From Microbacteriaceae bacterium (GTDB taxonomy: Bacteria; Actinomycetota; Actinomycetes; Actinomycetales; Microbacteriaceae): a stretch of 63,725 bases of DNA. The first letter of the stretch is position 1, and every line of letters starts with the position of its first letter. The notes beneath the pieces are model-generated. The model was not told where the DNA came from. It searched no databases and worked only from the letters and a program-made list of their open reading frames with translations. The stretch lies in NCBI GenBank assembly GCA_025463565.1, contig JAODAT010000027.1, positions 1-63,725 on the forward strand. The letters are read 5' to 3'. The position numbers were made by a program, and so were the translations under genes. Shown here one piece after another: positions 1 through 63,725 of this stretch.

Positions 1-86
1 GGGGTGAACGCGCCCCTCTTCGCCGGTCGCCCAGCCTGGTCGGATGATTTCCGCTCAGGGGTAGGAGTTTCAATGACAGTAGACAT
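1..86 (-). CDS. kdpB: KdpB, potassium-transporting P-type ATPase, N-terminal fragment
   Basis: Only the first 28 codons are inside the window; the gene runs off the left edge. The ATG at 86-84 lies two bases after the kdpA stop, which is the standard kdpA-kdpB order. The visible residues are a polar, proline-rich N-terminus, as expected before the first membrane helix of KdpB. KdpB is the ATP-hydrolysing subunit that drives K+ uptake through KdpA. The assignment rests on position and operon order more than on the few residues seen. Confidence 0.85.
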   Translation of the reverse strand, partial: MSTVIETPTPERKSSDQAGRPAKRGAFT

Positions 87-88
87 TT

Positions 89-1762
89 TTAGTGCAGCCC
101 TTCAGCAAGCGGTCCAAGCGCCAATACGGGGAAGTAGGTGAGTGCGGTCACGAGAACAGCGACACCGATGAGCAGGCCGACGAACTGCGGCCTGTGGGTG
201 GGAAGGGTTCCCGCGGTCGCCGGTATCTTGTCCTGCGCCGCGAGCGACCCGGCCAGTGCCAGGACGAAGACCATCGGCAGGAACCGCCCGAGCAGCATCA
301 CCACACCCATCGCGGTGTTGAACCACGGAGTATTCGCCGTGAGTCCGGCGAACGCCGAACCATTGTTGTTCGCGGCGGAGGTGAACGCGTAGAGCACTTC
401 CGAGAGCCCATGCAAGCCCGGATTCCAGATCGAGGTCTTGATCACATCCGCTCGAACAACCGGAATCGCGAAGCTGAGCGCGGTTCCGAGGAGGGCGAGG
501 GTCGGGGTGATGAGGATGTAGATGCTGGCGAGCTTGATCTCCCGTGCGCCGATCTTCTTGCCCAGGTATTCGGGCGTGCGCCCGACCAGGAGGCCGGCGA
601 TGAACACCGCGATCACGGCGAGAATCAGGATTCCGTAGAGACCCGATCCACCACCGCCTGGTGCGATCTCGCCCAGCATCATGTTGAACAGGGTCATGAA
701 GCCGCCGAGTGAGGTGAACGAGTCGTGCATCGAGTTCACGGCGCCCGTCGAGGTCAGGGTCGTCGAGGTGGCGAACAGCGTCGATCCCCAAATACCGAAT
801 CTCTGCTCTGTCCCCTCTGTTGCTGCCCCAGCCAACCGCGTCGCTGTTCCGCCGGTGAGGGTCTCGAACAGGGTGAGGGCGGTCAGCGAGACCACGAAGA
901 TCGAACCCATCACCGCGAGGATCGCGTTGCCCTGGCGCTTGTCGCCGACCATCTGGCCGAACGTGCGCGTCAGCGAGAACGGAATGGCGAGCATCAGGAA
1001 GATCTCGAACAGGTTCGTCCACGCCGTCGGGTTCTCGAACGGATGCGCGGAGTTGACGTTGTAGAAGCCACCACCGTTGTTGCCCAGTTCCTTGATCGCC
1101 TCCTGCGAGGCGACAGGTCCGCCGGGTATCGCGGCTGTTCCTCCGATGAGTGTGTGGACGGTCTGGAAGCCGTTGAAGTTCTCGATGACGCCACCGGCGA
1201 TCAGGATGATCGCCGCGATGATCGAGAGTGGCAGAAGGAGTCTCAGCACCGACCGGGTGAGGTCGACCCAGAAGTTACCGATGGTGCCGGTCTTCCGGTA
1301 TGCGAGCCCGCGAACCAGGGCGATCGCGACGGCGATGCCGACCGCGACCGAGAGGAAGTTCTGTACGACGAGACCGCCGATTTGAACCGCGTACCCCATG
1401 GTGACGTCAGGCGAGTACGACTGCCAGTCGGTGTTGGTGACGAAGGATGCCGCCGTATTGAAGGACAGGCCTTCAGGGATCGCGGGGAACCCGAGCGCGT
1501 ACGGAAGAACGGCCTGGAGCCGCTGGATGGCGTAAACGAGCAGCACTCCGACGAGCGAGAAAATGAGCACGCTGCGCAGGTAGAGCTTCCAGGTCTGCTC
1601 CGAGTTCGAGTCGACACCGATCACGCGGTAGAAGCCGCGCTCGACCTTGAGGTCCTTCGATGGCATGAACATCTTCGCCATGTGGTCGCCGAGCGGGCGG
1701 TAAACGACCGCAAGCAGCACGAAGAGGGTCAGTATCTGGAGGATCCCGAAAAGTACGGTCAT
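89..1762 (-). CDS. kdpA: KdpA, K+-binding and translocating subunit of the Kdp ATPase
   Basis: A 557-residue polytopic membrane protein of normal KdpA length. All four potassium selectivity-filter regions are recognisable: the [11 protein letters not shown] region near residue 106, GNNGGGF at 227-233, [12 protein letters not shown] near 335 and [10 protein letters not shown] near 465. The conserved [14 protein letters not shown] loop is also intact. In the KdpFABC complex KdpA captures K+ with micromolar affinity and passes it to KdpB. Its ATG shares one base with the kdpF stop, so the two are translationally coupled, and kdpB follows two bases downstream. Nothing suggests damage. Kdp operons are normally induced by K+ limitation through the KdpD/KdpE two-component system, which is not in this window. 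Confidence 0.98.
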
Positions 1763-1851
1763 CAGAATCGCTCCGGTTTCACAAGGGCGAGCACGAGGTA
1801 GACAAGCGACGCGACGGCGAGGACCGCAGCCACAATGGTGAAGACGATCAC
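1762..1851 (-). CDS. kdpF: KdpF, small stabilising subunit of the Kdp ATPase
   Basis: A 29-residue single-helix peptide read from a GTG start at 1851. It begins [20 protein letters not shown] and ends ALVKPERF; the terminal KPERF is a hallmark of KdpF. It is too short for routine ORF calling. The TGA stop overlaps the kdpA ATG by one base, and the GTG start overlaps the stop of the preceding 27-residue ORF by four bases, so three cistrons are chained. KdpF is a single transmembrane helix that stabilises the KdpFABC complex in the membrane. Confidence 0.93.
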
Positions 1852-1931
1852 AGCTTCTCCACCCCCCAGGCGACGAGGCCTATCACCGCAAAAACGGCAA
1901 TGGCGACGAGGACATACACAACGTCGAGCAC
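1848..1931 (-). CDS. 27-residue single-helix protein leading the kdp operon
   Basis: A GTG start at 1931 follows an AAGGAG ribosome-binding site with six bases between. The ORF gives 27 residues, starting [20 protein letters not shown] and ending AWGVEKL. This is one predicted transmembrane helix with a charged end. The stop overlaps the kdpF start by four bases (GTGA), which argues strongly that it is translated. An in-frame ATG at 1955 would add eight polar residues but has a worse ribosome-binding site. Function is unknown to me. Position and size suggest a further small membrane component or leader of the Kdp complex. Confidence 0.72.
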
Positions 1932-2045
1932 GGATAGCTCCTTAGAGGGACTCATCGCGGAACTCTGATCGAGCCCCGGTGCCACGCGGGCACAGCAGAT
2001 GAGTAGATACCCTGCGCTATCCCTGTTCCGGGTTGCTCACGAAGT

Positions 2046-2084
2046 CCTTACGCTCGGAGACGAAACCCTAACGACTTCCTAACG
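2046..2084 (-). promoter_or_regulatory. Tandem repeats upstream of kdp, candidate response-regulator boxes
   Basis: Read on the minus strand, CGTTAGG occurs at 2084-2078 and 2073-2067, and the variant CGTAAGG at 2052-2046. The start-to-start spacing is 11 bp and then 21 bp, about one and two helical turns. Direct heptamers about 10-11 bp apart are the usual target of OmpR/PhoB-family regulators, and KdpE belongs to that family. They lie 115-155 bp upstream of the first small kdp ORF. The sequence and spacing are seen; KdpE binding is inferred. Confidence 0.4.
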
Positions 2085-2174
2085 CCGACGATCCTCAGCG
2101 TTACCTCGGGCAGGGGGTACCCGCGGACGGCCGTCGATCGAGCTCCGGACCGACCGACTCGATAGGGTGTCAAA

Positions 2175-2882
2175 ATGACCGGGGATTCGAGCGTCACCAA
2201 GCGCGTTTACTCCCTGTTGCTGGACGAAATCGTCACGGGCCAAATGCCGAGCGGGTCCCTGCATTCGATCTATCAGGTCGCAGAACGGCTCGGCGTGTCA
2301 CGTACGCCCGCGCGAGAAGCAGTGTTGCGTCTCGCGGACGCGCGGATGATCACGATCGAAGCAAATCGCGGGTTCAGGGTTGTCGCCATCGACTGGCATG
2401 AAATCCGCGACATCTTCGATGCTCGCCTGCTCCTGGAGGTGCCCGCCGCGGGGAACGCTGCGCTCGTCGGGGGCGCACAGCTGTGCCAGCAGCTCGATGT
2501 CATCATCGATGCTTTGGGCGTAGCAGCCGGCGCGAACGACCTGCACGAGTTCACGCAACGGGACCGAGAACTGCATCGGGCGATCATCCTTTCGGGCGGA
2601 AACGAGCGAATCGCGTCGATTGTGGACGCCCTGCGCGATGCCACACAGGCCATCGGCGCGTCAACCATCAATCGTTCACGCACGACGGAGGAAGTGCGCT
2701 TCGAGCACGTTCCCATTGTCGAGGCGATTCGATCAGGCGACCCGGTGGCGGCCACGCACCACATGCGGAATCACTTGATAACGACGGCGAGACTATTGAT
2801 CTCGCAGATCGCCAACTCCGAGGACGCTGCTGGTTCCTGGCCGGAGAGCTGGACCGACACGATCGTTGAGCCACCGCAGTAG
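2175..2882 (+). CDS. GntR/FadR-family transcriptional regulator (FCD domain)
   Basis: A 235-residue protein. Residues about 10-75 form the GntR winged helix (VYSLLLDEIVTG, then SIYQVAERLGVSRTPAREAV and the wing ANRGFRVV). The rest matches the all-helical FCD ligand domain, with RDIFDARLLLE, RDRELHRAI and MRNHL marking the conserved Asp/His metal and ligand positions. Regulators of this type repress operons for organic acids or sugar acids and are released by the substrate. The next gene starts two bases after the stop, so an autoregulated pair controlling the FAD/Fe-S dehydrogenase is likely. The ligand is unknown; a D-2-hydroxyacid is the natural guess. Confidence 0.93.
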   Translation: MTGDSSVTKRVYSLLLDEIVTGQMPSGSLHSIYQVAERLGVSRTPAREAVLRLADARMITIEANRGFRVVAIDWHEIRDIFDARLLLEVPAAGNAALVGGAQLCQQLDVIIDALGVAAGANDLHEFTQRDRELHRAIILSGGNERIASIVDALRDATQAIGASTINRSRTTEEVRFEHVPIVEAIRSGDPVAATHHMRNHLITTARLLISQIANSEDAAGSWPESWTDTIVEPPQ

Positions 2883-2883
2883 C

Positions 2884-5745
2884 ATGCTACCCATGACTCT
2901 TGAGGGATCGGCCGCCGATGTTCTCAGTGGGGAGCGTGACGAGTTGGTTCGCGAACTCCGCCGTGTCGTCGGCGGCGTCGTCGACGACGGCACGCGGCGC
3001 AGAGCGGAGTACTCGAGCGACGCCTCCAACTATCGCGTCGTGCCCGACGTGGTCGTCTTCCCGAAGCGCGTCGACGATATCCTGGCGACTCTCGAGGTAG
3101 CGCGGACATCCGGAGTTCCACTCACGATGCGCGGCGGCGGAACGTCCGTCGCCGGAAACGCGATCGGCGCGGGAATCGTCGTCGACACCTCACGCCACCT
3201 GAATCGGATCCTCGAACTCGATGCTGATGGCCGAACGGCAACGGTCGAGCCGGGTGTCGTGCTCGGATCGCTGCAAAAAGCCGCGGCACCCCATGGCCTG
3301 CGATTCGGGCCGGATCCGTCGACCTGGTCCCGCGCAACGATGGGCGGGATGATCGGCAACAACGCCTGCGGCTCGCACTCCCTGGCGTTCGGCCGCACCT
3401 CCGACAACGTGATCGACCAGGACGTCGTGGACGGCACGGGACGGCGCTTCACCGCGGGGCGCGGCGCGGGCCAGGCTCCGGGGCTGGATGAGTTCATCGG
3501 CCGGCACCTGGCGGCGTTCCGCACCGAGCTGGGCACGTTCGGTCGCCAGGTCTCCGGGTATTCGCTCGAACACCTGCTGCCGGAGAATGGGCGAGACCTT
3601 GCGCGCGCACTGGTCGGCACGGAAGGGACGTGCGCGGTCGTGCTCGGCGCGACCGTAAAGCTCGTCAAGACGCCGGAAGCGCCCGTCCTGGTGATTCTGG
3701 GCTACGCGGATATGGCGTCCGCGGCCGATCACGTGGTCACCCTGCTCGCCCACAACCCGGCATCGATCGAGGGACTGGATGCCCGCCTGGTCGAGGCCGT
3801 CCGCGTGGCCAAAGGCCCCGGCGCCGTCGGGGATCTGCCCCGCGGGGGCGGCTGGCTGCTGGTCGAACTGTCAGGCAGCGACCTGGCCGACAATCTGTCC
3901 CGTGCACGCCTGCTCGCCGCGGACTCCGGCTCGCTCGACTTCCGTCTGCTGCCGCCGGGCCCGGAGTCTCGAGCGATCCTGCGGATCCGTGAGGATGGCG
4001 CGGGCCTGGCGGGTCGCACCCCGTCCGGCAAACAGGCCTGGCCCGGATTCGAGGATGCTGCGGTGCCGCCCGAACACCTCGGGACCTACCTGCGCGAATT
4101 CGATGCACTGGTCGCTGAGTTCGGGATCGAGGGGATGCCCTACGGGCATTTCGGGGACGGCTGCATTCACGTTCGGCTCGACATCCCACTCGAGACGAAT
4201 GGGGAGACGCTTGCCGCCTTCATGGAGCGGGGCGCGGAACTGGTGACGCGATTCGGCGGATCGCTGTCGGGTGAGCACGGCGACGGGCGGGCCCGAAGCC
4301 AGCTCCTGCCGAAGATGTATTCGCCCGAACTGATCCGCGCGTTCGAAGAGTTCAAGGGAATTTTCGATCCGGACGGCATCCTGAATCCGGGCATCGTTGT
4401 GCAGCCGGCAAACCTCACCGCCGACCTACGACGACCGAAGGCACTCCCGCTCCTCTCGACCGATGGATTCGCATTCCAGCACGATGGCGGCGATTTCACG
4501 GCGGCGGTCCACCGCTGCGTTGGAGTGGGCAAATGCCGCGCCGACTCGAGCGCGGCCGGCGGGTTCATGTGCCCGTCATTCCTCGCGACCGGCGACGAGA
4601 AGGATTCGACTCGCGGTCGAGCCCGAGTTCTTCAGGAGATGGCGAACGGCACGCTGGTCGGCGGCGGTTGGGATTCTCCGGAGGTGCTCGATGCTCTCGA
4701 CCTGTGCCTGTCGTGCAAGGCCTGCTCGAGCGACTGCCCGGCGGGAGTCGACATGGCGGAGTACAAGTCCGAAGTCATTCACCGTCGATACGCCGGTCGG
4801 ATCAGGCCGGTCAGCCACTACGTTCTGGGCTGGCTGCCGCGATGGGCTCGGCTGGTCTCCCCGGTCGCCGGCCTCGCCAATCGTCTGCTCAGCGTCCGAG
4901 CCTTCCGTGCTCTCGTTCTCCGCTTCGGCGGCATGGATGGCCGCCGGTCGATTCCGGCGTTCGCACCGCGGTCGTTCACGCGGAGCGTCCAGCGACCGCC
5001 GACCAGCGGGACGGGATCAAAACAGGTGCTCGTCTGGGTTGACTCCTTCTCGGACAACTTCACTCCTGACATCGCCCGCTCGGCCATCAGGGTGCTGGAA
5101 TCGGCGGGCTATGAGGTCATCGCCCCAGCGCAACCCGTCTGTTGTGGGCTCACCTGGATCACCACGGGACAACTCACCGGCGCGCGGCGAATCCTGTCCC
5201 GCCTCCTCGACGAGTTCGCCCCGATCGCCGCGGCCGGAATTCCGATTGTCGGGCTCGAACCGTCCTGCACGGCTGTTCTGCGCTCCGACCTGGTGTCCCT
5301 GTTCGCCGACGACGAGCGCGCCAGTCTTGTCTCACACAACACCTACACGCTCGCGGAACTCCTTACCGCGTCAGAGCCGCTCGGGCCGATCGCCGGATGG
5401 GCACCGCCATCGCTTCGGGACGTCGAACTGGTGGTCCAGCCGCATTGCCATCACCATGCCGTCATGGGCTTCGACAGCGACCGAGCGTTGCTCGAGAATC
5501 TCGGTGCGTCGGTGACGGAGATCAGCGGATGCTGCGGGCTGGCCGGCAACTTCGGAATGGAGAAAGGTCACTACGAGGTGTCGGTGGCCGTCGCGGAAAA
5601 TGGGATGCTCCCTGCGCTGAGGACTCGAGGTGAGGGCGTTGCGCTGGTCGCCGACGGCTTCTCCTGCCGGACGCAGGCGTCGCAACTCGCCGGGGTGAAC
5701 GACAGCATCCACCTGGCGCAACTGCTTGCTGCAAGGCTGGACTAG
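2884..5745 (+). CDS. FAD-linked D-2-hydroxyacid dehydrogenase fused to an Fe-S/CCG module
   Basis: About 950 residues combining two modules. The N-terminal half is a GlcD/D-lactate dehydrogenase-type flavoprotein, with a PCMH FAD domain (TMRGGGTSVAGNAIGAGIVV near residue 85) and an FAD-oxidase C domain ending in SGEHGDGRARS. The C-terminal half has ferredoxin-like cysteines (CVGVGKCR near 543, then CLSCKACSSDCPAG near 606) and two cysteine-rich CCG domains (CCGL near 752 and 881). This is the layout of YdiJ-type D-2-hydroxyglutarate dehydrogenases and of glycolate/lactate oxidases fused with their GlcF partner. It probably oxidises a D-2-hydroxyacid and passes electrons to the respiratory chain. 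ATG codons at 2884 and 2893 are both possible starts; a TTG at 2866 lacks a ribosome-binding site. Substrate is not determined. Confidence 0.9.
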   Translation: MLPMTLEGSAADVLSGERDELVRELRRVVGGVVDDGTRRRAEYSSDASNYRVVPDVVVFPKRVDDILATLEVARTSGVPLTMRGGGTSVAGNAIGAGIVVDTSRHLNRILELDADGRTATVEPGVVLGSLQKAAAPHGLRFGPDPSTWSRATMGGMIGNNACGSHSLAFGRTSDNVIDQDVVDGTGRRFTAGRGAGQAPGLDEFIGRHLAAFRTELGTFGRQVSGYSLEHLLPENGRDLARALVGTEGTCAVVLGATVKLVKTPEAPVLVILGYADMASAADHVVTLLAHNPASIEGLDARLVEAVRVAKGPGAVGDLPRGGGWLLVELSGSDLADNLSRARLLAADSGSLDFRLLPPGPESRAILRIREDGAGLAGRTPSGKQAWPGFEDAAVPPEHLGTYLREFDALVAEFGIEGMPYGHFGDGCIHVRLDIPLETNGETLAAFMERGAELVTRFGGSLSGEHGDGRARSQLLPKMYSPELIRAFEEFKGIFDPDGILNPGIVVQPANLTADLRRPKALPLLSTDGFAFQHDGGDFTAAVHRCVGVGKCRADSSAAGGFMCPSFLATGDEKDSTRGRARVLQEMANGTLVGGGWDSPEVLDALDLCLSCKACSSDCPAGVDMAEYKSEVIHRRYAGRIRPVSHYVLGWLPRWARLVSPVAGLANRLLSVRAFRALVLRFGGMDGRRSIPAFAPRSFTRSVQRPPTSGTGSKQVLVWVDSFSDNFTPDIARSAIRVLESAGYEVIAPAQPVCCGLTWITTGQLTGARRILSRLLDEFAPIAAAGIPIVGLEPSCTAVLRSDLVSLFADDERASLVSHNTYTLAELLTASEPLGPIAGWAPPSLRDVELVVQPHCHHHAVMGFDSDRALLENLGASVTEISGCCGLAGNFGMEKGHYEVSVAVAENGMLPALRTRGEGVALVADGFSCRTQASQLAGVNDSIHLAQLLAARLD

Positions 5746-5773
5746 GGTCGGGAGCCCGTCAGCGTGCGGCCAA

Positions 5774-6013
5774 CTACCGGTGATTCGAGCTGCGCCTGCG
5801 CGCCCAGTACACGATCGCGACCACGCACGCTGCTTCTCCCAGCACGTAGATCGCGATTAGGAGGAACGGCAGCGGCGTCTCGCCGAGCAGGAGTTGGCTC
5901 CCGAAGTAACCACCCACTACCGCCCAGATCGCGGCCATGACGATGGCCTGCCCCAGGCTCAAAGAAACAACCCACCACGGGCGTTTGACAGTAACGTCGC
6001 GTGAATCGCTCAT
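5774..6013 (-). CDS. Small membrane protein, two predicted helices
   Basis: A 79-residue protein with a polar N-terminus, a hydrophobic stretch LSLGQAIVMAAIWAVVGGYF, a short loop and a second stretch PFLLIAIYVLGEAACVVAIV, ending in WARRRSS. This is a plausible two-helix hairpin with the positive end cytoplasmic. I do not recognise the family. Its ATG at 6013 shares one base with the TAA of the upstream small ORF (TAATG), so the two are probably co-translated. It is convergent with the FAD/Fe-S dehydrogenase gene. Confidence 0.65.
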   Translation of the reverse strand: MSDSRDVTVKRPWWVVSLSLGQAIVMAAIWAVVGGYFGSQLLLGETPLPFLLIAIYVLGEAACVVAIVYWARRRSSNHR

Positions 6014-6267
6014 TAGACAGACTGTACGCCGCGCTCCGCTTCCTCGGCGCCATCGCGTTTTTCTCCTGCGAGCTGGTCACGTCGGGCAGCCAATGCCCAA
6101 AACAGAGGGGCGCATTCCAGTGTGTACTCATCGCACGAGATCTGCTTTTCTTTGAGCAGGGCATCCAGAGCCTGAAGGCGACCGGCGGCGTCAGGACCGG
6201 GCCGATGACCAGCATGAGAAGCATCGCCAGACATGCGCCGACAACGGGCCAACGTTCGTTCTGGCAT
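6013..6267 (-). CDS. Small ORF with SHOCT-like helix, possibly frameshifted at its N-terminus
   Basis: An 84-residue frame whose stop overlaps the next start by one base. The segment RLQALDALLKEKQISCDEY (about residues 30-48) resembles the short SHOCT-type helical motif found at the end of small membrane proteins. The first 28 residues look non-coding. Over the same bases a different frame encodes a convincing membrane helix, VVGACLAMLLMLVIGP, just before the SHOCT-like part. The intact gene may therefore have been helix plus SHOCT motif, now split by a one-base shift near 6200. It starts 54 bp downstream of galK. Translation of the tail is supported by the TAATG coupling; the start is uncertain. 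Confidence 0.4.
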   Translation of the reverse strand: MPERTLARCRRMSGDASHAGHRPGPDAAGRLQALDALLKEKQISCDEYTLECAPLFWALAARRDQLAGEKRDGAEEAERGVQSV

Positions 6268-6321
6268 CGTCCACCTTGTTCGCCATCCAGTCCGGCAACG
6301 AATCCTGATTGTCGGTCGACC

Positions 6322-7482
6322 TCACGACTCGCGCCGAGCACCGTCCGCTGCAGTCACAATGAAGGTGTCTGGCCGAGAAAATCCCTGCGAAAAAAATGCG
6401 CGGTCAATTGCGAGCTGTACCCTCGAAAGATCACCCGTCGAAACCATCGCAATGGCTGCTCCCCCAAATCCGCCACCGGTCATCCGCGCTCCGAGCGCCC
6501 CGTTTTCGACGGCCGTCTCGACCGCGAGGTTGAGTTCGGGAATTGAGATCTCGAAATCGTCACGCATCGAAAGGTGCGACGCATCCAGCAGCCCGCCGAT
6601 GCCACGCGCGCCGATGCTCTCTAGGGTCGCCACCGTCTCGAGCACGCGCTGATTCTCGGTGACGATGTGACGCACGCGTCGAAACGTCACATCGTCCATC
6701 AGCACCTGGGCACGTGCAAGGTCGTCGACGGCGACCTCTCGTAGGGACCGGACCCCCAGAAGCTTCGCGCCGAGTTCACAGGATGCCCGGCGATCCGCGT
6801 AGCCTCCGGTCGCATGCGCGTGCGTGATGCCAGTGTCGATGACTAGCAGTGCAAGGCCGTCGCGTTCCAGGCCGAGAGGCACGATGCGGGACTCCAGCGA
6901 GCGACAGTCGAGAAAGACAGCGCTATCGGACTCCCCCAGCAGGGAAGCGGACTGGTCCATGATTCCCGTAGGAGCACCGACCACCTCGTTCTCCGCCTGT
7001 CGGCCGACCTCGGCAAGCGTGCGTCGATCAAGCTCAAGCCCCCAGAGGTCATTCAACGCGAGAGCCACAGCGCTCTCGATTGCGGCCGAGGACGACAAAC
7101 CGGCGCCCACCGTAACGTCGGACTCGACGAAGATGTCGAAACCCGGCACTGCCAGCAAGTCCGCGCCATGCTGTCCCAACGCCCACGCGACACCGAATGG
7201 ATAGGCGGCCCACCCGCCGACCGAGTCAGGCGAAATTTTTGTTAAGTCGATCTCCACGATCTCGTCGGCGAAGGCGCTGGCCACACGCGCGATCCGATCC
7301 TCACGAAGGGAGACGGCGGCGACCGTGCGCCGATTTATGGCGAATGGCAGCACGAAGCCGAGGTTGTAGTCCGTGTGTTCACCGATGAGGTTCACTCGCC
7401 CCGGTGCCGACCAGAGGGCATCCGTCCGATAGCCGAAGACCGATTCGAAGCCGTCCCGCGCGCGAGCCCTGATGTGCCTCAC
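6322..7482 (-). CDS. galK: Galactokinase
   Basis: A 386-residue GHMP-family kinase of normal GalK length. The galactokinase signature GRVNLIGEHTDYN is near residue 28, the ATP-binding motif GAGLSSSAAIE near 127, and the third GHMP motif GARMTGGGFGG near 345. It phosphorylates alpha-D-galactose to galactose-1-phosphate in the cytosol. The ATG overlaps the galT stop by four bases (ATGA), making a galT-galK operon on the minus strand. The divergent DeoR-type gene is the likely regulator. No galE is in the window, so UDP-galactose epimerisation must be encoded elsewhere. Confidence 0.97.
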   Translation of the reverse strand: MRHIRARARDGFESVFGYRTDALWSAPGRVNLIGEHTDYNLGFVLPFAINRRTVAAVSLREDRIARVASAFADEIVEIDLTKISPDSVGGWAAYPFGVAWALGQHGADLLAVPGFDIFVESDVTVGAGLSSSAAIESAVALALNDLWGLELDRRTLAEVGRQAENEVVGAPTGIMDQSASLLGESDSAVFLDCRSLESRIVPLGLERDGLALLVIDTGITHAHATGGYADRRASCELGAKLLGVRSLREVAVDDLARAQVLMDDVTFRRVRHIVTENQRVLETVATLESIGARGIGGLLDASHLSMRDDFEISIPELNLAVETAVENGALGARMTGGGFGGAAIAMVSTGDLSRVQLAIDRAFFSQGFSRPDTFIVTAADGARRES

Positions 7483-8579
7483 GACGTCACCTTCTCCAGT
7501 GCTAGACGGATGGTCGCAGCCGCCTGCTCAGGCGTCACGTCCCCGATCCAGGCTCCCATCGCCGCTTCAGACCCGGCCAGGAACTTGAGTTTGTCGGCTG
7601 CGCGCCGAGGCGACGTCAGCTGCAGCATCAATCGCACATCGTCGCGTCCCACATCGACCGGCGCCTGATGCCAGGCGGCAATGTACGGGGTTGGCGTGTC
7701 GTAGAGGGCGTCGACCGCCCGAAGCAGGCGCAGATACATCGTGGACAGTTCATCGCGCTCGGCCGCCGATGTCGCTGCGAAATCGGGAACGTGGCGATTC
7801 GGAATCAGGTGGATCTCGATTGGCCACCGGGCAGCGAAGGGCACGTAGGCGGTCCAGTAGTCGCCCGTCAGCACCATTCGGTCCGAGTCTGACTCGAATG
7901 CGAGGATCGCGTCGAACAACCCGGGTCCGAAGCTCTCGATCGAGTCGAGCAGCCGCAGGGTGCGTGGCGTCACATAGGGGTAGGCGTAAATCTGGCCGTG
8001 CGGATGATGCAGCGTGACCCCGATCGCCTCGCCGCGATTCTCGAACGGGAAGACCTGGCGGACGCCCGGCATGGCCGAGAGGGCCGAAGTGCGTTCGGCC
8101 CAGGCCTCGATAACAGTTCTCGCGCGCGACACAGTGAGCCCTGCGAACGATCCCTGCGTCTCCGGGCTGAAGCACACGACCTCGCACCGACCGATGGATT
8201 CGAGGGTGCGGCCGAGACCGATGGAACTCAGTTCGCTGAGTGGATAGTCCGTCGCGAGAGCGGGACCGAACGACGGCGAACGGTTCTCGAACACCACGAC
8301 GTCATAGTCGTCGGGTACTTCGGATGGGTTGGTTGTGGTTGCGGGTGCGAGTGGGTCCTGATCGGCCGGCGGTAGAAAGACCCGGCTCTGCCGAGCAGCG
8401 GCGATGGACACCCATTCGCCGGTGAGAGGGTCCTGCCGCATTGTGGCGGTTGCCGGTCGCTGCTCCATCACACGACGGTCGGGCGTGCGATGGGGGTCGA
8501 GGGTCGTGTCGGCGTCATCGAAATAGATGAGATCGCGGCCATCGGCCATCGTGGTCGGGCGCATGGTGATTGACGGCAT
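7479..8579 (-). CDS. galT: Galactose-1-phosphate uridylyltransferase
   Basis: About 366 residues from the ATG at 8579 (MPSITMRPTTMADG). Reading further upstream would cross the divergent regulator start. The active-site HPHGQ, with its nucleophilic histidine, is present in LHHPHGQIYAYPYV, and a conserved FENRSPSFGP lies in the N-terminal half. The enzyme moves UMP between UDP-glucose and galactose-1-phosphate. Its stop overlaps the galK start by four bases. The promoter must lie in the short gap shared with the DeoR-family gene. Confidence 0.96.
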   Translation of the reverse strand: MPSITMRPTTMADGRDLIYFDDADTTLDPHRTPDRRVMEQRPATATMRQDPLTGEWVSIAAARQSRVFLPPADQDPLAPATTTNPSEVPDDYDVVVFENRSPSFGPALATDYPLSELSSIGLGRTLESIGRCEVVCFSPETQGSFAGLTVSRARTVIEAWAERTSALSAMPGVRQVFPFENRGEAIGVTLHHPHGQIYAYPYVTPRTLRLLDSIESFGPGLFDAILAFESDSDRMVLTGDYWTAYVPFAARWPIEIHLIPNRHVPDFAATSAAERDELSTMYLRLLRAVDALYDTPTPYIAAWHQAPVDVGRDDVRLMLQLTSPRRAADKLKFLAGSEAAMGAWIGDVTPEQAAATIRLALEKVTS

Positions 8580-8634
8580 TACGGCAGCGTAGTAAAAATT
8601 GACAAGAAACCGCAAATACTCGAAACTCAGAGCT

Positions 8635-9417
8635 ATGCCTTTAGCTCCCCCTGCGGCCGCCCGGCGTGACCAGATGCTCGCGATAATCCGGCAGGACGGC
8701 TTTGCCAGGGTGTCCGATCTGAGCGAGCGATTTGCCATCTCAGAGGTCACAGTGCGTGCCGATCTAGACGCGCTTGCTGCATCTGCTGCAATTCAACGTG
8801 TGCACGGGGGTGCCGTCGTCGAACAGGCTGCACGGGGGCAGGAGCACGCGTTCGAAGAATCGCAGCTCACTGCGAGCGACGAGAAACGGCGTATCGGAGT
8901 GGCAGCAGCAGCGCTGGTCGAGAGCGGTCAGACGATCGTGCTCGACGTGGGTACCACGACCTCCGCAGTCGCCCGCGCGCTGCTCGCGCGGGACGACCTT
9001 CGTGATGTCGTCGTTGTTACAAACGCGCTGAACATCGCCCTGGCGCTCGAGCCGGGCATCCCGCGATTCACCGTGATCGTGACCGGCGGCACGCTTCGTC
9101 CGCTGCAGCATTCGCTCGTCAACCCGCTCGCCGGATCGGTTTTCGACCAGGTGCGTGCCGACATCGCCTTCATCGGGTGCAGCGGTGTAGATGCTGCCGC
9201 CGGCGTCACGAATGTCAACCTGCCCGAGGCCGACGCCAAGCGACGCATGATCGCGATCGCCGCGAAGAACTTCGTGGTCGCGGATTCCACGAAGCTCGGA
9301 GTCGTCCACCGCAGCCGGGTGGCGGATTGGTCCGAGGTGGATGAGCTCATCACAGGCGCTGAAGCCGACATTCGCGCGCTGACGGCCGCGGGCGTCCGCG
9401 TCCAGCAGTCGCAGTAG
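8635..9417 (+). CDS. DeoR/GlpR-family regulator, probably of galTK
   Basis: 260 residues from ATG 8635. Residues about 8-60 form the DeoR helix-turn-helix (QMLAIIRQDGFARVSDLSER, then FAISEVTVRADLDAL and the RVHGGA wing). The C-terminal DeoRC sensor domain has DVGTTTSAVA and IGCSGVD, which bind phosphorylated sugars in this family. A TTGACA at 8599-8604 with a weak GAAACT 17 bp further on would place the transcript start within a base or two of the ATG, so the message may be leaderless. Two GAAAC repeats 16 bp apart (8606-8610, 8622-8626) sit in the shared galT/deoR gap as a candidate operator. The inducer is probably a galactose phosphate. Confidence 0.9.
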   Translation: MPLAPPAAARRDQMLAIIRQDGFARVSDLSERFAISEVTVRADLDALAASAAIQRVHGGAVVEQAARGQEHAFEESQLTASDEKRRIGVAAAALVESGQTIVLDVGTTTSAVARALLARDDLRDVVVVTNALNIALALEPGIPRFTVIVTGGTLRPLQHSLVNPLAGSVFDQVRADIAFIGCSGVDAAAGVTNVNLPEADAKRRMIAIAAKNFVVADSTKLGVVHRSRVADWSEVDELITGAEADIRALTAAGVRVQQSQ

Positions 9418-9566
9418 CCACTGGTGATGTGCGGTTGAACGAAACGTAGTCATGAGGATTGCGACCCGGTGCTCGATCGGGCGGCGTTGATCCCCGCATG
9501 AGCGCCGAGCTGTGACGCTCCAGCTACGCGCCCTGCGCCCCCTCATCGCCTGTCAAGCGGAGGCGG

Positions 9567-12500
9567 TTAGGGGCGTTCGGCGAATTCAGCAGACCGAAGC
9601 AATTCGACCTGGTCCAGAATCACACGGGCCTCAGCGTGTCGCACCTTGTTGGGATCGTCGTGGAAAATGAGGAGTGACGGTAGCGACGTTGCAAAGAAAT
9701 CGATGCGAGCCGGTGTTGTTAGAAGCCCTGACGCGTACTCCGCGAGCCGATCGGTGAGGTCTCGGGCTTCGCTGGTTCGTCCGAGTGACATGAGCGCTCG
9801 AATGGTCCAATAAGTTTGGTCGCTGAATTCCTGGGTCGACATCCCAACGAAGTCCCCGGAGTACTGCGCGGCGGCTTCCCAGGACGCCTCTGCTGACCCG
9901 TCGCGGCCGAGCGCTCCTTCCGACAGGCCCACGAGCCACTGCAGTTGTGCCTTGTTGGCTAGCGGGTGACGTCCCTCACCGAGCGTCTGAGGGTAGTTCA
10001 CGGCTTCCTCGAGGTGACGGCGCGCCTCTTGGCCGTCTCCGCGCTTCAGAGCGGCGTGGAACTGCGCGATCTTGACTGCATCCCACGCGGCCAGGACCTG
10101 CCCCTCCCCACCTTCCCAGGGTTGGAAGACCCGGGATCGCAGGATGGCTTCAGCCCGATCGAGTTCCTTGGTCTCAATCAGCAGGTTGACCCAAACGATC
10201 GTGAGATCGTCACGTGCGGCGACCAGATCAGACCGCTCTTCAAGCGCGGGCCGCCGATCGACTGTCGTGATATCGGCACGTAGGCGAAGTTGATCGTATT
10301 CGTACAGCAGCTTGGAGTCGTTGGGCGCGAAGCGCCTTGCGCTCTCAAAATGGCTGAGGGCGCTGACGCAATCGCGACGAATGTTGTACATCGCTATTCC
10401 CAGATTGCGGTGGACTATCGCAGCGGTCTCCGGGTTTGTCGGCGAGATCAGCGCGCAGGTCCACATCTGGATCGCCAGCTCGAAATTCCCACGCGAATAA
10501 TTCCAACTACCCAGCAGCGATGCCGCTGTCGAGTCCTCCGGGTTGATGTCGACAGCGAATTGCAGTGTGTCGATGTCTTCGAGACGCGAGGGAAGGCAGT
10601 GCCGAGCATTGCTTGTTCGAGCTTCATGTAGAGCCGCATTGGGGTTGCCACCCTCCCGTGCAATCACCCGGGCGCGATGGTAGAGAGCCAGAGTGCCGAC
10701 GTTTACCTGGCTGATTGGCGTCGACTGAGCGGCATCCCACACGTTCTGGAAGAGCCGTAACGCATCCTCGAAAAGCCCGGCGTTCGTGTACTCCAAGGCA
10801 ATATCGAGCAGAGTCGGGGCGTCGGCGGTGATGGGGAGGGCGAGAAGGTCGCGAGTCCATTGGTCGAGCGGGTCCCTGCGGAACTGCGTGTCAAGCAGAG
10901 CCGCGGCTTCCCGGCCGGCTCCGCGGCGCCGTAACACAATCGCGAGCAGGCAGGTGGCTTGCAAATGTGAAGAGTCGTGGGCGATGGTTGCACGTAGCGC
11001 GGCCTCGCTGTCGCCCCAAGCATGTTGGCGGGCGTAGAGCCGGCCGAGCGCGAAGGAGACTGGGACGAGCCAGGCGGAATCCCACTGCGCCTTGCTGAGG
11101 TATTCGAGCGCCTCATCGTCTCTGCCCTGTCGAACCAGGTTGATTCCGAGCCTGTAGTGAGTTTCACCGTCAGCCGGGGTGGGGACGCGTTGAAGCAGCC
11201 TGCCCAGGGCGGCGCGGAAGTGCCGTTCCGCGTCGGCATAACGGTGCGCCCGATCTCGGACGGCGCCGAGTGCGCTGTTTGCCCGTACGTCCTGGAGGTC
11301 ACGTTCCAGGATGGTTTCCCAATAGGCGTCCGGCATTCGAGTCGCGTGACGATACTGCTCCAAGTACTGGCCGGTATAGAACAATTCGTCGTTAGACGCG
11401 ATTTCATTCGCTTCAGGCGGCTCGACGGCCAGACGGGGGATATCGCGCTTCCTTGTTTCCCCGGCCCAGTCAAGGACCAGCCGATCGTCGGAGAACACGC
11501 GTGCAACCACCTCAGTTTCGGCGACAGCTTGTGTCAGTTCCACGGTGCTCAAGAACGGGCGACCGGGCGCGATATCCCCCTCTGCCCGGAACAGCACAAC
11601 ACCGTTGCTCGTCGATACCTCAATCCGGGCGTGCGGGATCGGCCGGGACGCAGCGACACCGATTTCCATCGTGGTCCGGTCACCGACCTGGATCAGCTCC
11701 AAGCGGAGTGCCGCCTCCAGCGTTGCCTGCTTTGCGGGGCCGATCTGCTGGATTGGATACCAGTATTGGCTGAAAGACTTCGTCTCACCCGGTGCGATGA
11801 ACGAGAAATCAGGTTGATTGTCCGTGAAGACGCCAGCCATCAGCTCGATGTAAGGCCCGTCATGATCGGTGAGATTTCTATCCCAGGCCCAGCCGAATTC
11901 GGAGTTGCCCCAGGTCCACTGCTTCTTTCCGGGCGCAATACGATGATCGGCCCAATGTACGAAGCCCGCCTTTTTTCCGTGGTCGTATCCGCCGAAGAAA
12001 TCTTGGTCCGACGATGTAACCATGTATGAGGTGGGGACTGGGATATTTCGATACCAATCGAGGCGGTCGGCATCCGGGTTCTCGGCCGTCACCCTGTCCG
12101 GGTAGTCGATGCCGTAGTACTTGCCGTTGACCCTCGGAAAAGTAGCGACCGCTCGCTTGGCGTGATCGGCAACGTAGTCGACATCGGTGGGAAAGAAAGA
12201 CTGATACTCGTCATTGACGGCGGCCGCTACGTTAGCCCACCAGAGGAACGATTGAGTCTCGTCGCTTCGGTTGTAGAGGCGCACCCGAGCCTCGATGACG
12301 GCGCTGTCGGGTCGAAGCCGAATCCCGTGCATGCCCTTCATCCGCGTGAACGGGTCGTGGTCGCTGCACCAGACGGTGATCGCTCCGTCGTTTTCCCGCT
12401 CGATCTCGAAATCGGTCGGAAGGAACGTTCCCGGCCTGTGGTGCTGCGGCCAATTGAACTCGACACCCCCGGATACCCAGGGTCCCGCCAGACCGACGAG

Positions 12501-12851
12501 GGCAGGTTTGATCACGTTGTTGCGGTAGAAGAAATCGTATTGGGCAACTTTGTCGTAGCCGATGTAGATGCGCCCGCCGAGTTCCGGAAGGATGACCAAC
12601 CGTATCCACTCGTTCTCGAGGTGCACCGCTTGCCACTCATGTGGTTCCGGCTGCTGGCTGATCCGTTCGTGAAACGGCAGAGGAAATACGCGCCCGGACG
12701 ATCCTTGGTAGACACGCGCGTCCAGGAACGCAGGATAGGGGCTCGGTTCCTCGGGAAGGTAGGTCTCGATGATCAGAGCCTCCGACCATGCTGCGACACC
12801 GTCCCCCGCGAACTCGGGCGGCACGGGGGGCAAAGATATCCTCGGCTGCAT
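9567..12851 (-). CDS. DUF5107/TPR protein with mutarotase-like N-terminal half
   Basis: A 1094-residue cytosolic protein with no signal peptide or membrane helix. Residues about 50-370 match the DUF5107 fold, related to galactose mutarotases: LVILPELGGRIYIGY, GGVEFNWPQHHRPG and WTWGNSEFGWAWDRN are clear. Residues about 500-1085 hold repeated tetratricopeptide helices (for example HYRLGINLVRQGRDDEALEY and NLGIAMYNIRRDCVSALSHF). Such proteins recur in actinobacterial sugar loci, but the reaction is not established. Its position next to an AraC regulator and an alpha-galactoside importer, with a palindromic operator 55 bp upstream, makes it part of this sugar regulon. It may act on an oligosaccharide or scaffold the pathway; that is inference. 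Confidence 0.85.
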   Translation of the reverse strand: MQPRISLPPVPPEFAGDGVAAWSEALIIETYLPEEPSPYPAFLDARVYQGSSGRVFPLPFHERISQQPEPHEWQAVHLENEWIRLVILPELGGRIYIGYDKVAQYDFFYRNNVIKPALVGLAGPWVSGGVEFNWPQHHRPGTFLPTDFEIERENDGAITVWCSDHDPFTRMKGMHGIRLRPDSAVIEARVRLYNRSDETQSFLWWANVAAAVNDEYQSFFPTDVDYVADHAKRAVATFPRVNGKYYGIDYPDRVTAENPDADRLDWYRNIPVPTSYMVTSSDQDFFGGYDHGKKAGFVHWADHRIAPGKKQWTWGNSEFGWAWDRNLTDHDGPYIELMAGVFTDNQPDFSFIAPGETKSFSQYWYPIQQIGPAKQATLEAALRLELIQVGDRTTMEIGVAASRPIPHARIEVSTSNGVVLFRAEGDIAPGRPFLSTVELTQAVAETEVVARVFSDDRLVLDWAGETRKRDIPRLAVEPPEANEIASNDELFYTGQYLEQYRHATRMPDAYWETILERDLQDVRANSALGAVRDRAHRYADAERHFRAALGRLLQRVPTPADGETHYRLGINLVRQGRDDEALEYLSKAQWDSAWLVPVSFALGRLYARQHAWGDSEAALRATIAHDSSHLQATCLLAIVLRRRGAGREAAALLDTQFRRDPLDQWTRDLLALPITADAPTLLDIALEYTNAGLFEDALRLFQNVWDAAQSTPISQVNVGTLALYHRARVIAREGGNPNAALHEARTSNARHCLPSRLEDIDTLQFAVDINPEDSTAASLLGSWNYSRGNFELAIQMWTCALISPTNPETAAIVHRNLGIAMYNIRRDCVSALSHFESARRFAPNDSKLLYEYDQLRLRADITTVDRRPALEERSDLVAARDDLTIVWVNLLIETKELDRAEAILRSRVFQPWEGGEGQVLAAWDAVKIAQFHAALKRGDGQEARRHLEEAVNYPQTLGEGRHPLANKAQLQWLVGLSEGALGRDGSAEASWEAAAQYSGDFVGMSTQEFSDQTYWTIRALMSLGRTSEARDLTDRLAEYASGLLTTPARIDFFATSLPSLLIFHDDPNKVRHAEARVILDQVELLRSAEFAERP

Positions 12852-12905
12852 GCGAGACAGGTTATGGGCGCCCGTCGCCCGGTCACTAGAAGGATCGTGC
12901 TGAGT

Positions 12906-12932
12906 AACTGGACAAAACGCTTATGTCCAGTT
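12906..12932. promoter_or_regulatory. Palindromic operator upstream of the DUF5107 gene
   Basis: Perfect 9-bp arms AACTGGACA (12906-12914) and TGTCCAGTT (12924-12932) are separated by 9 bp. The site is 55 bp upstream of the DUF5107 ATG and abuts the stop of the AraC-family gene. The embedded core CTGGACAAAACG recurs exactly, in the sense orientation for the downstream gene, before the ABC importer operon (13823-13834). There is no T tract, so an operator is more likely than a terminator. The AraC-family protein next door is the probable binder. Confidence 0.6.
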
Positions 12933-13798
12933 CAGCCCTTGTGCTGCGCTCGGTAATCGCGAGGCGTAACGCCGTGGATCTGGCGAAATTGTCGGGTGAA
13001 GTAGAACGCGTCGGGATACCCGACCGTGTCGGCGATCGCCGAAATCGGCAAGCTTGTCGTGTCGAGCATTTCACGTGCCCGCGCCATCCTCAATTGCGTC
13101 TGGTATTGAAGCACGGGGTATCCGATGTGCCTCTTGAACAGGGCGTTGAAGTGTGAACTGCTGAGTCGCGCCATGGCGGACAATTCGGCGACGCTGACAT
13201 GCTCGCTGATGTGCGCGCGCAAGTACGCCGCGGCCTGGTCGATGACGTCGGTGGAGCTGTCCGACGTCGTGCGGTCGGCAGCCAATAGCGTCAGCAGATG
13301 CCACGCAGCGCCCGCTGCCGCGAGAAGACTCTGACTCGTGGCGTCCCGTTCCATCCATTGGACCACCTCGGTCAGCAGGGTCACCAACGGGTAGACGTTC
13401 GCGGGTTTGCGGACCGGGGCGTCGATCGTCATGCCCGCACTCTCGCAGAACCTGGGTAGCTCCGGGCCCGCCACATGCAGCCACCACAGCGTCCACGGTT
13501 CTTCGCGATCGGAGCCATAGGAATGGGGGTATCCCGGCGGGAGAATGACCACCTGCCCTGTTTCCACGTCGAATCGGCCGGCCGGTGTCTCACACCATCC
13601 TTTACCGTCTGCGCACACCATGACCACCGCTTGGGAGAGAGCGGTATGCCGAGTGCGACCGTGCGACTGCGCTTGCGGGAAGTAGCCGCAGTCGGTGACG
13701 ACGAGATGGTTGGTGCCCGGTTGTTCCAGGAATTCCCGGACCCGAGGACGCGGAAGCACCAGCATTCTCTGCCCGGGGAATCCATCGGCGATAAGCAT
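12932..13798 (-). CDS. AraC-family regulator of the alpha-galactoside genes
   Basis: 288 residues. The N-terminal half is a cupin-like sugar-binding domain (QVVILPPGYPHSYG, then EEPWTLWWLHVAG). The C-terminal part has the two AraC helix-turn-helix motifs, VSVAELSAMARLSSSHFNALFKR and LPISAIADTVGYPDAFYFTRQF, ending TPRDYRAQ. It lies between the DUF5107 gene and the divergent ABC importer operon, as expected of an AraC-type activator of melibiose/raffinose-like genes. Three similar candidate binding sites lie before the DUF5107 gene, the importer operon and the alpha-galactosidase gene. The ligand is probably an alpha-galactoside. Confidence 0.92.
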   Translation of the reverse strand: MLIADGFPGQRMLVLPRPRVREFLEQPGTNHLVVTDCGYFPQAQSHGRTRHTALSQAVVMVCADGKGWCETPAGRFDVETGQVVILPPGYPHSYGSDREEPWTLWWLHVAGPELPRFCESAGMTIDAPVRKPANVYPLVTLLTEVVQWMERDATSQSLLAAAGAAWHLLTLLAADRTTSDSSTDVIDQAAAYLRAHISEHVSVAELSAMARLSSSHFNALFKRHIGYPVLQYQTQLRMARAREMLDTTSLPISAIADTVGYPDAFYFTRQFRQIHGVTPRDYRAQHKG

Positions 13799-13822
13799 GG
13801 GTCGAGTTTGGGGCCGAATCGT

Positions 13823-13834
13823 CGTTTTGTCCAG
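13823..13834 (+). promoter_or_regulatory. AraC-type half-site before the ABC importer operon
   Basis: CGTTTTGTCCAG is identical over 12 bp to the inverted core of the palindrome at 12906-12932 and has the same orientation relative to its target gene. It sits in the divergent region, 25 bp from the araC-type start and about 180 bp before the solute-binding protein ATG. It could serve autoregulation and activation of the importer. Confidence 0.5.
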
Positions 13835-14015
13835 ATAGTCAAGTTCTTTCTTCTATTCGCCCGTTGCATAAGGACCGTACCGTTCTGACATGCTCGGAGC
13901 TGGCGTCGGATTTGAAGCTCGAAGACAGAGTGATCGATCCCGGCCGCGGCTTTGTTGCATGGTGCACCTCGCACATCCACGCAATCGTTTTTCACAGAAT
14001 ATTGAGGAGTCGAAG

Positions 14016-15305
14016 ATGACCCGAAAGTCTCAACACTGGTTAGCAGTGACAGGTTTGGCTCTTGCCGCAACCGTCGCGCTGGCTGGGTGCGTTTCCACCG
14101 GGGGCGCGGGCAGTTCCGCTGCGGTGACCAAAGATGCCGCAGGGCCGCTGGTGCTCCAGTCCCGTTTCACCGGCGCAGAGAAGAGCGGCCTCGAGGCCGT
14201 CATCAAAGCGTTCGACAAGAAGGGAGAAGGAAAGGTCCAGCTCAACAGCCTCCCGACCACGACCTTCGACACCCAGCTGCCATCCTATCTCACGTCGAAG
14301 AACCCGCCGGACGTCTACACCTGGTACGCCGGGCAGGCGACGCGCGATTTCGCCGACCAGGGGTTGTTGCTGAATCTGTCGGACGTGTGGAAGAAGAGTC
14401 TCGGCAACTACTCGAGCGCTCTGAAGACGCTCAGCAGCACGTCAAGCGGTGAGCAGGTCTTCGTCCCGAGCGACTACTACTGGTGGGGCGTCTACTACAG
14501 CAAGTCGGAGTTCAAGAAGCTCGGAATCACTCCGCCGAAGACGTGGAACGACTTTCTCACCGACTCGGCTAAAATCAAGGCGCAGGGAGTGACGCCGATC
14601 ACCATGGGGCTCAGCGACAACTCCTGGCTTGCGGCGGCGTGGTTCGATTACCTCGACCTCCGCATCAACGGGGCGAAATATCACCTGGCGCTCCTGGCGG
14701 GCAAGCACTCCTACGACAGCGCTCCGGTAAGGAAGGTGTTCGCGGCGATGAAGCAGATCCTGCCGGACCTGTCTCCTTCAATTCTCGGCACGTCTTACAA
14801 CCAGTCGATCAGCGACCTGTCCACCGGTAACGCAGCGATGTATCTCGCCGGTGCGTTCATCGAGACAGCCGTCCCGACGGCGGAACGCAAGGATCTGGGG
14901 TTCTTCCAGTTCCCGATCATCGACCCCTCGGTGCCCGTCTCCGAGGAAGCACCAACCGATGGCTTCATGGTCAGTGCCAAGACGACGCGGCCGACCCTTG
15001 CGAAAGAGTTCCTCGAATTCGCCGCAAGCGCGAAGGGCCAGTCGCTGTTGCTCAACGGTGAGGACGGCATCTCACTCGCGGTCAACCCCAGTGCTACCCA
15101 GACGATGGATGCGCTGTCGACCCAGGGCAAGAACATGCTTCAGTCGGCCAGCCAGGTGACGCAGTTCTTCAACCGTGATGCCGGCGACGCACAACAGACG
15201 CCTGCAGACACCGCGCTGACGCAGTTCATCGCCGAACCGAACAATCTGGACGCGATCCTCAAGGCGTGGCAGGCCTCAGCCGTGAAGTTGCGGGCTGGTT
15301 CGTGA
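14016..15305 (+). CDS. Sugar ABC transporter solute-binding lipoprotein
   Basis: About 429 residues from ATG 14016, chosen because GAGGAG lies six bases upstream. The N-terminus is a lipoprotein signal peptide: basic start MTRKSQ, hydrophobic core, lipobox LAGC. The mature protein has family-1 sugar-binding hallmarks (GKVQLNSLPTTTFDTQL, PPDVYTWYAG, STGNAAMYLAGAF, APTDGFMVSA). It captures a sugar outside the membrane for the two permeases that follow; the stop overlaps the first permease start. No ATPase gene is linked, so it probably uses a shared MsiK/UgpC-type ATPase. Context points to an alpha-galactoside such as melibiose or raffinose. Confidence 0.93.
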   Translation: MTRKSQHWLAVTGLALAATVALAGCVSTGGAGSSAAVTKDAAGPLVLQSRFTGAEKSGLEAVIKAFDKKGEGKVQLNSLPTTTFDTQLPSYLTSKNPPDVYTWYAGQATRDFADQGLLLNLSDVWKKSLGNYSSALKTLSSTSSGEQVFVPSDYYWWGVYYSKSEFKKLGITPPKTWNDFLTDSAKIKAQGVTPITMGLSDNSWLAAAWFDYLDLRINGAKYHLALLAGKHSYDSAPVRKVFAAMKQILPDLSPSILGTSYNQSISDLSTGNAAMYLAGAFIETAVPTAERKDLGFFQFPIIDPSVPVSEEAPTDGFMVSAKTTRPTLAKEFLEFAASAKGQSLLLNGEDGISLAVNPSATQTMDALSTQGKNMLQSASQVTQFFNRDAGDAQQTPADTALTQFIAEPNNLDAILKAWQASAVKLRAGS

Positions 15306-16207
15306 CCTCAGTTCCAACTCGACTCGGCCGGCGGCGGGTATCTTTCCCGCCGCCGGTTGTGTTCGTCCTCGTCCTCGTCCCGTTCGTCATCGAAGCGGTC
15401 GGCGTCTTCTGGCCCGCCATCCAGGGCGTCATGCTCTCGGTCCTGAACTGGAACGGCATCGCCCCCGCCAAGGCGGTCGGTCTCGGCAACTATGTCAGCC
15501 TCGCCTCCGATCCGATCTTCATCACCGCGCTGAAGAACACCGCGATCTGGATCGTCCTCTTCGGTGGTCTGTCCTTCGTCGGCGGCCTCGGAATCGCGCT
15601 GCTCTTCCAATCAGAGCGTCGAGGGGTCGGGATCTATCGAACAGCCCTGTTTCTGCCGATCGTGTTTTCGCTGGTGGTCACCGCTCTCATCTGGGACACG
15701 TTCTTTCAGCCGACGGGCATTCTCAACGGTCTGCTCAACGCAGTCGGCCTGCACAGCTGGACGCACGAGTGGCTCGCCGACCCTTCTACCGCCCTCTACG
15801 CCATCATCGTCGCCGCATTGTGGCGCGAAATCGGCTATGTAATGGTGCTGTTCATCGCCGGGTTGAAAGCCCTCGACCCCGCAATCGCCGAAGCCGCCAA
15901 GATGGATGGCTGCACCCGGTGGCAGCAGTTCCGTTACATCACATTCCCGCAGCTTCGAAGCGTCAACCTGGTCATCCTGTCCGTGCTGGTGATCGACTCC
16001 TTGCGCTCCTTCGACATCGTCTGGGCGATGACTGCCGGCGGCCCGTTCAACTCGACGCAGTTGCTGAGCACCTACATGTACTCGACGGCTTTCCAGGGCC
16101 GGCAGCTCGGCTACGCCTCCGCGATCGCCGTCGTCATTTTCGTGCTTGCGCTCGGCGTAATCATTACCTACTTGGTGCGCGCACTCTCTGAGGAGAAAGA
16201 ATCATGA
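15302..16207 (+). CDS. Sugar ABC transporter permease (MalF type)
   Basis: About 301 residues from GTG 15302, whose GTGA overlaps the stop of the binding-protein gene. Six transmembrane helices are evident. The cytoplasmic EAA loop that docks the ATPase reads EAAKMDGCTRWQQFRYITFP. It forms a heterodimeric channel with the next gene product, which starts inside its stop codon (ATGA). No other function is likely. Confidence 0.94.
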   Translation: MTSVPTRLGRRRVSFPPPVVFVLVLVPFVIEAVGVFWPAIQGVMLSVLNWNGIAPAKAVGLGNYVSLASDPIFITALKNTAIWIVLFGGLSFVGGLGIALLFQSERRGVGIYRTALFLPIVFSLVVTALIWDTFFQPTGILNGLLNAVGLHSWTHEWLADPSTALYAIIVAALWREIGYVMVLFIAGLKALDPAIAEAAKMDGCTRWQQFRYITFPQLRSVNLVILSVLVIDSLRSFDIVWAMTAGGPFNSTQLLSTYMYSTAFQGRQLGYASAIAVVIFVLALGVIITYLVRALSEEKES

Positions 16208-17094
16208 CCGCATCACACATTCCGGTCGCCGCGACCCGGCCCTGGGGCCGAGTGCGTCGAGGTCAGAGCCGCAAACGGGTGTTTGGCACAGTGGGGTTTC
16301 ATCTGTCGTCGAGCGTGATTTCGCTGTTGTGGTTCGCGCCCATCCTCTTGGTCGTGGTGACCTCGTTCCGTAGCTTCAATGACATTGCGTTGAATGGCAT
16401 TTCGAGCTTGCCGCACAGTTTCACCTTCGCGACCTACGCACAGGCGTGGAAGCTTGGCGGCCTCGCCCAGGCGCTGACGAACAGCATGATCGTGACGATA
16501 CCTACTGTCCTTTTGTCCCTGTTTCTCGCGGCCGCCGCGGCATTCGGACTGAGCCGGTATCGGATCCCTTTCCGTCGCACCATCCTGCTCATCATGTTGG
16601 CTGGCAACTTGTTGCCGGTGCAGACGATCCTCATCCCAATCGCACGGATCACCCAGGATCTCAATATCTTCGACACGCTCGGTGCGCTCGTGGCCGTCCA
16701 GACCGCTTTCGGACTGGGTTTCTATACCTTCGTGCTCTACGGCTTCATGCGATCGATCCCGACCGAGCTTCAGGATGCGGCGTCCATAGATGGCGCCAGC
16801 CCGGTAAGGATCTTCCTTCAGATCGTGCTACCGCTGACGCGGCCCGCTCTCAGTGCGCTGGGGGCGCTCTCGTTCACGTGGATCTTCAACGACCTGCTGT
16901 GGTCGATCACGCTTATCCAAACCTCGTCGAAGCTGCCGACGACAGCGGCCGTTTTGTCACTGCAGGGCGAGTATGTCTCGTCGTGGTCGGTTATCGCGGC
17001 CGGCACCGTTATCGCGGCGATCCCGTCGGCGATCGTCTTCTTCATCTTCCAGAAAAGCTTCGTCGGCGGCCTGGCGCTCGGGTCGGTCAAATAG
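16204..17094 (+). CDS. Sugar ABC transporter permease (MalG type)
   Basis: A 296-residue six-helix permease, preceded by a basic cytoplasmic N-terminus. The EAA-type loop is QDAASIDGASPVRIFLQIVL, and the C-terminus FIFQKSFVGGLALGSVK matches the MalG/LacG group. The ATG overlaps the previous stop by four bases. The 3' end overlaps the convergent mutarotase-like gene by 8 bp, so the two operons meet tail to tail with no room for a conventional terminator between them. Confidence 0.94.
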   Translation: MTASHIPVAATRPWGRVRRGQSRKRVFGTVGFHLSSSVISLLWFAPILLVVVTSFRSFNDIALNGISSLPHSFTFATYAQAWKLGGLAQALTNSMIVTIPTVLLSLFLAAAAAFGLSRYRIPFRRTILLIMLAGNLLPVQTILIPIARITQDLNIFDTLGALVAVQTAFGLGFYTFVLYGFMRSIPTELQDAASIDGASPVRIFLQIVLPLTRPALSALGALSFTWIFNDLLWSITLIQTSSKLPTTAAVLSLQGEYVSSWSVIAAGTVIAAIPSAIVFFIFQKSFVGGLALGSVK

Positions 17095-17929
17095 CCGAGC
17101 TCATTTCGATCGAGAGCGACCACTGCAGGTCGCGTCCTGGGATCAGGGTGGCCGATCGGCCATGTTTCACAGCCCACGACAACGAATCTCGAAATCCGAG
17201 CGACGGCTCGATCGCGACTACGGGTTGCCGAGAGAAGGCCCCATGGTCGAACCAGAGACCCAGATAGGGACAGTTTTGCCAGCTCATGGTGAGAGCCGCC
17301 CCGTCTGGATGACGAAGCGTTGCAGCATCGACCTGCGTACCGGGATCGACGTAGAGCTTGCGACAACCACCGTCGGGTAAGGAATCAACTGTCGCCAGTT
17401 CTTTCGACCAGCTCATCCGAGGTTGTGCGGCGTCCAACACGTCGATGACTGTCACCACGCCCGCCAACTCGAGCGCGCTTCCTCGCGGACTGACAAACTG
17501 CGGGTGTGCAGCCCACAGAAACGGGATCGCGCCGCGAATCGCGGAGGCGCGGTAGTCAAATCGGAAGCCGTTTGCGGTCGCCACAATGGATCGACTCAGC
17601 CGATAGCCAAGCGATCTGCCCGTCACGGACATCCTGAGGGAATCCACCCTCGCGGACCGAACTGACCATTCGGCCGTCCAGAGGTCTCCGTGGTCGGGGA
17701 TCGCGCGCCCAGCTATCTCGCAGGGGTCGATGGACGGTGCGCATTCGTCCCATCCCGCGGGATCGCTGTCAGTGAATACGATGTCCCCGCGATAGGGCGG
17801 ATGCGCTGGATCGCCGGACTGCGCGAGCCATTCGCGCCCATCGGGCCCGGTGAGGGACAGGATCTTGCCGCCACGGGCCGGGTCGACCGTCGCGGTGGCC
17901 GCAGGGCCCACGACCCGGCATACAGCCAC
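17087..17929 (-). CDS. Aldose 1-epimerase-like protein (mutarotase fold)
   Basis: 280 residues with the mutarotase beta-sandwich pattern: ARGGKILSLTGPDGREWL near the start, GWDECAPSIDPC, IPDHGDLWTAEW with the conserved H-G-D, and FLWAAHPQF. It is likely to interconvert alpha and beta anomers of galactose or a related sugar, feeding GalK with the alpha anomer. It lies two bases downstream of the alpha-galactosidase gene and is surely cotranscribed with it. The protein is shorter than the GalM group and closer to the DUF4432/YihR-like branch, so the exact substrate is open. Confidence 0.8.
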   Translation of the reverse strand: MAVCRVVGPAATATVDPARGGKILSLTGPDGREWLAQSGDPAHPPYRGDIVFTDSDPAGWDECAPSIDPCEIAGRAIPDHGDLWTAEWSVRSARVDSLRMSVTGRSLGYRLSRSIVATANGFRFDYRASAIRGAIPFLWAAHPQFVSPRGSALELAGVVTVIDVLDAAQPRMSWSKELATVDSLPDGGCRKLYVDPGTQVDAATLRHPDGAALTMSWQNCPYLGLWFDHGAFSRQPVVAIEPSLGFRDSLSWAVKHGRSATLIPGRDLQWSLSIEMSSAI

Positions 17930-17931
17930 AG

Positions 17932-20031
17932 TCAGTCGATCGGGTCGAGGATCAGCACATCGGCATCAATGGCGAGACCGAACGGCACGACGATGCCAAC
18001 GCTTCGAGCCTCAGCGGCGGACACGACGATGTCTGTACCACGCAGACGGTAACGCCGTGATTCTGCCAGCTGCGTCGGCCGCACCCGAACCTGCTCACGA
18101 TCCGATACGCGATCGCGATCGCTGTCATAGACCAGCACACAGATCGGGTCGGAGACGTTCGTCGTCGCGTATTCGATCGAATAGGTGAGGTCGCTCGGCG
18201 AGCCGTGGCGTATCGAACGGCCACGGTGGATGACGTTCCTGATCGATTTGTACAGCACGATCAGTTCCGCCGCACGGCCCATCCGATCCTCGGCCCAGTC
18301 GAGCAGATCCGCTCCAATGCCGAGCACCCCCGCCATTGCGACCACGAATCGGAATTCGAGACTGGTGGCGCGCCGATCTCGCAGTCCCGGGTCATCCGTG
18401 ACCCAGGAGCTCATCGCGTATGCCGGATATGCCGAGAGGTAGCCGTGCTGGATGGCGAGCCTGTCGCGCGGCCCCGTTTCGTCGCTGGGCCAGACCACAT
18501 CGGCGAGCGCCAGGACGGCATTGTCGATCCGCCCGCCACCGGCCGCACAGGCTTCGAGAGTCACGTGCGGGAATTCGGCTCTCAACATTCGGAGTATGTC
18601 GTAGTAACCGCGGGTGTGCTGCAGGCTCCACTGTCGGCCATGCACATCCCCCGGCCGGCCGCCGTCGCTTATCGGACGATTCATATCCCACTTCAGGTAG
18701 GAGATGGGCGCGGAACGAAGCAGGGACCGCAGCGTCTGCATCACCCAGTCGCAAACCTCGGGACGACCGAGATCGAGTACCAGCTGATTGCGGACGAACA
18801 CCAGAGGCCGAGTTCCGGCACGGTAGACCCATTCCGGGTGGAGGCGGTAGAGGTCGCTGTCCGGGTTCACGGCCTCCGGTTCGATCCAGATTCCGAATTC
18901 CATTCCCTCCGCGATGACCGCATCCGCGAGCTCACCGATGCCGCCGGGGAACTTTGCAGGGTCCGGCGTCCAATCCCCCAGGCCGGCCCGATCGCTTGTG
19001 CGTCCGACAAACCAGCCATCGTCGACGACGAAGGTCTCGACACCCAACTTCCTGGCCCGACGGGCAAGCCGCAACTGGTGATCGAATCGGACATCGAACT
19101 CGGTAGCCATCCAAGAGTTGTAGACCACGGGACGGTGCGCGGCGTCCAGCGAACGAGCGAGCGCGTCACGCTGGTAGTGCTGCCATGCCTGGCTCACCCC
19201 CTCGACGCCGAAGCTGCTCCACACACCGAGGGCGGCAGGGCTCTCAAACAGTTCACCCGGCAGCAGGACAACCGTCGTGGTGTCGTCATCGATTCCGCAG
19301 GAAACCCTCATCCGGTCTCCGACGATCGATGACTCGACCTGCAGCCGCCACGAGCCGCTCCATTCCAGAGCCACTCCGTACGCCTCGCCCTCCCGTCCGA
19401 TCACCGCAGACTCGACTGCGACGACGGGGCTGAATGCGAGGCTCGTGACACCCTGGCGGCTGCCGATGCTGAATGTTCCGAAGCTGAGGTCGATCTGCTG
19501 GGGTTGAAATTCTTGTGCCCAGGCACCCGCCAGGTAGTGGACACGTGACCGCTGTCCCACCGGTAGCGCCCACCCCGCGCTGAAAGCTCGGGGCAATTCG
19601 ATCGTGCGATCCGCGCTCAGATTTTCGAGTGTCATCCACCGCCGCACGACGTCTGTTGCCGGCGTCGCGACGAAAGAGAGAGTCAACCTGAGTTCTCCGG
19701 TCTCATCAGCGAACGGGACCGAGAGCGACCCGGCCTCCTGCTCGAACCGAACCCCAGCGTGCTCCGCGACCCAGGTCGCACCCATCAGGGAATCGCCGCG
19801 GTCGACCAAAAGCTCGCTGAACGCCGTCTGCCTACTTCCACCCGTGGCATATTCGAGGGGCGCGACATCGGAATGCAACCGGTACTGGGGGAATCTTTGC
19901 GGTTCCGACCACGCCGGTACCCCGCCGGGAATTGGGAGTCCCCAGTGATCGAGAACCAGACCGGAGTCATCGGCCAGCAGACTCACCACGTATTCGCTTG
20001 TCGCGGTTCGAAAAGTCCACTGCCGCTGCAT
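17932..20031 (-). CDS. Alpha-galactosidase, glycoside hydrolase family 36
   Basis: A 699-residue protein of normal GH36 size. An N-terminal beta-supersandwich precedes the catalytic barrel, which starts near NSWMATEFDVRFDH. The nucleophile is Asp449 in LKWDMNR and the acid/base is Asp517 in WPSDETGPRDR; the GIWIEPEAVNPDS and CAAGGGRID motifs also fit. There is no signal peptide, so it hydrolyses imported melibiose- or raffinose-type sugars in the cytosol. Released galactose would go to GalK and GalT. The ribosome-binding site is a short AGGGA close to the ATG. A candidate AraC site lies immediately upstream. Confidence 0.95.
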   Translation of the reverse strand: MQRQWTFRTATSEYVVSLLADDSGLVLDHWGLPIPGGVPAWSEPQRFPQYRLHSDVAPLEYATGGSRQTAFSELLVDRGDSLMGATWVAEHAGVRFEQEAGSLSVPFADETGELRLTLSFVATPATDVVRRWMTLENLSADRTIELPRAFSAGWALPVGQRSRVHYLAGAWAQEFQPQQIDLSFGTFSIGSRQGVTSLAFSPVVAVESAVIGREGEAYGVALEWSGSWRLQVESSIVGDRMRVSCGIDDDTTTVVLLPGELFESPAALGVWSSFGVEGVSQAWQHYQRDALARSLDAAHRPVVYNSWMATEFDVRFDHQLRLARRARKLGVETFVVDDGWFVGRTSDRAGLGDWTPDPAKFPGGIGELADAVIAEGMEFGIWIEPEAVNPDSDLYRLHPEWVYRAGTRPLVFVRNQLVLDLGRPEVCDWVMQTLRSLLRSAPISYLKWDMNRPISDGGRPGDVHGRQWSLQHTRGYYDILRMLRAEFPHVTLEACAAGGGRIDNAVLALADVVWPSDETGPRDRLAIQHGYLSAYPAYAMSSWVTDDPGLRDRRATSLEFRFVVAMAGVLGIGADLLDWAEDRMGRAAELIVLYKSIRNVIHRGRSIRHGSPSDLTYSIEYATTNVSDPICVLVYDSDRDRVSDREQVRVRPTQLAESRRYRLRGTDIVVSAAEARSVGIVVPFGLAIDADVLILDPID

Positions 20032-20048
20032 CAGTCCCTAACTATCGG

Positions 20049-20072
20049 TGTGGCAAAACGTTGCTGTGCCTG
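20049..20072 (-). promoter_or_regulatory. Candidate AraC site upstream of the alpha-galactosidase gene
   Basis: On the minus strand the sequence contains ACGTTTTGCC, related to the GCGTTTTGTCC core of the two other sites in this locus and in the same orientation relative to its gene. It begins 18 bp before the ATG. The match is weaker than between the other two sites, so this is a candidate only. Confidence 0.35.
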
Positions 20073-20370
20073 AGCATAGGGTTGCAGCGCCATGGTCGGA
20101 ATGGCGGATCCGCTGATACTCCTGCACAAAACGGTGACCGGACCTGCGCGTTGCAGATCTGGTCACGTGTGGTTAGGCGAGTGCCGGGTCCAGAGCCGCG
20201 GAATTGAGTCGGTGTCCGGCATTGCGCTTACAACAAGTTCCGCCTGTCGCTGGCGTCGCGCTTGCGACCGGTCTTCGCGGATATCCGCTCGCCGCGGGAG
20301 TCTTCGCAGCGCTCGTCGCGGTGGGCGCCGTTCTCACTGGCAGATGCTGAATCGATCACTCTTTCGTTAA
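20073..20370. other. Non-coding stretch with a possible membrane-protein remnant
   Basis: No credible gene with a start codon is seen between the alpha-galactosidase gene and cmtR. One plus-strand frame from a stop at 20174 to a stop at 20349 reads like the tail of a hydrophobic protein (PVAGVALATGLRGYPLAAGV, then FAALVAVGAVLTGRC). It has no ATG or GTG and no ribosome-binding site. It may be the end of a deleted membrane gene once linked to cmtR. Confidence 0.3.
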
Positions 20371-20386
20371 TACAGCTCACGCTGTA
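20371..20386. promoter_or_regulatory. Palindromic operator and -10 region of cmtR
   Basis: TACAGC and GCTGTA form perfect 6-bp arms around TCAC, ending 10 bp before the cmtR ATG. A TACAGT at 20385-20390 is a reasonable -10 hexamer and would start transcription almost at the ATG, giving a leaderless message; no ribosome-binding site is visible. Overlap of the palindrome with the -10 fits the metal-relieved repression known for ArsR/SmtB-family proteins. Binding is inferred. Confidence 0.55.
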
Positions 20387-20396
20387 CAGTCATGTC

Positions 20397-20741
20397 ATGC
20401 TGACGATCGCTTCTCGACTCGACGTGATGAATCGCCTGGGGCGCGCCATGGCAGATCCGACTCGATCGCGCATCCTCATCATCCTTCTCGCCGGGCCGGC
20501 GTACCCCGCGCAGCTAGCAGACGAGCTCGGGCTGACGCGATCCAACGTGTCAAACCATCTCACCTGTCTCCGCGGATGCGGCCTTGTCGTCACCGCGCCT
20601 GAAGGCCGTCAGATCCGCTATGAGATCGCCGACCCGCACCTGGCGCTCGCGCTCACCGCTCTGACCGACGTGGTGCTCGCCGTGGACGAGGGCGCCTCGT
20701 GCCAGGACGACACCTGCACAGTCCCCGACTGCTGCAACTAA
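20397..20741 (+). CDS. cmtR: CmtR-type Cd(II)/Pb(II)-sensing ArsR-family repressor
   Basis: 114 residues. The ArsR winged helix includes MADPTRSRILIILLAGPAYP and LGLTRSNVSNHLTCLRGCGL. Cys57 and Cys61 in the recognition helix and Cys102 near the C-terminus sit at exactly the residue numbers that bind Cd/Pb in Mycobacterium tuberculosis CmtR. The tail carries three more cysteines (107, 112, 113) in a CxxDxCxxxDCC-like pattern. In this family apo-protein represses and metal binding releases DNA. The usual linked P-type or CDF metal exporter is missing; instead a tiny cysteine-rich peptide gene follows after 35 bp. Downstream transcription ends at a strong hairpin. Confidence 0.93.
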   Translation: MLTIASRLDVMNRLGRAMADPTRSRILIILLAGPAYPAQLADELGLTRSNVSNHLTCLRGCGLVVTAPEGRQIRYEIADPHLALALTALTDVVLAVDEGASCQDDTCTVPDCCN

Positions 20742-20776
20742 GCCACCCGTAGACAACGGGTTGGGAAGGAGGCGAC

Positions 20777-20842
20777 ATGACTGACTGCTGCGATGGAAGC
20801 TGTTGCACGGCAGACTGCGCTGAAAGCTGCGTCTGCTGCTAG
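20777..20842 (+). CDS. 21-residue cysteine-rich peptide, metallothionein-like
   Basis: ATG 20777 follows a near-perfect AAGGAGG ribosome-binding site with five bases between. The ORF encodes 21 residues and stops with TAG at 20840-20842. Eight residues are cysteine: 4, 5, 9, 10, 14, 18, 20 and 21, in CC, CC, C, C and CxCC-like groups. The remainder are small or acidic (Asp3, Asp6, Asp13, Glu16). There are no aromatic, Lys or Arg residues. Such a composition has few roles other than thiolate metal binding. It is downstream of cmtR and followed at once by a terminator, so cmtR plus peptide form a complete Cd/Pb-inducible unit. It is much shorter than MymT or SmtA; I know of no named family. Confidence 0.8.
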   Translation: MTDCCDGSCCTADCAESCVCC

Positions 20843-20857
20843 TAACGGCAACGTGGG

Positions 20858-20890
20858 CGCCCCGACCGGACTCGTCCGCTCGGGGCGTTT
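20858..20890 (+). terminator. Rho-independent terminator of the cmtR operon
   Basis: Arms CGCCCCGA (20858-20865) and TCGGGGCG (20880-20887) pair perfectly, the loop contains a further CGGA/TCCG pairing, and TTT follows the stem. It is 15 bp after the peptide stop, which defines the 3' end of the cmtR-peptide transcript. Confidence 0.8.
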
Positions 20891-20983
20891 CCTTCATCTG
20901 ACGCTGATGCCTCGCCCGCTGAACTGCAGTCAATATGAAGTCCGGAGGGCACAAGCCACGGCATCCACGAATTCGTCGACACA

Positions 20984-21175
20984 GTGATCGCTGCACAGGC
21001 CCTGGGCACACCCGATTTCCGGTTCACGTCCGTGTCTCCGGCCCACGAAGTCGCGGACCTCGCATTGCACCTCTGGGAGCTGGGCATACCCCGGCGACAA
21101 GCTGCAGTGACCGGCACCGACGTCGTGATCGTCACCGACTGCAACACTGTGACGTTTTGCACCGTCGTCGGCTAG
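20984..21175 (+). CDS. Hypothetical ORF, possibly a 5'-truncated gene
   Basis: From a GTG at 20984 the frame gives 63 residues ending TDCNTVTFCTVVG. Reading in the same frame extends the protein-like sequence upstream (SHGIHEFVDTVIAAQALG), but a stop lies 40 bp before the GTG and no start codon is available there. The composition looks protein-like (DFRFTSVSPAHEVADLALHL), with two cysteines near the C-terminus. No ribosome-binding site is seen. It may be the end of a decayed gene linked to metal or thiol stress; I do not recognise the family. Confidence 0.35.
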   Translation: MIAAQALGTPDFRFTSVSPAHEVADLALHLWELGIPRRQAAVTGTDVVIVTDCNTVTFCTVVG

Positions 21176-21219
21176 TCAACTAGTGACGCTACTGGCCAAT
21201 AGCCGGAGCGCGCATCGCG

Positions 21220-22806
21220 CTATGAACTGACGCCGGGCGGAAAGTAGTGCTTCTCGGTCGGCATTCCTGAACTCAACGCGATGACCGCATCCCGAATCTC
21301 GCGGTCACGCCCTGTGAAGCGCTGCGTCTGCTGGCGGCGAAACTCAGACCATGACGGAACGACAAAGCTCTCGAGTAGCTGGCGTGCATCCTCGCCGCTC
21401 TCGTAGAGCCGCCAGCGGGTCGCTCCCGTGCGTCGCCGCGAGCTGGCGAGCGTGGTCATCTCAGCCTCGAACGCGGCACGATTCTCTGGTGCGACGTCGT
21501 AAGTGACCATGATCGTGACCGGCCCGTCGGTTGGATGTGGTTCGAAGACGAGCATCGGAACTGGCCACGCGAGGTCGACCGTCCGATCAATGTGGCCGGT
21601 GGAGGCGTGTAGCGGCAGAAGCGGAACGCTCGCCGCGACGAGCACAAGCAGTCCCGCGGTCATGGTGAGTGCGAGCGGAGTTCCGACGGCCTGCGCGACT
21701 GCGCCCCAAAGGTATGACCCGATGGCCATCGTTCCCATGAATACGAGAATGTAAGTGGCTGCTCCTCGAGACCGAACCCATTGCGGGAGTGTCAACTGCA
21801 GCGACGAGTTAAGCACGGTGAGCGTGCCGATCCATGCGATACCGCACAGAATTAGCAGCACGAACGCCGCGGCGAACGGCAGGAACGCGGCCCCGGCCAC
21901 CCCGGCCGCGTAGAGCAGCGCACTCGCTGCGAGGATCACATTGTCCTTCAGACGTGCTCGCGCGAGCGGCAGGGCGAAGACGCCTGCGACCGCCCCGATG
22001 CCGAGGGCGCCGAGCAGAGCACCGTAGCCCGCGGACGTCAGGTGCATCCGGTTCGCGACAAGTGGCAAGAGAGCCCACAGGGCGCTCGCGGGGAGCGCGA
22101 AGAGAGCGGAGCGCAGCAGGATGCGCCGGATCAAATGGGCGGATGCGACGTACCGCACGCCTGCGGCGAGTGCACCCCAGAACGGCTCGCGGTCATCCAG
22201 CCCCGGTTGCGATTCGCGCTTCCACCACAGTAAAGCGGCAACCGCCGCGATGAAGCTGAGCGCGTTGATGCCGAACACGACGGAGGTTCCGAAGAGTGAC
22301 AGCACGATACCCGCGAGCGCCGGCCCGATGGCTCGCGCGCCGTTGACCGTAACACCTCCGAGACCGGACGCGGCGGAGATCTGATCGCGCGGGACGAGCT
22401 CTGGCTGGATCGACTGCCACGCTGGCCCGGTGATCGCGGACGCGGCCCCGAGCAGAGCGGTGAAGAGCAGCAGTAGCCACGGGCTGAGTCCGTTCAGCGC
22501 GGCGACGATGGTCAGTGCGATTGTGACTACGGCACTGACGCCCGATCCCCAGATCAGTAATTTGCGGCGGTCGAGGGAATCGGAGAGTACGCCGGCCGGC
22601 AGGGACAACAGGATGGATGGCGCAAGGCTTGCAGTCTGCACGAGGGCGATGATCGTGGCCCCCGCTGCGCTGTCGACCAGGAACCACTGGGCGCCGACTG
22701 TCTGCATCCAGGTCCCGACATTGCTGCCGAGCTGGGCGAACCACAGCACGCGGAAGACGGGGATCGCAAGCGGCGCCCACGCGGAAACCGCCTGCTTGCT
22801 CACCAT
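21220..22806 (-). CDS. MFS exporter with C-terminal monooxygenase-like domain
   Basis: About 528 residues from ATG 22806, chosen over GTG 22812 because AGGG lies eight bases upstream. Residues 1-400 form a 10-12 helix MFS carrier of the enterobactin exporter/MFS_3 type, with FRVLWFAQLGSNVGTWMQTVG and the loop GVLSDSLDRRKLL. The last ~110 residues are soluble (VTIMVTYDVAPENRAAFEAE, then TGATRWRLYE and FVVPSWSEFRRQQTQRFT) and resemble antibiotic-biosynthesis-monooxygenase (ABM) dimeric barrels. This two-part architecture is known in actinobacterial MFS proteins, but its purpose is unclear. It is monocistronic. The substrate is unknown, probably a small molecule or siderophore. Confidence 0.85.
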   Translation of the reverse strand: MVSKQAVSAWAPLAIPVFRVLWFAQLGSNVGTWMQTVGAQWFLVDSAAGATIIALVQTASLAPSILLSLPAGVLSDSLDRRKLLIWGSGVSAVVTIALTIVAALNGLSPWLLLLFTALLGAASAITGPAWQSIQPELVPRDQISAASGLGGVTVNGARAIGPALAGIVLSLFGTSVVFGINALSFIAAVAALLWWKRESQPGLDDREPFWGALAAGVRYVASAHLIRRILLRSALFALPASALWALLPLVANRMHLTSAGYGALLGALGIGAVAGVFALPLARARLKDNVILAASALLYAAGVAGAAFLPFAAAFVLLILCGIAWIGTLTVLNSSLQLTLPQWVRSRGAATYILVFMGTMAIGSYLWGAVAQAVGTPLALTMTAGLLVLVAASVPLLPLHASTGHIDRTVDLAWPVPMLVFEPHPTDGPVTIMVTYDVAPENRAAFEAEMTTLASSRRRTGATRWRLYESGEDARQLLESFVVPSWSEFRRQQTQRFTGRDREIRDAVIALSSGMPTEKHYFPPGVSS

Positions 22807-22988
22807 GGCCACAACCCTAATGAATCTGTGGATGTGGCGTGTCGGCGGTGTCGATGTCCCGCCGGATGGGTTGGGCCTGGAGTGTTCCCGGCATTCTTCG
22901 ATCTCGAAAGGACCCGTTTTCGACGTCTAGCGGATCGTCTACCTCGACCCGGCTGTCTTCCATCTCATGTGAGCTCCGACCGGAGTAA

Positions 22989-24149
22989 TCACGCGGCGTC
23001 GCCTTTTTCGACGGGCGACGAGGCGGTGCCCAACACCTTCCGAATGGCCTCGAGGTACGCGGTTCCGCGATCGGTGTCGGGCTCGAGTGCTGATCCCTCG
23101 GTCCACTCGTTCCACGCGTTGATTGTGAGCATCGGATGCGCCAGATGCTGCCTGTCGAGGAGTTCGGCGGCGCGCATGAGTCCGCGCTCAAACTGCGCGG
23201 GGGTCGCGTCCAGCACGGGAAACCATGGATACCCGCCCGGCTCGAACGGCAGGTCCTGGACTGTGCGAGGGCTCGAGTCCCAGCCGACGGTGACATTGGG
23301 AATGAACGGGACACTCAGCTCGGCCGAATAGGTCTCGTAGGCAGCGAAGGCGTCGTCGGCGACAGCATCCCATTGCGCCTCCGGGAACCCCTTCGCTGAG
23401 ATGTCGCTGTGATGTACCCAGACATATGAGCTGGCTGAGGCGAAACCCAGCTTGTCGATCAACTCCTCCGGCTTCGCTGTCGTGACCGCATGCGGCAGCA
23501 CTCCGAAACCCCACACTGTCGCATCCAGGTAGAGCCCGCGGTAACCTGCGGCCACTGTCTTGCGGCGGAAATCATCGAGAGCGTCCCGCGTGGCTTCCAC
23601 TCCGCCAAGCCCCTCGATCAGCGATCCAATTTCATAGATCGAGAAGAACGGCTGCCCGTCGACACTGAGATATTCGGGCTGGGAGAAATAGTTCTCGATG
23701 ACGTGGTCGACCATGGCGTCGAACGCCGTGCGGCCGACTGGGCCGGGCCGGAGCACCTCGTGTTCGCCCTTACCAGCAGGGAAGATCTCGACCCAGTCGT
23801 GGTTCGCCCACATCAATGTGAATTCGACGCGACCGCGATTCTTTGCGCCAAGATAGCCCCGGTCAAGGGCGCCTTCAAGGAACGGGCCCTCGTCGTGCCA
23901 GTAAAAATCGAACGCAAATGCGTCGACGCCATGATCGGCGGCGAGGTCGATCTTGCCTGCCATTACTTCGGGGTCGGATTCGTCGAGGTATCCCTCGGCC
24001 GGAACTCGCGGCTGCCTGTGGCCCGGGAATCGGGGCCGCCCGTCCTGCAAAAGCTGCCACTCGGTCCACCCATCGCCATAGCGCGTCGATAGTCGTTCGT
24101 CGGGGTGCCAACCGGGGAAATAGTAGGCCAAGACGGTAGGGCGGGTCAT
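22989..24149 (-). CDS. GH99-like (WbsX-type) glycan-processing protein
   Basis: About 386 residues from ATG 24149, with GAAAGG eight bases upstream. The opening VLAYYFPGWHPDERL, then WTEWQLL, DAFAFDFYWHDEG, TLMWANHDWVE and the closing INAWNEWTEGSALEPD are typical of the GH99/WbsX-like family of TIM-barrel proteins. Several members act on mannan-type or surface glycans, but many are uncharacterised. It has no signal peptide, so it probably handles an imported oligosaccharide. It ends a four-gene operon behind a sugar ABC importer, 34 bp after the MalG-type permease. Confidence 0.85.
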   Translation of the reverse strand: MTRPTVLAYYFPGWHPDERLSTRYGDGWTEWQLLQDGRPRFPGHRQPRVPAEGYLDESDPEVMAGKIDLAADHGVDAFAFDFYWHDEGPFLEGALDRGYLGAKNRGRVEFTLMWANHDWVEIFPAGKGEHEVLRPGPVGRTAFDAMVDHVIENYFSQPEYLSVDGQPFFSIYEIGSLIEGLGGVEATRDALDDFRRKTVAAGYRGLYLDATVWGFGVLPHAVTTAKPEELIDKLGFASASSYVWVHHSDISAKGFPEAQWDAVADDAFAAYETYSAELSVPFIPNVTVGWDSSPRTVQDLPFEPGGYPWFPVLDATPAQFERGLMRAAELLDRQHLAHPMLTINAWNEWTEGSALEPDTDRGTAYLEAIRKVLGTASSPVEKGDAA

Positions 24150-24183
24150 GCGTTGTTTGCCTTTCGGAGAGAATTTCGTGCGG

Positions 24184-25035
24184 TCATCCGCGCAGTGCAC
24201 CCTGGGTTAGACCCGAGATGAAGAAGCGCTGCAGAACGATGAAGAGCACGATGATCGGCAGCACGGTGATGACCGCGCAGGCGAAGATCACCGGCTGATT
24301 GTTGGAGATGAGGCTGCGGAACCCGATCGTGGCCAGCGGGAGCGTCTGGTTGCCCGGCGTTGACAGGAAGAACAGCGACACGATCAGGTCGTTCCAGACG
24401 GAGATGGCGGTCAGGATGACGACGGTAGCGGTCACTGGCCGAAGCAACGGGAACACGATACTGACGAACGTACGAACATCGCCGGCGCCGTCGATGCGCG
24501 CCGCCTCCTCGAGTTCCAAAGGGACGGAACGGAGGAAGCCGGTATAGAGGAACACCGCAAGTGGCAGGCCTGCACCGACCTGCACGATGATCACTCCCGG
24601 AAGGCTGTCGGTCAGACCGGCGCCGGCGAAGATTTTGAAGAGCAGAGGAAGCCCCAGCTGAAACGGGACGATCAGCCCCAGCACGAAGTAGACGTAGAAA
24701 CCGCCACCGCCGCGGCCTCGCCAGCGGACTATGCCGTACGCCGCTAGCGAGGCAAGCACCACCACGCCCACGACCGATGCCGCCGTGATGATCAGTGTGT
24801 TGACGAAAGCGATCGGAATCGCACCCTGATTCCACGCCGCGAGGTAGTTGCTGATATCGAATGACTCGGGAAACGCGAGCGGAGCGACTCCATAGGCCAA
24901 CGAGGTGCGCAGCGATATGAAAACGAGGAAGACCAGGGGTACCAGGATGACGACTGCCCAGATGATCGCGGGCAACAGCCGCGCAAAGTCCACGGCGCGA
25001 GCTGCTCTGCGTTGGCGCGAACGTGTGGCGCTCAT
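24184..25035 (-). CDS. Sugar ABC transporter permease (MalG type)
   Basis: 283 residues, six transmembrane helices, basic N-terminus. The EAA loop reads EEAARIDGAGDVRTFVSIVF and the C-terminus RFFISGLTQGALRG is typical of MalG-like permeases. Its ATG overlaps the stop of the MalF-type gene by four bases. It pairs with that protein to import the sugar bound by the lipoprotein at 26005-27294. Confidence 0.95.
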   Translation of the reverse strand: MSATRSRQRRAARAVDFARLLPAIIWAVVILVPLVFLVFISLRTSLAYGVAPLAFPESFDISNYLAAWNQGAIPIAFVNTLIITAASVVGVVVLASLAAYGIVRWRGRGGGGFYVYFVLGLIVPFQLGLPLLFKIFAGAGLTDSLPGVIIVQVGAGLPLAVFLYTGFLRSVPLELEEAARIDGAGDVRTFVSIVFPLLRPVTATVVILTAISVWNDLIVSLFFLSTPGNQTLPLATIGFRSLISNNQPVIFACAVITVLPIIVLFIVLQRFFISGLTQGALRG

Positions 25036-25937
25036 GCGTCGATCTCCCTTCGGCGCAGCAGGACGACCGATACAAGAGCAACGACGAGAATGACCGCCGT
25101 TAGCGCGAAGTCGATCGCCGACGCGTACCCGAACCGGGCGAAGCCGCCCTCCGATGTGACCCGCATCACGATCGACTCCGTAGCCGTCCCCGGACCACCT
25201 TGGGTGAGCACGTAGATGATGTCGAACACTTTGAACCCACCGATCAGGGTGAGCACGATGTTGATGGTGGCGGCGGGAGCCAGAAGTGGCCAGGTGATGT
25301 TGCGAAACTGTCCCCAGGCGCCGGCACCATCGAGGCGGGCGGCTTCATAGAGCTCGGCCGGGATCGTCGAAAGTCCGGCGAGGAAGATCAGCATCGTGAA
25401 CCCGCTCCACTGCCACAGGTTCATCGCAATGACGCTTGCCATCGCCAGGTTGGAGTTCCCGAGCCAGTTCTGAGCGAGAAACCCTAAGCCGGGCGCTTCT
25501 GACATCGCTCGCAGGATGCCGGAGTTCGGATCGAAGATGACCGTTCCGAGGAAGCCGAGTACAACGCCACTGATGGCGATCGGAAGGACGATGATCGTCC
25601 GCAGCACGCTGATGAATCTGCCGGGCTTCTTGAGCGTCACGGCGAGCAGCAGCCCGAGACCGATCTGCAGCGGCGCATTGCACACCGTGAACAGGATTGT
25701 GTTCCAGAACGCCTGCAGCGTCTGCTGGTCCCCGAACAACCGAGCGAAATTCTGGAGGCCCACGAAGGCGAACTCTGAGCCGAACCCCGTCCAGTCGGTG
25801 AACGAGTAGAACAGGTTCTCAACGATAGGCAGCAGGATGACGACAGCGAAGACGATTGCCGCGGGTGCGATGAAGAGCAGCTTGGTGGTGTTGCGGAGCC
25901 GCCGGCGCCGGGGGCGAATCGTCGAATCGGCTGTCAT
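25032..25937 (-). CDS. Sugar ABC transporter permease (MalF type)
   Basis: 301 residues with six helices. The EAA loop reads YEAARLDGAGAWGQFRNITW, and the segment VLTQGGPGTATESIVMRV is a well-conserved MalF/LacF stretch. It sits 67 bp after the binding-protein stop, across a strong hairpin, and overlaps the next permease. No ATPase gene is linked, so a shared MsiK-type ATPase is likely. Confidence 0.95.
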   Translation of the reverse strand: MTADSTIRPRRRRLRNTTKLLFIAPAAIVFAVVILLPIVENLFYSFTDWTGFGSEFAFVGLQNFARLFGDQQTLQAFWNTILFTVCNAPLQIGLGLLLAVTLKKPGRFISVLRTIIVLPIAISGVVLGFLGTVIFDPNSGILRAMSEAPGLGFLAQNWLGNSNLAMASVIAMNLWQWSGFTMLIFLAGLSTIPAELYEAARLDGAGAWGQFRNITWPLLAPAATINIVLTLIGGFKVFDIIYVLTQGGPGTATESIVMRVTSEGGFARFGYASAIDFALTAVILVVALVSVVLLRRREIDA

Positions 25938-25959
25938 GGTGTTCCTTCGAGGGCGGGGT

Positions 25960-25987
25960 GGTCGCGCCCGCCCAAGCGGGCGCGACC
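25960..25987 (-). terminator. Perfect 12-bp hairpin between binding-protein and permease genes
   Basis: GGTCGCGCCCGC and GCGGGCGCGACC pair perfectly around a CCAA loop, 17 bp after the solute-binding protein stop. No T tract follows in the direction of transcription, so partial termination or mRNA 3'-end protection is more likely than full termination. This would keep binding-protein expression above that of the permeases, as in the malEFG intergenic repeat. The structure is seen; the role is inferred. Confidence 0.65.
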
Positions 25988-26004
25988 GGGAGTGAACCGG
26001 ACGG

Positions 26005-27294
26005 CTAGTTTGTCGCCTGTGCCGAGTCCAAACCGCTCAACGCCGCGTCTGTCGTTCCGTTTCCAGCCAGGATGGCCACAGCACCCGCCTGCAGGGCAGC
26101 CGACGTCGCTGTGCTCAGGCCACTCCAGGAAAGCGCTTCGACCGACTTTTTCGCGACAGCGGGAGCGACCTCCGCCAGGGCGGGGTCGAGCTTGCCGGAG
26201 ACATTCTTCATCGAGGAAAACGCCGCAGCCGAGGTGAGGTAGTTCTGGTAGTTCTTCTTCTCCGCAAGGAAGGTGAGGAACTTCTTGGCCAGGCCCGCGT
26301 TCGGAGCCTTTGCCGGGATTGCGAGTTCCGAACCATAACTGACCGTCACGCCCGCCGAGCTGTTGTAGGGCAGCGGGAACATTCCGACGTCGAACGACGG
26401 CTTTCCGTCACGGATGGCGGGGATTGCGAAGTCGCCCTGATAGAACATTGCGACGTTGCCCTTGTCGAAGTCGGTGGCGCTGGCCGGCCAGGTGATGCCG
26501 GAGGCGTTCGGATCGAAGGCCTTGTCCTTCACCAGGTCGGAGAAGGAGTCCAGCGTCTTCTTCCATCCGGTTACCGCTGAGAACTTCTTCGTTCCCGCGA
26601 CCAAAGCGGGGCCGGTGGAGTTGCCCGGAGCGAAATCGGACTGCTGAGCCGCCATCGAGTAGGCCAACTGGTTCACGGGCCATCCGTCTTTGCCGCCCAT
26701 GCCGATGGGGATAACTCCCGCGGTTTGGAAGGTCGCAATCGCGGCCTGCAACTCGCTCCAGTTGGTGGGCACCTTCACGTTGTACTTGGCGAAGAGGTCT
26801 TTGTTGTAGAAGAACCCGGAGGCATCGATCTGGGTGATGAAACCGTAGGTGTGTCCGCTGTAGGTCTTGGCAGCATCCGCGACCACCGGCGTCAAGTTCT
26901 TCACCCACGCCTGGTCGCCCAGGTCGGTGAGGAGGTGGGCGTTGGTGAACGGCTTCGCCGACTGGGGACCGTTGATGATCTCGAACAGGTCGGGTGATTT
27001 GCCGCTCGACATCCGTGACGTGAGAACGGAGTTGTATGTGCTGTCCCCGGGCAGGATCTCCATGTTGACCTTGTAGCCCGGGTTGGCCTTCTCGAACTCC
27101 TTGATGAGCTGGCGGTACTTCGCGCCGGCCGGGCCGCCCTGGTCGGTGACGAACGTCATGGACTTGCTGGTGATCTTGTCGCTGCTACCGCTGGTGGTGC
27201 TCGAGCCGCCTGCGCATCCGGCAAGGGCGATCGCTACGGCGACGCCGGCTGCCGCGATCGCGAGGGGCTTCCACTGTGAAGACCTTCTGATCAT
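26005..27294 (-). CDS. Sugar ABC transporter solute-binding lipoprotein
   Basis: 429 residues. The N-terminus is a lipoprotein signal (MIRRSSQWK, hydrophobic core, lipobox LAGC) followed by a serine-rich linker. The mature part has family-1 features such as KFEKANPGYKV-like EFEKANPGYKV, SGKSPDLFEI, DKGNVAMFYQGDFAI and FLTFLAEKKNYQNYL. It is the first gene of the operon controlled by the adjacent LacI repressor. The cargo is unknown; the linked GH99-like protein suggests an oligosaccharide from plant or microbial glycan. Confidence 0.93.
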   Translation of the reverse strand: MIRRSSQWKPLAIAAAGVAVAIALAGCAGGSSTTSGSSDKITSKSMTFVTDQGGPAGAKYRQLIKEFEKANPGYKVNMEILPGDSTYNSVLTSRMSSGKSPDLFEIINGPQSAKPFTNAHLLTDLGDQAWVKNLTPVVADAAKTYSGHTYGFITQIDASGFFYNKDLFAKYNVKVPTNWSELQAAIATFQTAGVIPIGMGGKDGWPVNQLAYSMAAQQSDFAPGNSTGPALVAGTKKFSAVTGWKKTLDSFSDLVKDKAFDPNASGITWPASATDFDKGNVAMFYQGDFAIPAIRDGKPSFDVGMFPLPYNSSAGVTVSYGSELAIPAKAPNAGLAKKFLTFLAEKKNYQNYLTSAAAFSSMKNVSGKLDPALAEVAPAVAKKSVEALSWSGLSTATSAALQAGAVAILAGNGTTDAALSGLDSAQATN

Positions 27295-27397
27295 GGTTTC
27301 TACTCTCTCTGGTGACGGGTTGATAGCCGGACAGGGTGTGCCCGGGGTCGGCCTCGAGAGGGCGAATCGCTCGTCGTCGAGGTCGTTGTGAACAGGT

Positions 27398-27467
27398 GGT
27401 GAACTTGTTCATTTGGAATGTAGCAGGCTCACCTATCCGCGTCAAACATCTGGTGAACTTCTTTACC
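27398..27467 (-). promoter_or_regulatory. Promoter with two LacI-type operators for the GH99 sugar operon
   Basis: On the minus strand TTGACG (27445-27440) and TACATT (27422-27417) form a promoter with a 17-bp spacer. A palindromic operator centred on TGAAC-TT-GTTCA (27400-27411) lies just after the -10. A second copy sharing GGTGAACTT, with imperfect arms ending in TTTACC (27452-27467), lies just before the -35 and overlaps the lacI-family stop codon. Two operators flanking a promoter fit LacI-family repression by the adjacent gene product. Confidence 0.7.
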
Positions 27468-28488
27468 CGATGAGAATGCGCGCCCCTCCGCCGTCTGGCG
27501 CACCCTCCGTCGACCAACGAGAGAGCAGCGTGGGATCCAGGTTCACATGTTCCGGCAGAGCCTCCCGGCTGGCGAATGCCAGCTGCGCGGCTCTGCGCCC
27601 GATCTCATATGCCGGTGCATGTACCGTGGTCAGCGGAATTGGCGCCGTGCGGGCCCCCTCGATGTCGTCATACCCGACGATCGCCAGATCCTCGGGAATT
27701 CTTATTCCCGCCCGAATGGCTTCGGCTTCAAGCGCGAGCGCAAGCAGATCGTTCGCGCACAGCACCGCATCCGGAAGCTCAGGGAGGTCGAGAATCGCGC
27801 GCGCCGCGACCGATCGGTCAGACGGCGAACCGCTTGCCGCGTCCAGGCGCATGAGCTCCGCCGGATCTCTCCCCGCGGCGCGCAGTTCGTCGGCATACCC
27901 GGCGCTGCGCCCCCCGATCTGCGGCCCAGCAGCCGGGCCGCCGAAGAACAGCAGCCGCTTATAACCGCGCTCTACCAGGTGACGCATAGCCAGCCGACCG
28001 CCGACACGGTCGTCAACATCGACCGAGGAGAAGTCTGGGTCTCGTGGTCCGAGAACGACGCCTCGCGTTCCGGTGCGGGCGAGTCGAACCAGCATCGAGT
28101 GCGTCGTCGGGGAGGCAACGGCGATGGCTGCGCGCACCCTCATTTCGCCCAATGCGCGAGCGTAGTGCAACTCGCGCTCGGCCTTACCTTCTGTGTTGCA
28201 CGCCACAACAACGTGCCGCTCGCTGATGGCGACATCCTCGATGCCCTTGACGATCTCTTGGAAGAAGGGATTGCCGCCATCTGGCACGATAAAAGCGATG
28301 ACGTGGCTCAGGTGTCCATGCAAGACACGCACTGCAGAGTTCGGCACGAAGTCGAGCTTCTCGATTGCCGCTTCAATCTTGAGGCGCGTCTCATCGGAGA
28401 CAGGCTTGCTGTCGTTGAGGTAATTCGAGATCGTGCCGAGCGAGACGTCGGCCAAGCGAGCGACGTCCCGGATTGTGGCGTTGACCAT
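27463..28488 (-). CDS. LacI-family repressor of the GH99 sugar operon
   Basis: About 341 residues from ATG 28488, which has GGGGAG upstream; an ATG at 28518 would add ten residues. Residues 1-25 form the LacI helix-turn-helix (MVNATIRDVARLADVSLGTI, SNYLN) followed by the hinge helix (FVPNSAVRVL). The periplasmic-binding-protein-like effector domain has GNPFFQEIVKGIED and LPDAVLCANDLLALALE. It lies immediately upstream of the operon it should control. The two candidate operators around 27398-27467 are the expected targets. The effector is probably the imported sugar. Confidence 0.93.
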   Translation of the reverse strand: MVNATIRDVARLADVSLGTISNYLNDSKPVSDETRLKIEAAIEKLDFVPNSAVRVLHGHLSHVIAFIVPDGGNPFFQEIVKGIEDVAISERHVVVACNTEGKAERELHYARALGEMRVRAAIAVASPTTHSMLVRLARTGTRGVVLGPRDPDFSSVDVDDRVGGRLAMRHLVERGYKRLLFFGGPAAGPQIGGRSAGYADELRAAGRDPAELMRLDAASGSPSDRSVAARAILDLPELPDAVLCANDLLALALEAEAIRAGIRIPEDLAIVGYDDIEGARTAPIPLTTVHAPAYEIGRRAAQLAFASREALPEHVNLDPTLLSRWSTEGAPDGGGARILIG

Positions 28489-28579
28489 GGTTGAGCTCTC
28501 CCCGGTGGACTTGTTCATCGAGAGGCTAGTCCCTTAACGATCGCGTGCGCTGACGACCAACGTCCAACATGAATCTCAC

Positions 28580-28599
28580 TATCGACAAATTTTTCGATA
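28580..28599. promoter_or_regulatory. AT-rich near-perfect palindrome before the FtsX operon
   Basis: TATCGACAAATTTTTCGATA is self-complementary at 18 of 20 positions. It is 73 bp before the likely start of the first FtsX gene and about 90 bp from the divergent lacI-type start. The sequence stands out by AT content in a high-GC region. It resembles a TetR, PadR or MarR operator, but no such regulator gene is adjacent. Confidence 0.5.
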
Positions 28600-28671
28600 A
28601 CCGTCCTGTCAGCTTCGTCAGGTGTCCGTGTGTTCAATGCTCGCGCGACGCCTCCGCGATACGACGGACTG

Positions 28672-31600
28672 ATGAAGATACCGCGCCGACGGGCGAACCG
28701 TAGAGTGGTGCGTGTGCTCGCACTGAAGCGGACGCGACGTCGCGCCGGACTCTTCGTCGCGGTCGGCGCTGTGGTTCTGCTGCTGTCGGCGCTCGCGGTC
28801 GGGCTCTCGGGATACCTGGATGCCGCATCCACCGCCGGGGCGCGCGCCGGTCTTGCCGCCCTCAGCGGCGCGGACGGAGGATTCCGGATCACGATCCCGC
28901 TGGCATCCGACGCGTCCGACCAGGATCGGCGCGTCCGAGCCACCGTGCGGGAGGTGGTGCGCACCGACGGCGCGGCAGTACCCGTGAAGGTGTCGCGCGA
29001 TGTGGAGGCGATCGATCCGGTCGAGCTCGACGCGGCACGGGGCGCACCGGTACGCTCCGCCCTCGCGTCCATCCCCGACCTCCCCGCGCGCGCTCAGCTG
29101 GTCGCGGGCGCCTGGCCCGTTTCGGCGGATCAGGTATCGATGCAGGCGGATGCCGCCACAGCGTTCGGAGTGCGACCAGGAGAAGTCTTGACGCTGCCGG
29201 GCGGCGAGGCCGTGACCATCACAGCGACGTGGCGGGTGCGCGACGCGGCGGATCCGTCGTGGCTCGGCGATCCGGTTGCGCTCCATGGCCTGTCGGACCT
29301 CGACACCGCGGGCTGGGTGGTCATCGATCCTTCGTTGTGGCCGCAGGCGAAAGCGCACCCGGTCGCGCGCTGGACGGTGCTGCCGAACGTCGCGCGCGAC
29401 ACCGCCTCGCAGCTGCAGGTTCTGGAGTCGGCGCCGGATGGCGTGTCGGGCGTGCTGTCGGACGATCCCAGAAATGGCGACGCCGTCGATCAGGACGGGC
29501 TCCTGCAGGTGGCGATCCGTCCGCTCGCGCAAGACGTGCAGTCGGCGATCGCCGCGTCGACCGCGCCGCTGGTCGTCGTCGCGGTGCTCGGCCTCATCAT
29601 GATCATCGAGCTGGCGCGCCTTCTGGAGCAGCTGCGCTCGGAGGAGAACTCTCTGCTCGCCGCCCGCGGCGCGAGCCGGGCACGGTTCGCCGCGGTGACG
29701 GGCGCGGAAGCGGCCGCTGTCGCCGTGCCGGGTGCGGCGCTCGGCGCGCTGATCGCGGTCGGACTGCTCGCGCTGCGCGGGGCGAGCGGCGACATCCCGC
29801 CCCTCGGCTGGGTCGCTGCCGCGGCGTCGGCCGCCGCAGCGGTGATAGCCCTTTCGATGGCTGCGGGCCGCTCGGCACAGAATGTGGGCGGGAGAACGGG
29901 AGGCGCCGCCGCCCTGCTTCGCGCCGGCCGCCTGCGCACCACGGTCGGTGCGGGCGCCGTCGTGCTGCTGGTTCTCGCCGCCGTCGTCGCGGTGTCGCAG
30001 TTCCTGCTCTACGGCTCGCCCCTCGCCCCGAATGCCGGAGGTGGCCTCTCGGTCGACCCGCTCGCGGTTTCCGCGCCCGCGCTCGCCATCGCCGCGGTCG
30101 GCGTACTGGCTATCACCGCCTTTCCGTTCGCTTCGCGGGCGCTCGGTGGGCGGGCGCGCCGTCTGGCCACGTTGCGGTGGTTGCCGGTGGTGCAGCTCGC
30201 GCGGCGCACGCGATCCGCCACAGCTCCGGTGCTCGTGCTCGCCTTCGCGGTCAGCGGTCTGGTGGTTGCTGCGGGATACTCGGGCACCTGGCAGACCGCG
30301 ACCGCCGAAACCCGTGCGGTTCAGATCGGCACGCCGCTGCGCATCACCCCGACGGGAGTGCTCGGGGCCTCGATCACCGACCGGCTCCCGGGCCAGTCGG
30401 ATGCGGCGCCGGCGCTGACCACGGACGCCCAGTTCGGAGACAGCCTCGTCACACTGGTCGAGGCGCCGGCATCGCGACTGACCGGCATCCTCGTGCCGGT
30501 GCCCGGCGCGGTGAACCCCGCGGCGCTCGCGGCGAAGCTGGCGTCGCGCGCGCACAGCGCCAGCGTTCCTCGGGCGGCCACCGGCATCCTGCTGCGCTTC
30601 ACCGCGCAGCCGGTCACGGCGCTCCCGGTGACAGTGCACATCGTGCTGGTGGACGCCGCCGGAGCGGAGAGCGAGATCACGGCGACGCCCGGCGCGGACG
30701 GCTACACGGCGACCCTCCCCGACGGCCTCGCGCCCTGGACCGTTCACGCCCTGGATGTGCTCATGCCCGAGGTGAAGGCGGGCGCAACTCTCGCCGTGAC
30801 GCTTCAGGCGACCGGGGGATCGACGACGACGATCCCCCTCGACAGCACCTGGAAGCCCTCGGATCCGAACGACGCCCTGACGGCCGGCGGTCTCAGCGGC
30901 GGCCGGGCTGGTCTGCGCGCCCTGGTGGACGGTCTCGGTACGCACGTGCTCATCCAGTCGGTGCCGACCGGCCCGGCCGGTCTTCCCGTGGTGATTTCCG
31001 GCGCACTCGCGCAGGAGTCGGGCTTGAAGGTCGGATCCTCCGGCGCGATGAGCCTCATCGAGGGCGGAGGCCAGCTCTCGGTGCGAGTGGTCGGGGTGTC
31101 CCCGGCCATTCCGGGAACGGCGTCTGGCGAAGGCATCCTGGTCGACCTGGGAGCGCTGCAGGATGCCGCCCTGCAGGCCGATCTGCGCCCCATTTCGGCG
31201 GACCAGTGGTGGGTGTCCACCGCCACTCCGCAGAGCGCCACCGCCGTGCTCTCCCGCCGCGCGCCGCCCGGCACCCGGGTGCAGACGCCGGGGCAGACCC
31301 CCGCCGACCAGGTGCTCGAGTCAACGCGGGTCGTGGTCTGGATCGCCGGCGCGGCGACCGCGCTGCTCGCGCTGCTGGCGATCGCCGCGGGTCTCTTCAT
31401 CGAGTTGCGCGCTCGCCGCACCGAGGTCGAGCTGCTGCGGGTGCTCGGGCTGACGGGCCAGGAGCAGAGCCGCAACCGTACGATCGAATGGGCGGGCCTG
31501 CTGGCGCTCGGAACGATCGCGGGCCTGATCGACGGCTTCCTGGTCGCCGTGCTGCTCGTGCCGGGCCTCGCCAGAACGGCGGTCCCGCAGGCGATCGCGG

Positions 31601-31761
31601 CGATCCCCACGACATTCCGGCTGGATCCGGTGGGCGGACCGGTCGCACTCGTCGCCCTTCTGCTGGCCCTGGGAGGGCTGCTGCTGCTCGTGCGCCTGAC
31701 GGTCGGCAGGCAGGCGCGGTCGACCGCGGAGACGACGGACTTCGGGGAGGGCGCGCGATGA
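28672..31761 (+). CDS. FtsX-type ABC transporter permease, large, first copy
   Basis: About 1029 residues from ATG 28672; a GTG near 28708 is an alternative start. A basic N-terminus (KRTRRRAGLFVAVGAVVLLL) leads into the first helix, then a large extracellular region, a central helix bundle (PLVVVAVLGLIMIIELARLL and the VLVLAFAVSGLVVAAGYSGT area), another extracellular domain and a C-terminal FtsX helix set (VVVWIAGAATALLALLAIAA, FIELRARRTEVELLRVLG). This is the MacB/LolC-like layout with duplicated FtsX units. It overlaps the second permease by four bases. Substrate is unknown; lipid, lipoprotein, peptide or antibiotic handling are possible. Confidence 0.85.
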   Translation: MKIPRRRANRRVVRVLALKRTRRRAGLFVAVGAVVLLLSALAVGLSGYLDAASTAGARAGLAALSGADGGFRITIPLASDASDQDRRVRATVREVVRTDGAAVPVKVSRDVEAIDPVELDAARGAPVRSALASIPDLPARAQLVAGAWPVSADQVSMQADAATAFGVRPGEVLTLPGGEAVTITATWRVRDAADPSWLGDPVALHGLSDLDTAGWVVIDPSLWPQAKAHPVARWTVLPNVARDTASQLQVLESAPDGVSGVLSDDPRNGDAVDQDGLLQVAIRPLAQDVQSAIAASTAPLVVVAVLGLIMIIELARLLEQLRSEENSLLAARGASRARFAAVTGAEAAAVAVPGAALGALIAVGLLALRGASGDIPPLGWVAAAASAAAAVIALSMAAGRSAQNVGGRTGGAAALLRAGRLRTTVGAGAVVLLVLAAVVAVSQFLLYGSPLAPNAGGGLSVDPLAVSAPALAIAAVGVLAITAFPFASRALGGRARRLATLRWLPVVQLARRTRSATAPVLVLAFAVSGLVVAAGYSGTWQTATAETRAVQIGTPLRITPTGVLGASITDRLPGQSDAAPALTTDAQFGDSLVTLVEAPASRLTGILVPVPGAVNPAALAAKLASRAHSASVPRAATGILLRFTAQPVTALPVTVHIVLVDAAGAESEITATPGADGYTATLPDGLAPWTVHALDVLMPEVKAGATLAVTLQATGGSTTTIPLDSTWKPSDPNDALTAGGLSGGRAGLRALVDGLGTHVLIQSVPTGPAGLPVVISGALAQESGLKVGSSGAMSLIEGGGQLSVRVVGVSPAIPGTASGEGILVDLGALQDAALQADLRPISADQWWVSTATPQSATAVLSRRAPPGTRVQTPGQTPADQVLESTRVVVWIAGAATALLALLAIAAGLFIELRARRTEVELLRVLGLTGQEQSRNRTIEWAGLLALGTIAGLIDGFLVAVLLVPGLARTAVPQAIAAIPTTFRLDPVGGPVALVALLLALGGLLLLVRLTVGRQARSTAETTDFGEGAR

Positions 31762-34457
31762 CCGCGGGCGGCAACAGGTGGACGGCCGGGCGACTGCTGC
31801 GGCGACGGTTTGGAACGCGGCCGGCGGCATCCATCCTCGTTGCCGTGATCGCAACGGCGACCGTCCTGGGGGCCGCGATCATCCCCCGGCTGATCGAGCA
31901 GCAGGCCACTGCGGAGCTGACCTTCCAGCTGCAGTCGATCGGTGTCATCGGGCGCTCCCTGCAGGGCGCGTCGAGTCTGCCCGAGGACTGGGCTGCGGCG
32001 CCCTCGCCCAACGCCGACCAACTCTTCAACGACCTGCAGAGCAGCTTCGACGACGGCCGATCCGCGATGCCGCAGCCTCTTCGCCGCGCGGTGGGTGCGC
32101 CCAGCTGGATCCTCCAGACGCCGGCGGTGCCCTCGGACCAGGTCGGCGGAGCGGCCAGGACGGTCGGACTCCGGCTGACCGCCGACCGCTCGTACCTGAA
32201 GCGCATTCGGATCGTGCAGGGAACAGCCCCAGCAGTCTGGTCGCAGAGCGAATCGACCCAGTCCGAGCAGAGCGCGACCACTCCCGTCGACGTCATCCTG
32301 TCGGTGCAGGCGGCGACCCGACTGAAGATCACGAGCGGCGAGGTGATCGGCACGGACGAGGAGGGCGGTGTTCCCCAGCGCCTCTACCGGGTGACCGGTC
32401 TCTTCGAGCCGCGCGATCCGGGCGACGACTACTGGACGGAGAACCCCTCCCTGCTTCCTACGACGACAATGGTGCCCGAGCACGGTGCGACGTATCTGAC
32501 GGCTGCCGCGTACGTGGACCCGCAGACGGTCGGGCGGATCGCGTACACCTTCGCCGATGCCCGGATCTCGATGTACTACCCGGTCTCGGCGACCGGCCTG
32601 GACGGAGCGGATGCCGGGCGCCTGCAGTCGGAGCTGTCGGCCGTGAAGACCACCGGCATCCCCCTCTCCGACAGCCGGTTCTCGATGTCGATCGTGACCC
32701 GCTCCGATCAGGCCGCGCAGACCGCCGTGGATCGCGACGCACTGCTCGCCGGACTGCTGGCGCTCCTGGCTGCCGCTCCGCTCGGCGTGGTGCTCGCCGT
32801 GCTGGTGCTCGGGGTGCAGGTGGTCGTCAGGAGCAGGCGCACCGACCTGCTTCTGGCGTCGGCACGCGGGGGTAGTGAACTGCAGCTGCGAGGCGCCATG
32901 GCAATCGAGGGCGCGCTTCTCTCGGTGCCCGCCGCGATCGTGGTGATGGTGATTGCGACGCTGGCGATCCACGTCCGTCCCGAGCCGATCGGTGTCATCC
33001 TGCCCGCGTTGGTCGCCCTCGCTCCTCCTGCACTGTTCGCGGCGCTCGCCGTCACTCGGGAGCGGCCGGGCGTCATCGGCCGAACACTCGGCGCCCTGCG
33101 ACCCGTCGCCGAGATGGCCGTGGTGCTGCTTGCCGCGCTGTCCCTGTTCCTCCTGGTGCGCCGCGGTCTCGCTCAGGCGACCATTGCGGTCGGAGTCGAC
33201 CCGCTGCTGTCGGTCGCACCCCTTCTGCTCGCCGTGTCGGCCGGCATTATCGTGGTGCGGGGATTCCCGCTGCTGATGCGGACGGCGCGCGGGGCCGCCG
33301 CTCGTTCCCGTGGTCTGCCCGCCTTCATCGGCTCGATCCAGCTCAGCCGTGCGCCCACGATTGGTCTCGCGGGCGTGCTGGCGCTCGTCGTGGGCGTCTC
33401 CGTCTCGCTCTTCTCGACCGTGCTGCTGACGACCTTTGATGCGGGCATTCAGAGTGCCGCGTCGGAGTCAGTCGGCGCGGACGCGAGGATCGACGCCGCG
33501 GCCATCACCCCGAGCCAGGAATCGGCCGTCGGCCACCTGGGCGGAGTGCGGGACGCCGCGGGTCTCGACTACCTCTCTTCCCTCGCTGTGGAGCAGGCCT
33601 CCATCGCCGATCCCGTCACACTGATCCTCGCTGAGACCCGACCCCTTAGCACCATCAGGGCCCTCCCGTCCGGACTGACCACTGAGGTCGGCGGACGGGT
33701 TCCGGTCGTGGTCTCCTCTGACCTCCTGCGCGCACTGGGTGCCCGGCGCACGCTGACTCTCGGCGGCGTGAAACTGCGCGTGACGGGCAGTCTGCCCGCC
33801 GAGTCCGGGCTCGGCCCAACCGTCGACTGGGTCATCGCCGACTCCTCATTCGCCAAGCGATTCTCGACGGCGTTCACGCCGGAGACGCTCCTGATCCGCG
33901 CCGACCCCGAGCGCCTGCCGTTGCTGCAGGCACCGCTGGAGCACGCCATGGGCGCAGATAAGCCGAACTCGGGGACGACGGTGCTCACGGTGCCGACCGC
34001 GACCGCCGAGCGGCACGACGAACCCGCGGTGCGCGGGGTGGTCACCGGGCTGATCCTCGGTGCGGCGCTCTCCGTGCTGCTCTGCGCCACGGCTCTCGTG
34101 CTCTCCACCGTGGCTGCCGGCGCGGCGCGCGGGCGAACGTCTGGCATCCTGCGAACGCTCGGCATGCCGCGACGCCGGCTGCGCACGCTCATCGCCTGGG
34201 AGCTGGTGCCCGTCGCCGTGGTCACGCTCGTCGCGGGGACGGTGCTCGGGATCGCACTGCCCTTCGTGGTCGCCTCGGCGGTCGATCTGCGTGTCTTCAC
34301 GGGCAGCCTCGCGCGCGCCGTGCCGGTGATCGACCCGGTGCTGCTTCTCGCGGTGCTCGCCGGATTCGCGGTGGTGGTCGCCGCATCCGGCCTGGTGGCC
34401 CTGCTGGTCAGCGGCCGCGCTAATCCCTCCTCGACCCTCAAGATGGGAGCGTCATGA
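31758..34457 (+). CDS. FtsX-type ABC transporter permease, large, second copy
   Basis: About 899 residues from ATG 31758, overlapping the previous stop (ATGA). The basic start RLLRRRFGTRPAASILVAVI gives the first helix, then a long extracellular domain of about 300 residues and a helix bundle beginning ALLAGLLALLAAAPLGVVLA. The C-terminal FtsX motif is ARGRTSGILRTLGMPRRRLR, followed by two or three helices. It is the partner of the preceding permease. Its stop overlaps the first ATPase start by four bases, so all four transporter genes are translated as one coupled block. Confidence 0.87.
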   Translation: MTAGGNRWTAGRLLRRRFGTRPAASILVAVIATATVLGAAIIPRLIEQQATAELTFQLQSIGVIGRSLQGASSLPEDWAAAPSPNADQLFNDLQSSFDDGRSAMPQPLRRAVGAPSWILQTPAVPSDQVGGAARTVGLRLTADRSYLKRIRIVQGTAPAVWSQSESTQSEQSATTPVDVILSVQAATRLKITSGEVIGTDEEGGVPQRLYRVTGLFEPRDPGDDYWTENPSLLPTTTMVPEHGATYLTAAAYVDPQTVGRIAYTFADARISMYYPVSATGLDGADAGRLQSELSAVKTTGIPLSDSRFSMSIVTRSDQAAQTAVDRDALLAGLLALLAAAPLGVVLAVLVLGVQVVVRSRRTDLLLASARGGSELQLRGAMAIEGALLSVPAAIVVMVIATLAIHVRPEPIGVILPALVALAPPALFAALAVTRERPGVIGRTLGALRPVAEMAVVLLAALSLFLLVRRGLAQATIAVGVDPLLSVAPLLLAVSAGIIVVRGFPLLMRTARGAAARSRGLPAFIGSIQLSRAPTIGLAGVLALVVGVSVSLFSTVLLTTFDAGIQSAASESVGADARIDAAAITPSQESAVGHLGGVRDAAGLDYLSSLAVEQASIADPVTLILAETRPLSTIRALPSGLTTEVGGRVPVVVSSDLLRALGARRTLTLGGVKLRVTGSLPAESGLGPTVDWVIADSSFAKRFSTAFTPETLLIRADPERLPLLQAPLEHAMGADKPNSGTTVLTVPTATAERHDEPAVRGVVTGLILGAALSVLLCATALVLSTVAAGAARGRTSGILRTLGMPRRRLRTLIAWELVPVAVVTLVAGTVLGIALPFVVASAVDLRVFTGSLARAVPVIDPVLLLAVLAGFAVVVAASGLVALLVSGRANPSSTLKMGAS

Positions 34458-35335
34458 CAGCGACGATCGAATGCCACGAGCTGGTGAGGATCTTCTCCTC
34501 AACCGGCGTCGAGGTGCAGGCCCTGCAGGGGCTCGACCTGCTGGTGGAGAAGGGCGAGCTCACCGCGGTGGTGGGCGCCTCCGGATCGGGCAAGTCCACG
34601 CTGCTCACCATCCTGTCGGGGCTGGACATCCCGTCCGCGGGCCGGGCGCGCGTGGCCGGTCACGACCTCCTCGCGATGGGGCATCGCGAGCGGATCGAGT
34701 ACCGCCGCCGCACCGTCGGGTTCATCTGGCAACAGACCGTGCGCAACCTCCTGCCGTACCTGACCGCGGCCGAGAACATCTCCCTCGCCCTGGTGGTCGC
34801 GAACTGGCCGCGACGCGAGCGGGACGCGCGCATCTCCGAGCTGCTCGCTCTGCTGGGAGTGAGCGAGCTGCGCGATCGGCTGCCCGGCCAGCTGTCCGGC
34901 GGCCAACAGCAGCGCGTCGCCATCGCGGTCGCGCTCGCGAATCGACCCGATGTGCTTCTCGCGGACGAGCCGACGGGTGAGCTGGACGAGGCCAATTCCG
35001 AGATGGTGCTCGAGGCGTTCCGCGCCATCAACGAGGGACTCGGCACGACCGTGCTGATCGTGACGCACGACGCAGGCGTCTCTGAACACGTGCGGCGTAC
35101 CGTGCAGATCCGCGACGGCCGCACCTCGACCGAGGTGCTGCGCAGCACGCGCACCGACAGCGCCGGGCTCGAACACGAGGTGGCGGAGGAGTTCGCGGTG
35201 CTCGATCGCGTCGGCAGGCTCCAGCTGCCGCTCGACTACATCGCGAAGCTCGACATGCGCGATCGAGTGCGGCTCGGCCTCACCGAGGAACATGTGACGG
35301 TGTCGCCTGTCCGTACAGAAAAGGATGACGAATGA
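34454..35335 (+). CDS. ABC transporter ATPase (MacB/LolD type), first copy
   Basis: 293 residues. Walker A is GASGSGKST near residue 41, the signature LSGGQQQR near 150, and Walker B VLLADEPTGELDE near 172. The ATPase core is followed by a C-terminal extension of about 60 residues (LEHEVAEEFAVLDRVGRLQL, PLDYIAKLDMRDRVRLG) not found in the second ATPase. It energises the FtsX permeases in mechanotransmission-type transport. Start and stop overlap the neighbouring genes by four bases each. Confidence 0.95.
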   Translation: MTATIECHELVRIFSSTGVEVQALQGLDLLVEKGELTAVVGASGSGKSTLLTILSGLDIPSAGRARVAGHDLLAMGHRERIEYRRRTVGFIWQQTVRNLLPYLTAAENISLALVVANWPRRERDARISELLALLGVSELRDRLPGQLSGGQQQRVAIAVALANRPDVLLADEPTGELDEANSEMVLEAFRAINEGLGTTVLIVTHDAGVSEHVRRTVQIRDGRTSTEVLRSTRTDSAGLEHEVAEEFAVLDRVGRLQLPLDYIAKLDMRDRVRLGLTEEHVTVSPVRTEKDDE

Positions 35336-36015
35336 CCACCGCACCGGCCCTCCGCGGTGAGGGCCTCCGCCGCGACTACGGGCGCCCCGACGCGCTCGTG
35401 CATGCCGTGGCCGACGTGGATCTCGAACTCAACCCCGGCGAGCTGGTCGTGCTCCGCGGTCCATCGGGGTCGGGCAAGACGACCCTGCTCAACCTCCTCG
35501 GCGGCCTCGACCGTCCGACCGCGGGTCGGGTCTGGCTCGGCGCCCAGGAGATCTCGGCCGCCGACGAGGACGAGTTGGCGCGCCTGCGCGGCCACCGGCT
35601 CGGCTTCGTCTTCCAGTCCTTCGCCCTGCTGCCCATGCTGACCGCTGCGGAGAACATCGAGGTGCCGCTGCGCGCCGTCGGGGCGGATCCCGACGCGCGT
35701 GTCGCGCGGGTGAGCGAACTGCTCGGCCTGGTCGGGCTCGACGGGCACGAGAACCAGCGCCCCGACGAGTTGTCCGGCGGCCAGCAGCAGCGCGTCGGCA
35801 TCGCCCGCGCGCTCGCGAACCGCCCCGACGTGCTCATCGCCGACGAGCCGACCGGGCAGCTCGACAGCCGCACGGCCGTCGCCATGATGGAGCTCATCGG
35901 GGGCCTCGTCCACCAGCAGGGGGCCGCCGCGATCGTGAGCACCCACGATCCGTTGATCGCCGCCTTCGCGGATCGCACGCTCGAACTTCATGACGGACGG
36001 CTGGTGGCTCGGTAA
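35332..36015 (+). CDS. ABC transporter ATPase (MacB/LolD type), second copy
   Basis: 227 residues, normal LolD size. Walker A GPSGSGKTT, signature LSGGQQQR and Walker B VLIADEPTGQLD are intact, with the switch histidine in IVSTHDP. It is a paralogue of the first ATPase and closes the four-gene operon. Two different ATPases with two different FtsX chains suggest a full heterotetramer. There is no linked periplasmic adaptor, as expected for a Gram-positive system. Confidence 0.95.
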   Translation: MTTAPALRGEGLRRDYGRPDALVHAVADVDLELNPGELVVLRGPSGSGKTTLLNLLGGLDRPTAGRVWLGAQEISAADEDELARLRGHRLGFVFQSFALLPMLTAAENIEVPLRAVGADPDARVARVSELLGLVGLDGHENQRPDELSGGQQQRVGIARALANRPDVLIADEPTGQLDSRTAVAMMELIGGLVHQQGAAAIVSTHDPLIAAFADRTLELHDGRLVAR

Positions 36016-36025
36016 GCTGCTGCCG

Positions 36026-36385
36026 ATGAGGGTCAACCGGATCATCGCGGACCTCACTGTCGCCGATATCGACGCAGCGAAAGGCTTCTACGCCGACTAC
36101 CTCGGGCTCAGTTCCGAGGATTTCAATCTGGGCTGGGTCGCCCGGCTCACCTCGCCTGACAGCCGGGCCGAGATTCAGCTCGTCACACGCGATGCCGGTG
36201 CGCCCGAGAACCCCGCCGTCTCCGTGCTCATTGATCCGGACGAGATCGACCAGGCCTACCGCGACGCCCAGGATCGCGGATACGAGATCGTGCATCCGCT
36301 CACCACAGAGACCTGGGGGCCGCGCAGGTTCTTCGTGCGTGCACCGGATGGCGTCATCCTCAATATCGTGGCGCATCGCGAGTGA
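36026..36385 (+). CDS. VOC-family protein (glyoxalase/bleomycin-resistance fold)
   Basis: 119 residues from ATG 36026, ten bases after the ATPase stop. The single VOC module has DLTVADIDAAKGFYADYLGL at the N-terminus and GPRRFFVRAPDGVILNIVAH at the C-terminus. Members bind metal or small hydrophobic molecules; some sequester antibiotics. The close spacing suggests cotranscription with the ABC exporter. The N-terminal position usually holding a metal histidine is Asp (ADLTV), so catalysis is doubtful and binding is more likely. Confidence 0.85.
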   Translation: MRVNRIIADLTVADIDAAKGFYADYLGLSSEDFNLGWVARLTSPDSRAEIQLVTRDAGAPENPAVSVLIDPDEIDQAYRDAQDRGYEIVHPLTTETWGPRRFFVRAPDGVILNIVAHRE

Positions 36386-36897
36386 GCGGGAGGATCGGCC
36401 CGGTGAAACCCGGCTGGGAGTGGGTGTGCGGAGTGCACGAACGGCAGCTCGCACGCCTCACCTGAGAAGCCGAACGCTACGGTGCCCCCGGCGGCGTCCA
36501 CCGGAACAGGGACAAGGATCCGGATGCGGCGAGCCGTCGAGGAGCGAGCCGCACCAGTCCGTCGCGCAGAGCCCGCCCGATCGGAGGTTTCAGATGGGAG
36601 CCGAACCGTCCCGGGAGCTCCGATCGTCGACGAATGCTGCTCGTCCGCCGACTACGAGCGCGCGCACGGAGTCCTGCGAAAAGTCGTCATCTGCCGATTG
36701 TCGGGGGTCAACCGGCGCTCCCTCTTTCAGCCAGCACCGCTGACGCGCGGCAACTATCACCGACGCGAATAGCTTCCATCATCTAATCGCTCTTCGTAAA
36801 GTACCGACTCACTCTCATCATGGTGACTACAGGCTCACGCCAACTCGAAAACCACGTCGATCAAAGCCGATCGACTGCGATGCAAAGGTGCCCGCGA
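36386..36897. other. Intergenic stretch without a recognisable gene
   Basis: No frame here has protein-like composition plus a start and ribosome-binding site. Short open frames on both strands are rich in Arg, Ser and Pro, as expected of non-coding high-GC DNA. The last 100 bp are more AT-rich and probably hold the promoter of the MFS gene. I see no clear repeat, palindrome or terminator. Confidence 0.6.
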
Positions 36898-38184
36898 ATG
36901 ACAACAGCTCCCTCCCCCGTTTCGAAAACCGCCACAGAGTCGGGACGCACGTGGCTCAATCCGAGGGGAGGGTTCCTCGTATTCGTGGGGATCGCCTCCA
37001 TCTCATCAGCTATGGCCGAACTCGTGCCGCTTGTGCTGACCATTGCAATCAAGGCCCAGGCGATCGACCACGCGCACGCAGCGACTCTCCTGTCGATTGC
37101 GATCGCAGTGGGCGCGCTCCTCTCTCTCATCGCCTACCCGCTGTTCGGGCGCATCAGCGATCGCACGACCTCGCGCCTCGGTCGCCGGCGACCATTCCTC
37201 ATCCTGGGCGCGATTCTCATAGCGATCGGCGCCGTCGTGCTGTTGTTCTCGACCTCGCTGGCGCTGCTGACGATCGGCACCTCACTGACTCTCATCGGAT
37301 TCAGTTCCGCGACGGTCGCCATCACCTCGCTCATCCCTGACCAGCTTTCACCCGACCGCCGTGGCGGCGCCTCCGCTGTGATCGGTCTGAGCCTCCCGCT
37401 GGGGGCCGTCATCGGACTGTTCATCGCTCAGTTGGTCTCGGGCTCCGTGACCGCGATGATCCTGCTGCCTGCCGGCATTGCGTTCGTCGGCATCCTGCTG
37501 CTTGCCCTGCGCCTCACTGACCGTCAATTGAGTAAGGCGGAACGGCCGCCGTTCGGTTTCATCTCGTTCATCAGCACCTTCTGGGTGAACCCGGTCAAGA
37601 ACCCGAACTTCGCGTGGGCGTGGTTCAGCCGGCTGCTTCTGTTCTTCGGGGTCGCGTCGGTCAACGCCTACCAGTTCTTCTATCTCGCCGCAGTACTCCA
37701 TCTGCCGGAGGCACAGGTCGCCAGTGGGGTCTTCCTTTCTACACTGGCGTTGACCGTCGCCGCGCTCGTGTTCGCCCCGATCGCCGCCAAACTCTCCGAC
37801 CGCATTGGGCGCCGCAAGCCGTTCGTGATCTTCTCCTCGATCGTCTACGGCATCGGACTTATCCTGGCGTCCGTGGCCCACAGCTTCCCGGTCTTTATCG
37901 CTGCGATGGCCGTCATGGGCGTCGGCCAGGGCGTGTACATGGCCGTCGACCTCGCCCTGGTGACGCAGATCCTGCCCGATCCCGACAACGCCGGCAAGGA
38001 CCTTGGCGTGATGAACCTCGCGAACTCCCTGCCGCAATCGCTGGTGCCCGCCCTCGCGCCCGCCATCCTGCTCATCGGAGCGTCAGCGGCGTTCCCGCAG
38101 GACTACCCGGCCCTGTTCATCACGGGCGCGATCGCGGCCATCGTCGGTGGCATTCTCATCGTCCCGATCAGGAAGGTGAAGTAG
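36898..38184 (+). CDS. MFS transporter, possible uptake carrier for the catabolic island
   Basis: About 428 residues from ATG 36898, with AAAGG nine bases upstream. Twelve helices are evident; the loops GRISDRTTSRLGRRRPF and AKLSDRIGRRKPF are the repeated MFS A-motifs. The first resembles GPH/sucrose-type carriers. It is convergent with the FAH-led catabolic operon and separated from it by 36 bp, so it may import the substrate, but no shared promoter or operator was found. The function as importer is inferred from position only. Confidence 0.82.
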   Translation: MTTAPSPVSKTATESGRTWLNPRGGFLVFVGIASISSAMAELVPLVLTIAIKAQAIDHAHAATLLSIAIAVGALLSLIAYPLFGRISDRTTSRLGRRRPFLILGAILIAIGAVVLLFSTSLALLTIGTSLTLIGFSSATVAITSLIPDQLSPDRRGGASAVIGLSLPLGAVIGLFIAQLVSGSVTAMILLPAGIAFVGILLLALRLTDRQLSKAERPPFGFISFISTFWVNPVKNPNFAWAWFSRLLLFFGVASVNAYQFFYLAAVLHLPEAQVASGVFLSTLALTVAALVFAPIAAKLSDRIGRRKPFVIFSSIVYGIGLILASVAHSFPVFIAAMAVMGVGQGVYMAVDLALVTQILPDPDNAGKDLGVMNLANSLPQSLVPALAPAILLIGASAAFPQDYPALFITGAIAAIVGGILIVPIRKVK

Positions 38185-38220
38185 CCGCCGCTTCCTGGGC
38201 GATTGTGACCATGGACGCTC

Positions 38221-39207
38221 CTACGCGACCCCACCGGATGCGGGCACGACGGTCTGTTCAAGGCGACCGAACACCGACTCACCGTCGGGCAGGTGGGACT
38301 CCATGGTCACAGTGTCGCCGAATCGCATGAAACTCGTCACCGACGCTCCATCGTCAACGAGCTCGACCATCCTCCGCTCGGCGATACACGAGGAACCGAC
38401 GGTGCGGAAGGTCTCGTTCGAGACGGTGCCCGAGCCGATGATGGTCCCTGCGACCAGATCGCGAGTCCGTGCCGCGTGGGCGACCAGGTCGGCGAAGCCG
38501 AACGCCATCGCCGCCCCGTTCGCGTGACCGAAGGCTGTGCCGTTACGGGTGACCTCCATGTCCAGCCGCACGCGGCTGTCATGCCAGTACTCACCCAGGG
38601 CGTCGGGAGTCACCGCGACGGGAGCGGTCGCCGACGGTGGTTTGGCTTGCACGAAGCCGAACGAGCGCTTCATCTCCGCTGGACCGAGGGCCCGAAGCGA
38701 CCAGTCGTTGATGATGACGACGAGTCGGATGTACTTCCCGGCGTGCTCGGCGGTCACACCGCGCGGTACAGCGGAGACAATGACACCGAACTCAGCTTCG
38801 AAGTCGATCTCGTCGGCCTCGTCGAGGAAGGACACCTCGCTGCGACCGGGGTAGAACCGGTCGGATACGCCCTGATACATGAGGGGCCGGTCTACCGGCA
38901 GCGGTTCGATGCCGAAGGCGATCGACATGAGCTCGCCGTGCGAGTTGAAGGCTGAGCCATCGAGCCACTGCCAGGCCCGCGGGAGCACGGCGAGCAGCTC
39001 GTCAGGGTCGTAGGGGCGGGCACCAGCAGCGTCGCCCGCTTCGAGCAGCTCGGCCCGATCACGCAACCGCGGTTCGACGTCGTCCCACCGCTCCAGTGCG
39101 GCCTGCATGGTCGGCGCGATATCCGCGACTTCGATGACTCGGGTGAGCAGACGATCGACGAGCGCTAGGCGTCCGTCGGGACCGCCATCGAGCGTGACGA
39201 GTTTCAT
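38221..39207 (-). CDS. Fumarylacetoacetate hydrolase-family protein
   Basis: 328 residues. The FAH core has the metal-binding glutamates in DFEAEFGVIV (near residue 150), VVIINDWSLR, then VQAKPPSATAP and GTIIGSGTVSNE. In aromatic catabolism this family hydrolyses acylpyruvates or hydrates/decarboxylates 2-oxo-enoates produced by ring cleavage. It is the last gene of the six-gene minus-strand block, 40 bp after the transketolase-like gene. Its likely role is to split the ring-cleavage product into a 2-oxoacid and a second fragment; the exact compound is unknown. Confidence 0.88.
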   Translation of the reverse strand: MKLVTLDGGPDGRLALVDRLLTRVIEVADIAPTMQAALERWDDVEPRLRDRAELLEAGDAAGARPYDPDELLAVLPRAWQWLDGSAFNSHGELMSIAFGIEPLPVDRPLMYQGVSDRFYPGRSEVSFLDEADEIDFEAEFGVIVSAVPRGVTAEHAGKYIRLVVIINDWSLRALGPAEMKRSFGFVQAKPPSATAPVAVTPDALGEYWHDSRVRLDMEVTRNGTAFGHANGAAMAFGFADLVAHAARTRDLVAGTIIGSGTVSNETFRTVGSSCIAERRMVELVDDGASVTSFMRFGDTVTMESHLPDGESVFGRLEQTVVPASGGVA

Positions 39208-39247
39208 TTCGCTGTTCTCCTTGCCAATTGATTGCGCCCCAGGGGGC

Positions 39248-41587
39248 TCACGCGGTCACGTCCAGGACGGAACGTACGATGCTGTCGACGTCGATTCCGT
39301 GGTAGCGGTAGACATCCTCCACATCACCCGCCTGCCCGAAGTGGCTCACGCCGAGGTTGCGGCTCGCAACCCGGTGGATCCCTGCGAGAAACGCGAGGGT
39401 GTGGGGGTGTCCGTCGAGCACGGTCACCATGGGGACCGCGCGATCGGCGGGGAAGACCTGGTCGAGGATCCATGATGCTCCGTCGTCCAGACCGTTCCGC
39501 GACTGGATCGCCTCGAACAGCAGTCCTGGGCTGGTGACGCAGGCGATGTCGACGGAGATGCCGAGCGTGGCAAGACGATCGGCGGCCGCGAGCGCCTCGG
39601 GCACCATGACACCCATCGTGACGATGGATGCCTTCGGCGAGTCCACTCGCCTCAGCGGATATGCTCCTGCAACAACTTGCCTACGACGCCGTTCGCGCGA
39701 GGCCGCGTCCTCGGGAATCGCTGCCAGCTTCTGGTCCAGCGGCTTTGTCGACAGCCGTAAATAGGCGGACTTGCCGCCCTCGCGACCCATCTGCCCCATC
39801 GCGGCGAGCAGGGTCCATTCCGTGTCGAGCACGAACGCCGGCTCGTAACTGATGCAGTTCGGTTGTTCAAGTCCGATCGAGGGTGTCTTGATCGACTGGT
39901 GAGCACCGCCTTCGGGTGCGAGCGTCACGCCGGAGGGAGTTCCCACGAGGATCGACTGGCCGCCCGCGTAGATGCCGTATGACCACGGCTCGAGTGCGCG
40001 TTCGACGAACGGGTCATAGAGCACCCCGATCGGAAACAACGGTTGTCCCCAACGGCTCCAGGTCGAGCCGAGTTCGCCGATGAGGCTCACCAGGTTCACC
40101 TCGGCAATTCCGAGCTCGATATGCTGGCCGGTCGGCTTCTCCCGCCAGTGCATGATCGTCTCCGCGTCGTCGCTGAACCAGTCCGTGCGCTCCTCGGTCG
40201 ACCACACGCCGACCTTGTTCAGCCACCCGGCGAGGTTCGTGCTGGAGCTGACGTCCGGGCTCACGGTGACCACGCGGCGGGCGGCTTCTGGCGCCACTCG
40301 CGTGAGATCGAGAAGGGCGCGACCGAGGGCGGCCTGCGTCGTCGCGGTCCCGGTCGGGGTGCGACCGAAGTCGGTCGGCACTGACGGGGGTGCGACGAAC
40401 TCCTGCGGTTGACGCTGCAGAGCGGATGCCGCGGATGCGACCGCTGCACCCTCATCGCTGTCCGGCGCGAACCGCGACCAGGGAGCATCGGTGCTCTCCC
40501 CCAGCTGTTCCGCGAGCTGCGCGTATTGCTCGACGCTCAGCAGCGACGAATGGTTCTGCGGGTGGCCCGCGGTCGGCAGGCCGTAGCCCTTAACCGTGTA
40601 GGCGATGATGACCGTCGGTCGGGTGTCGTCGATCTGCGCGTATGCATCCCGCAGCGCCTGGATGTCATGGCCACCGAGATTCTTGATGGCCGCCACCAGG
40701 TGCGCGTCATCGACGTCCGCGATGATCTCGGCGATGGTCCGGCTGCCCGTGCCGTCGCCGGGAAGCCGGCGACGCAGTTCGTCGGCCGGGCAGCGCAGCA
40801 GGCGCTGGTACTCGGGGTTCTGCATGTCGATGATCCGGTCGCGCAGGGCTTCCCCGCCGGGCCGCGCCATCAGCTCCTCCAGGAGGCGCCCGAACCGTAC
40901 CGTGATCACCTGCCATCCGGCAGCCGAGAACAGCGCGGCGAACTTGCCGGCCGCGATGTTCGGCACGACGCGGTCGAGTGACTGCCGGTTGAGATCGACG
41001 ATCCAGACGATCTCTCCCAGGTCCGCGACGCTCGAATCGAGTACCGCCTCCCAGACGGCGCCCTCGTCGAGCTCCGCGTCGCCGACCAGCGAATACTGCC
41101 GTCCGCGGCTGGGCACGCCCGTGATGCCTTCGGTGTAGCGCCGCGAAATGGCGCCCCAGATCGGAGCCGTCGCCCCGATCCCCACGGAACCGGTTGAATA
41201 GTCGGCTGGATCGGGATCTTTCGAGCGACTCGGGTAGCTCTGCAGCCCGCCGAACTCACGCAGCGTGGTCAGATATCGCTCATCGAGCGAACCGAGGAGG
41301 TAGTTGATCGCGTGCAGCACCGGGGAAGCATGCGGTTTGACCGACACCCGGTCCTCCGCGCGCAGTTGACCGAACCACAGCGAGGTCATGATGGTCACGA
41401 GCGACGCGCTGGAGGCCTGATGGCCGCCGACCTTGATGCCGGAGGTGTTCGGACGCACATTGTTGGCGTGATGGATGATCGACGTCGCGAGCCACAGCAC
41501 GCGACGTTCGATCGCGGCCAGCGCGTTCAGGCGCGGATCCCCGTACCCGGACGGAGCGGTCGGTTCGATGATCTGCGTCGTTTCCAC
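39248..41587 (-). CDS. AceE/transketolase-like thiamine diphosphate enzyme
   Basis: 779 residues, close to but shorter than AceE pyruvate dehydrogenase E1 (about 880). The ThDP-binding motif is GDAELDEG (169-176) with Asn200 about 30 residues on. The pyrimidine domain (IELGIAEVNLVSLIGELG) and transketolase C-terminal domain (ASIVTMGVMVPEALAAADRL, HFGQAGDVEDVYRYHGID) are complete. It should decarboxylate a 2-oxoacid. No E2 or E3 subunit is linked. Its place between an SDR and an FAH hydrolase suggests it consumes the 2-oxoacid released after ring cleavage. Alternatives are a transketolase-type C2 transfer. The 15-bp spacing to the SDR gene supports one operon. Confidence 0.82.
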   Translation of the reverse strand: METTQIIEPTAPSGYGDPRLNALAAIERRVLWLATSIIHHANNVRPNTSGIKVGGHQASSASLVTIMTSLWFGQLRAEDRVSVKPHASPVLHAINYLLGSLDERYLTTLREFGGLQSYPSRSKDPDPADYSTGSVGIGATAPIWGAISRRYTEGITGVPSRGRQYSLVGDAELDEGAVWEAVLDSSVADLGEIVWIVDLNRQSLDRVVPNIAAGKFAALFSAAGWQVITVRFGRLLEELMARPGGEALRDRIIDMQNPEYQRLLRCPADELRRRLPGDGTGSRTIAEIIADVDDAHLVAAIKNLGGHDIQALRDAYAQIDDTRPTVIIAYTVKGYGLPTAGHPQNHSSLLSVEQYAQLAEQLGESTDAPWSRFAPDSDEGAAVASAASALQRQPQEFVAPPSVPTDFGRTPTGTATTQAALGRALLDLTRVAPEAARRVVTVSPDVSSSTNLAGWLNKVGVWSTEERTDWFSDDAETIMHWREKPTGQHIELGIAEVNLVSLIGELGSTWSRWGQPLFPIGVLYDPFVERALEPWSYGIYAGGQSILVGTPSGVTLAPEGGAHQSIKTPSIGLEQPNCISYEPAFVLDTEWTLLAAMGQMGREGGKSAYLRLSTKPLDQKLAAIPEDAASRERRRRQVVAGAYPLRRVDSPKASIVTMGVMVPEALAAADRLATLGISVDIACVTSPGLLFEAIQSRNGLDDGASWILDQVFPADRAVPMVTVLDGHPHTLAFLAGIHRVASRNLGVSHFGQAGDVEDVYRYHGIDVDSIVRSVLDVTA

Positions 41588-41602
41588 GATGGTGTCCTCG
41601 GG

Positions 41603-42427
41603 TCAGTTCTGTGATGGTCGACTCATCGCGCTTTTCGCGATCGAGTCCGACATGTATTTGATGCCCGACGACGAGGTGTACCCGCCGTCGATGGGGATCT
41701 CGGCGCCAGAGACATAGGCTGCGGCGTCCGACAGCAGAAAGGCGACGACCGCGGCGATTTCTTCGGGCTGCGCGGTGCGCCCCAGGGGCGTGAGCGCGAG
41801 TTGAGCGTCTCTCATCGCCGCAGGAGCATTCGCCATGGCGGTGGTTTCGACATAACCCGGATGCACGATGTTGGTGCGGATTCCGCGTGCGCCGAACTCC
41901 GTGGTAGCGACTCCGCTCAGGCCGCGGAGGCCCCACTTGCTCGCTGTGTACGCAACCGTGTGGTGCGGGGTCAGCCCGGCCGCGGATCCCACATTCACGA
42001 TCGATGCACCCGAGCGCATTAGCGGCACGAGGGTCTTCATCCCGAGCATGGGCCCGGTCAGGTTGATCGCGAGTACGCGGTTCCAGTCGTCAAGCTCGAT
42101 ATCTCCGAGACGCGCGCGGAACGGGATGCCCGCGTTGTTGACAAGGCCGTCAAGCCTCCCGGGCGCGAGCCGGTCTCGCAGATCCCTCCAGTCACCCTCG
42201 GATGTCACGTCGAGACGCCGGTAGGAGATCGGCCGGTCGAACAGCCCGCGGGGAAGCTCGTCGAGAAGATCGGTCGCGATAGGTGTCGCGCCGCTCGCGG
42301 CGAGCACGCGGCACAGCGCCGCTCCCTGGCCGCCCGCGGCACCGGTGACGACGATCACCTTGCCGGCGAGGCCCGGAAGCGCCAACACATCCTCAGACGT
42401 AGCCGTGCCCGCATGCTCATCCGGCAT
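41603..42427 (-). CDS. Short-chain dehydrogenase/reductase
   Basis: 274 residues, classical SDR. The nucleotide-binding TGAAGGQGAA is near residue 29, NNAG near 97, the catalytic Ser in NVGSAAG and YTASK near 160, followed by the usual C-terminal PIDGGYTSS. The N-terminus has about 20 extra residues before the Rossmann strand. It overlaps the cupin gene by 11 bp. It probably oxidises or reduces a hydroxy or diol intermediate of the ring compound; cofactor preference (NAD likely from an acidic residue after strand 2, ATDLLDE) is inferred. Confidence 0.92.
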   Translation of the reverse strand: MPDEHAGTATSEDVLALPGLAGKVIVVTGAAGGQGAALCRVLAASGATPIATDLLDELPRGLFDRPISYRRLDVTSEGDWRDLRDRLAPGRLDGLVNNAGIPFRARLGDIELDDWNRVLAINLTGPMLGMKTLVPLMRSGASIVNVGSAAGLTPHHTVAYTASKWGLRGLSGVATTEFGARGIRTNIVHPGYVETTAMANAPAAMRDAQLALTPLGRTAQPEEIAAVVAFLLSDAAAYVSGAEIPIDGGYTSSSGIKYMSDSIAKSAMSRPSQN

Positions 42428-42983
42428 GACGCATCATCGTGTCTTTCGTGTCGTCGGGCAGCGCATCGAGCAGTTCGGGAGCGAAAGTGCCGTCGATGAG
42501 GATGAATGCGATACGACACGGCACGGAGCCGCGGTTCGCCCAGGCGTGGTCTGTGCCGCGTTGCACGACGACATCGCCGGCGCACAGCACTGTCTCGACA
42601 TCGTCGAGAATGAGCGTGATCTCGCCCTCGAGCACGATGCCGTAGTCGACCGTTTCGGTGCGGTGAATAGGAGATTGCAGCCCGCGCGAATCAAGAAACC
42701 CTGGTTGAAACTCGTTGAGCCTGATCCTCGTGCCACCCGGAGGCGGCGGGATGCTGTGACTGCGATCGGTAGGCTCCAAGGCCTCTCTCGCGGTGAGGAG
42801 AGCGGGTACCGCCTCGGTCTGCCAGATCTCGGCGAATGTCACTCCGTCATCAGGCAACGTGCGAACGACCGGGCTCGGCCCGTCGGAGAGGATCACGGAC
42901 CGCCCGGATGAGTCGTGCCCGGTGACGACTCGGCGCGGCCGGTAGTCATCGCTCGGGGAGCGATCATCGAAGTGACTGGGCAT
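42417..42983 (-). CDS. Small cupin-domain protein
   Basis: 188 residues. The single cupin barrel spans about 105-165: HRTETVDYGIVLEGEITLIL with the first metal-ligand pattern, then GDVVVQRGTDHAWANRG with the second histidine. The N-terminal 80 residues look like a small lid. Proteins of this type recur in aromatic gene sets; roles include isomerase, dioxygenase or sensor and are rarely tested. It lies between the flavin monooxygenase (6-bp gap) and the SDR (11-bp overlap) and is clearly cotranscribed. I cannot name its substrate. Confidence 0.85.
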   Translation of the reverse strand: MPSHFDDRSPSDDYRPRRVVTGHDSSGRSVILSDGPSPVVRTLPDDGVTFAEIWQTEAVPALLTAREALEPTDRSHSIPPPPGGTRIRLNEFQPGFLDSRGLQSPIHRTETVDYGIVLEGEITLILDDVETVLCAGDVVVQRGTDHAWANRGSVPCRIAFILIDGTFAPELLDALPDDTKDTMMRHAG

Positions 42984-42989
42984 GACGAC

Positions 42990-44231
42990 TCACGCAACCG
43001 CGCCGGTCTTGGAGCGGAAGTCGGCCTCTGCGATGTCGATCTCATCCATCTGCTTGAGGATCTCGACCGGAGTCGTCTCACCGATCATTTTCTGTAGGAA
43101 TTTGGTGTGATCGAATACGAGGTCGCGAATGGGACGCAGGGGCGCCGGAGTGTGGTGGAAAATCCTGCCGAGGCGGTATGCCATCTGCGACTGGAAGGCC
43201 GTGTGCGGCTTGCGCGGCTCCTCGAATCCCTGCAGAGCATCCCGAACTGTCCCGTAGTCCGACAGGTCGAGTGCCGCGAGTTTTCGACCCAGGTAGTAGC
43301 CGTCCTCGGTCGCCATGCCGGCGCCGTAAGCGGCGTACGGCGAGGTGGAGTGGGCGGCGTCGCCCACGAGGGTTACACGACCCTTGGACCACTGCTTGAG
43401 CGGGGGCCGGTCGCGGATCTGCCATTTCTGGGTCAGCTCTGGATCCGTAGAGGCGATGAGTCCAGGCAGCGGGCTCGGGAAGTTGTGGGCGATCCGTGCC
43501 GCTTCTTTTTTGACGTCACCGGTGAACTCCGTGTCGCCGGAAAAGGGTGACAGCACCCACCACTGGTATCCGCTTTTACCGGCCTCGCGGATGCCGGTCC
43601 AGCTGGCCTGCACCGTTCGGTCGTGCGACACGACGCTCCGGTTATGGCTCGCTCCGGGAATCTCGTCGTACGAGAGGCCGCCAAGTACCAGCAGATTGTG
43701 GTCGCGCTTCGGAGCATCGCCCCACAGGTGCTTCCTCACGAAGGAGTCGATACCGTCGGCACCGACCAGCACGTCGGCGTCGTAGGTCGAGCCGTCGGAG
43801 AAGAACAGGTGCACTCCGGCGGCGTCCTCGGTGAAGTCCGTCAACTGCTTGTCGGTGTGCAGGGAGCCCTCGGGCAGCGCCGCGTGCAGTCGACGGAAAA
43901 GGTTCGGCCTGGTGAGCCCGATGAATCCTCCGCCCCAGTCGCGAACGACGTCCTCGGGAAGATGAACGACGGCGCGCAATCGCCCGTCCGCCCGGTGAAA
44001 CTCGGACAGGGTCGGCGCGCCGAAGTCGACGATATCCACACCCATGAGTCCGAGAGCCTTAATAGGCGGCGGCCAGAGGTTGAGGATGTTGCCGGCCGGT
44101 TTGACCTCTTTGTAGCGTTCGAAGATCGCAACCTCGTGGCCCGCCTGGTGGATCGAGATGGCCGTGGCCATTCCCGCCGGTCCCGCGCCGATGATGGCGA
44201 CGTGACCGGGTTTCGCATTGCTGTTCGTCAT
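42990..44231 (-). CDS. Group A FAD-dependent aromatic monooxygenase, first copy
   Basis: 413 residues from ATG 44231, with GAGGAG seven bases upstream. The FAD dinucleotide fold AIIGAGPAGMATAISIHQAG is at the N-terminus, the DG motif DVLVGADGIDSFVR near 155-168, and the GD motif GRVTLVGDAAHSTSPYAAYG near 285-305. This is the p-hydroxybenzoate/salicylate hydroxylase pattern. It probably hydroxylates the ring with NAD(P)H and O2 to give the catechol-type substrate of the dioxygenase encoded 42 bp upstream. It is a clear paralogue of the enzyme at 48490-49704, including the unusual C-terminal RPIRDLVFDHTKFLQKMIGE-type tail. Confidence 0.92.
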   Translation of the reverse strand: MTNSNAKPGHVAIIGAGPAGMATAISIHQAGHEVAIFERYKEVKPAGNILNLWPPPIKALGLMGVDIVDFGAPTLSEFHRADGRLRAVVHLPEDVVRDWGGGFIGLTRPNLFRRLHAALPEGSLHTDKQLTDFTEDAAGVHLFFSDGSTYDADVLVGADGIDSFVRKHLWGDAPKRDHNLLVLGGLSYDEIPGASHNRSVVSHDRTVQASWTGIREAGKSGYQWWVLSPFSGDTEFTGDVKKEAARIAHNFPSPLPGLIASTDPELTQKWQIRDRPPLKQWSKGRVTLVGDAAHSTSPYAAYGAGMATEDGYYLGRKLAALDLSDYGTVRDALQGFEEPRKPHTAFQSQMAYRLGRIFHHTPAPLRPIRDLVFDHTKFLQKMIGETTPVEILKQMDEIDIAEADFRSKTGAVA

Positions 44232-44273
44232 GTCCCACTCCTCGTTGAGTACCGCAGGTGAAAACGAGACCAC

Positions 44274-45299
44274 TCAGCCGCGACCGTGCTTCGCGTACGG
44301 GTTGATGAGCTCCAGTTCCTCCTCAGTACCGGGCAGCACACCCTCCTCCGTGGCCGTGGGACGCCCGTCGGACGGGAAGGACTCCGTCATCGACATCGGC
44401 ATGGCTCCATTGCGGAACATGTTGGTCGAGCCGAGCTCCGGGGTCCAGTTCCTCGGCTCCCAGTCGGGCACGTAGTTGCGGTAGCCGGTCGTGTTCATCT
44501 CGACGCGCATGCCACTCGGCTCGCGGAAGTAGAGAAAGTTCGCCTCGCCGATGCCGTGGACCGACGGGCCGTACTCGATCGGGTAGCCGTTCTCGATCAG
44601 CAGGTCGGCCGAGCGGAACAGGTAGTCGCGCGACTCGACCCACATCGAGAAGTGGTTCACCCGTCCGGCAATCGGTGACGAGTCGAGAACGACGGCGAGG
44701 TCGTGAGAAGACTCGTTCGTGGTGAGCACGCTGAACACGCTGAGGTTCGCGTGCTCGATGATCGTGTGAGCCATGATTCGAAAACCGAGCACCTCCGAGT
44801 GCCACTTGGCGAATGCCTCCACGTCCGAAGCCGCGACCGTGACATGGTCGAGCTGGCGAGGTGCAGCGCCCGCCGCGTCACGCCGAGCGGGGCGGTCGGG
44901 GTAGACCGACGTGAGTTCGGGCGCTGGCACGTACTTTTCGACTTCCCAGAAGAGGTCGATCGTGTGACCCCACGGGCCGGTGAAGGTGTACAAGCGACCG
45001 ACACCGAAGCGCGAGTCGATCCATTCTCCGGTCACACCGGAGGCCTCGACGCGGGCCACGACCTCCTCCAGGGCCTCGGGACTCGAGGTCCGCCAGGCGG
45101 CGCTGACCAGCGACGGCTCGTCCGCCGGGATGAGAACGAGGCTGTACAGGTACGGGTCGCCCCAGGCGCGCAGGTAGACGCCCGACTCGTCGCGATGCAC
45201 TTCCGTCAGCCCAAGCTGCTTCTGGTAGAACGCGGATGACGCGTCGACATCGTTGGACGCGATGCGCACGTAGGAGAGGTGGGAAAGAAAGCTGATCAT
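44274..45299 (-). CDS. Type I extradiol ring-cleavage dioxygenase (VOC fold)
   Basis: 341 residues, two VOC modules. The Fe(II) ligands fall at His152 (LDHVTVAAS), His216 (VNHFSMWVE) and Glu267 (MRVEMNT), matching the 2-His-1-Glu triad spacing of catechol 2,3-dioxygenases. The C-terminus is longer than usual (a polar tail of about 60 residues). GGAGG lies seven bases before the ATG. As first gene of the operon it should cleave the dihydroxylated ring beside the hydroxyl pair, giving a semialdehyde or acid for the FAH enzymes. The LysR gene lies 115 bp upstream. Confidence 0.93.
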   Translation of the reverse strand: MISFLSHLSYVRIASNDVDASSAFYQKQLGLTEVHRDESGVYLRAWGDPYLYSLVLIPADEPSLVSAAWRTSSPEALEEVVARVEASGVTGEWIDSRFGVGRLYTFTGPWGHTIDLFWEVEKYVPAPELTSVYPDRPARRDAAGAAPRQLDHVTVAASDVEAFAKWHSEVLGFRIMAHTIIEHANLSVFSVLTTNESSHDLAVVLDSSPIAGRVNHFSMWVESRDYLFRSADLLIENGYPIEYGPSVHGIGEANFLYFREPSGMRVEMNTTGYRNYVPDWEPRNWTPELGSTNMFRNGAMPMSMTESFPSDGRPTATEEGVLPGTEEELELINPYAKHGRG

Positions 45300-45414
45300 C
45301 GTCGATCCTCCATGAGGTGGCGCATCTCTGCGCCGACTGGCTGTTGACGATCAGTGTGCGTGTAAATCGCACTATCGGGAAGATTGATTCTTTGATAGGT
45401 GTAATAGATGCCGT

Positions 45415-46356
45415 TTATGTATTCGCCTGAGGTGCCGGTGTGAGGTGCGCTTCGCGCACGGCCTCACTCAACTGGGCCCTGAACCACACGTGCTCGGGAT
45501 CGTGGCTATGCACGGGACTCCACCAGAAGGTCTCCAGGAACGGCACCGCATCGAACGGGCACTCGAAAACGCGCAGCGCCCCCGACTGCTCTAATTTGCG
45601 GGCATAGCTGTAGGGCAGGAAGGCGATGCGGTCGGTGCCGGCGACCAGATCGGCAATGGCCATGAAACTCGGCACGCCGATCTCGACCATCGGCTCGACC
45701 CCGAGCATCCGCATCTGTCGGTCCGGCGGCGTGAGCTGCGCTTGCGAGCTGAACGATTCGACCCAGGGAAGGGCCGAGAGCATCTCGAACGTGAGCTCCC
45801 GACGGATCAGGGTATTTGTCGGCGAGACGACGCACACCCAGCGGTCGACGAAGACGTCGAGGTACTGGTCCTTCATCTCCGAGATGTAGCCGTGCGGTAG
45901 CAGCGCCCCGGTGATGTCGCGCAAGGAATCCGGCGCTCGGAGAACGATGTCGGCGGTGATGTTCTCGAACCGTACGCTGACGTGCGGGGCGCTGCGCCGC
46001 ATCACGCTGGAGAGGCTCCCACCGAGCACCGCCATCGAGTAATCGGATGTCGCGAGCGTGTACGCGTGCGTGCTCGTCGCGGGGTCGAAGTCCTGCGCGG
46101 CGAACAGTCGCTCGACACTCATTTCGGCCGAGTAGACGCGAGCGAGAAGCTGCACCCCGAGGGGCGTGAGCTTGTACTCATAGCGGGTTCCCGATCGGAT
46201 GAGCAGTTCGTCGTTGAAGTGGATGCGCAGGCGAGCGAGGCTCGCGGACAAGGCGGGCTGGCTCATGTGCATGCGTTCCGCGGCTTTACTCACGCTGCGT
46301 TCTTCAAGCAGTGCTCGCAGCGGCGGAATGAGGTTGAGATCGATCGTTCGAGGCAT
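45415..46356 (-). CDS. LysR-family regulator of the ring-cleavage operon
   Basis: 313 residues. The N-terminal winged helix is classic: NLIPPLRALLEERSVSKAAE then RMHMSQPALSASLARLR. The effector domain follows, with TLATSDYSMAVLGGSL of the NodD/PcpR/DntR-type group that senses aromatics. It sits between the dioxygenase operon and the divergent FAH gene. LysR proteins usually bind T-N11-A palindromes upstream of their targets; candidates are noted at 45382-45398 and 46377-46403. Confidence 0.93.
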   Translation of the reverse strand: MPRTIDLNLIPPLRALLEERSVSKAAERMHMSQPALSASLARLRIHFNDELLIRSGTRYEYKLTPLGVQLLARVYSAEMSVERLFAAQDFDPATSTHAYTLATSDYSMAVLGGSLSSVMRRSAPHVSVRFENITADIVLRAPDSLRDITGALLPHGYISEMKDQYLDVFVDRWVCVVSPTNTLIRRELTFEMLSALPWVESFSSQAQLTPPDRQMRMLGVEPMVEIGVPSFMAIADLVAGTDRIAFLPYSYARKLEQSGALRVFECPFDAVPFLETFWWSPVHSHDPEHVWFRAQLSEAVREAHLTPAPQANT

Positions 46357-46376
46357 GCCCGGAATGTATCAGCATG

Positions 46377-46403
46377 TTCGATTGATGCGATAGCAATATC
46401 GAA
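46377..46403. promoter_or_regulatory. Candidate LysR site in the lysR/FAH divergent region
   Basis: TTCGAT (46377-46382) and ATCGAA (46398-46403) form inverted arms with a 15-bp spacer. The block contains GATTGAT followed by GATAG, which recurs with slightly different spacing upstream of the dioxygenase operon (45382-45398). Position and dyad are consistent with LysR binding, but I cannot confirm it. Confidence 0.35.
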
Positions 46404-46495
46404 TTTGTCGATTCTTAGCGGCCACGCGAGAGTAGTTGGTGGGGAGTCCGCTCGCCAGCACCAGCACCCACGCAGCCAACGGAGGCGACGCGAAA

Positions 46496-47491
46496 ATGAC
46501 CAGGCCAGCCATCCCCGGTGTCGGGCTCGCCCTGGCTCGCTACCGCAGCCCCGAGGGAGTGCGGCTCGGTCTCGTCTCCGAGGATCGGATCCGGCCCCTG
46601 ACGACGACCGAGCTCGGCGCACCGTCGCTCAATGATTTCCTCTCGGAGCCGCTCAATTGGGAGCGACTGCGGGCACGGGTCGGCGTCGACTCCGACGAGT
46701 GGATCCCGCTCTCCTCGGTCTCGCTCGCTGCCCCGGTCGAGCCCAGGCAGGTCGTGCAGGCGGGAGCCAACTACCGGCAGCATGTCATCGACCTCGTGGT
46801 CGCTCACCGAGAGCCCGACGATCCGCGGACCGAATCGGAAGCGCGCAGCCAGGCCGCCGACATGATGGACGAGCGGGCGCGCAGGGGCACGCCCTACTTC
46901 TTCGTCGGGGCGCCCCAGAGCGTCGTCGGCGACGAGGATCCGCTCGTGCTGCCCGGCTACAGCGATAAGCACGATTGGGAGTTGGAGCTCGCCGTGGTGA
47001 TCGGCCGGCGCGCCTTCCGGGTCACACGCGAGACCGCGATGGAGCACGTTGGCGGGTACACGATTGCGAATGACATCACCACGCGCGACCTCGTCTTCCT
47101 CAAGGAGATGAAAGAACTGGGCACCGATTGGTATCGTTCGAAGAACGCCCCGGGCTTCCTGCCGACCGGCCCGTTGCTCGTGCCTCCCTTCGCCGCTCCC
47201 GACCCCACAGACATGCGACTCGAGCTGCGGCTCAACGGCGAGCTGATGCAGGATGCGAGTCCCGCCGACCTTCTCTTCGACATTCCGGCACTCATCGCCG
47301 CTGCATCCGCGACCTCCCCGCTCCTCCCCGGCGACCTGCTCCTGACCGGCAGCCCGGCAGGCAATGGCGCGAGTCGAGGCCGCCTGTTGCGCGATGGCGA
47401 TGTGATGGAGGGGACGATCAGCGGACTGGGCACACAGATAGTGCGTTGCATCGCGGAGCCAGCCGGCTGGGAGGGTGCGACGCGCCCATGA
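46496..47491 (+). CDS. Fumarylacetoacetate hydrolase-family protein, second copy
   Basis: About 331 residues from ATG 46496, with GGAGG ten bases upstream. FAH hallmarks are GANYRQHVIDLV, the metal glutamates in HDWELELAVVIGR, YTIANDITTRDLVF, the conserved Lys in RSKNAPGFLPTGP and GDLLLTGSPAGNG. It belongs to the MhpD/acylpyruvase-like group and is only distantly like the copy at 38221-39207. It is transcribed away from the LysR gene. A hydrolase or hydratase for a ring-cleavage product is most likely. Confidence 0.92.
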   Translation: MTRPAIPGVGLALARYRSPEGVRLGLVSEDRIRPLTTTELGAPSLNDFLSEPLNWERLRARVGVDSDEWIPLSSVSLAAPVEPRQVVQAGANYRQHVIDLVVAHREPDDPRTESEARSQAADMMDERARRGTPYFFVGAPQSVVGDEDPLVLPGYSDKHDWELELAVVIGRRAFRVTRETAMEHVGGYTIANDITTRDLVFLKEMKELGTDWYRSKNAPGFLPTGPLLVPPFAAPDPTDMRLELRLNGELMQDASPADLLFDIPALIAAASATSPLLPGDLLLTGSPAGNGASRGRLLRDGDVMEGTISGLGTQIVRCIAEPAGWEGATRP

Positions 47492-47508
47492 CCGCTGCGC
47501 CCGATCGC

Positions 47509-48456
47509 TCAGATGATGAGCGCGGCGTTCCCCGACGCGCCGTCGGCCAGTGCCCGCAGTGCTTCGGATGCTCCGGCGAGCGGGTAGGTTCGTGCCACGC
47601 GCACCCTCAGGTGCCCGCTGGCCGCAAGATCGGCCATCGGTCCGCGGGCGGCGTCACGCACTTCGATCCCCGGGTCGCCGCCCGGCATCGATCCCAGCAT
47701 CGCTATGCCGAGTTCGGCACCGCGGCGGTAGCCGGCGATGGTAGCGATGCGCGAACGATCGCGGACAAGGGCGACGGATGCGTCGAGCGCCTCGTCCGTG
47801 CCTGCCGCGTCGAGCGCGACATCGGCTCCATCCGGAAAGACCGAGCGCAATCGCTGCTCAAGACCAGGACCGTACGTTATCGGCGTGGCGCCGGCCTCGC
47901 GGATGATGTCGAGATTGCTCTCACCGCCCGTGCCGACGACCACGGCACCGCGTGCGACCGCAAGCTGGACTGCCATCGACCCGACACCACCCGACGCCGC
48001 GTGCACGATGACACGGTCACCCGCGCTTACCCGCGTCTTCTCGAGGAGGTGGTAGGCCGTGACCGACCCGAGCATCAGGCACGCCGCCTGCGTCCAGTCC
48101 AAGTTCGCGGGCTTGGGAATCACCTTCGAGCCGTCGACCACGATCCGCGAGGCGTACCCGCCCTCGATGCGGAATGCGATGACCTCGTCGCCGACGGCGA
48201 CGGGTCCGCACGCACCGACAGCACCCTCGCCGACGGCATCGACCACGCCGGTTGCTTCGGTTCCGAGGCGCAGCGGGAGTGCAGCCGTATCGTTTCGCCC
48301 GAACATGCCGCGCAGGAGTTTGAGATCGGCCGGATTGATGCCCGCGGCCTTCACGGCTATCCGCACCTCTCCCGGACCCGGAAGAGGAACGTCGATCTCA
48401 ACCGCCTCGATCACCTCCGGTTCGCCATAGGCGGGCGCTCTCATGATCAGGTCCAC
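47509..48456 (-). CDS. Quinone oxidoreductase-like MDR-family NADPH reductase
   Basis: 315 residues. GroES-like domain at 1-120 (VKAAGINPADLKLLRGMFG, LGTEATGVVDAVGEG), Rossmann domain after (HAASGGVGSMAVQLAVARGA). The structural zinc cysteine set is absent, placing it with zeta-crystallin/QOR enzymes that reduce quinones or enones. It shares a transcript with the upstream flavin monooxygenase (33-bp gap) and may recycle a quinone formed by that hydroxylation. The start may be ATG 48456 or 48444. Confidence 0.9.
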   Translation of the reverse strand: MDLIMRAPAYGEPEVIEAVEIDVPLPGPGEVRIAVKAAGINPADLKLLRGMFGRNDTAALPLRLGTEATGVVDAVGEGAVGACGPVAVGDEVIAFRIEGGYASRIVVDGSKVIPKPANLDWTQAACLMLGSVTAYHLLEKTRVSAGDRVIVHAASGGVGSMAVQLAVARGAVVVGTGGESNLDIIREAGATPITYGPGLEQRLRSVFPDGADVALDAAGTDEALDASVALVRDRSRIATIAGYRRGAELGIAMLGSMPGGDPGIEVRDAARGPMADLAASGHLRVRVARTYPLAGASEALRALADGASGNAALII

Positions 48457-48489
48457 GGCATGCCTCTCACCACGCGATGCCGATGGCGT

Positions 48490-49704
48490 TCACGCCGCAC
48501 CGCGAATGCCGTCGCCCATGACGCTGATCTGCTTCGCGATCTCGCCAGGGCTCTTCTCGCCGACCATTTTCTGCAGGAACGGGGTTCGGTCGAGCAGGAA
48601 GTCGCGAATCGGCCGCACCACCGCCGAGGAGTGGTGGAACAACTGTCCCAGCATGTACGCCTGTTGGACCTGGTCGGTCGTGTGCTCCACGCGCAGGGAG
48701 TCGTAGTGCTGCAGGGCCGCGGCGACTGCGGAGCTGTCCGTCAGGTCGACCTCGGCGAGGCTCTGGGCGATGAAATACCCGTCGACAATCGACATTCCGG
48801 CCCCGTAGGCCGCGTATGGGCTGGTCGCGTGGGCGGCGTCACCCGCCAGCGTGACCCGTCCCTTCGACCACTGCTTCAGCGGCTTGCCGCGGTCTCGGAT
48901 CTGCCAACGGACCAGCGTGCCCTCGCTGTGGGCGACCAGCTCCTGCTGCTCCGCCGGAAAGTCCTTGGCAAGCTCTTTCGCGTGGGCCCACAGCTCCGCC
49001 TGCGACAGCGGCGGGGTCGATGGATCCCACGCCTCGACGAAGTACCACCCAATGCCCGGCCGACCATCGTGGACGAACGGGGCGTAACTGCCCTGCAGCG
49101 TGCGGGAGTGGCGGATGATGCACTGATCGAGCGGAACACCCTCGGGGATGTCGTAGGTGTTGCCCAGGATCGCCTGCAGGTTGTGCTCGCGAATCGGCGT
49201 CTCGCCCCACAGCCCGGGTCGAATGGTCGAGTTGATGCCATCGGCACCGATGAGCAGCGGGGTGCTCGTCGTCGATCCGTCGGCGAAGACCACCTCGACA
49301 TGGTCGCCCCTGTCGATGAACGAGCTGACCGTGGTGTCCGCCTGGATCGTGCCGGCCGGCAGCGCGCTCCGCAGGGACGTGTAGAGATCCGGCCGCAGCA
49401 GGCCGAAGAAGTAGCCACCGTATTCCTCGTTGATGGCCGAGTCGAAGCGAACCGTCGCACGATGGTGGCCGGAGGCGCTGTGGAAACTCGAATGAGTGGG
49501 TGCCAGACCCATCGCATCCACGTCGACACCCATGCTGCGGAGCGCCTTGACGGCGGGAGCCCAGACGTTGATGAGGCCGCCGACTTTGTCGGAGTTGGCG
49601 TAGCGCTCGTAGATGCGCACCTCGCGCCCGGAAGCGATCAGGGCGAGTCCGGCTGCAAGGCCGGCCGGGCCCGAGCCAACTATCACAATGGGGTCAGATT
49701 TCAT
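48490..49704 (-). CDS. Group A FAD-dependent aromatic monooxygenase, second copy
   Basis: About 404 residues from ATG 49704 (AAGGAGG nine bases upstream). FAD fold VIVGSGPAGLAAGLALIASG, DG motif LLIGADGINSTIRPG and GD motif GRVTLAGDAAHATSPYAAYG are all present. It aligns along its length with the monooxygenase at 42990-44231, including the tail RPIRDFLLDRTPFLQKMVGE, so one arose from the other or both from a common catabolic ancestor. Its promoter region contains one of the two TetR-type operators, unlike the first copy, which is under LysR. It probably hydroxylates a related ring or acts at another step. Confidence 0.92.
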   Translation of the reverse strand: MKSDPIVIVGSGPAGLAAGLALIASGREVRIYERYANSDKVGGLINVWAPAVKALRSMGVDVDAMGLAPTHSSFHSASGHHRATVRFDSAINEEYGGYFFGLLRPDLYTSLRSALPAGTIQADTTVSSFIDRGDHVEVVFADGSTTSTPLLIGADGINSTIRPGLWGETPIREHNLQAILGNTYDIPEGVPLDQCIIRHSRTLQGSYAPFVHDGRPGIGWYFVEAWDPSTPPLSQAELWAHAKELAKDFPAEQQELVAHSEGTLVRWQIRDRGKPLKQWSKGRVTLAGDAAHATSPYAAYGAGMSIVDGYFIAQSLAEVDLTDSSAVAAALQHYDSLRVEHTTDQVQQAYMLGQLFHHSSAVVRPIRDFLLDRTPFLQKMVGEKSPGEIAKQISVMGDGIRGAA

Positions 49705-49737
49705 TACTGCGCTCCTCCTTGAGTGCGATTGCATCTC

Positions 49738-49759
49738 AACCTACCATCTAGACGGTAGA
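49738..49759. promoter_or_regulatory. TetR-type operator in the monooxygenase/amidohydrolase divergent region
   Basis: A 22-bp site: AACCTACC, four variable bases, then AGACGGTAGA after a C (49738-49759). It matches the site at 56947-56968 in both arms when that one is read on the minus strand. On the plus strand a promoter TTGAGT and TACCAT with a 17-bp spacer places its -10 inside the operator. Occupancy would block transcription to the amidohydrolase and probably also of the divergent monooxygenase. Confidence 0.7.
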
Positions 49760-49797
49760 CTCGTCCACAGCTTGCAGACCGAAGGAGTTCAGCACAT

Positions 49798-50832
49798 ATG
49801 CCAGTCATCGACGTGCACGCCCATGCCGCGATTCCGGAAGCCGACGCCATGCTCGCTCGCTTTCCCGAGTTCCTCGAGCAGCTGCGCGAAGACTCCGCGA
49901 CCCTGGGACCGACAAGCAGCGACTACAACCGCAGACAGATCGCCTCGCTCGCGCCGAGCCTGACGGACCCGGCGCTGCGCATCCAGGCGATGGATGCCGC
50001 CGGCGTCGATGTGCAGGCCGTCTCGGCTACCCCGATCCCGCGCCACTGGCTCGACGAGCAGACGGCGGCGGCGTTCACGCGTGCGATAAACGACGGCCTC
50101 GCCGCGCATTGCTCGTACGCGCCCGGTCGACTCGGCTTGATCGCATCGGTCGCGCTGCACCATCCGGCCGGCGCCGTCGCCGAACTCACGCGTGCGGTCG
50201 AGGAACTCGGCGCGATCGGGGTCCAGATCTCGACGAGCGCGGGTCGCGGTCGCGAACTGGACGACCCGGAGTTCGATCTCTTCTGGGCACGCGTGGTGGA
50301 CCTCGACCTGCCCGTGCTCATCCATCCCTGGGGATGCACGCTCGGCGAACGGCTCGACATCGGCTACATGTTCAACCACGTCGGCAATCCGACCGAGACG
50401 AGCGTCGCCCTGTCACGGCTCATCTTCGGCGGAGTACTCGACCGCTTTCCCGCGCTGCGCATTTGGGGAGCGCACGGTGGTGGATGGCTGCCGAGCTACT
50501 CGGGTCGTGCCGACCACGCGTGGGAGCAGCGCGAGGATGCTCGTACCTGCCTTCGCCGACCGAGCGACTACCTGCGCGAGATGTGGGTCGACTCCCTCGT
50601 GTACACGCCGGAGGCGCTTCGTCACCTACTGACGGCGATGGGCTCCACGCACGTCACGATCGGCACCGACTATCCCTTCGATATGGGAGTGGTCAACCCG
50701 CTCGAACGCCTGGCGGAGGCCGGGCTCAGCGCGGATGAGGTCGACGAGGTCGGCTCTCGGAGCGCGCTCGCACTGTTCGGTCGACGATTCGCATCCCTGT
50801 CCGACGCCAAAGCAGGAGGAGCACGAGCATGA
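49798..50832 (+). CDS. ACMSD-like amidohydrolase/decarboxylase
   Basis: 344 residues. Metal ligands of the amidohydrolase fold appear in order: HAHA at the N-terminus (HxH), LIHPWG, WGAHGGGW and the late Asp in IGTDYPFDMG. These are the marks of the 2-amino-3-carboxymuconate-semialdehyde decarboxylase (ACMSD/gamma-resorcylate decarboxylase) family, which removes carboxylate from aromatic or muconate-type acids without cofactor. GAAGGAG precedes the ATG. The stop overlaps the cyclase gene by four bases. The likely role is decarboxylation or hydrolysis of a ring-cleavage intermediate. Confidence 0.88.
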   Translation: MPVIDVHAHAAIPEADAMLARFPEFLEQLREDSATLGPTSSDYNRRQIASLAPSLTDPALRIQAMDAAGVDVQAVSATPIPRHWLDEQTAAAFTRAINDGLAAHCSYAPGRLGLIASVALHHPAGAVAELTRAVEELGAIGVQISTSAGRGRELDDPEFDLFWARVVDLDLPVLIHPWGCTLGERLDIGYMFNHVGNPTETSVALSRLIFGGVLDRFPALRIWGAHGGGWLPSYSGRADHAWEQREDARTCLRRPSDYLREMWVDSLVYTPEALRHLLTAMGSTHVTIGTDYPFDMGVVNPLERLAEAGLSADEVDEVGSRSALALFGRRFASLSDAKAGGARA

Positions 50833-51830
50833 CACTCGAACCGAACCGGCCGAACGCGGCAATCGCTGCCTATGGCAACGACGCAGAGACCGCTATTGCG
50901 ACCGCAGCCGCTGCGTACAGCAACTGGAATCGCTGGGGAAGCGACGACGCCCGCGGCACCGTGAATTTCATCGACGACGCAGCGAGGCTCGCTGCCGCCG
51001 GGCTCGTGCGCGACGGTCGCCCGTTCTCGCTCTCGTTGCCGTTCGATAATGACGGCCCCCAGAACGGTTGGAAGCGGCGGGTGAATCCGGTCCACACCAT
51101 GATGAGCACCGGACTCGACACCGCGGAGATCATGGGGCTGCCGCACGGACTGTCTGTGGCCGACGACTGCGTATTCATGCCGCTGCAGTGCAGCACGCAG
51201 TGGGACGGTCTCGGGCACGTGGCCGATCACGGCATCGGCTGGAACAACCGCGTCGCGGGTCGAACCGTAACGAGCGAAGGCGACCTTGAGACGGGAATCG
51301 AGCACGTCGCCGACCGGGTCGTCGGCCGGGGCGTGCTGCTCGATGTCGGTCGGGCGGTCGGAATCGACGGCGAGCTGCCGGACGGCTTCGCGATCACTCC
51401 GGACGACCTGGACGAGACGATCCGGCAGCAAGGCGAGTCGTCCCGGGTCGGACGCGGCGACCTTCTGCTCGTTCGCACCGGACAGCTGTCCCGTGTGCGT
51501 CGCGGTGAGGGCTGGGGCTCATACGCGGGAGGCGCCGCGCCCGGATTGTCGTTCACCACAGTGAGCTGGCTGCACGCCGCCGAGATCGCGGCAGTGGCCA
51601 CCGACACCTGGGGTGTCGAGGTTCGACCCAACGAGTTCCCGGCCTCGATGCAACCGCTCCACCAGGTCGCCCTGCCGCACATCGGCCTGCTTCTGGGTGA
51701 GATGTGGGACCTCGATGCCCTCGCCGACGACTGCGCAACGGACGGGCGTTACGAGTTTCTTCTGTCGGCGGTCCCGCTTCCGTTCACGGGCGCGGTCGGC
51801 TCTCCGGTCAACCCCATAGCGATCAAGTAG
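50829..51830 (+). CDS. Cyclase-family metal-dependent hydrolase (kynurenine-formamidase fold)
   Basis: 333 residues. The conserved metal/active-site stretch is STQWDGLGHVADHG, the variant of HxGTHxDxPxH seen in bacterial cyclase-family proteins; QVALPHIGLLLGEMWDLDAL near the C-terminus is also typical. Members hydrolyse formamides, lactones or cyclic ring-fission products. It is coupled (ATGA) to the ACMSD-like gene and overlaps the convergent CoA-transferase gene by 8 bp. The likely job is opening a lactone or cyclic intermediate. Confidence 0.87.
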   Translation: MTLEPNRPNAAIAAYGNDAETAIATAAAAYSNWNRWGSDDARGTVNFIDDAARLAAAGLVRDGRPFSLSLPFDNDGPQNGWKRRVNPVHTMMSTGLDTAEIMGLPHGLSVADDCVFMPLQCSTQWDGLGHVADHGIGWNNRVAGRTVTSEGDLETGIEHVADRVVGRGVLLDVGRAVGIDGELPDGFAITPDDLDETIRQQGESSRVGRGDLLLVRTGQLSRVRRGEGWGSYAGGAAPGLSFTTVSWLHAAEIAAVATDTWGVEVRPNEFPASMQPLHQVALPHIGLLLGEMWDLDALADDCATDGRYEFLLSAVPLPFTGAVGSPVNPIAIK

Positions 51831-52482
51831 TCGCCCCGGTCCCGTCGGCGAGCGCGAGGCCGGTCGCCTCACGGAGCGACTCGACGGTGAAGTCACCGAA
51901 TAGTTCGACGACCACCACTCCGTCCGGTCCAGGTTCGAAGACCGCGACATCCGTGTAGATCCGGGTGACGCAGCCGACACCGGTGAGTGGGTAACTGCAG
52001 GACTCGACGAGCTTGGATACGCCGTCGCGGGTGAAGAGGTCCATCACCACGTACACGTTCTTCGCTCCAATTGCGAGGTCCATGGCGCCGCCAATCGCCG
52101 GGATCGCACCGGGCGCACCTGTACTCCAGTTCGCCAGGTCGCCGGTGGCCGACACCTGGAACGCCCCGAGTACGCAGACGTCGAGGTGGCCGCCACGCAT
52201 CATCCCGAATGAGTCGGCGTGATGGAAGTAGCTCGCACCCGGCGTCTCGGTCACCGGCACCTTGCCTGCGTTCACGAGGTCTGGGTCGACCTCGTCGGAA
52301 CGGGCGGCGGGTCCCATTCCGAGCATGCCGTTCTCGGTGTGCAGGATCACCTCGCGCCCCTTGGGCAGATAGTCGGCGACCCGTGTCGGCAATCCGATGC
52401 CGAGGTTGACATAGGAACCCTCGGGGATGGCGCGAGCCACCCGCTCGGCGATCTGGGCACGAGTCAGACGGTCAGCGCACAT
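51823..52482 (-). CDS. 3-oxoacid CoA-transferase, subunit B
   Basis: 219 residues. GSYVNLGIGLPTRVADYLP is at the N-terminus, followed by the catalytic glutamate in HTENGMLGMGP (residue about 50). This is the beta chain of family I CoA-transferases such as 3-oxoadipate or acetoacetate:succinyl-CoA transferases. It overlaps the alpha-subunit gene by 11 bp. It activates a free dicarboxylic or oxo acid with CoA so that beta-oxidation-like enzymes can act. Confidence 0.93.
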   Translation of the reverse strand: MCADRLTRAQIAERVARAIPEGSYVNLGIGLPTRVADYLPKGREVILHTENGMLGMGPAARSDEVDPDLVNAGKVPVTETPGASYFHHADSFGMMRGGHLDVCVLGAFQVSATGDLANWSTGAPGAIPAIGGAMDLAIGAKNVYVVMDLFTRDGVSKLVESCSYPLTGVGCVTRIYTDVAVFEPGPDGVVVVELFGDFTVESLREATGLALADGTGATT

Positions 52483-53170
52483 GGGCCCACATCTCGTTCT
52501 CGAATCGACTGCCGATAGCGACGACGCGATCGACGAAGATGCCCGGAGTGATGATCGTCTCCGGATCGATGGAACCGGCGTCGACGACCTCGTCGACCTG
52601 CGCTATCGTCGTGCTCGCTGCCGTCGCCATGATCGGCCCGAAATTGCGAGCGGTTTTGCGATAGACGAGGTTGCCGAACCGGTCTGCCCTGAAGGCACTG
52701 ATGAGCGCGACATCCGCGAACAGTGGGTATTCGAGTACGTAGTTGCGGCCGCCGATTTCGCGCGTCTCCTTGCCGGCCGCGACCTCCGTACCGAAGCCGG
52801 TCGGGGTGAAGAATCCGCCGATTCCGGCACCGGCGGCGCGGATGCGTTCAGCGAGCGTGCCCTGCGGCACGAGTTCGAGTTCGACCTCGCCGGCTCGGTA
52901 CAGGTCATCGAAAACGGTCGATCCGACCTGCCGTGGAAACGAGCAGATCACCTTGGTGACGAGGCCAGCCTTCAAAAGTGCGGCGATACCCGTGGAGCCG
53001 GTTCCGGCATTGTTATTGACGATGGTCAGCCCGCCGATGCCCCGGTCGATGAGGCCGTCGATGAGAGCCTCGGGGAGGCCGGTTTCGCCGAAACCGCCGA
53101 TCATGACGGTCGCACCGTGTTCGACCCCGCCGAGCGCGGCGGGGACATCCCTTACCTGTTTGTCAATCAT
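52472..53170 (-). CDS. 3-oxoacid CoA-transferase, subunit A
   Basis: 232 residues. VMIGGFGETGLPEALIDGL near residue 20, NNAGTG near 48 and the GFFTPTGFGTEVAAGKE segment match the alpha chain of family I CoA-transferases (PcaI/ScoA). It is 24 bp after the isomerase gene and overlaps subunit B. The substrate is probably a C6-C8 oxo- or dicarboxylic acid from the upper pathway. Confidence 0.93.
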   Translation of the reverse strand: MIDKQVRDVPAALGGVEHGATVMIGGFGETGLPEALIDGLIDRGIGGLTIVNNNAGTGSTGIAALLKAGLVTKVICSFPRQVGSTVFDDLYRAGEVELELVPQGTLAERIRAAGAGIGGFFTPTGFGTEVAAGKETREIGGRNYVLEYPLFADVALISAFRADRFGNLVYRKTARNFGPIMATAASTTIAQVDEVVDAGSIDPETIITPGIFVDRVVAIGSRFENEMWAHVR

Positions 53171-53194
53171 CTGGGCACGAAGTCGAATTCAGGC

Positions 53195-53941
53195 TCACTT
53201 CGTAATAAAGGCGTCTCTCAGCGCTTTGTGCTCGGGGGTTGCCGCCGCGATGCCCTGATGGACTGCCTCCAGTTCGAGCACGTCCTCGAACGATGCAAAC
53301 TGCGCGAACTGCAGCTGTTTCTTGAGCAGTGCGAGCGTGACCGGGCTGCTCTTTACGAAAGTCCGTGCCACCGACATCGCCCTGTCGATCGCGTCGGCGT
53401 CCGGTACCACCCGGCTGGCGATCCCCCACTCGACGGCCTCCTGTGCAGTGATGAGGCTCCCGGTCGACGCGAGCTCGAATGCTTTCAGGTAGCCGAGAGC
53501 CGTCACGAGTTGCGCGGTCACCCCGGTGTCGGGCACCAGCCCGACCTTGCTGAACGCGGCGGAAATCTTGGCGGACTCGGCCACGAAAACGACGTCGCAG
53601 CCGAGTGCGAGGCCGAGGCCCGCGCCGTAGGCGGCCCCGTTGACCACGGCGATGGTCGGCTGCGGCAGGGCACGCAGGGCCCGAGCGAGCGGGGTGTACG
53701 AATCACGCACAGTCGCCGCCGCATCCACGAGTTCTTCAGAACGGGACAGATCCTGTCCGACGCAGAATCCGGATCCGGCACCGGTGAGGATCACCACGCG
53801 CACCGACTCGTCGGTCGCCAGCTCGCGGAACGCGTCGAGCAGCTCGAGCCGTAGAGAAAGGTCGAGGGCGTTGAGCTTGTCGGGTCGATTGAGCGTAACG
53901 GTCGCGATGCCGTCGATGTCGGATCTCAGAATGTGGCTCAT
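53195..53941 (-). CDS. Enoyl-CoA hydratase/isomerase, PaaG-like
   Basis: 248 residues, crotonase fold. The oxyanion-hole segments are GSGFCVGQDLS and NGAAYGAGLGLALGCD. The second catalytic site reads KVGLVPDTGVT, with Asp in place of the hydratase Glu; this is the PaaG (1,2-epoxyphenylacetyl-CoA isomerase) pattern. It may isomerise a ring epoxide or a double bond in a CoA thioester. The ATG overlaps the SnoaL-like gene stop by four bases. Confidence 0.9.
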   Translation of the reverse strand: MSHILRSDIDGIATVTLNRPDKLNALDLSLRLELLDAFRELATDESVRVVILTGAGSGFCVGQDLSRSEELVDAAATVRDSYTPLARALRALPQPTIAVVNGAAYGAGLGLALGCDVVFVAESAKISAAFSKVGLVPDTGVTAQLVTALGYLKAFELASTGSLITAQEAVEWGIASRVVPDADAIDRAMSVARTFVKSSPVTLALLKKQLQFAQFASFEDVLELEAVHQGIAAATPEHKALRDAFITK

Positions 53942-54426
53942 GCAGTGTCTCCCAATGGATAGGTGGAACCGGAGAGCACGTCCTCGTGCACTCTGCTGGT
54001 TTCGCCGCCGTGGGTCGAGTACCCGCGCGCGACGTAGTCGAAGGCATCCAGCTGGCTGTCACGGTCCGTCTGCTGGTAGTAGGACCGGATCTCGAAGATA
54101 CGATCGTCGGCGAACCGGAACCACTCCGACCCCCTGGTCGCGACGCGGGCACCCGTTCCGGCGGGATTCCAGAACATCGACCACTCGATGACCGCCTCGT
54201 CGTCGGTGCCGAGATAGTGGTCGATGACCCAGCGGGCGCGGATCATCTGGGCCACCTTGCGCCAATAGTGCGCGAGGTGCTCTCCCCCGGCGACCGGCTT
54301 CGAGCCGACGTTGGGGGCGACGAAATAGTGCACGACGTCGGGGTGCAGCGTCGCCATGAGCTCCTCCAGGTCGCCCGTGGTGCAGGCTTCGTAATAACGG
54401 GTGAGCAGCGCCAACCGATCGCTCAT
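53938..54426 (-). CDS. SnoaL/NTF2-like protein
   Basis: 162 residues from ATG 54426, which overlaps the aldehyde dehydrogenase stop by four bases. The cone-shaped NTF2 fold is indicated by LLTRYYEACTTGDLEELMAT, LHPDVVHYF, then EWSMFWNPAGTG and WFRFADDRIFEIRSYY. Members act as isomerases, cyclases, hydrolases or hydratases of small lipophilic molecules. Coupling on both sides shows it belongs to the pathway; its step is unknown. Confidence 0.87.
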   Translation of the reverse strand: MSDRLALLTRYYEACTTGDLEELMATLHPDVVHYFVAPNVGSKPVAGGEHLAHYWRKVAQMIRARWVIDHYLGTDDEAVIEWSMFWNPAGTGARVATRGSEWFRFADDRIFEIRSYYQQTDRDSQLDAFDYVARGYSTHGGETSRVHEDVLSGSTYPLGDTA

Positions 54427-55868
54427 CGCTGGATCGCCTTCAACTCGGTGAATTCCTCGACGCCCACCGGGCCGAACTCGCGTCCCATGCCGCTGCGCTT
54501 GTAGCCGCCAAATGGCGCGAGCGGGTTGAACGCGCCGCCGTTGATGTCGACCTGGCCGGCCCGAATGCGGCGAGCGGCCTCCATGGCCCGATCTTCGTCG
54601 GAGCACCAAACCCCGCCCGCCAGTCCGTATGGACTGTCGTTGGCGATCCGGATCGCGTCCTCGTCCCCGTCGTGCGGAATGATGCAGAGCACCGGTCCGA
54701 AGATCTCCTCCTGGGCAATCCGACTGCCGTTGTCAACATCCGCGAAGATGGTCGGCCGTACATAAAAACCACCAGCGGAGTCGTCGGGGATTCCGTCTGG
54801 CAGACCCGCGCCGCCGTAGACGAGCCGCGCCTCCCCGACTCCGATCGCGATGTAGTCCAGTACGGAGCGTTTCTGCTCGGCCGAGGCGAGCGGGCCGAGC
54901 CGGGTCGCTGGATCGAGCGGATGTCCCACCGTCAGCTTCTCAGCGACGCCGACCGCGATCTCGACGACCCGGTCCTGGGCGTCGCGCGGCACCACCAGGC
55001 GCGTCCAGGCCGAGCAGGTCTGGCCGGAGTTGAGAAACGCGTTGTTGACGCTCGCCTTCACCGACTTTTCCAGGTCGACATCGTCGAGGATGACGCTCGC
55101 GGACTTGCCTCCAAGCTCCAACGCCACCCGGGTGATGTTGCTGGCAGCCGCGGCGGCGATGGACGAGCCCACTTCGGTGGATCCGGTGAAGGAAAGCACG
55201 TCGATGCCCGGGTGCCGCGCCAGCGATTCGCCGACGATCGACCCCGCGCCCGAGACGAGATTGAAGACTCCCGCTGGAAGTCCAGCGGCCTCGGCCGCGT
55301 CGGCAAGCAGGAAGGCGCTGAGCGGTGCCAGGCCTGCGGGCTTGCACACGACGGTGCAGCCTGCGGCGAGCGCACCACCCACCTTGCCGATGAGCTGGTG
55401 AAGCGGATAGTTCCAGGGGGTGATTGCGCCGACAACGCCGGCCGGCTCGCGCACGATGGTCGAGTTGCCGATGTGGAGCTCGTCTTCGATGTGAAGCGCC
55501 GCGTCGGCGAACCCGGCGAGTGTCTTGAGCGGGAGGCCGACCTGCACCGCGTCCGAGATCCGCGCCGTCGTGCCCACCTCGAGGCTGATGACCCAGGAAG
55601 CGGCCGCCGCACGGTCAGCGAGCGCATCGCGCAGGCGAAGAATCGCGTCCGAGCGCTCCTGACCCGACAGCGCGGACCAGGCCGGGAACGCAGATCGGGC
55701 GGCCGCAACCGCGAGCTCGACGTCGGCGGCCGAACCGTACGGCACGGAGCCGAGATCGGAGCCGTCGGCCGCGTTCGTGACGACTAGGACCGCGTGCGGC
55801 TGAGCCGGTGCAACCCAGGCTCCGCCAATGAAGTGTGCGGTGCGGTGCGTGATCGCTGAATCGGGCAT
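54423..55868 (-). CDS. NAD(P)-dependent aldehyde dehydrogenase
   Basis: 481 residues from ATG 55868. The catalytic cysteine is in NSGQTCSAWTR, the general-base glutamate in ALELGGKSASV, the cofactor loop in FTGSTEVGSSI, and the conserved AITPWNYPLHQ and EEIFGPVLCI are present. The start codon shares one base with the upstream dehydrogenase stop (TGATG). It probably oxidises a semialdehyde intermediate. A longer frame reaching 56723 is only an open reading through the neighbouring gene. Confidence 0.95.
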   Translation of the reverse strand: MPDSAITHRTAHFIGGAWVAPAQPHAVLVVTNAADGSDLGSVPYGSAADVELAVAAARSAFPAWSALSGQERSDAILRLRDALADRAAAASWVISLEVGTTARISDAVQVGLPLKTLAGFADAALHIEDELHIGNSTIVREPAGVVGAITPWNYPLHQLIGKVGGALAAGCTVVCKPAGLAPLSAFLLADAAEAAGLPAGVFNLVSGAGSIVGESLARHPGIDVLSFTGSTEVGSSIAAAAASNITRVALELGGKSASVILDDVDLEKSVKASVNNAFLNSGQTCSAWTRLVVPRDAQDRVVEIAVGVAEKLTVGHPLDPATRLGPLASAEQKRSVLDYIAIGVGEARLVYGGAGLPDGIPDDSAGGFYVRPTIFADVDNGSRIAQEEIFGPVLCIIPHDGDEDAIRIANDSPYGLAGGVWCSDEDRAMEAARRIRAGQVDINGGAFNPLAPFGGYKRSGMGREFGPVGVEEFTELKAIQR

Positions 55869-56929
55869 CAACGCGCTCCTTCGATTCCCGTGCCGACCAC
55901 GAAGCCGCTCCCGCTCTTGCGGCCCAGGATGCCGGCCGCGAGCATCCGCTCGAGCGTTGATGCCGGCCGCAGCCGTGGGTCGGGGTCTTGTTGTGACATC
56001 GAGTTGAGTGCGGCGACCGTTACGTCGATGCCGATGAGGTCTATGAGGGTGAGCGGCCCCATGGGCTGGCCGAGTTCGGCCGTAGCCACATTCTCGATCT
56101 GCTCGACGGTCGCGCCGCGCTCGAGTTCGCGCACGCTGTCGTTCAGGTAGGGGATGAGCAACCGATTCACGATGAATCCGCGCTGGTCGCCCGACGCGAC
56201 AGACACCTTGTCGATGGTGCGCACCCACTCGGTTGCCTCGGCCATCAGCGCCGCATCGCCCGTCACTATCTCCACCAGTCGCATGCGCGGGGCCGGGTTG
56301 AAGAAGTGCAATGCAAGCGTCGCGCGGCCTGCGCCCACACCATCGACGACCTCGGTGAGCCGGAACGAGGAGGTGTTCGTGGCCAGCCGCACCGAGCGCG
56401 GCAGGGTCGCGTCGAGAAGGGCGAACAGGTCCTGTTTCACTGCGAGATCCTCGACGACTGCCTCGATGACTACGGGACTTGTCGCAAGTTCGCCGAACTC
56501 GGTAGTCCCGCGGATGCGGCTGCGCACTTCGGCCGCACCCTCCTCTGTGTCTCGTCCGCGGGCGACAGAGGTGGCCAGCCGCGACGCGACGCCCTCGAGC
56601 GCAGCAGAGACGGATGCCGCAGAGCGACCCCACAGCACTACCGGCTGCCCGGCTCGTGCGATCGCCTCGGCGATTCCCGTCGCCATGTGCCCGGTGCCGA
56701 CCACGCCGATCGACCCCGACCACGGATTGGCGTCGGCGAGAATCTCCTGCTCGCCGAATAACTCGGCGGTGGTCAGCCCGAACGGGCCGATCGGATATCC
56801 GGCGCCAAGCCGCATCGCCACGTCGATGTCGCGAGGCGACGCGAAGGCGGATGCCGACATCCGCCTGGCGTCATCGAGTAGTCCGCTGATGAGCGTCGAG
56901 CCCGTCAACACCGATGTCTTGGCTTGCAT
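55868..56929 (-). CDS. 3-hydroxyacyl-CoA dehydrogenase with extra N-terminal helical domain
   Basis: About 353 residues from ATG 56929 (GAGG seven bases upstream). NAD fold IGVVGTGHMATGIAEAIARA starts near residue 75, with NTSSFRLTEV, the catalytic His in LHFFNPAPRMRLVEIV and the helical dimerisation domain (FIVNRLLIPYLNDSVRELER, LGQPMGPLTLIDLIGIDV). Unusually, the 70 residues before the NAD fold look like part of a second C-terminal helical domain (SASAFASPRDIDVAMRLGAG, YPIGPFGLTTAELF). It is the first gene of the six-gene CoA operon. It should oxidise a 3-hydroxyacyl-CoA to the 3-oxo form. Confidence 0.9.
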   Translation of the reverse strand: MQAKTSVLTGSTLISGLLDDARRMSASAFASPRDIDVAMRLGAGYPIGPFGLTTAELFGEQEILADANPWSGSIGVVGTGHMATGIAEAIARAGQPVVLWGRSAASVSAALEGVASRLATSVARGRDTEEGAAEVRSRIRGTTEFGELATSPVVIEAVVEDLAVKQDLFALLDATLPRSVRLATNTSSFRLTEVVDGVGAGRATLALHFFNPAPRMRLVEIVTGDAALMAEATEWVRTIDKVSVASGDQRGFIVNRLLIPYLNDSVRELERGATVEQIENVATAELGQPMGPLTLIDLIGIDVTVAALNSMSQQDPDPRLRPASTLERMLAAGILGRKSGSGFVVGTGIEGAR

Positions 56930-56946
56930 GTCAGACCTCACGTCTA

Positions 56947-57001
56947 TCTACCGTCTCGGCGGTAGGTTATCAGTGTATGGATTCCCCCGGGTGACTGTCA
57001 A
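56947..57001 (-). promoter_or_regulatory. Promoter and TetR-type operator of the CoA operon
   Basis: On the minus strand TTGACA (57001-56996) and TACACT (56977-56972) are separated by 18 bp. The operator at 56968-56947 reads AACCTACC, four variable bases, then AGACGGTAGA after one C-position equivalent, matching the site at 49738-49759. It starts four bases after the -10, so a bound repressor would sit on the transcription start. Inner arms CTACCG and CGGTAG are perfect inverted repeats. Confidence 0.72.
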
Positions 57002-57047
57002 AGAAGTCCGGCATGTTCCCGTCCCTTTTTCTCCGATCGAGGCAACA

Positions 57048-57590
57048 ATGACCGAGCCGTTCCCATCCGCCACTCTCAACGCCGAGCTCGCGCATCGGCT
57101 TCGTCACTTCACCGATGCGAACGGTGAGATCCAGGCTGTGTTCCTCGCATTCGCCCACAACCCGATCGTGACCGAACAATTCCGGTCGACGACCGTTGCA
57201 CTGCTGCGTGACGGCTCATTGTCCACTCGCGACCGCGAACTGGTCATCCTCCGGACCGTATTCCGGTGTGGTGCTGAAGCCGAATGGGCCACCCACACGC
57301 GACTGTTCGCCGAAGAAGCGGGCCTCGATGCTCGCCAGCTCGCTGCGCTCTGTGACGTGGGTTCGCTTCTCGTTTTCGATCCCGCCGAGCGCGACCTCGT
57401 CGCGATCGCCGACCAGCTCCACGACGACACAGGGGTCGAGTCCGCGCTGCGTGCCGCGATTCTCGAGCGCTACGGACCAGCCGCGCTCGTCGAGATAGTC
57501 GCCCTAGTCGCTCACTACCGCTGGGCCTCGACCATGACACGCATCGCCGGCATCGCCAGGGACGACGAACGAGCTTTCCCGACCGGCTGA
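57048..57590 (+). CDS. Carboxymuconolactone decarboxylase-family (AhpD-like) protein
   Basis: 180 residues from ATG 57048. The all-helical CMD fold has RDRELVILRTVFRCGAEAEW followed by ATHTRLFAEEAGL, the E-to-H stretch found in this family; the AhpD CxxC pair is absent, so peroxidase activity is unlikely. Members act on lactones or as binding proteins in aromatic catabolism. It is divergent from the CoA operon across the TetR operator and convergent with the MaoC gene (4-bp gap). Confidence 0.87.
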   Translation: MTEPFPSATLNAELAHRLRHFTDANGEIQAVFLAFAHNPIVTEQFRSTTVALLRDGSLSTRDRELVILRTVFRCGAEAEWATHTRLFAEEAGLDARQLAALCDVGSLLVFDPAERDLVAIADQLHDDTGVESALRAAILERYGPAALVEIVALVAHYRWASTMTRIAGIARDDERAFPTG

Positions 57591-57594
57591 CTCA

Positions 57595-58062
57595 TCAGGC
57601 TGCGGCGAACACTAACCAATCGGCGACGATCACGAGCCGCGTCTCCCTCGCCTCCGTCATGGTTTCGTAGCGCACCGTCGCGATTCCCCGCCCCGGCCGG
57701 GACTTCGACGGCCGCGCGTCGAGAATCGTCACCTCTACATGGAGCACGTCGTCGACGCGCGTCGGAGACGGCCACGTGAGATCGGCGTGAGCCCCGATCA
57801 GCCCCTTGTCGAACACAAAGCCGGCATCCACGAGCAGACGCATAGACACGGCCGCCGTCTGCCACCCGCTCGCAGCGAGACCACCGAAGAACGAGTTCAT
57901 TGCGGCATCCGCGTCGACATGAAAGGGCTGCGGATCGAACCGACGCGCGAAGTCGAGCTCGTCCTCCGCGGTCAGAACGCTCGAGCCGGTCACGAAAGTC
58001 TGACCGACGGCGATCTCGTCCAGGTTTCTTGGAAACGGACGTTTCGCGCGCGCGTCAGGCAC
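57595..58062 (-). CDS. MaoC-like hydratase/dehydratase
   Basis: About 155 residues if started at GTG 58062, which lies inside the last codons of the TetR gene. The hot-dog fold has EIAVGQTFVTGSSVLTAEDE and the hydratase motif DPQPFHVDADAAMNSFFGGL. It probably hydrates an enoyl-CoA or enoyl acid made in the same pathway. The short overlap with the TetR gene indicates one transcript. The exact start is uncertain; no better codon with a ribosome-binding site was found. Confidence 0.85.
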   Translation of the reverse strand: MPDARAKRPFPRNLDEIAVGQTFVTGSSVLTAEDELDFARRFDPQPFHVDADAAMNSFFGGLAASGWQTAAVSMRLLVDAGFVFDKGLIGAHADLTWPSPTRVDDVLHVEVTILDARPSKSRPGRGIATVRYETMTEARETRLVIVADWLVFAAA

Positions 58063-58681
58063 TCTCCTCGATCCCGCCCAGGTAGATCGACCAGAAGGCC
58101 TTCGCCACCTCGCTGGCGTTAAGCCTGCCGGCGGGGCGCAACCACTGGTACGTCCAGTTGCACGATCCAAGGATGCACAGCGCTGTGATTCCGGCGTCAG
58201 TATCGCGGAACTCCCCCGCGGCGATCCCGTTGCGAATCACCTCGACCACGAACTCGCCGTACCTGTCTCGCTTGGCCTGGATCGGGCCCTGCACGCCCCG
58301 TGGCAGCTCCCGGAAGTGCTCGAAGAAGACGCGGAGATATCCGGGGTGCGTTTCCTGCAGCGAGATCAGGTCGGTCATTATCCCGAGCAACTGGTCTTTC
58401 CACGAGAGAACGCCTTTGTCGAGGCGCGCCTGCTGCTGGGCCAGGATGAGATCGATCATCTCCTCGTGCATCTCGACGAGCAGTTCGTCCTTGCCCCTGA
58501 AGTAGTAGTAGAGCGACGCCTTCTTGATTCCGATTGCGGCGGCGATGGCCTCCATCGACGTCTCACGGTAGCCGCGAGTATCAAACAGTCCGGCCGCCAC
58601 CTCCCTTATCTGGGATCGGCGCTTGATGCCGTCCATCCGCTCACCGCGACCGCTCGTCACTGTCTTCACATCCGCTGCCAT
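58055..58681 (-). CDS. TetR-family regulator of the CoA/aromatic block
   Basis: 208 residues. The N-terminal helix-turn-helix is textbook TetR: VAAGLFDTRGYRETSMEAIA, AAIGIKKASLYYYFRGKDEL. The C-terminal ligand domain resembles KstR2/FadR-type regulators that respond to acyl-CoA thioesters (GYLRVFFEHFRELPRGVQGP). Two near-identical 22-bp palindromes, in the 49.7-kb and 56.9-kb divergent regions, are the best candidate operators. A poorer, differently spaced version lies about 40 bp before its own start. A CoA thioester of the pathway is the likely inducer. Confidence 0.92.
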   Translation of the reverse strand: MAADVKTVTSGRGERMDGIKRRSQIREVAAGLFDTRGYRETSMEAIAAAIGIKKASLYYYFRGKDELLVEMHEEMIDLILAQQQARLDKGVLSWKDQLLGIMTDLISLQETHPGYLRVFFEHFRELPRGVQGPIQAKRDRYGEFVVEVIRNGIAAGEFRDTDAGITALCILGSCNWTYQWLRPAGRLNASEVAKAFWSIYLGGIEESA

Positions 58682-58779
58682 GGCGTCGACTCTACCCAGA
58701 TCGATGGACCGGGCAGCTCACTACCGTCCGGCAGGTCGGCGACTCCGTGCAGGATTGGCCGCATCCGAGCCGAGGCAGG

Positions 58780-60168
58780 CTAGGCCACGACTTTGTCGAA
58801 GACCTCGTTGAAGGCTTCTGTCGAACTGGGATGGGTGTAAATCGAATCCCGCAGGTCCGTGGCGGTGATGCCGTGGCGCATGGCCAGCGTGACGACGTTG
58901 ATGATCTCTTGCGCGTCGATGCTCATCAGCGCCGCGCCAAGGATCAGGTCTGTGTCTGCGTCGACGATGAACTTCATCATGCCGCGAGTCTCTTCAACGG
59001 TGTACGCCCGGGGCATCGCGATGATATCGGCGACATTCTCGCGCGACACTCGGATGTTGCGACCCTCGGCGCGTGCCTCTTTCTCCGTCAGGCCCGCGGT
59101 CGCCAAAGGCGGCGTAATGAATAGCGTGTGGGGAACGGCTACACGGTCGGTCGTCGTGCGCGTGCCTCTGCCCAGCAGCTGATCCAAGACGATCCGGGCG
59201 TCGTCGAGAGCGACGTAGGTGAACTGCGGCCCTCCGTTCACATCGCCGAGCGCCAAAATGTGCGGCTGGCTGGTGCGAAGGTGCTCATCGACTTCGATGG
59301 CGCCGCGCGCGGTGGTGTGCACCCCTGCTGCTTCCAGGTTGAGTTGTGAGATGGCGGGCCGACGGCCGGTCGCTGCGAGCACGGCGTCCGCCTCGATGGT
59401 GAGTGTCTGACCGTCCTTCTCGTAAATGACGGTCGAGGTGGAGTCGTTGTCCCGCACGTCGACGACCCTTGCTCCGGTGATCAGCTGGATGCCGTCGCCC
59501 GCGAGAATGTCCGTCACGGTCTGGGCGACATCGTCGTCTTCGCGCGCCAGCAGCCTGTCGGCCGTTTCCAGCACGGTGACCCGTGCGCCGAAGTGCTGGT
59601 AGATGTCCGCGAATTCGAGACCCAGGTATCCACCGCCGACGATTGCCAGGCGCTCAGGCAGAACCTCTTTTTGGGTCAGTTCCGTGCTACTGACGAGATG
59701 CCTGCTGCGGGCCAGGCCCGGGATGTTCGGGGTCATAGGCTCGGAACCGGTGTTGATCAGGATGATGGGGGCCGTAACGGTGATCCGGTCCTGCCCTTCC
59801 CCGATCGCGACGGTGTGCGCATCCACGAAGCTCGCCGCGCCCGTGATCACCGTCGCGGTGTCCTTGCCGTCGAGCGCCTCGAAGTTGCCGGCTCGGAATG
59901 CGCTGGTCAGCGCGCGGACTCCGGCAACGGAGTTCGCGAAGAACTCTTGTGCGTCATCCTCGATCCGCTTCGAGTTCGAGTAGTGCACGAGCATCTTGGT
60001 GGGCACGCAGCCGACGTTCGGGCAGGTTCCGCCGTACATGTTCGCGGACTGCTCAATAAGGATGACCCTCTTGCCCGCATCGCTGAGCGCGTGCGCGGCG
60101 GTCTTGCCGCCTTTGCCGAAGCCGATAACGAGTATGTCTGCGCTGAGCGCCGTGGTCGTGGTTTCCAT
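58780..60168 (-). CDS. rclA: RclA-like flavin-dependent disulfide reductase family protein
   Basis: 462 residues from ATG 60168. FAD fold ILVIGFGKGGKTAAHALSDA, redox-active cysteines in GGTCPNVGCVPTKML, NAD fold LAIVGGGYLGLEFADIYQHF and the C-terminal HPSSTEAF. The wording of these motifs is closest to RclA of the E. coli reactive-chlorine system rather than to mercuric, lipoamide or mycothione reductase. RclA oxidises NAD(P)H and protects against HOCl, with Cu(II) as a reported electron acceptor. The divergent AraC-family gene matches RclR, which strengthens the call. Confidence 0.85.
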   Translation of the reverse strand: METTTTALSADILVIGFGKGGKTAAHALSDAGKRVILIEQSANMYGGTCPNVGCVPTKMLVHYSNSKRIEDDAQEFFANSVAGVRALTSAFRAGNFEALDGKDTATVITGAASFVDAHTVAIGEGQDRITVTAPIILINTGSEPMTPNIPGLARSRHLVSSTELTQKEVLPERLAIVGGGYLGLEFADIYQHFGARVTVLETADRLLAREDDDVAQTVTDILAGDGIQLITGARVVDVRDNDSTSTVIYEKDGQTLTIEADAVLAATGRRPAISQLNLEAAGVHTTARGAIEVDEHLRTSQPHILALGDVNGGPQFTYVALDDARIVLDQLLGRGTRTTTDRVAVPHTLFITPPLATAGLTEKEARAEGRNIRVSRENVADIIAMPRAYTVEETRGMMKFIVDADTDLILGAALMSIDAQEIINVVTLAMRHGITATDLRDSIYTHPSSTEAFNEVFDKVVA

Positions 60169-60241
60169 GTCTTCAGTCTCGAGAGCTATGCTTGATACGA
60201 ATAGGTTGGTTCGTCTCACTTTTAGGCTCGAAAGTCTCACG

Positions 60242-61162
60242 TTGGATTCTGTAAGCCAGCTCCTTCGCTTGGCCCGCCTGGAGGCGAGTCTCGACAAGCG
60301 CTGCCTCCTGGGTAGTTCAACACGCATGAACGTGGCCGCCCATGGGCCGAGGGAGGCACCTTTCCATGTGTTGCTCGAGGGCACCTGCCAGCTTGAGGTG
60401 GGCTCCCGCACTCTCACCCTCCAAGCAGGCGATGTCGTCGTGATCCCCCACGGCGGACCCCACCGCGTCATCACCTCCGGTGCGGACTCGATGACGGGGA
60501 TCACCGAGTCGACCGGTGAGGTATTCACGACGACGCGGAGCGAGAACGGCGGACCACCGGTGATCGATCTTTTCTGCGGGCACTACACGTTCGGCGCCGG
60601 GGCTGGGGCCATCCTGTTCCAAAGCCTGCCCGAACCCTTGCACGTCTCCTTCGGCCAATCTCCGGAAACCGATGAAGTTCTTCGCATGCTGAGTGTCCTG
60701 ATGCGCGGCGAGGCTCAGCGCGAAGGAGACGGCACCGCGGCCATCCTTTCCGCACTCTGCACCGCGCTGCTGGCGATGATGCTGAGAACGGCACGGGGAC
60801 CCGCCACCACGACGTCCCTCTGGACCGCCGTCGCCGACGAGCACATTGCGCGGGCGATAGCCCGAATACTTCAGGATCCCGGGGCCGATTGGCCGATCGA
60901 ACGTCTGAGTCGAGAGGCCGCGATGTCCAGGGCCACCTTCATACGACGATTCGGTCGGAGCACGGGCATGACCATCGGATCATTCCTTGCCCAAATGCGA
61001 CTCATGTCTGCCTCGGAGCTGTTGCTCAGCACGGACTCGACAATCGCTGCTGTGGCGGCGCAAGTCGGCTATCAATCCGAGTCGGCCTTCAGCCGGGCTT
61101 TCCGCGTCGCGACGGGCGAGTCGCCAGCCCGATTCAGACGAGCATTTAGCAGGGCGATTTAG
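60242..61162 (+). CDS. rclR: RclR-like AraC-family reactive-chlorine sensor
   Basis: About 306 residues if read from TTG 60242 (MDSVSQLLRL-type start); an ATG at 60188 would add 18 residues in what is probably the promoter. With the TTG start, the cysteine in LDKRCLLGS is residue 21, the same number as the HOCl-sensing Cys21 of E. coli RclR. A second cysteine in LFCGHYTFG (residue 112) aligns with the region of Cys89. A cupin domain precedes a double AraC helix-turn-helix (WPIERLSREAAMSRATFIRR, STIAAVAAQVGYQSESAFSR). It is divergent from rclA by 73 bp, as in E. coli. Confidence 0.83.
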   Translation: MDSVSQLLRLARLEASLDKRCLLGSSTRMNVAAHGPREAPFHVLLEGTCQLEVGSRTLTLQAGDVVVIPHGGPHRVITSGADSMTGITESTGEVFTTTRSENGGPPVIDLFCGHYTFGAGAGAILFQSLPEPLHVSFGQSPETDEVLRMLSVLMRGEAQREGDGTAAILSALCTALLAMMLRTARGPATTTSLWTAVADEHIARAIARILQDPGADWPIERLSREAAMSRATFIRRFGRSTGMTIGSFLAQMRLMSASELLLSTDSTIAAVAAQVGYQSESAFSRAFRVATGESPARFRRAFSRAI

Positions 61163-61327
61163 ACAGTTTGCTCAATCGTGCTACGCGAAATGAACTCTGA
61201 TCAGCATCGATACCGGGCCATCGACCGCGCACCATAATTTCGCAATACCGGGGCTGGTTGTCGTCAAAACGTCCCCTGTTGACTTCTCCCCAGTCCTGAC
61301 TGCAAGCAACCATAGTCAAAAACAGTA

Positions 61328-61380
61328 TTTGCACTTAGGATTCTAAGTGCAAATAAAGTGCAGCGTTGTTGGCACTTAGG
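61328..61380. promoter_or_regulatory. Palindromic operator and half-site before fic
   Basis: Perfect 11-bp arms TTTGCACTTAG (61328-61338) and CTAAGTGCAAA (61343-61353) surround GATT. A third half-site GCACTTAGG follows at 61372-61380, 16 bp before the ATG. The same 8-mer CTAAGTGC also spans the fic stop at 62631-62638. The fic product has its own C-terminal winged helix, so autorepression at this site is likely. Confidence 0.65.
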
Positions 61381-61395
61381 AAAGCGAGCGTCGCG

Positions 61396-62634
61396 ATGTC
61401 CAGTGATAGATCAACCACGGCGCGCTCTCCTCAATGGCCGCCGCTGACGAGTGAGGAACATCCGTGGGTCTCACGGATCAACAGCGATGGCCTCACGGTG
61501 GCGCAACGCGAGCGTGTCCGCCAGCCCTACTCCTCTGCTGTTGTGCCGCAAATCGCCAACCTCGCGATCGATGTTCCAAGCGACCTCGCGGCCGACATAG
61601 ACGAAGCGACTCAGCTTCTCACCCGCTTCGATGCGGAAACAGGACCGGGAGGACTCCCCTTTGCTTCAATCCTCCTTCGCACTGAGTCAGCATCGTCCTC
61701 TGAAATCGAAAACCTCACTAGCGGCGCGCGCGCTATTGCGGAGGCCGAGTTGGGCGAACGCGAAACAGGGAATGCCGCGCAGATAGTGCGCAATGTTCGA
61801 ACTATGGAAGCCGCACTCGCACTGGCCGACGATCTCGACGAGCAGAGCCTTATCGACATGCAGGCCGCTCTCCTCGGATCATTTGCTCCCGAGATCACGG
61901 GAAAATGGCGGGACGAGCAAGTCTGGATTGGCGGTGGTCGGCTCAGTCCGCACCTCGCCAACTTTGTGCCGCCACATCACGATCGCGTCGCTGCCGCCAT
62001 GGATGACCTCGTTGCTTTTATGGCGCGACTCGACATCCCGGTGCTTGCCCAGGTCGCGGTCGCGCACGCACAGTTTGAGACGATCCACCCATTCCCCGAC
62101 GGCAACGGGCGCACCGGTCGCGCAATCGTCCAAGCCATGCTTCGCCACCGAGAAGTGACAACCAACATCACCGTGCCCGTGTCCGCCGGCCTTCTCCATG
62201 ACGTCGACGGCTACTACAACGCACTCGATGCGTACCGGCGGGGCAATATCGGGCCGATTGTCGCCGCGTTCGCGGCCGCGGCGGGCTACGCAGTAGTCAA
62301 CGGACGCCAACTTGTCCTCGACATTCGAGGCATCCAAACCGAGTGGGAAAACAAACTGCGCGGTCTTCGCTCGGATGCTGCAGCACGACGAGTAGCGGTG
62401 CTCGCGATCGCGCATCCCGTGCTCAACTACGACATCGTCGCGCGCGAACTCCAAGTCGCGCCAACAACCGCCTTGCGCGCGCTTGAGGCGCTGGTGGAAC
62501 GTGCGGTGCTTCGACCCGCCAACTCACAGCGCCGAAATAGGATCTGGCTAGCTGAGCCGATACTTCGGTCGCTCGATGATTTCGCGGCACGTGCTGGACG
62601 TCGCCGAGTATCAGGACAATTAACGTGCAACTAA
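61396..62634 (+). CDS. Fic-family protein with C-terminal winged-helix domain
   Basis: 412 residues from ATG 61396. N-terminal Fic_N domain (PYSSAVVPQIANLAIDVPSD), inhibitory motif SSEIEN at 101-106 (class II, Glu105), and the catalytic Fic motif HPFPDGNGR at 231-239. The last ~75 residues form a winged helix (LAIAHPVLNYDIVARELQVA, TTALRALEALVERAVL). Fic enzymes usually transfer AMP to protein hydroxyls, and the inhibitory Glu keeps them off. This Fic-wHTH form is common in mobile regions. Base use is less GC-biased than in neighbours, and the stop lies against a tRNA fragment, so horizontal arrival is likely. The target is unknown. Confidence 0.92.
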   Translation: MSSDRSTTARSPQWPPLTSEEHPWVSRINSDGLTVAQRERVRQPYSSAVVPQIANLAIDVPSDLAADIDEATQLLTRFDAETGPGGLPFASILLRTESASSSEIENLTSGARAIAEAELGERETGNAAQIVRNVRTMEAALALADDLDEQSLIDMQAALLGSFAPEITGKWRDEQVWIGGGRLSPHLANFVPPHHDRVAAAMDDLVAFMARLDIPVLAQVAVAHAQFETIHPFPDGNGRTGRAIVQAMLRHREVTTNITVPVSAGLLHDVDGYYNALDAYRRGNIGPIVAAFAAAAGYAVVNGRQLVLDIRGIQTEWENKLRGLRSDAAARRVAVLAIAHPVLNYDIVARELQVAPTTALRALEALVERAVLRPANSQRRNRIWLAEPILRSLDDFAARAGRRRVSGQLTCN

Positions 62635-62635
62635 G

Positions 62636-62655
62636 TGCCCCTGGAGGGACTCGAA
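62636..62655 (-). other. tRNA 3'-end fragment, candidate attachment site
   Basis: TGCCCCTGGAGGGACTCGAA, read on the minus strand, is TTCGAGTCCCTCCAGGGGCA: the T-loop, the 3' half of the T stem, the 3' acceptor strand and the discriminator base of a tRNA. Beyond it the matching T-stem and the rest of a tRNA are missing. Integrases of many genomic islands recombine in exactly this part of tRNA genes and leave such a remnant at one junction. It begins two bases after the fic stop. The isotype is not determined. Confidence 0.6.
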
Positions 62656-62747
62656 CTCCAAAACCGTCCTTTGATCACCACGGATTTCGGCGAAAATCCC
62701 CGCAAAATCAACGATCTTGGCGTCAATGTGATTGAACAAAATCGACT

Positions 62748-62782
62748 CCTTTGCCCACAGATGTGGGCAAAGGGTGGGCAAA
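62748..62782. repeat. Perfect 12-bp inverted repeat with a third half-site
   Basis: CCTTTGCCCACA (62748-62759) and TGTGGGCAAAGG (62762-62773) are perfect inverted arms around GA. A third GTGGGCAAA follows at 62774-62782, directly repeated with the second arm. The block lies about 100 bp from the tRNA fragment with no gene between. It could be an integrase arm site, an operator or a hairpin; no gene with a start next to it was found. Confidence 0.6.
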
Positions 62783-62836
62783 TCGGCCACGTTCTAACCG
62801 TCACTTCTCGGCGACAGCGAACTTAGCCGGCGTCGC

Positions 62837-63000
62837 GTGAGCCGGCGACCACTGACGGATGACCGATACGCCACCTCACACGACGAAGTCATAGCTGGAC
62901 TTCGATCGGTTGCGGTACCACTCTCAATTCCAGGCGAACCGCCCGCGGCACTCGCGGTTGTCTCGGTGACGAGCCCCTTGGATGACAGCGGAATTGCCGA
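62837..63000 (+). pseudogene. Fragment resembling the C-terminus of an IclR-family regulator
   Basis: The frame reads DRYATSHDEVIAGLRSVAVP, then LSIPGEPPAALAVVSVTSPL. This is the layout of the last part of the IclR effector domain (E..PG.RSVAVPV...G..VAAL.V). There is no helix-turn-helix, a stop lies just upstream at about 62824, and the frame turns to nonsense after 63000 where an aldehyde dehydrogenase tail begins in another frame. It is a 50-codon relic of a regulator, perhaps of the hpa genes. Confidence 0.5.
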
Positions 63001-63011
63001 TCGCACGCCAC

Positions 63012-63195
63012 GGAGGCCGGAATGGTCTGGCTCAACTCCCACAACGTGCGTGACCTGCGCACCCCGTTCGGCGGCGTGAAATCCTCCGGTCTCGGCCACG
63101 AGGGCGGGTACCGCTCAATCGACTTCTACACCGACTCACAAGCCGCGCACATCACCCTCGGCGACGTCCACACCGCGCGCTTCGGCGCAGCCTGA
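63012..63195 (+). pseudogene. hpaE: C-terminal fragment of a 5-carboxymethyl-2-hydroxymuconate semialdehyde dehydrogenase
   Basis: From about 63022 the frame reads MVWLNSHNVRDLRTPFGGVK, then SSGLGHEGGYRSIDFYTDSQ, and ends ITLGDVHTARFGAA. The SHNVRDLRTPFGG wording is specific to HpaE of the homoprotocatechuate meta-cleavage pathway. Only about 57 of some 500 codons remain; the NAD domain and catalytic cysteine are gone. The hpaD-like gene follows 19 bp later with its ribosome-binding site intact, as in functional hpa operons. It is a deletion relic. Confidence 0.8.
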
Positions 63196-63214
63196 GCCCG
63201 CACAAGGAAACTCC

Positions 63215-63725
63215 GTGACTTCACCGACTCCCCCCGAAGTCATCCGCTGCGCCTACGCAGAACTCATCGTGACCGACCTGGCCGTCTCGCCGGCGTTCTA
63301 CGTCGGCGTACTCGGCCTGGTCGTCACACATGAGGACGACGACGCGATCTACCTCCGCGCGTTCGAAGAATACCTGCACCACTCGCTCGTGATCCGACGC
63401 GGCCCCGTCGCCGCTCTCGCGGCGCTGGGTTTCCCCCTCGAGTTTTTTTTACGAGGCCGAGCACGTCGAGCGTCTCACCCAGCGTTACGACCTGCAGGGC
63501 GCCGGCGCGATCGCACGACTCGACCACTTCAACCTCGTCACGCCCGACGTTCCCGCGGCGGTGGACTACTACGAGGGTCTCGGATTTAAGATCTCGGAAG
63601 ACATCGAGGATGACGAGAAGACCGTGTACGCCGCGTGGATGTACCGCAAATCAACCGTGCACGACGTCGCCCTGACCGGTGGAACGGGGCCGCGACTTCA
63701 TCACATCGCATTCGCGACCCACGAG
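63215..63725 (+). pseudogene. hpaD: 3,4-dihydroxyphenylacetate 2,3-dioxygenase, internally deleted and frameshifted; runs off the window
   Basis: GTG 63215 follows AAGGAAA. The first ~75 residues match HpaD (AYAELIVTDLAVSPAFYVGV, DAIYLRAFEEYLHHSLVIRR). GPVAALAALG is then joined directly to FPLEFF; compared with intact family members about 50 residues of the first VOC module are missing. At 63443-63450 a run of eight T shifts the frame; with seven T the reading continues YEAEHVERLTQRYDL, RLDHFNLVTPDVP (first Fe ligand His) and LHHIAFATHE at the window edge. Two independent lesions make it a pseudogene even if the T-run is a base-calling error. Confidence 0.82.

Follow-up and report, generated by a model that had tools for sequence, protein, structure and literature searches.

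A peptide of 21 residues, eight of which are cysteines, is encoded directly behind the metal sensor gene cmtR in a Microbacteriaceae genome, in the position where most of the other CmtR genes sampled are followed by a metal exporter gene. The stretch of DNA analyzed, referred to here as the window, is 63,725 nucleotides long, and the features of the cmtR-peptide unit are listed in Table 1. Judged by its conservation among relatives, the peptide ORF is a genuine gene and belongs to a new family of small proteins. We consider it probable that the product is a minimal, metallothionein-like thiol chelator that is controlled by CmtR and takes the exporter's slot, acting on Cd, Pb and Zn, and possibly on As(III). 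The initial annotation had proposed a metallothionein-like chelator, and we retain this as the best reading given the conservation of the cysteines and the position of the gene.

Table 1. Features of the cmtR-peptide unit, in order along the window. Positions are counted from the first nucleotide of the window.
Feature	Position	Strand	Remarks
Operator-like palindrome TACAGC-TCAC-GCTGTA	20371..20386	.	Overlaps cmtR promoter; predicted binding site
Probable -10 box TACAGT	20385..20390	+	Assigned from position and conservation; TATAGT in most relatives
cmtR, Cd(II)/Pb(II)-sensing ArsR/SmtB repressor, 114 aa	20397..20741	+	NCBIfam NF047906 equivalog
Conserved spacer, possible hairpin CCACCCG-TAGACAA-CGGGTTGG	20743..20764	+	Between cmtR and Shine-Dalgarno
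Shine-Dalgarno GGGAAGGAGG	20763..20772	+	AAGGAGG, 4 nt upstream of ATG; retained with changes in relatives
Peptide gene, MTDCCDGSCCTADCAESCVCC	20777..20842	+	21 aa, 8 Cys; 16 family copies, alignment A4, codon analysis
Hairpin closing the cmtR-peptide unit, probable terminator	20855..20890	+	Fold energy, stems in relatives

The ORF was re-found exactly as first described in its coordinates, its 21-residue sequence and its eight cysteines, which lie at positions 4, 5, 9, 10, 14, 18, 20 and 21 (spacing CC-x3-CC-x3-C-x3-C-x-CC), and the strong AAGGAGG ribosome-binding site claimed for it is present, ending 4 nt before the ATG. The cysteine spacing has a single match in the window and none in 100 shuffles. 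In the related loci L032-L119 and L279-L293, which add up to 949,478 bases, 16,734 starts belong to ORFs of 15-44 codons, and only 23 of these reach at least six cysteines together with 28% Cys; 21 of the 23 are family copies, and the remaining two are nested TTG starts of a single ORF in L037, without a Shine-Dalgarno sequence. Nearly all of the Cys-rich starts in related DNA are thus copies of the family, and a chance ORF is ruled out.

Copies were sought with a six-row peptide profile in 398 genomes of Microbacteriaceae representing 85 genera, and 16 were found, spread over 14 genomes and eight genera. An initial scan covering 400 nt downstream of 129 CmtR matches had given Cys-rich ORFs at six loci, all of them in the window genome and its congeners. 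A four-peptide profile run against the 13 genomes of that genus yields six copies, which come from five genomes; this count omits two weak matches in genome G011 (E about 0.9). All 16 copies are 20-22 residues long and all share the cysteines at 4, 5, 9, 10, 14, 18 and 20; Cys 21 is present in 15, the exception being the first G002 copy, which is one codon shorter. The cysteines form CC, CC and CxCC groups in 15 copies, with CxC in the remaining one. Other positions are kept as well, including Ser8 and Ala15 (15/16 each) and acidic residues at 6 and 16 (16/16), and histidine, aromatic and basic residues are absent from every copy; the alignment (A4) contains 15 sequences, the 16th copy being identical to one of them. 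The initial annotation had remarked on the lack of aromatic and basic residues, which is borne out across the family alignment, and had made its proposal depend on the cysteine positions and the ribosome-binding site being kept in relatives; both are, the latter with changes.

Conservation is that of a coding sequence. For 120 pooled pairs, the peptide frame has a pS of 0.58 and a pN of 0.17, giving a pN/pS of 0.30 as compared to 2.04 and 0.83 in the other two frames; since the pairs are not independent these values are descriptive and do not amount to a p-value. Both TGC and TGT are used for cysteine, and the cysteines are retained across TGC/TGT changes. By these codon patterns purifying selection acts in the peptide frame only. 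The sequence is also conserved on both flanks of the ORF, with hairpins, as might be expected if the conserved block were an RNA element or the decaying end of CmtR, but this has a negligible probability given the frame-specific ratios and the survival of cysteine through codon changes. The CmtR tail with its cysteines is moreover still upstream in the window and in most relatives, and the decayed-tail version of this explanation is ruled out by that intact tail.

The family appears confined in its distribution within the samples searched. With a 15-row profile, an order-level sample of 396 genomes (family members included) gave the window copy alone, and a class-level sample of 345 genomes (family members included) gave the window copy plus one weak, partial match of 10 residues (E 0.005); the genera of G338 and G260, with nine genomes each, hold no further copy. 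The peptide matches no family in Pfam or NCBIfam at E values up to 10, the known metallothionein families included, although this is soft evidence because HMMER is weak for a query of 21 residues. None of the solved structures matches the family profile, Rfam gives one sub-threshold match and nothing else, and tblastn of the 21-residue peptide against plasmids and phages gives no match, where the low-complexity filter may mask it; a loose form of the cysteine-spacing pattern fits at least 120 stretches in viral contigs. A conserved family that has no Pfam or NCBIfam match agrees with the initial suggestion that annotation has missed it. No earlier description of the peptide is among the literature matches listed, with coverage leaving aside most subscription papers; Schmidt et al. 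(2010) reportedly predicted metallothioneins in actinobacteria, and these could include related peptides.

Twelve of the 16 copies lie directly behind cmtR. The neighborhood of cmtR was compared across 136 CmtR genes (E <= 1e-20, a sample that favors close relatives of the window CmtR and includes some genomes twice), with the downstream class taken from the gene within 600 nt on the same strand. The slot 3' of these genes holds a P-type ATPase gene in 94 cases, a CDF-type gene (similar to a single G338 protein that lies above the Pfam Cation_efflux and below the NCBIfam CDF cut-off) in 24, the peptide in 12 and other genes in five, with a contig edge in one; counted by distinct CmtR protein (n=104), the corresponding numbers are 64, 23, 12, 4 and 1. 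None of the 136 has both the peptide and an exporter in the slot, and a P-type ATPase or CDF-type gene follows 118 of the 124 peptide-free CmtR genes. Among the four distinct proteins classed as other, two have a cadmium transporter of the CadD type (Pfam Cad) downstream and the third has a CDF gene (Pfam Cation_efflux), and when these are counted the slot holds an exporter at 121 of 124. Before these additions, the exclusion of peptide and exporter has a Fisher p of 3.6e-12 over the 104 distinct proteins. The peptide therefore sits where an exporter normally adjoins cmtR, as had been supposed from the window.

The exchange concerns the operon and not the cell as a whole, as heavy-metal P-ATPase matches (E 1e-60) lie elsewhere in 13 of the 14 peptide genomes, 12 of them above the cut-off; the match in the window genome is partial and below it. 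Of the genomes with the peptide, 11 of 14 have CmtR (E 1e-20), as do 183 of the 384 genomes without it (p = 0.03, on the assumption that both searches covered the same 398 genomes). Both operon forms occur in G061, where two CmtR genes about 4 kb apart at locus L290 are followed by a cadmium-type P-ATPase gene and by the peptide, respectively. A copper-type P-ATPase gene and a CsoR/RicR-like gene are near the G062 unit, on the other strand. In actinobacteria outside this family, the mycobacterial cmtR operon is described in passages of PMC9045314 as containing the P1B-ATPase gene ctpG, and passages of PMC4531530 place Frankia CmtR-type genes in possible operons with czcD; the sensor family and the operon are the same as here, whereas the partner is an exporter there and a Cys-rich peptide in these genomes.

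Upstream of 10 of the 12 peptide-linked cmtR genes, the palindrome or a block resembling it (GTCAG-N6-CTGTATAGTCA, with variants) was seen by eye, and blocks of the GTCAG-N6-CTGTATAGTCA type were seen likewise before nine of 11 other cmtR genes viewed. With this block common to both groups, one regulatory start seems to drive either partner. Given the -10 box in Table 1, the cmtR transcript would be leaderless or nearly so; a sigma-70 scan of positions 19500-22000 returned no promoter. The window CmtR scores 174 bits against NF047906, for which the cut-off is 150, and has cysteines at 57, 61, 102, 107, 112 and 113, of which Cys57, Cys61 and Cys102 correspond to the metal ligands of M. tuberculosis CmtR. 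Sensing of Cd and Pb by CmtR is described in passages of PMC10961391.

The cysteine-rich end of CmtR bears on an alternative role for the peptide, as a metallochaperone that does not store metal but passes it on, either to CmtR, so that the sensor is reset, or to distant exporters. The 12 copies behind a sensor gene and the P-ATPases elsewhere in 13 of 14 genomes would suit such a role, and the initial annotation had pointed to the resemblance between peptide and CmtR tail as a basis for handover. The C-x4-C-x4-CC tail, however, is a general feature of this CmtR group and is equally present in many exporter-linked CmtRs without the peptide, so it provides no evidence for handover and that argument falls. 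Four copies are not directly behind cmtR, and eight thiols in 21 residues seem better suited to storing metal in a cluster than to delivering one ion. We regard handover as unlikely and the chelator as the better account of the peptide.

Some of the CmtR partners and their surroundings differ in detail. The peptide-linked CmtR of G062 (L288, ~5729-6054) is matched in two frames, reflecting a frameshift or an assembly error, and in G003 (L281, cmtR end near 6243) a TGA truncates the tail with loss of the final cysteine, the peptide being intact; these two, among the 12 CmtR partners, appear altered. Directly upstream of cmtR in G003, on the same strand, is an EamA-type transporter gene (L281:6618-7562, by Pfam) whose product has a long C-terminus rich in His. 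Similar DNA precedes cmtR in G007 (L008), where by eye there is a stop within the His-rich part. CmtR genes occur on plasmids too; in viral contigs 27 stretches fit a CmtR pattern, with none confirmed as a relative.

The spacer between cmtR and the Shine-Dalgarno sequence could be aligned in 12 of the 16 copies, that of G125 being marginal, and it also precedes the G009 copy and the second G338 copy, neither of which is directly behind cmtR. It was unrecognizable in the other four (G164, G061, G304 and G367), which were omitted from the alignment. Across the 12 copies the loop, nnRACAA, is strongly conserved between stem-like flanks; 83% of cells are paired and three sequences have an A-U to G-C double change, with a covariation score that is equalled by 53 of 500 shuffles and so is not decisive, and the ten single-sequence folds made are not significant. 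A translation or RNA-stability element, or a 5' RNA switch, is possible.

The hairpin that closes the unit begins 12 nt past the peptide stop, and the fold energy of positions 20845-20900 is -27.3 kcal/mol (z -2.59). A simple terminator scan found one terminator where 1.4 are expected, which is chance level, and the hairpin draws its support from its conservation in relatives: in 12 of the 16 copies a stem starts 5-12 nt after the stop, with 13-14 pairs when G-T and one mismatch are permitted, and the stem sequences are unlike each other, as expected for a maintained hairpin. Many of the closing hairpins have no T-run behind the stem. The four copies that lack the hairpin (again G164, G061, G304 and G367) were assigned to the family by profile and cysteine pattern, supplemented in two cases by their position behind cmtR. 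The initial annotation had placed a strong terminator 15 bp after the stop; the hairpin itself stands, at the shorter distance of 12 nt and with a T-run often absent in relatives. In the window and three congeners, conserved DNA runs from the palindrome before cmtR to the end of this hairpin and not further. By simple gene calls, 10 of 16 copies have their nearest 3' gene on the opposite strand and six have it on the same strand, the window copy being among the latter with a weak call of 63 aa.

A Cys-rich short ORF followed by a long hairpin, as in these 12 copies, is also what a regulatory ORF would look like, with ribosomes stalling at cysteine codons and controlling transcription through the hairpin. 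Cysteine-responsive attenuator ORFs exist in mycobacteria (passages of PMC9094748, citing Canestrari et al. 2020), and like the peptide gene these poly-cysteine ORFs are short, Cys-rich and actinobacterial. They are described there as leaderless and acting on the operon that follows, whereas the peptide gene has a Shine-Dalgarno sequence, lies inside or at the end of its transcript and mostly ends its unit. A same-strand gene call follows in the six cases just mentioned, but the opposite-strand genes in the other 10 make a common attenuator role unlikely, even if individual copies might act in this way, conservation ends at the hairpin in four species, TGC and TGT are both used, and positions 6, 8, 15 and 16 are kept along with the cysteines. 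The attenuator role is, on these grounds, highly improbable, and membership of the leaderless, operon-leading class was rejected on the Shine-Dalgarno sequence, the downstream strands and the limit of conservation. A translated, metal-binding product remains our preferred interpretation of the ORF.

The four copies that are not directly behind cmtR are those of G164, G009 and G367 and the second copy of G338. In G164 the peptide gene is 40 nt 3' of an arsC-like gene, with ArsR and MIP-channel genes divergent from it. The G009 copy is the last in a run of ArsC-like, ArsR, CDF, second CDF-type and PAP2 genes. The second G338 copy follows a CDF-type gene that is itself behind a gene for a CmtR-like protein (46% identical, 112 bits against the cut-off of 150), and its ATG overlaps the stop of the CDF-type gene; at this locus (L287, 5619-6410) the conserved spacer is part of the CDF-type reading frame, whose TGA overlaps the peptide ATG, an arrangement that suggests translational coupling. 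The neighborhood of the G367 copy includes a UppP gene, and no metal gene was seen there; at L293:6307-6790 there is by eye a possible 34-codon ORF with a His/Asp-rich end that stops just before the peptide start, and further upstream a translation resembling that of a tRNA gene. Several of the cmtR-peptide units have no other metal gene nearby, as far as these were found. The G304 pair is followed by genes for a flavoprotein with weak ArsO similarity (53 bits versus 425), an ArsR-ArsC fusion and an ArsC-like protein, and in G007 and G003 ArsC-like genes converge on the unit from the other strand. The ArsC-like scores are below curated cut-offs, and 'arsenate-reductase-like' is thus a fair wording for these proteins.

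With four copies away from cmtR, of which three belong to arsenic-type or CDF clusters, the peptide seems to be a portable module and not only an accessory of CmtR. These settings could also reflect an origin as an arsenic(III)-specific chelator that was recruited by CmtR later, as the copy behind the arsC-like gene in G164 and those located within or next to arsenic-type genes in G009, G304, G007 and G003 would allow. This we judge very unlikely: 12 of 16 copies are behind a Cd/Pb sensor and one is at the end of a CDF-type gene, the arsC-like proteins do not reach curated cut-offs, and the arsenic-type genes of G007 and G003 are on the other strand. A tree of CmtR proteins, built from few columns, places peptide-linked CmtRs in seven of the eight rows of one fork (support 91/78, below the mark for firm support) and those of G251, G061, G260 and G304 elsewhere, so that peptide-linked CmtRs are not one clade; the G062 CmtR, with its two-frame match, was left out, and two CmtRs that do not directly precede a peptide gene were set apart. 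The scatter indicates that the link has in part been inherited and in part arisen or disappeared repeatedly, consistent with a module that has been brought together with CmtR, CDF and arsenic-type genes.

Returning to the CmtR-controlled chelator, its mode of action may be outlined as follows. The cmtR and peptide genes would form an autoregulated two-gene unit in which CmtR, without metal, represses its own promoter. By analogy with known CmtR proteins, Cd(II) or Pb(II) (or Zn) at Cys57, Cys61 and Cys102 would free CmtR from its operator, and a single transcript would then give both CmtR and the peptide and terminate at the hairpin; metal-induced expression of the peptide is what its position behind cmtR predicts. 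The peptide, acidic and presumably cytoplasmic, would wrap thiophilic ions in a thiolate cluster by means of its eight thiols, buffering metal where the sister operons pump it out, and would in this manner have a protective role. Besides the thiols it has several acidic residues but no further strong ligand. As the module is also present in arsenic-type and CDF clusters, its ligands are probably soft metals generally, As(III) included.

The copies share the sequence features of metallothioneins in being small and very Cys-rich (7-8 Cys), with CC or CxC groups and no aromatic residues. Among known forms, SmtA has about 56 residues with nine cysteines and histidine ligands, MymT has about 53 aa, and the fungal copper metallothioneins have CxC spacing. 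The peptide, with 21 residues, no histidine and no profile match, differs from SmtA in each of these respects; at these approximate sizes it is smaller than MymT or SmtA, as the initial annotation had it, and it is shorter also than the 26-residue fungal forms. The metallothionein gene smtA is under the control of SmtB (passages of PMC7387436), and there, as here, the gene for an ArsR/SmtB-family sensor adjoins that for a small Cys-rich protein, although cmtR and the peptide gene are in tandem and not divergent. MymT of Mycobacterium tuberculosis is likewise actinobacterial and is described as serving copper detoxification. Neurospora crassa and Agaricus bisporus have copper metallothioneins of 26 aa with 7 Cys, which according to passages of PMC4755600 were at one time reported as the shortest; these are similarly minimal and Cys-dominated, but they belong to another kingdom and have 26 residues against 21.

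On balance, we favor the broader proposal that these peptides constitute a new, ultraminimal family of gene-encoded metallothioneins that, with 21 residues and 8 Cys, may be the smallest known. The family would replace the exporter in CmtR operons of Microbacteriaceae, so that one sensor circuit exists in efflux and sequestration forms, and would have moved as a module among Cd/Pb, CDF and arsenic clusters. The peptide is most likely among the smallest gene-encoded metal chelators known. If so, it indicates how small gene-encoded metal-binding proteins can get, and that length-limited gene finders conceal working genes. At 21 residues, synthesis and titration are straightforward, and the peptide could serve as a compact soft-metal tag or sorbent. 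The natural swap of pump and chelator under one sensor family would make the costs and benefits of efflux and sequestration directly testable.
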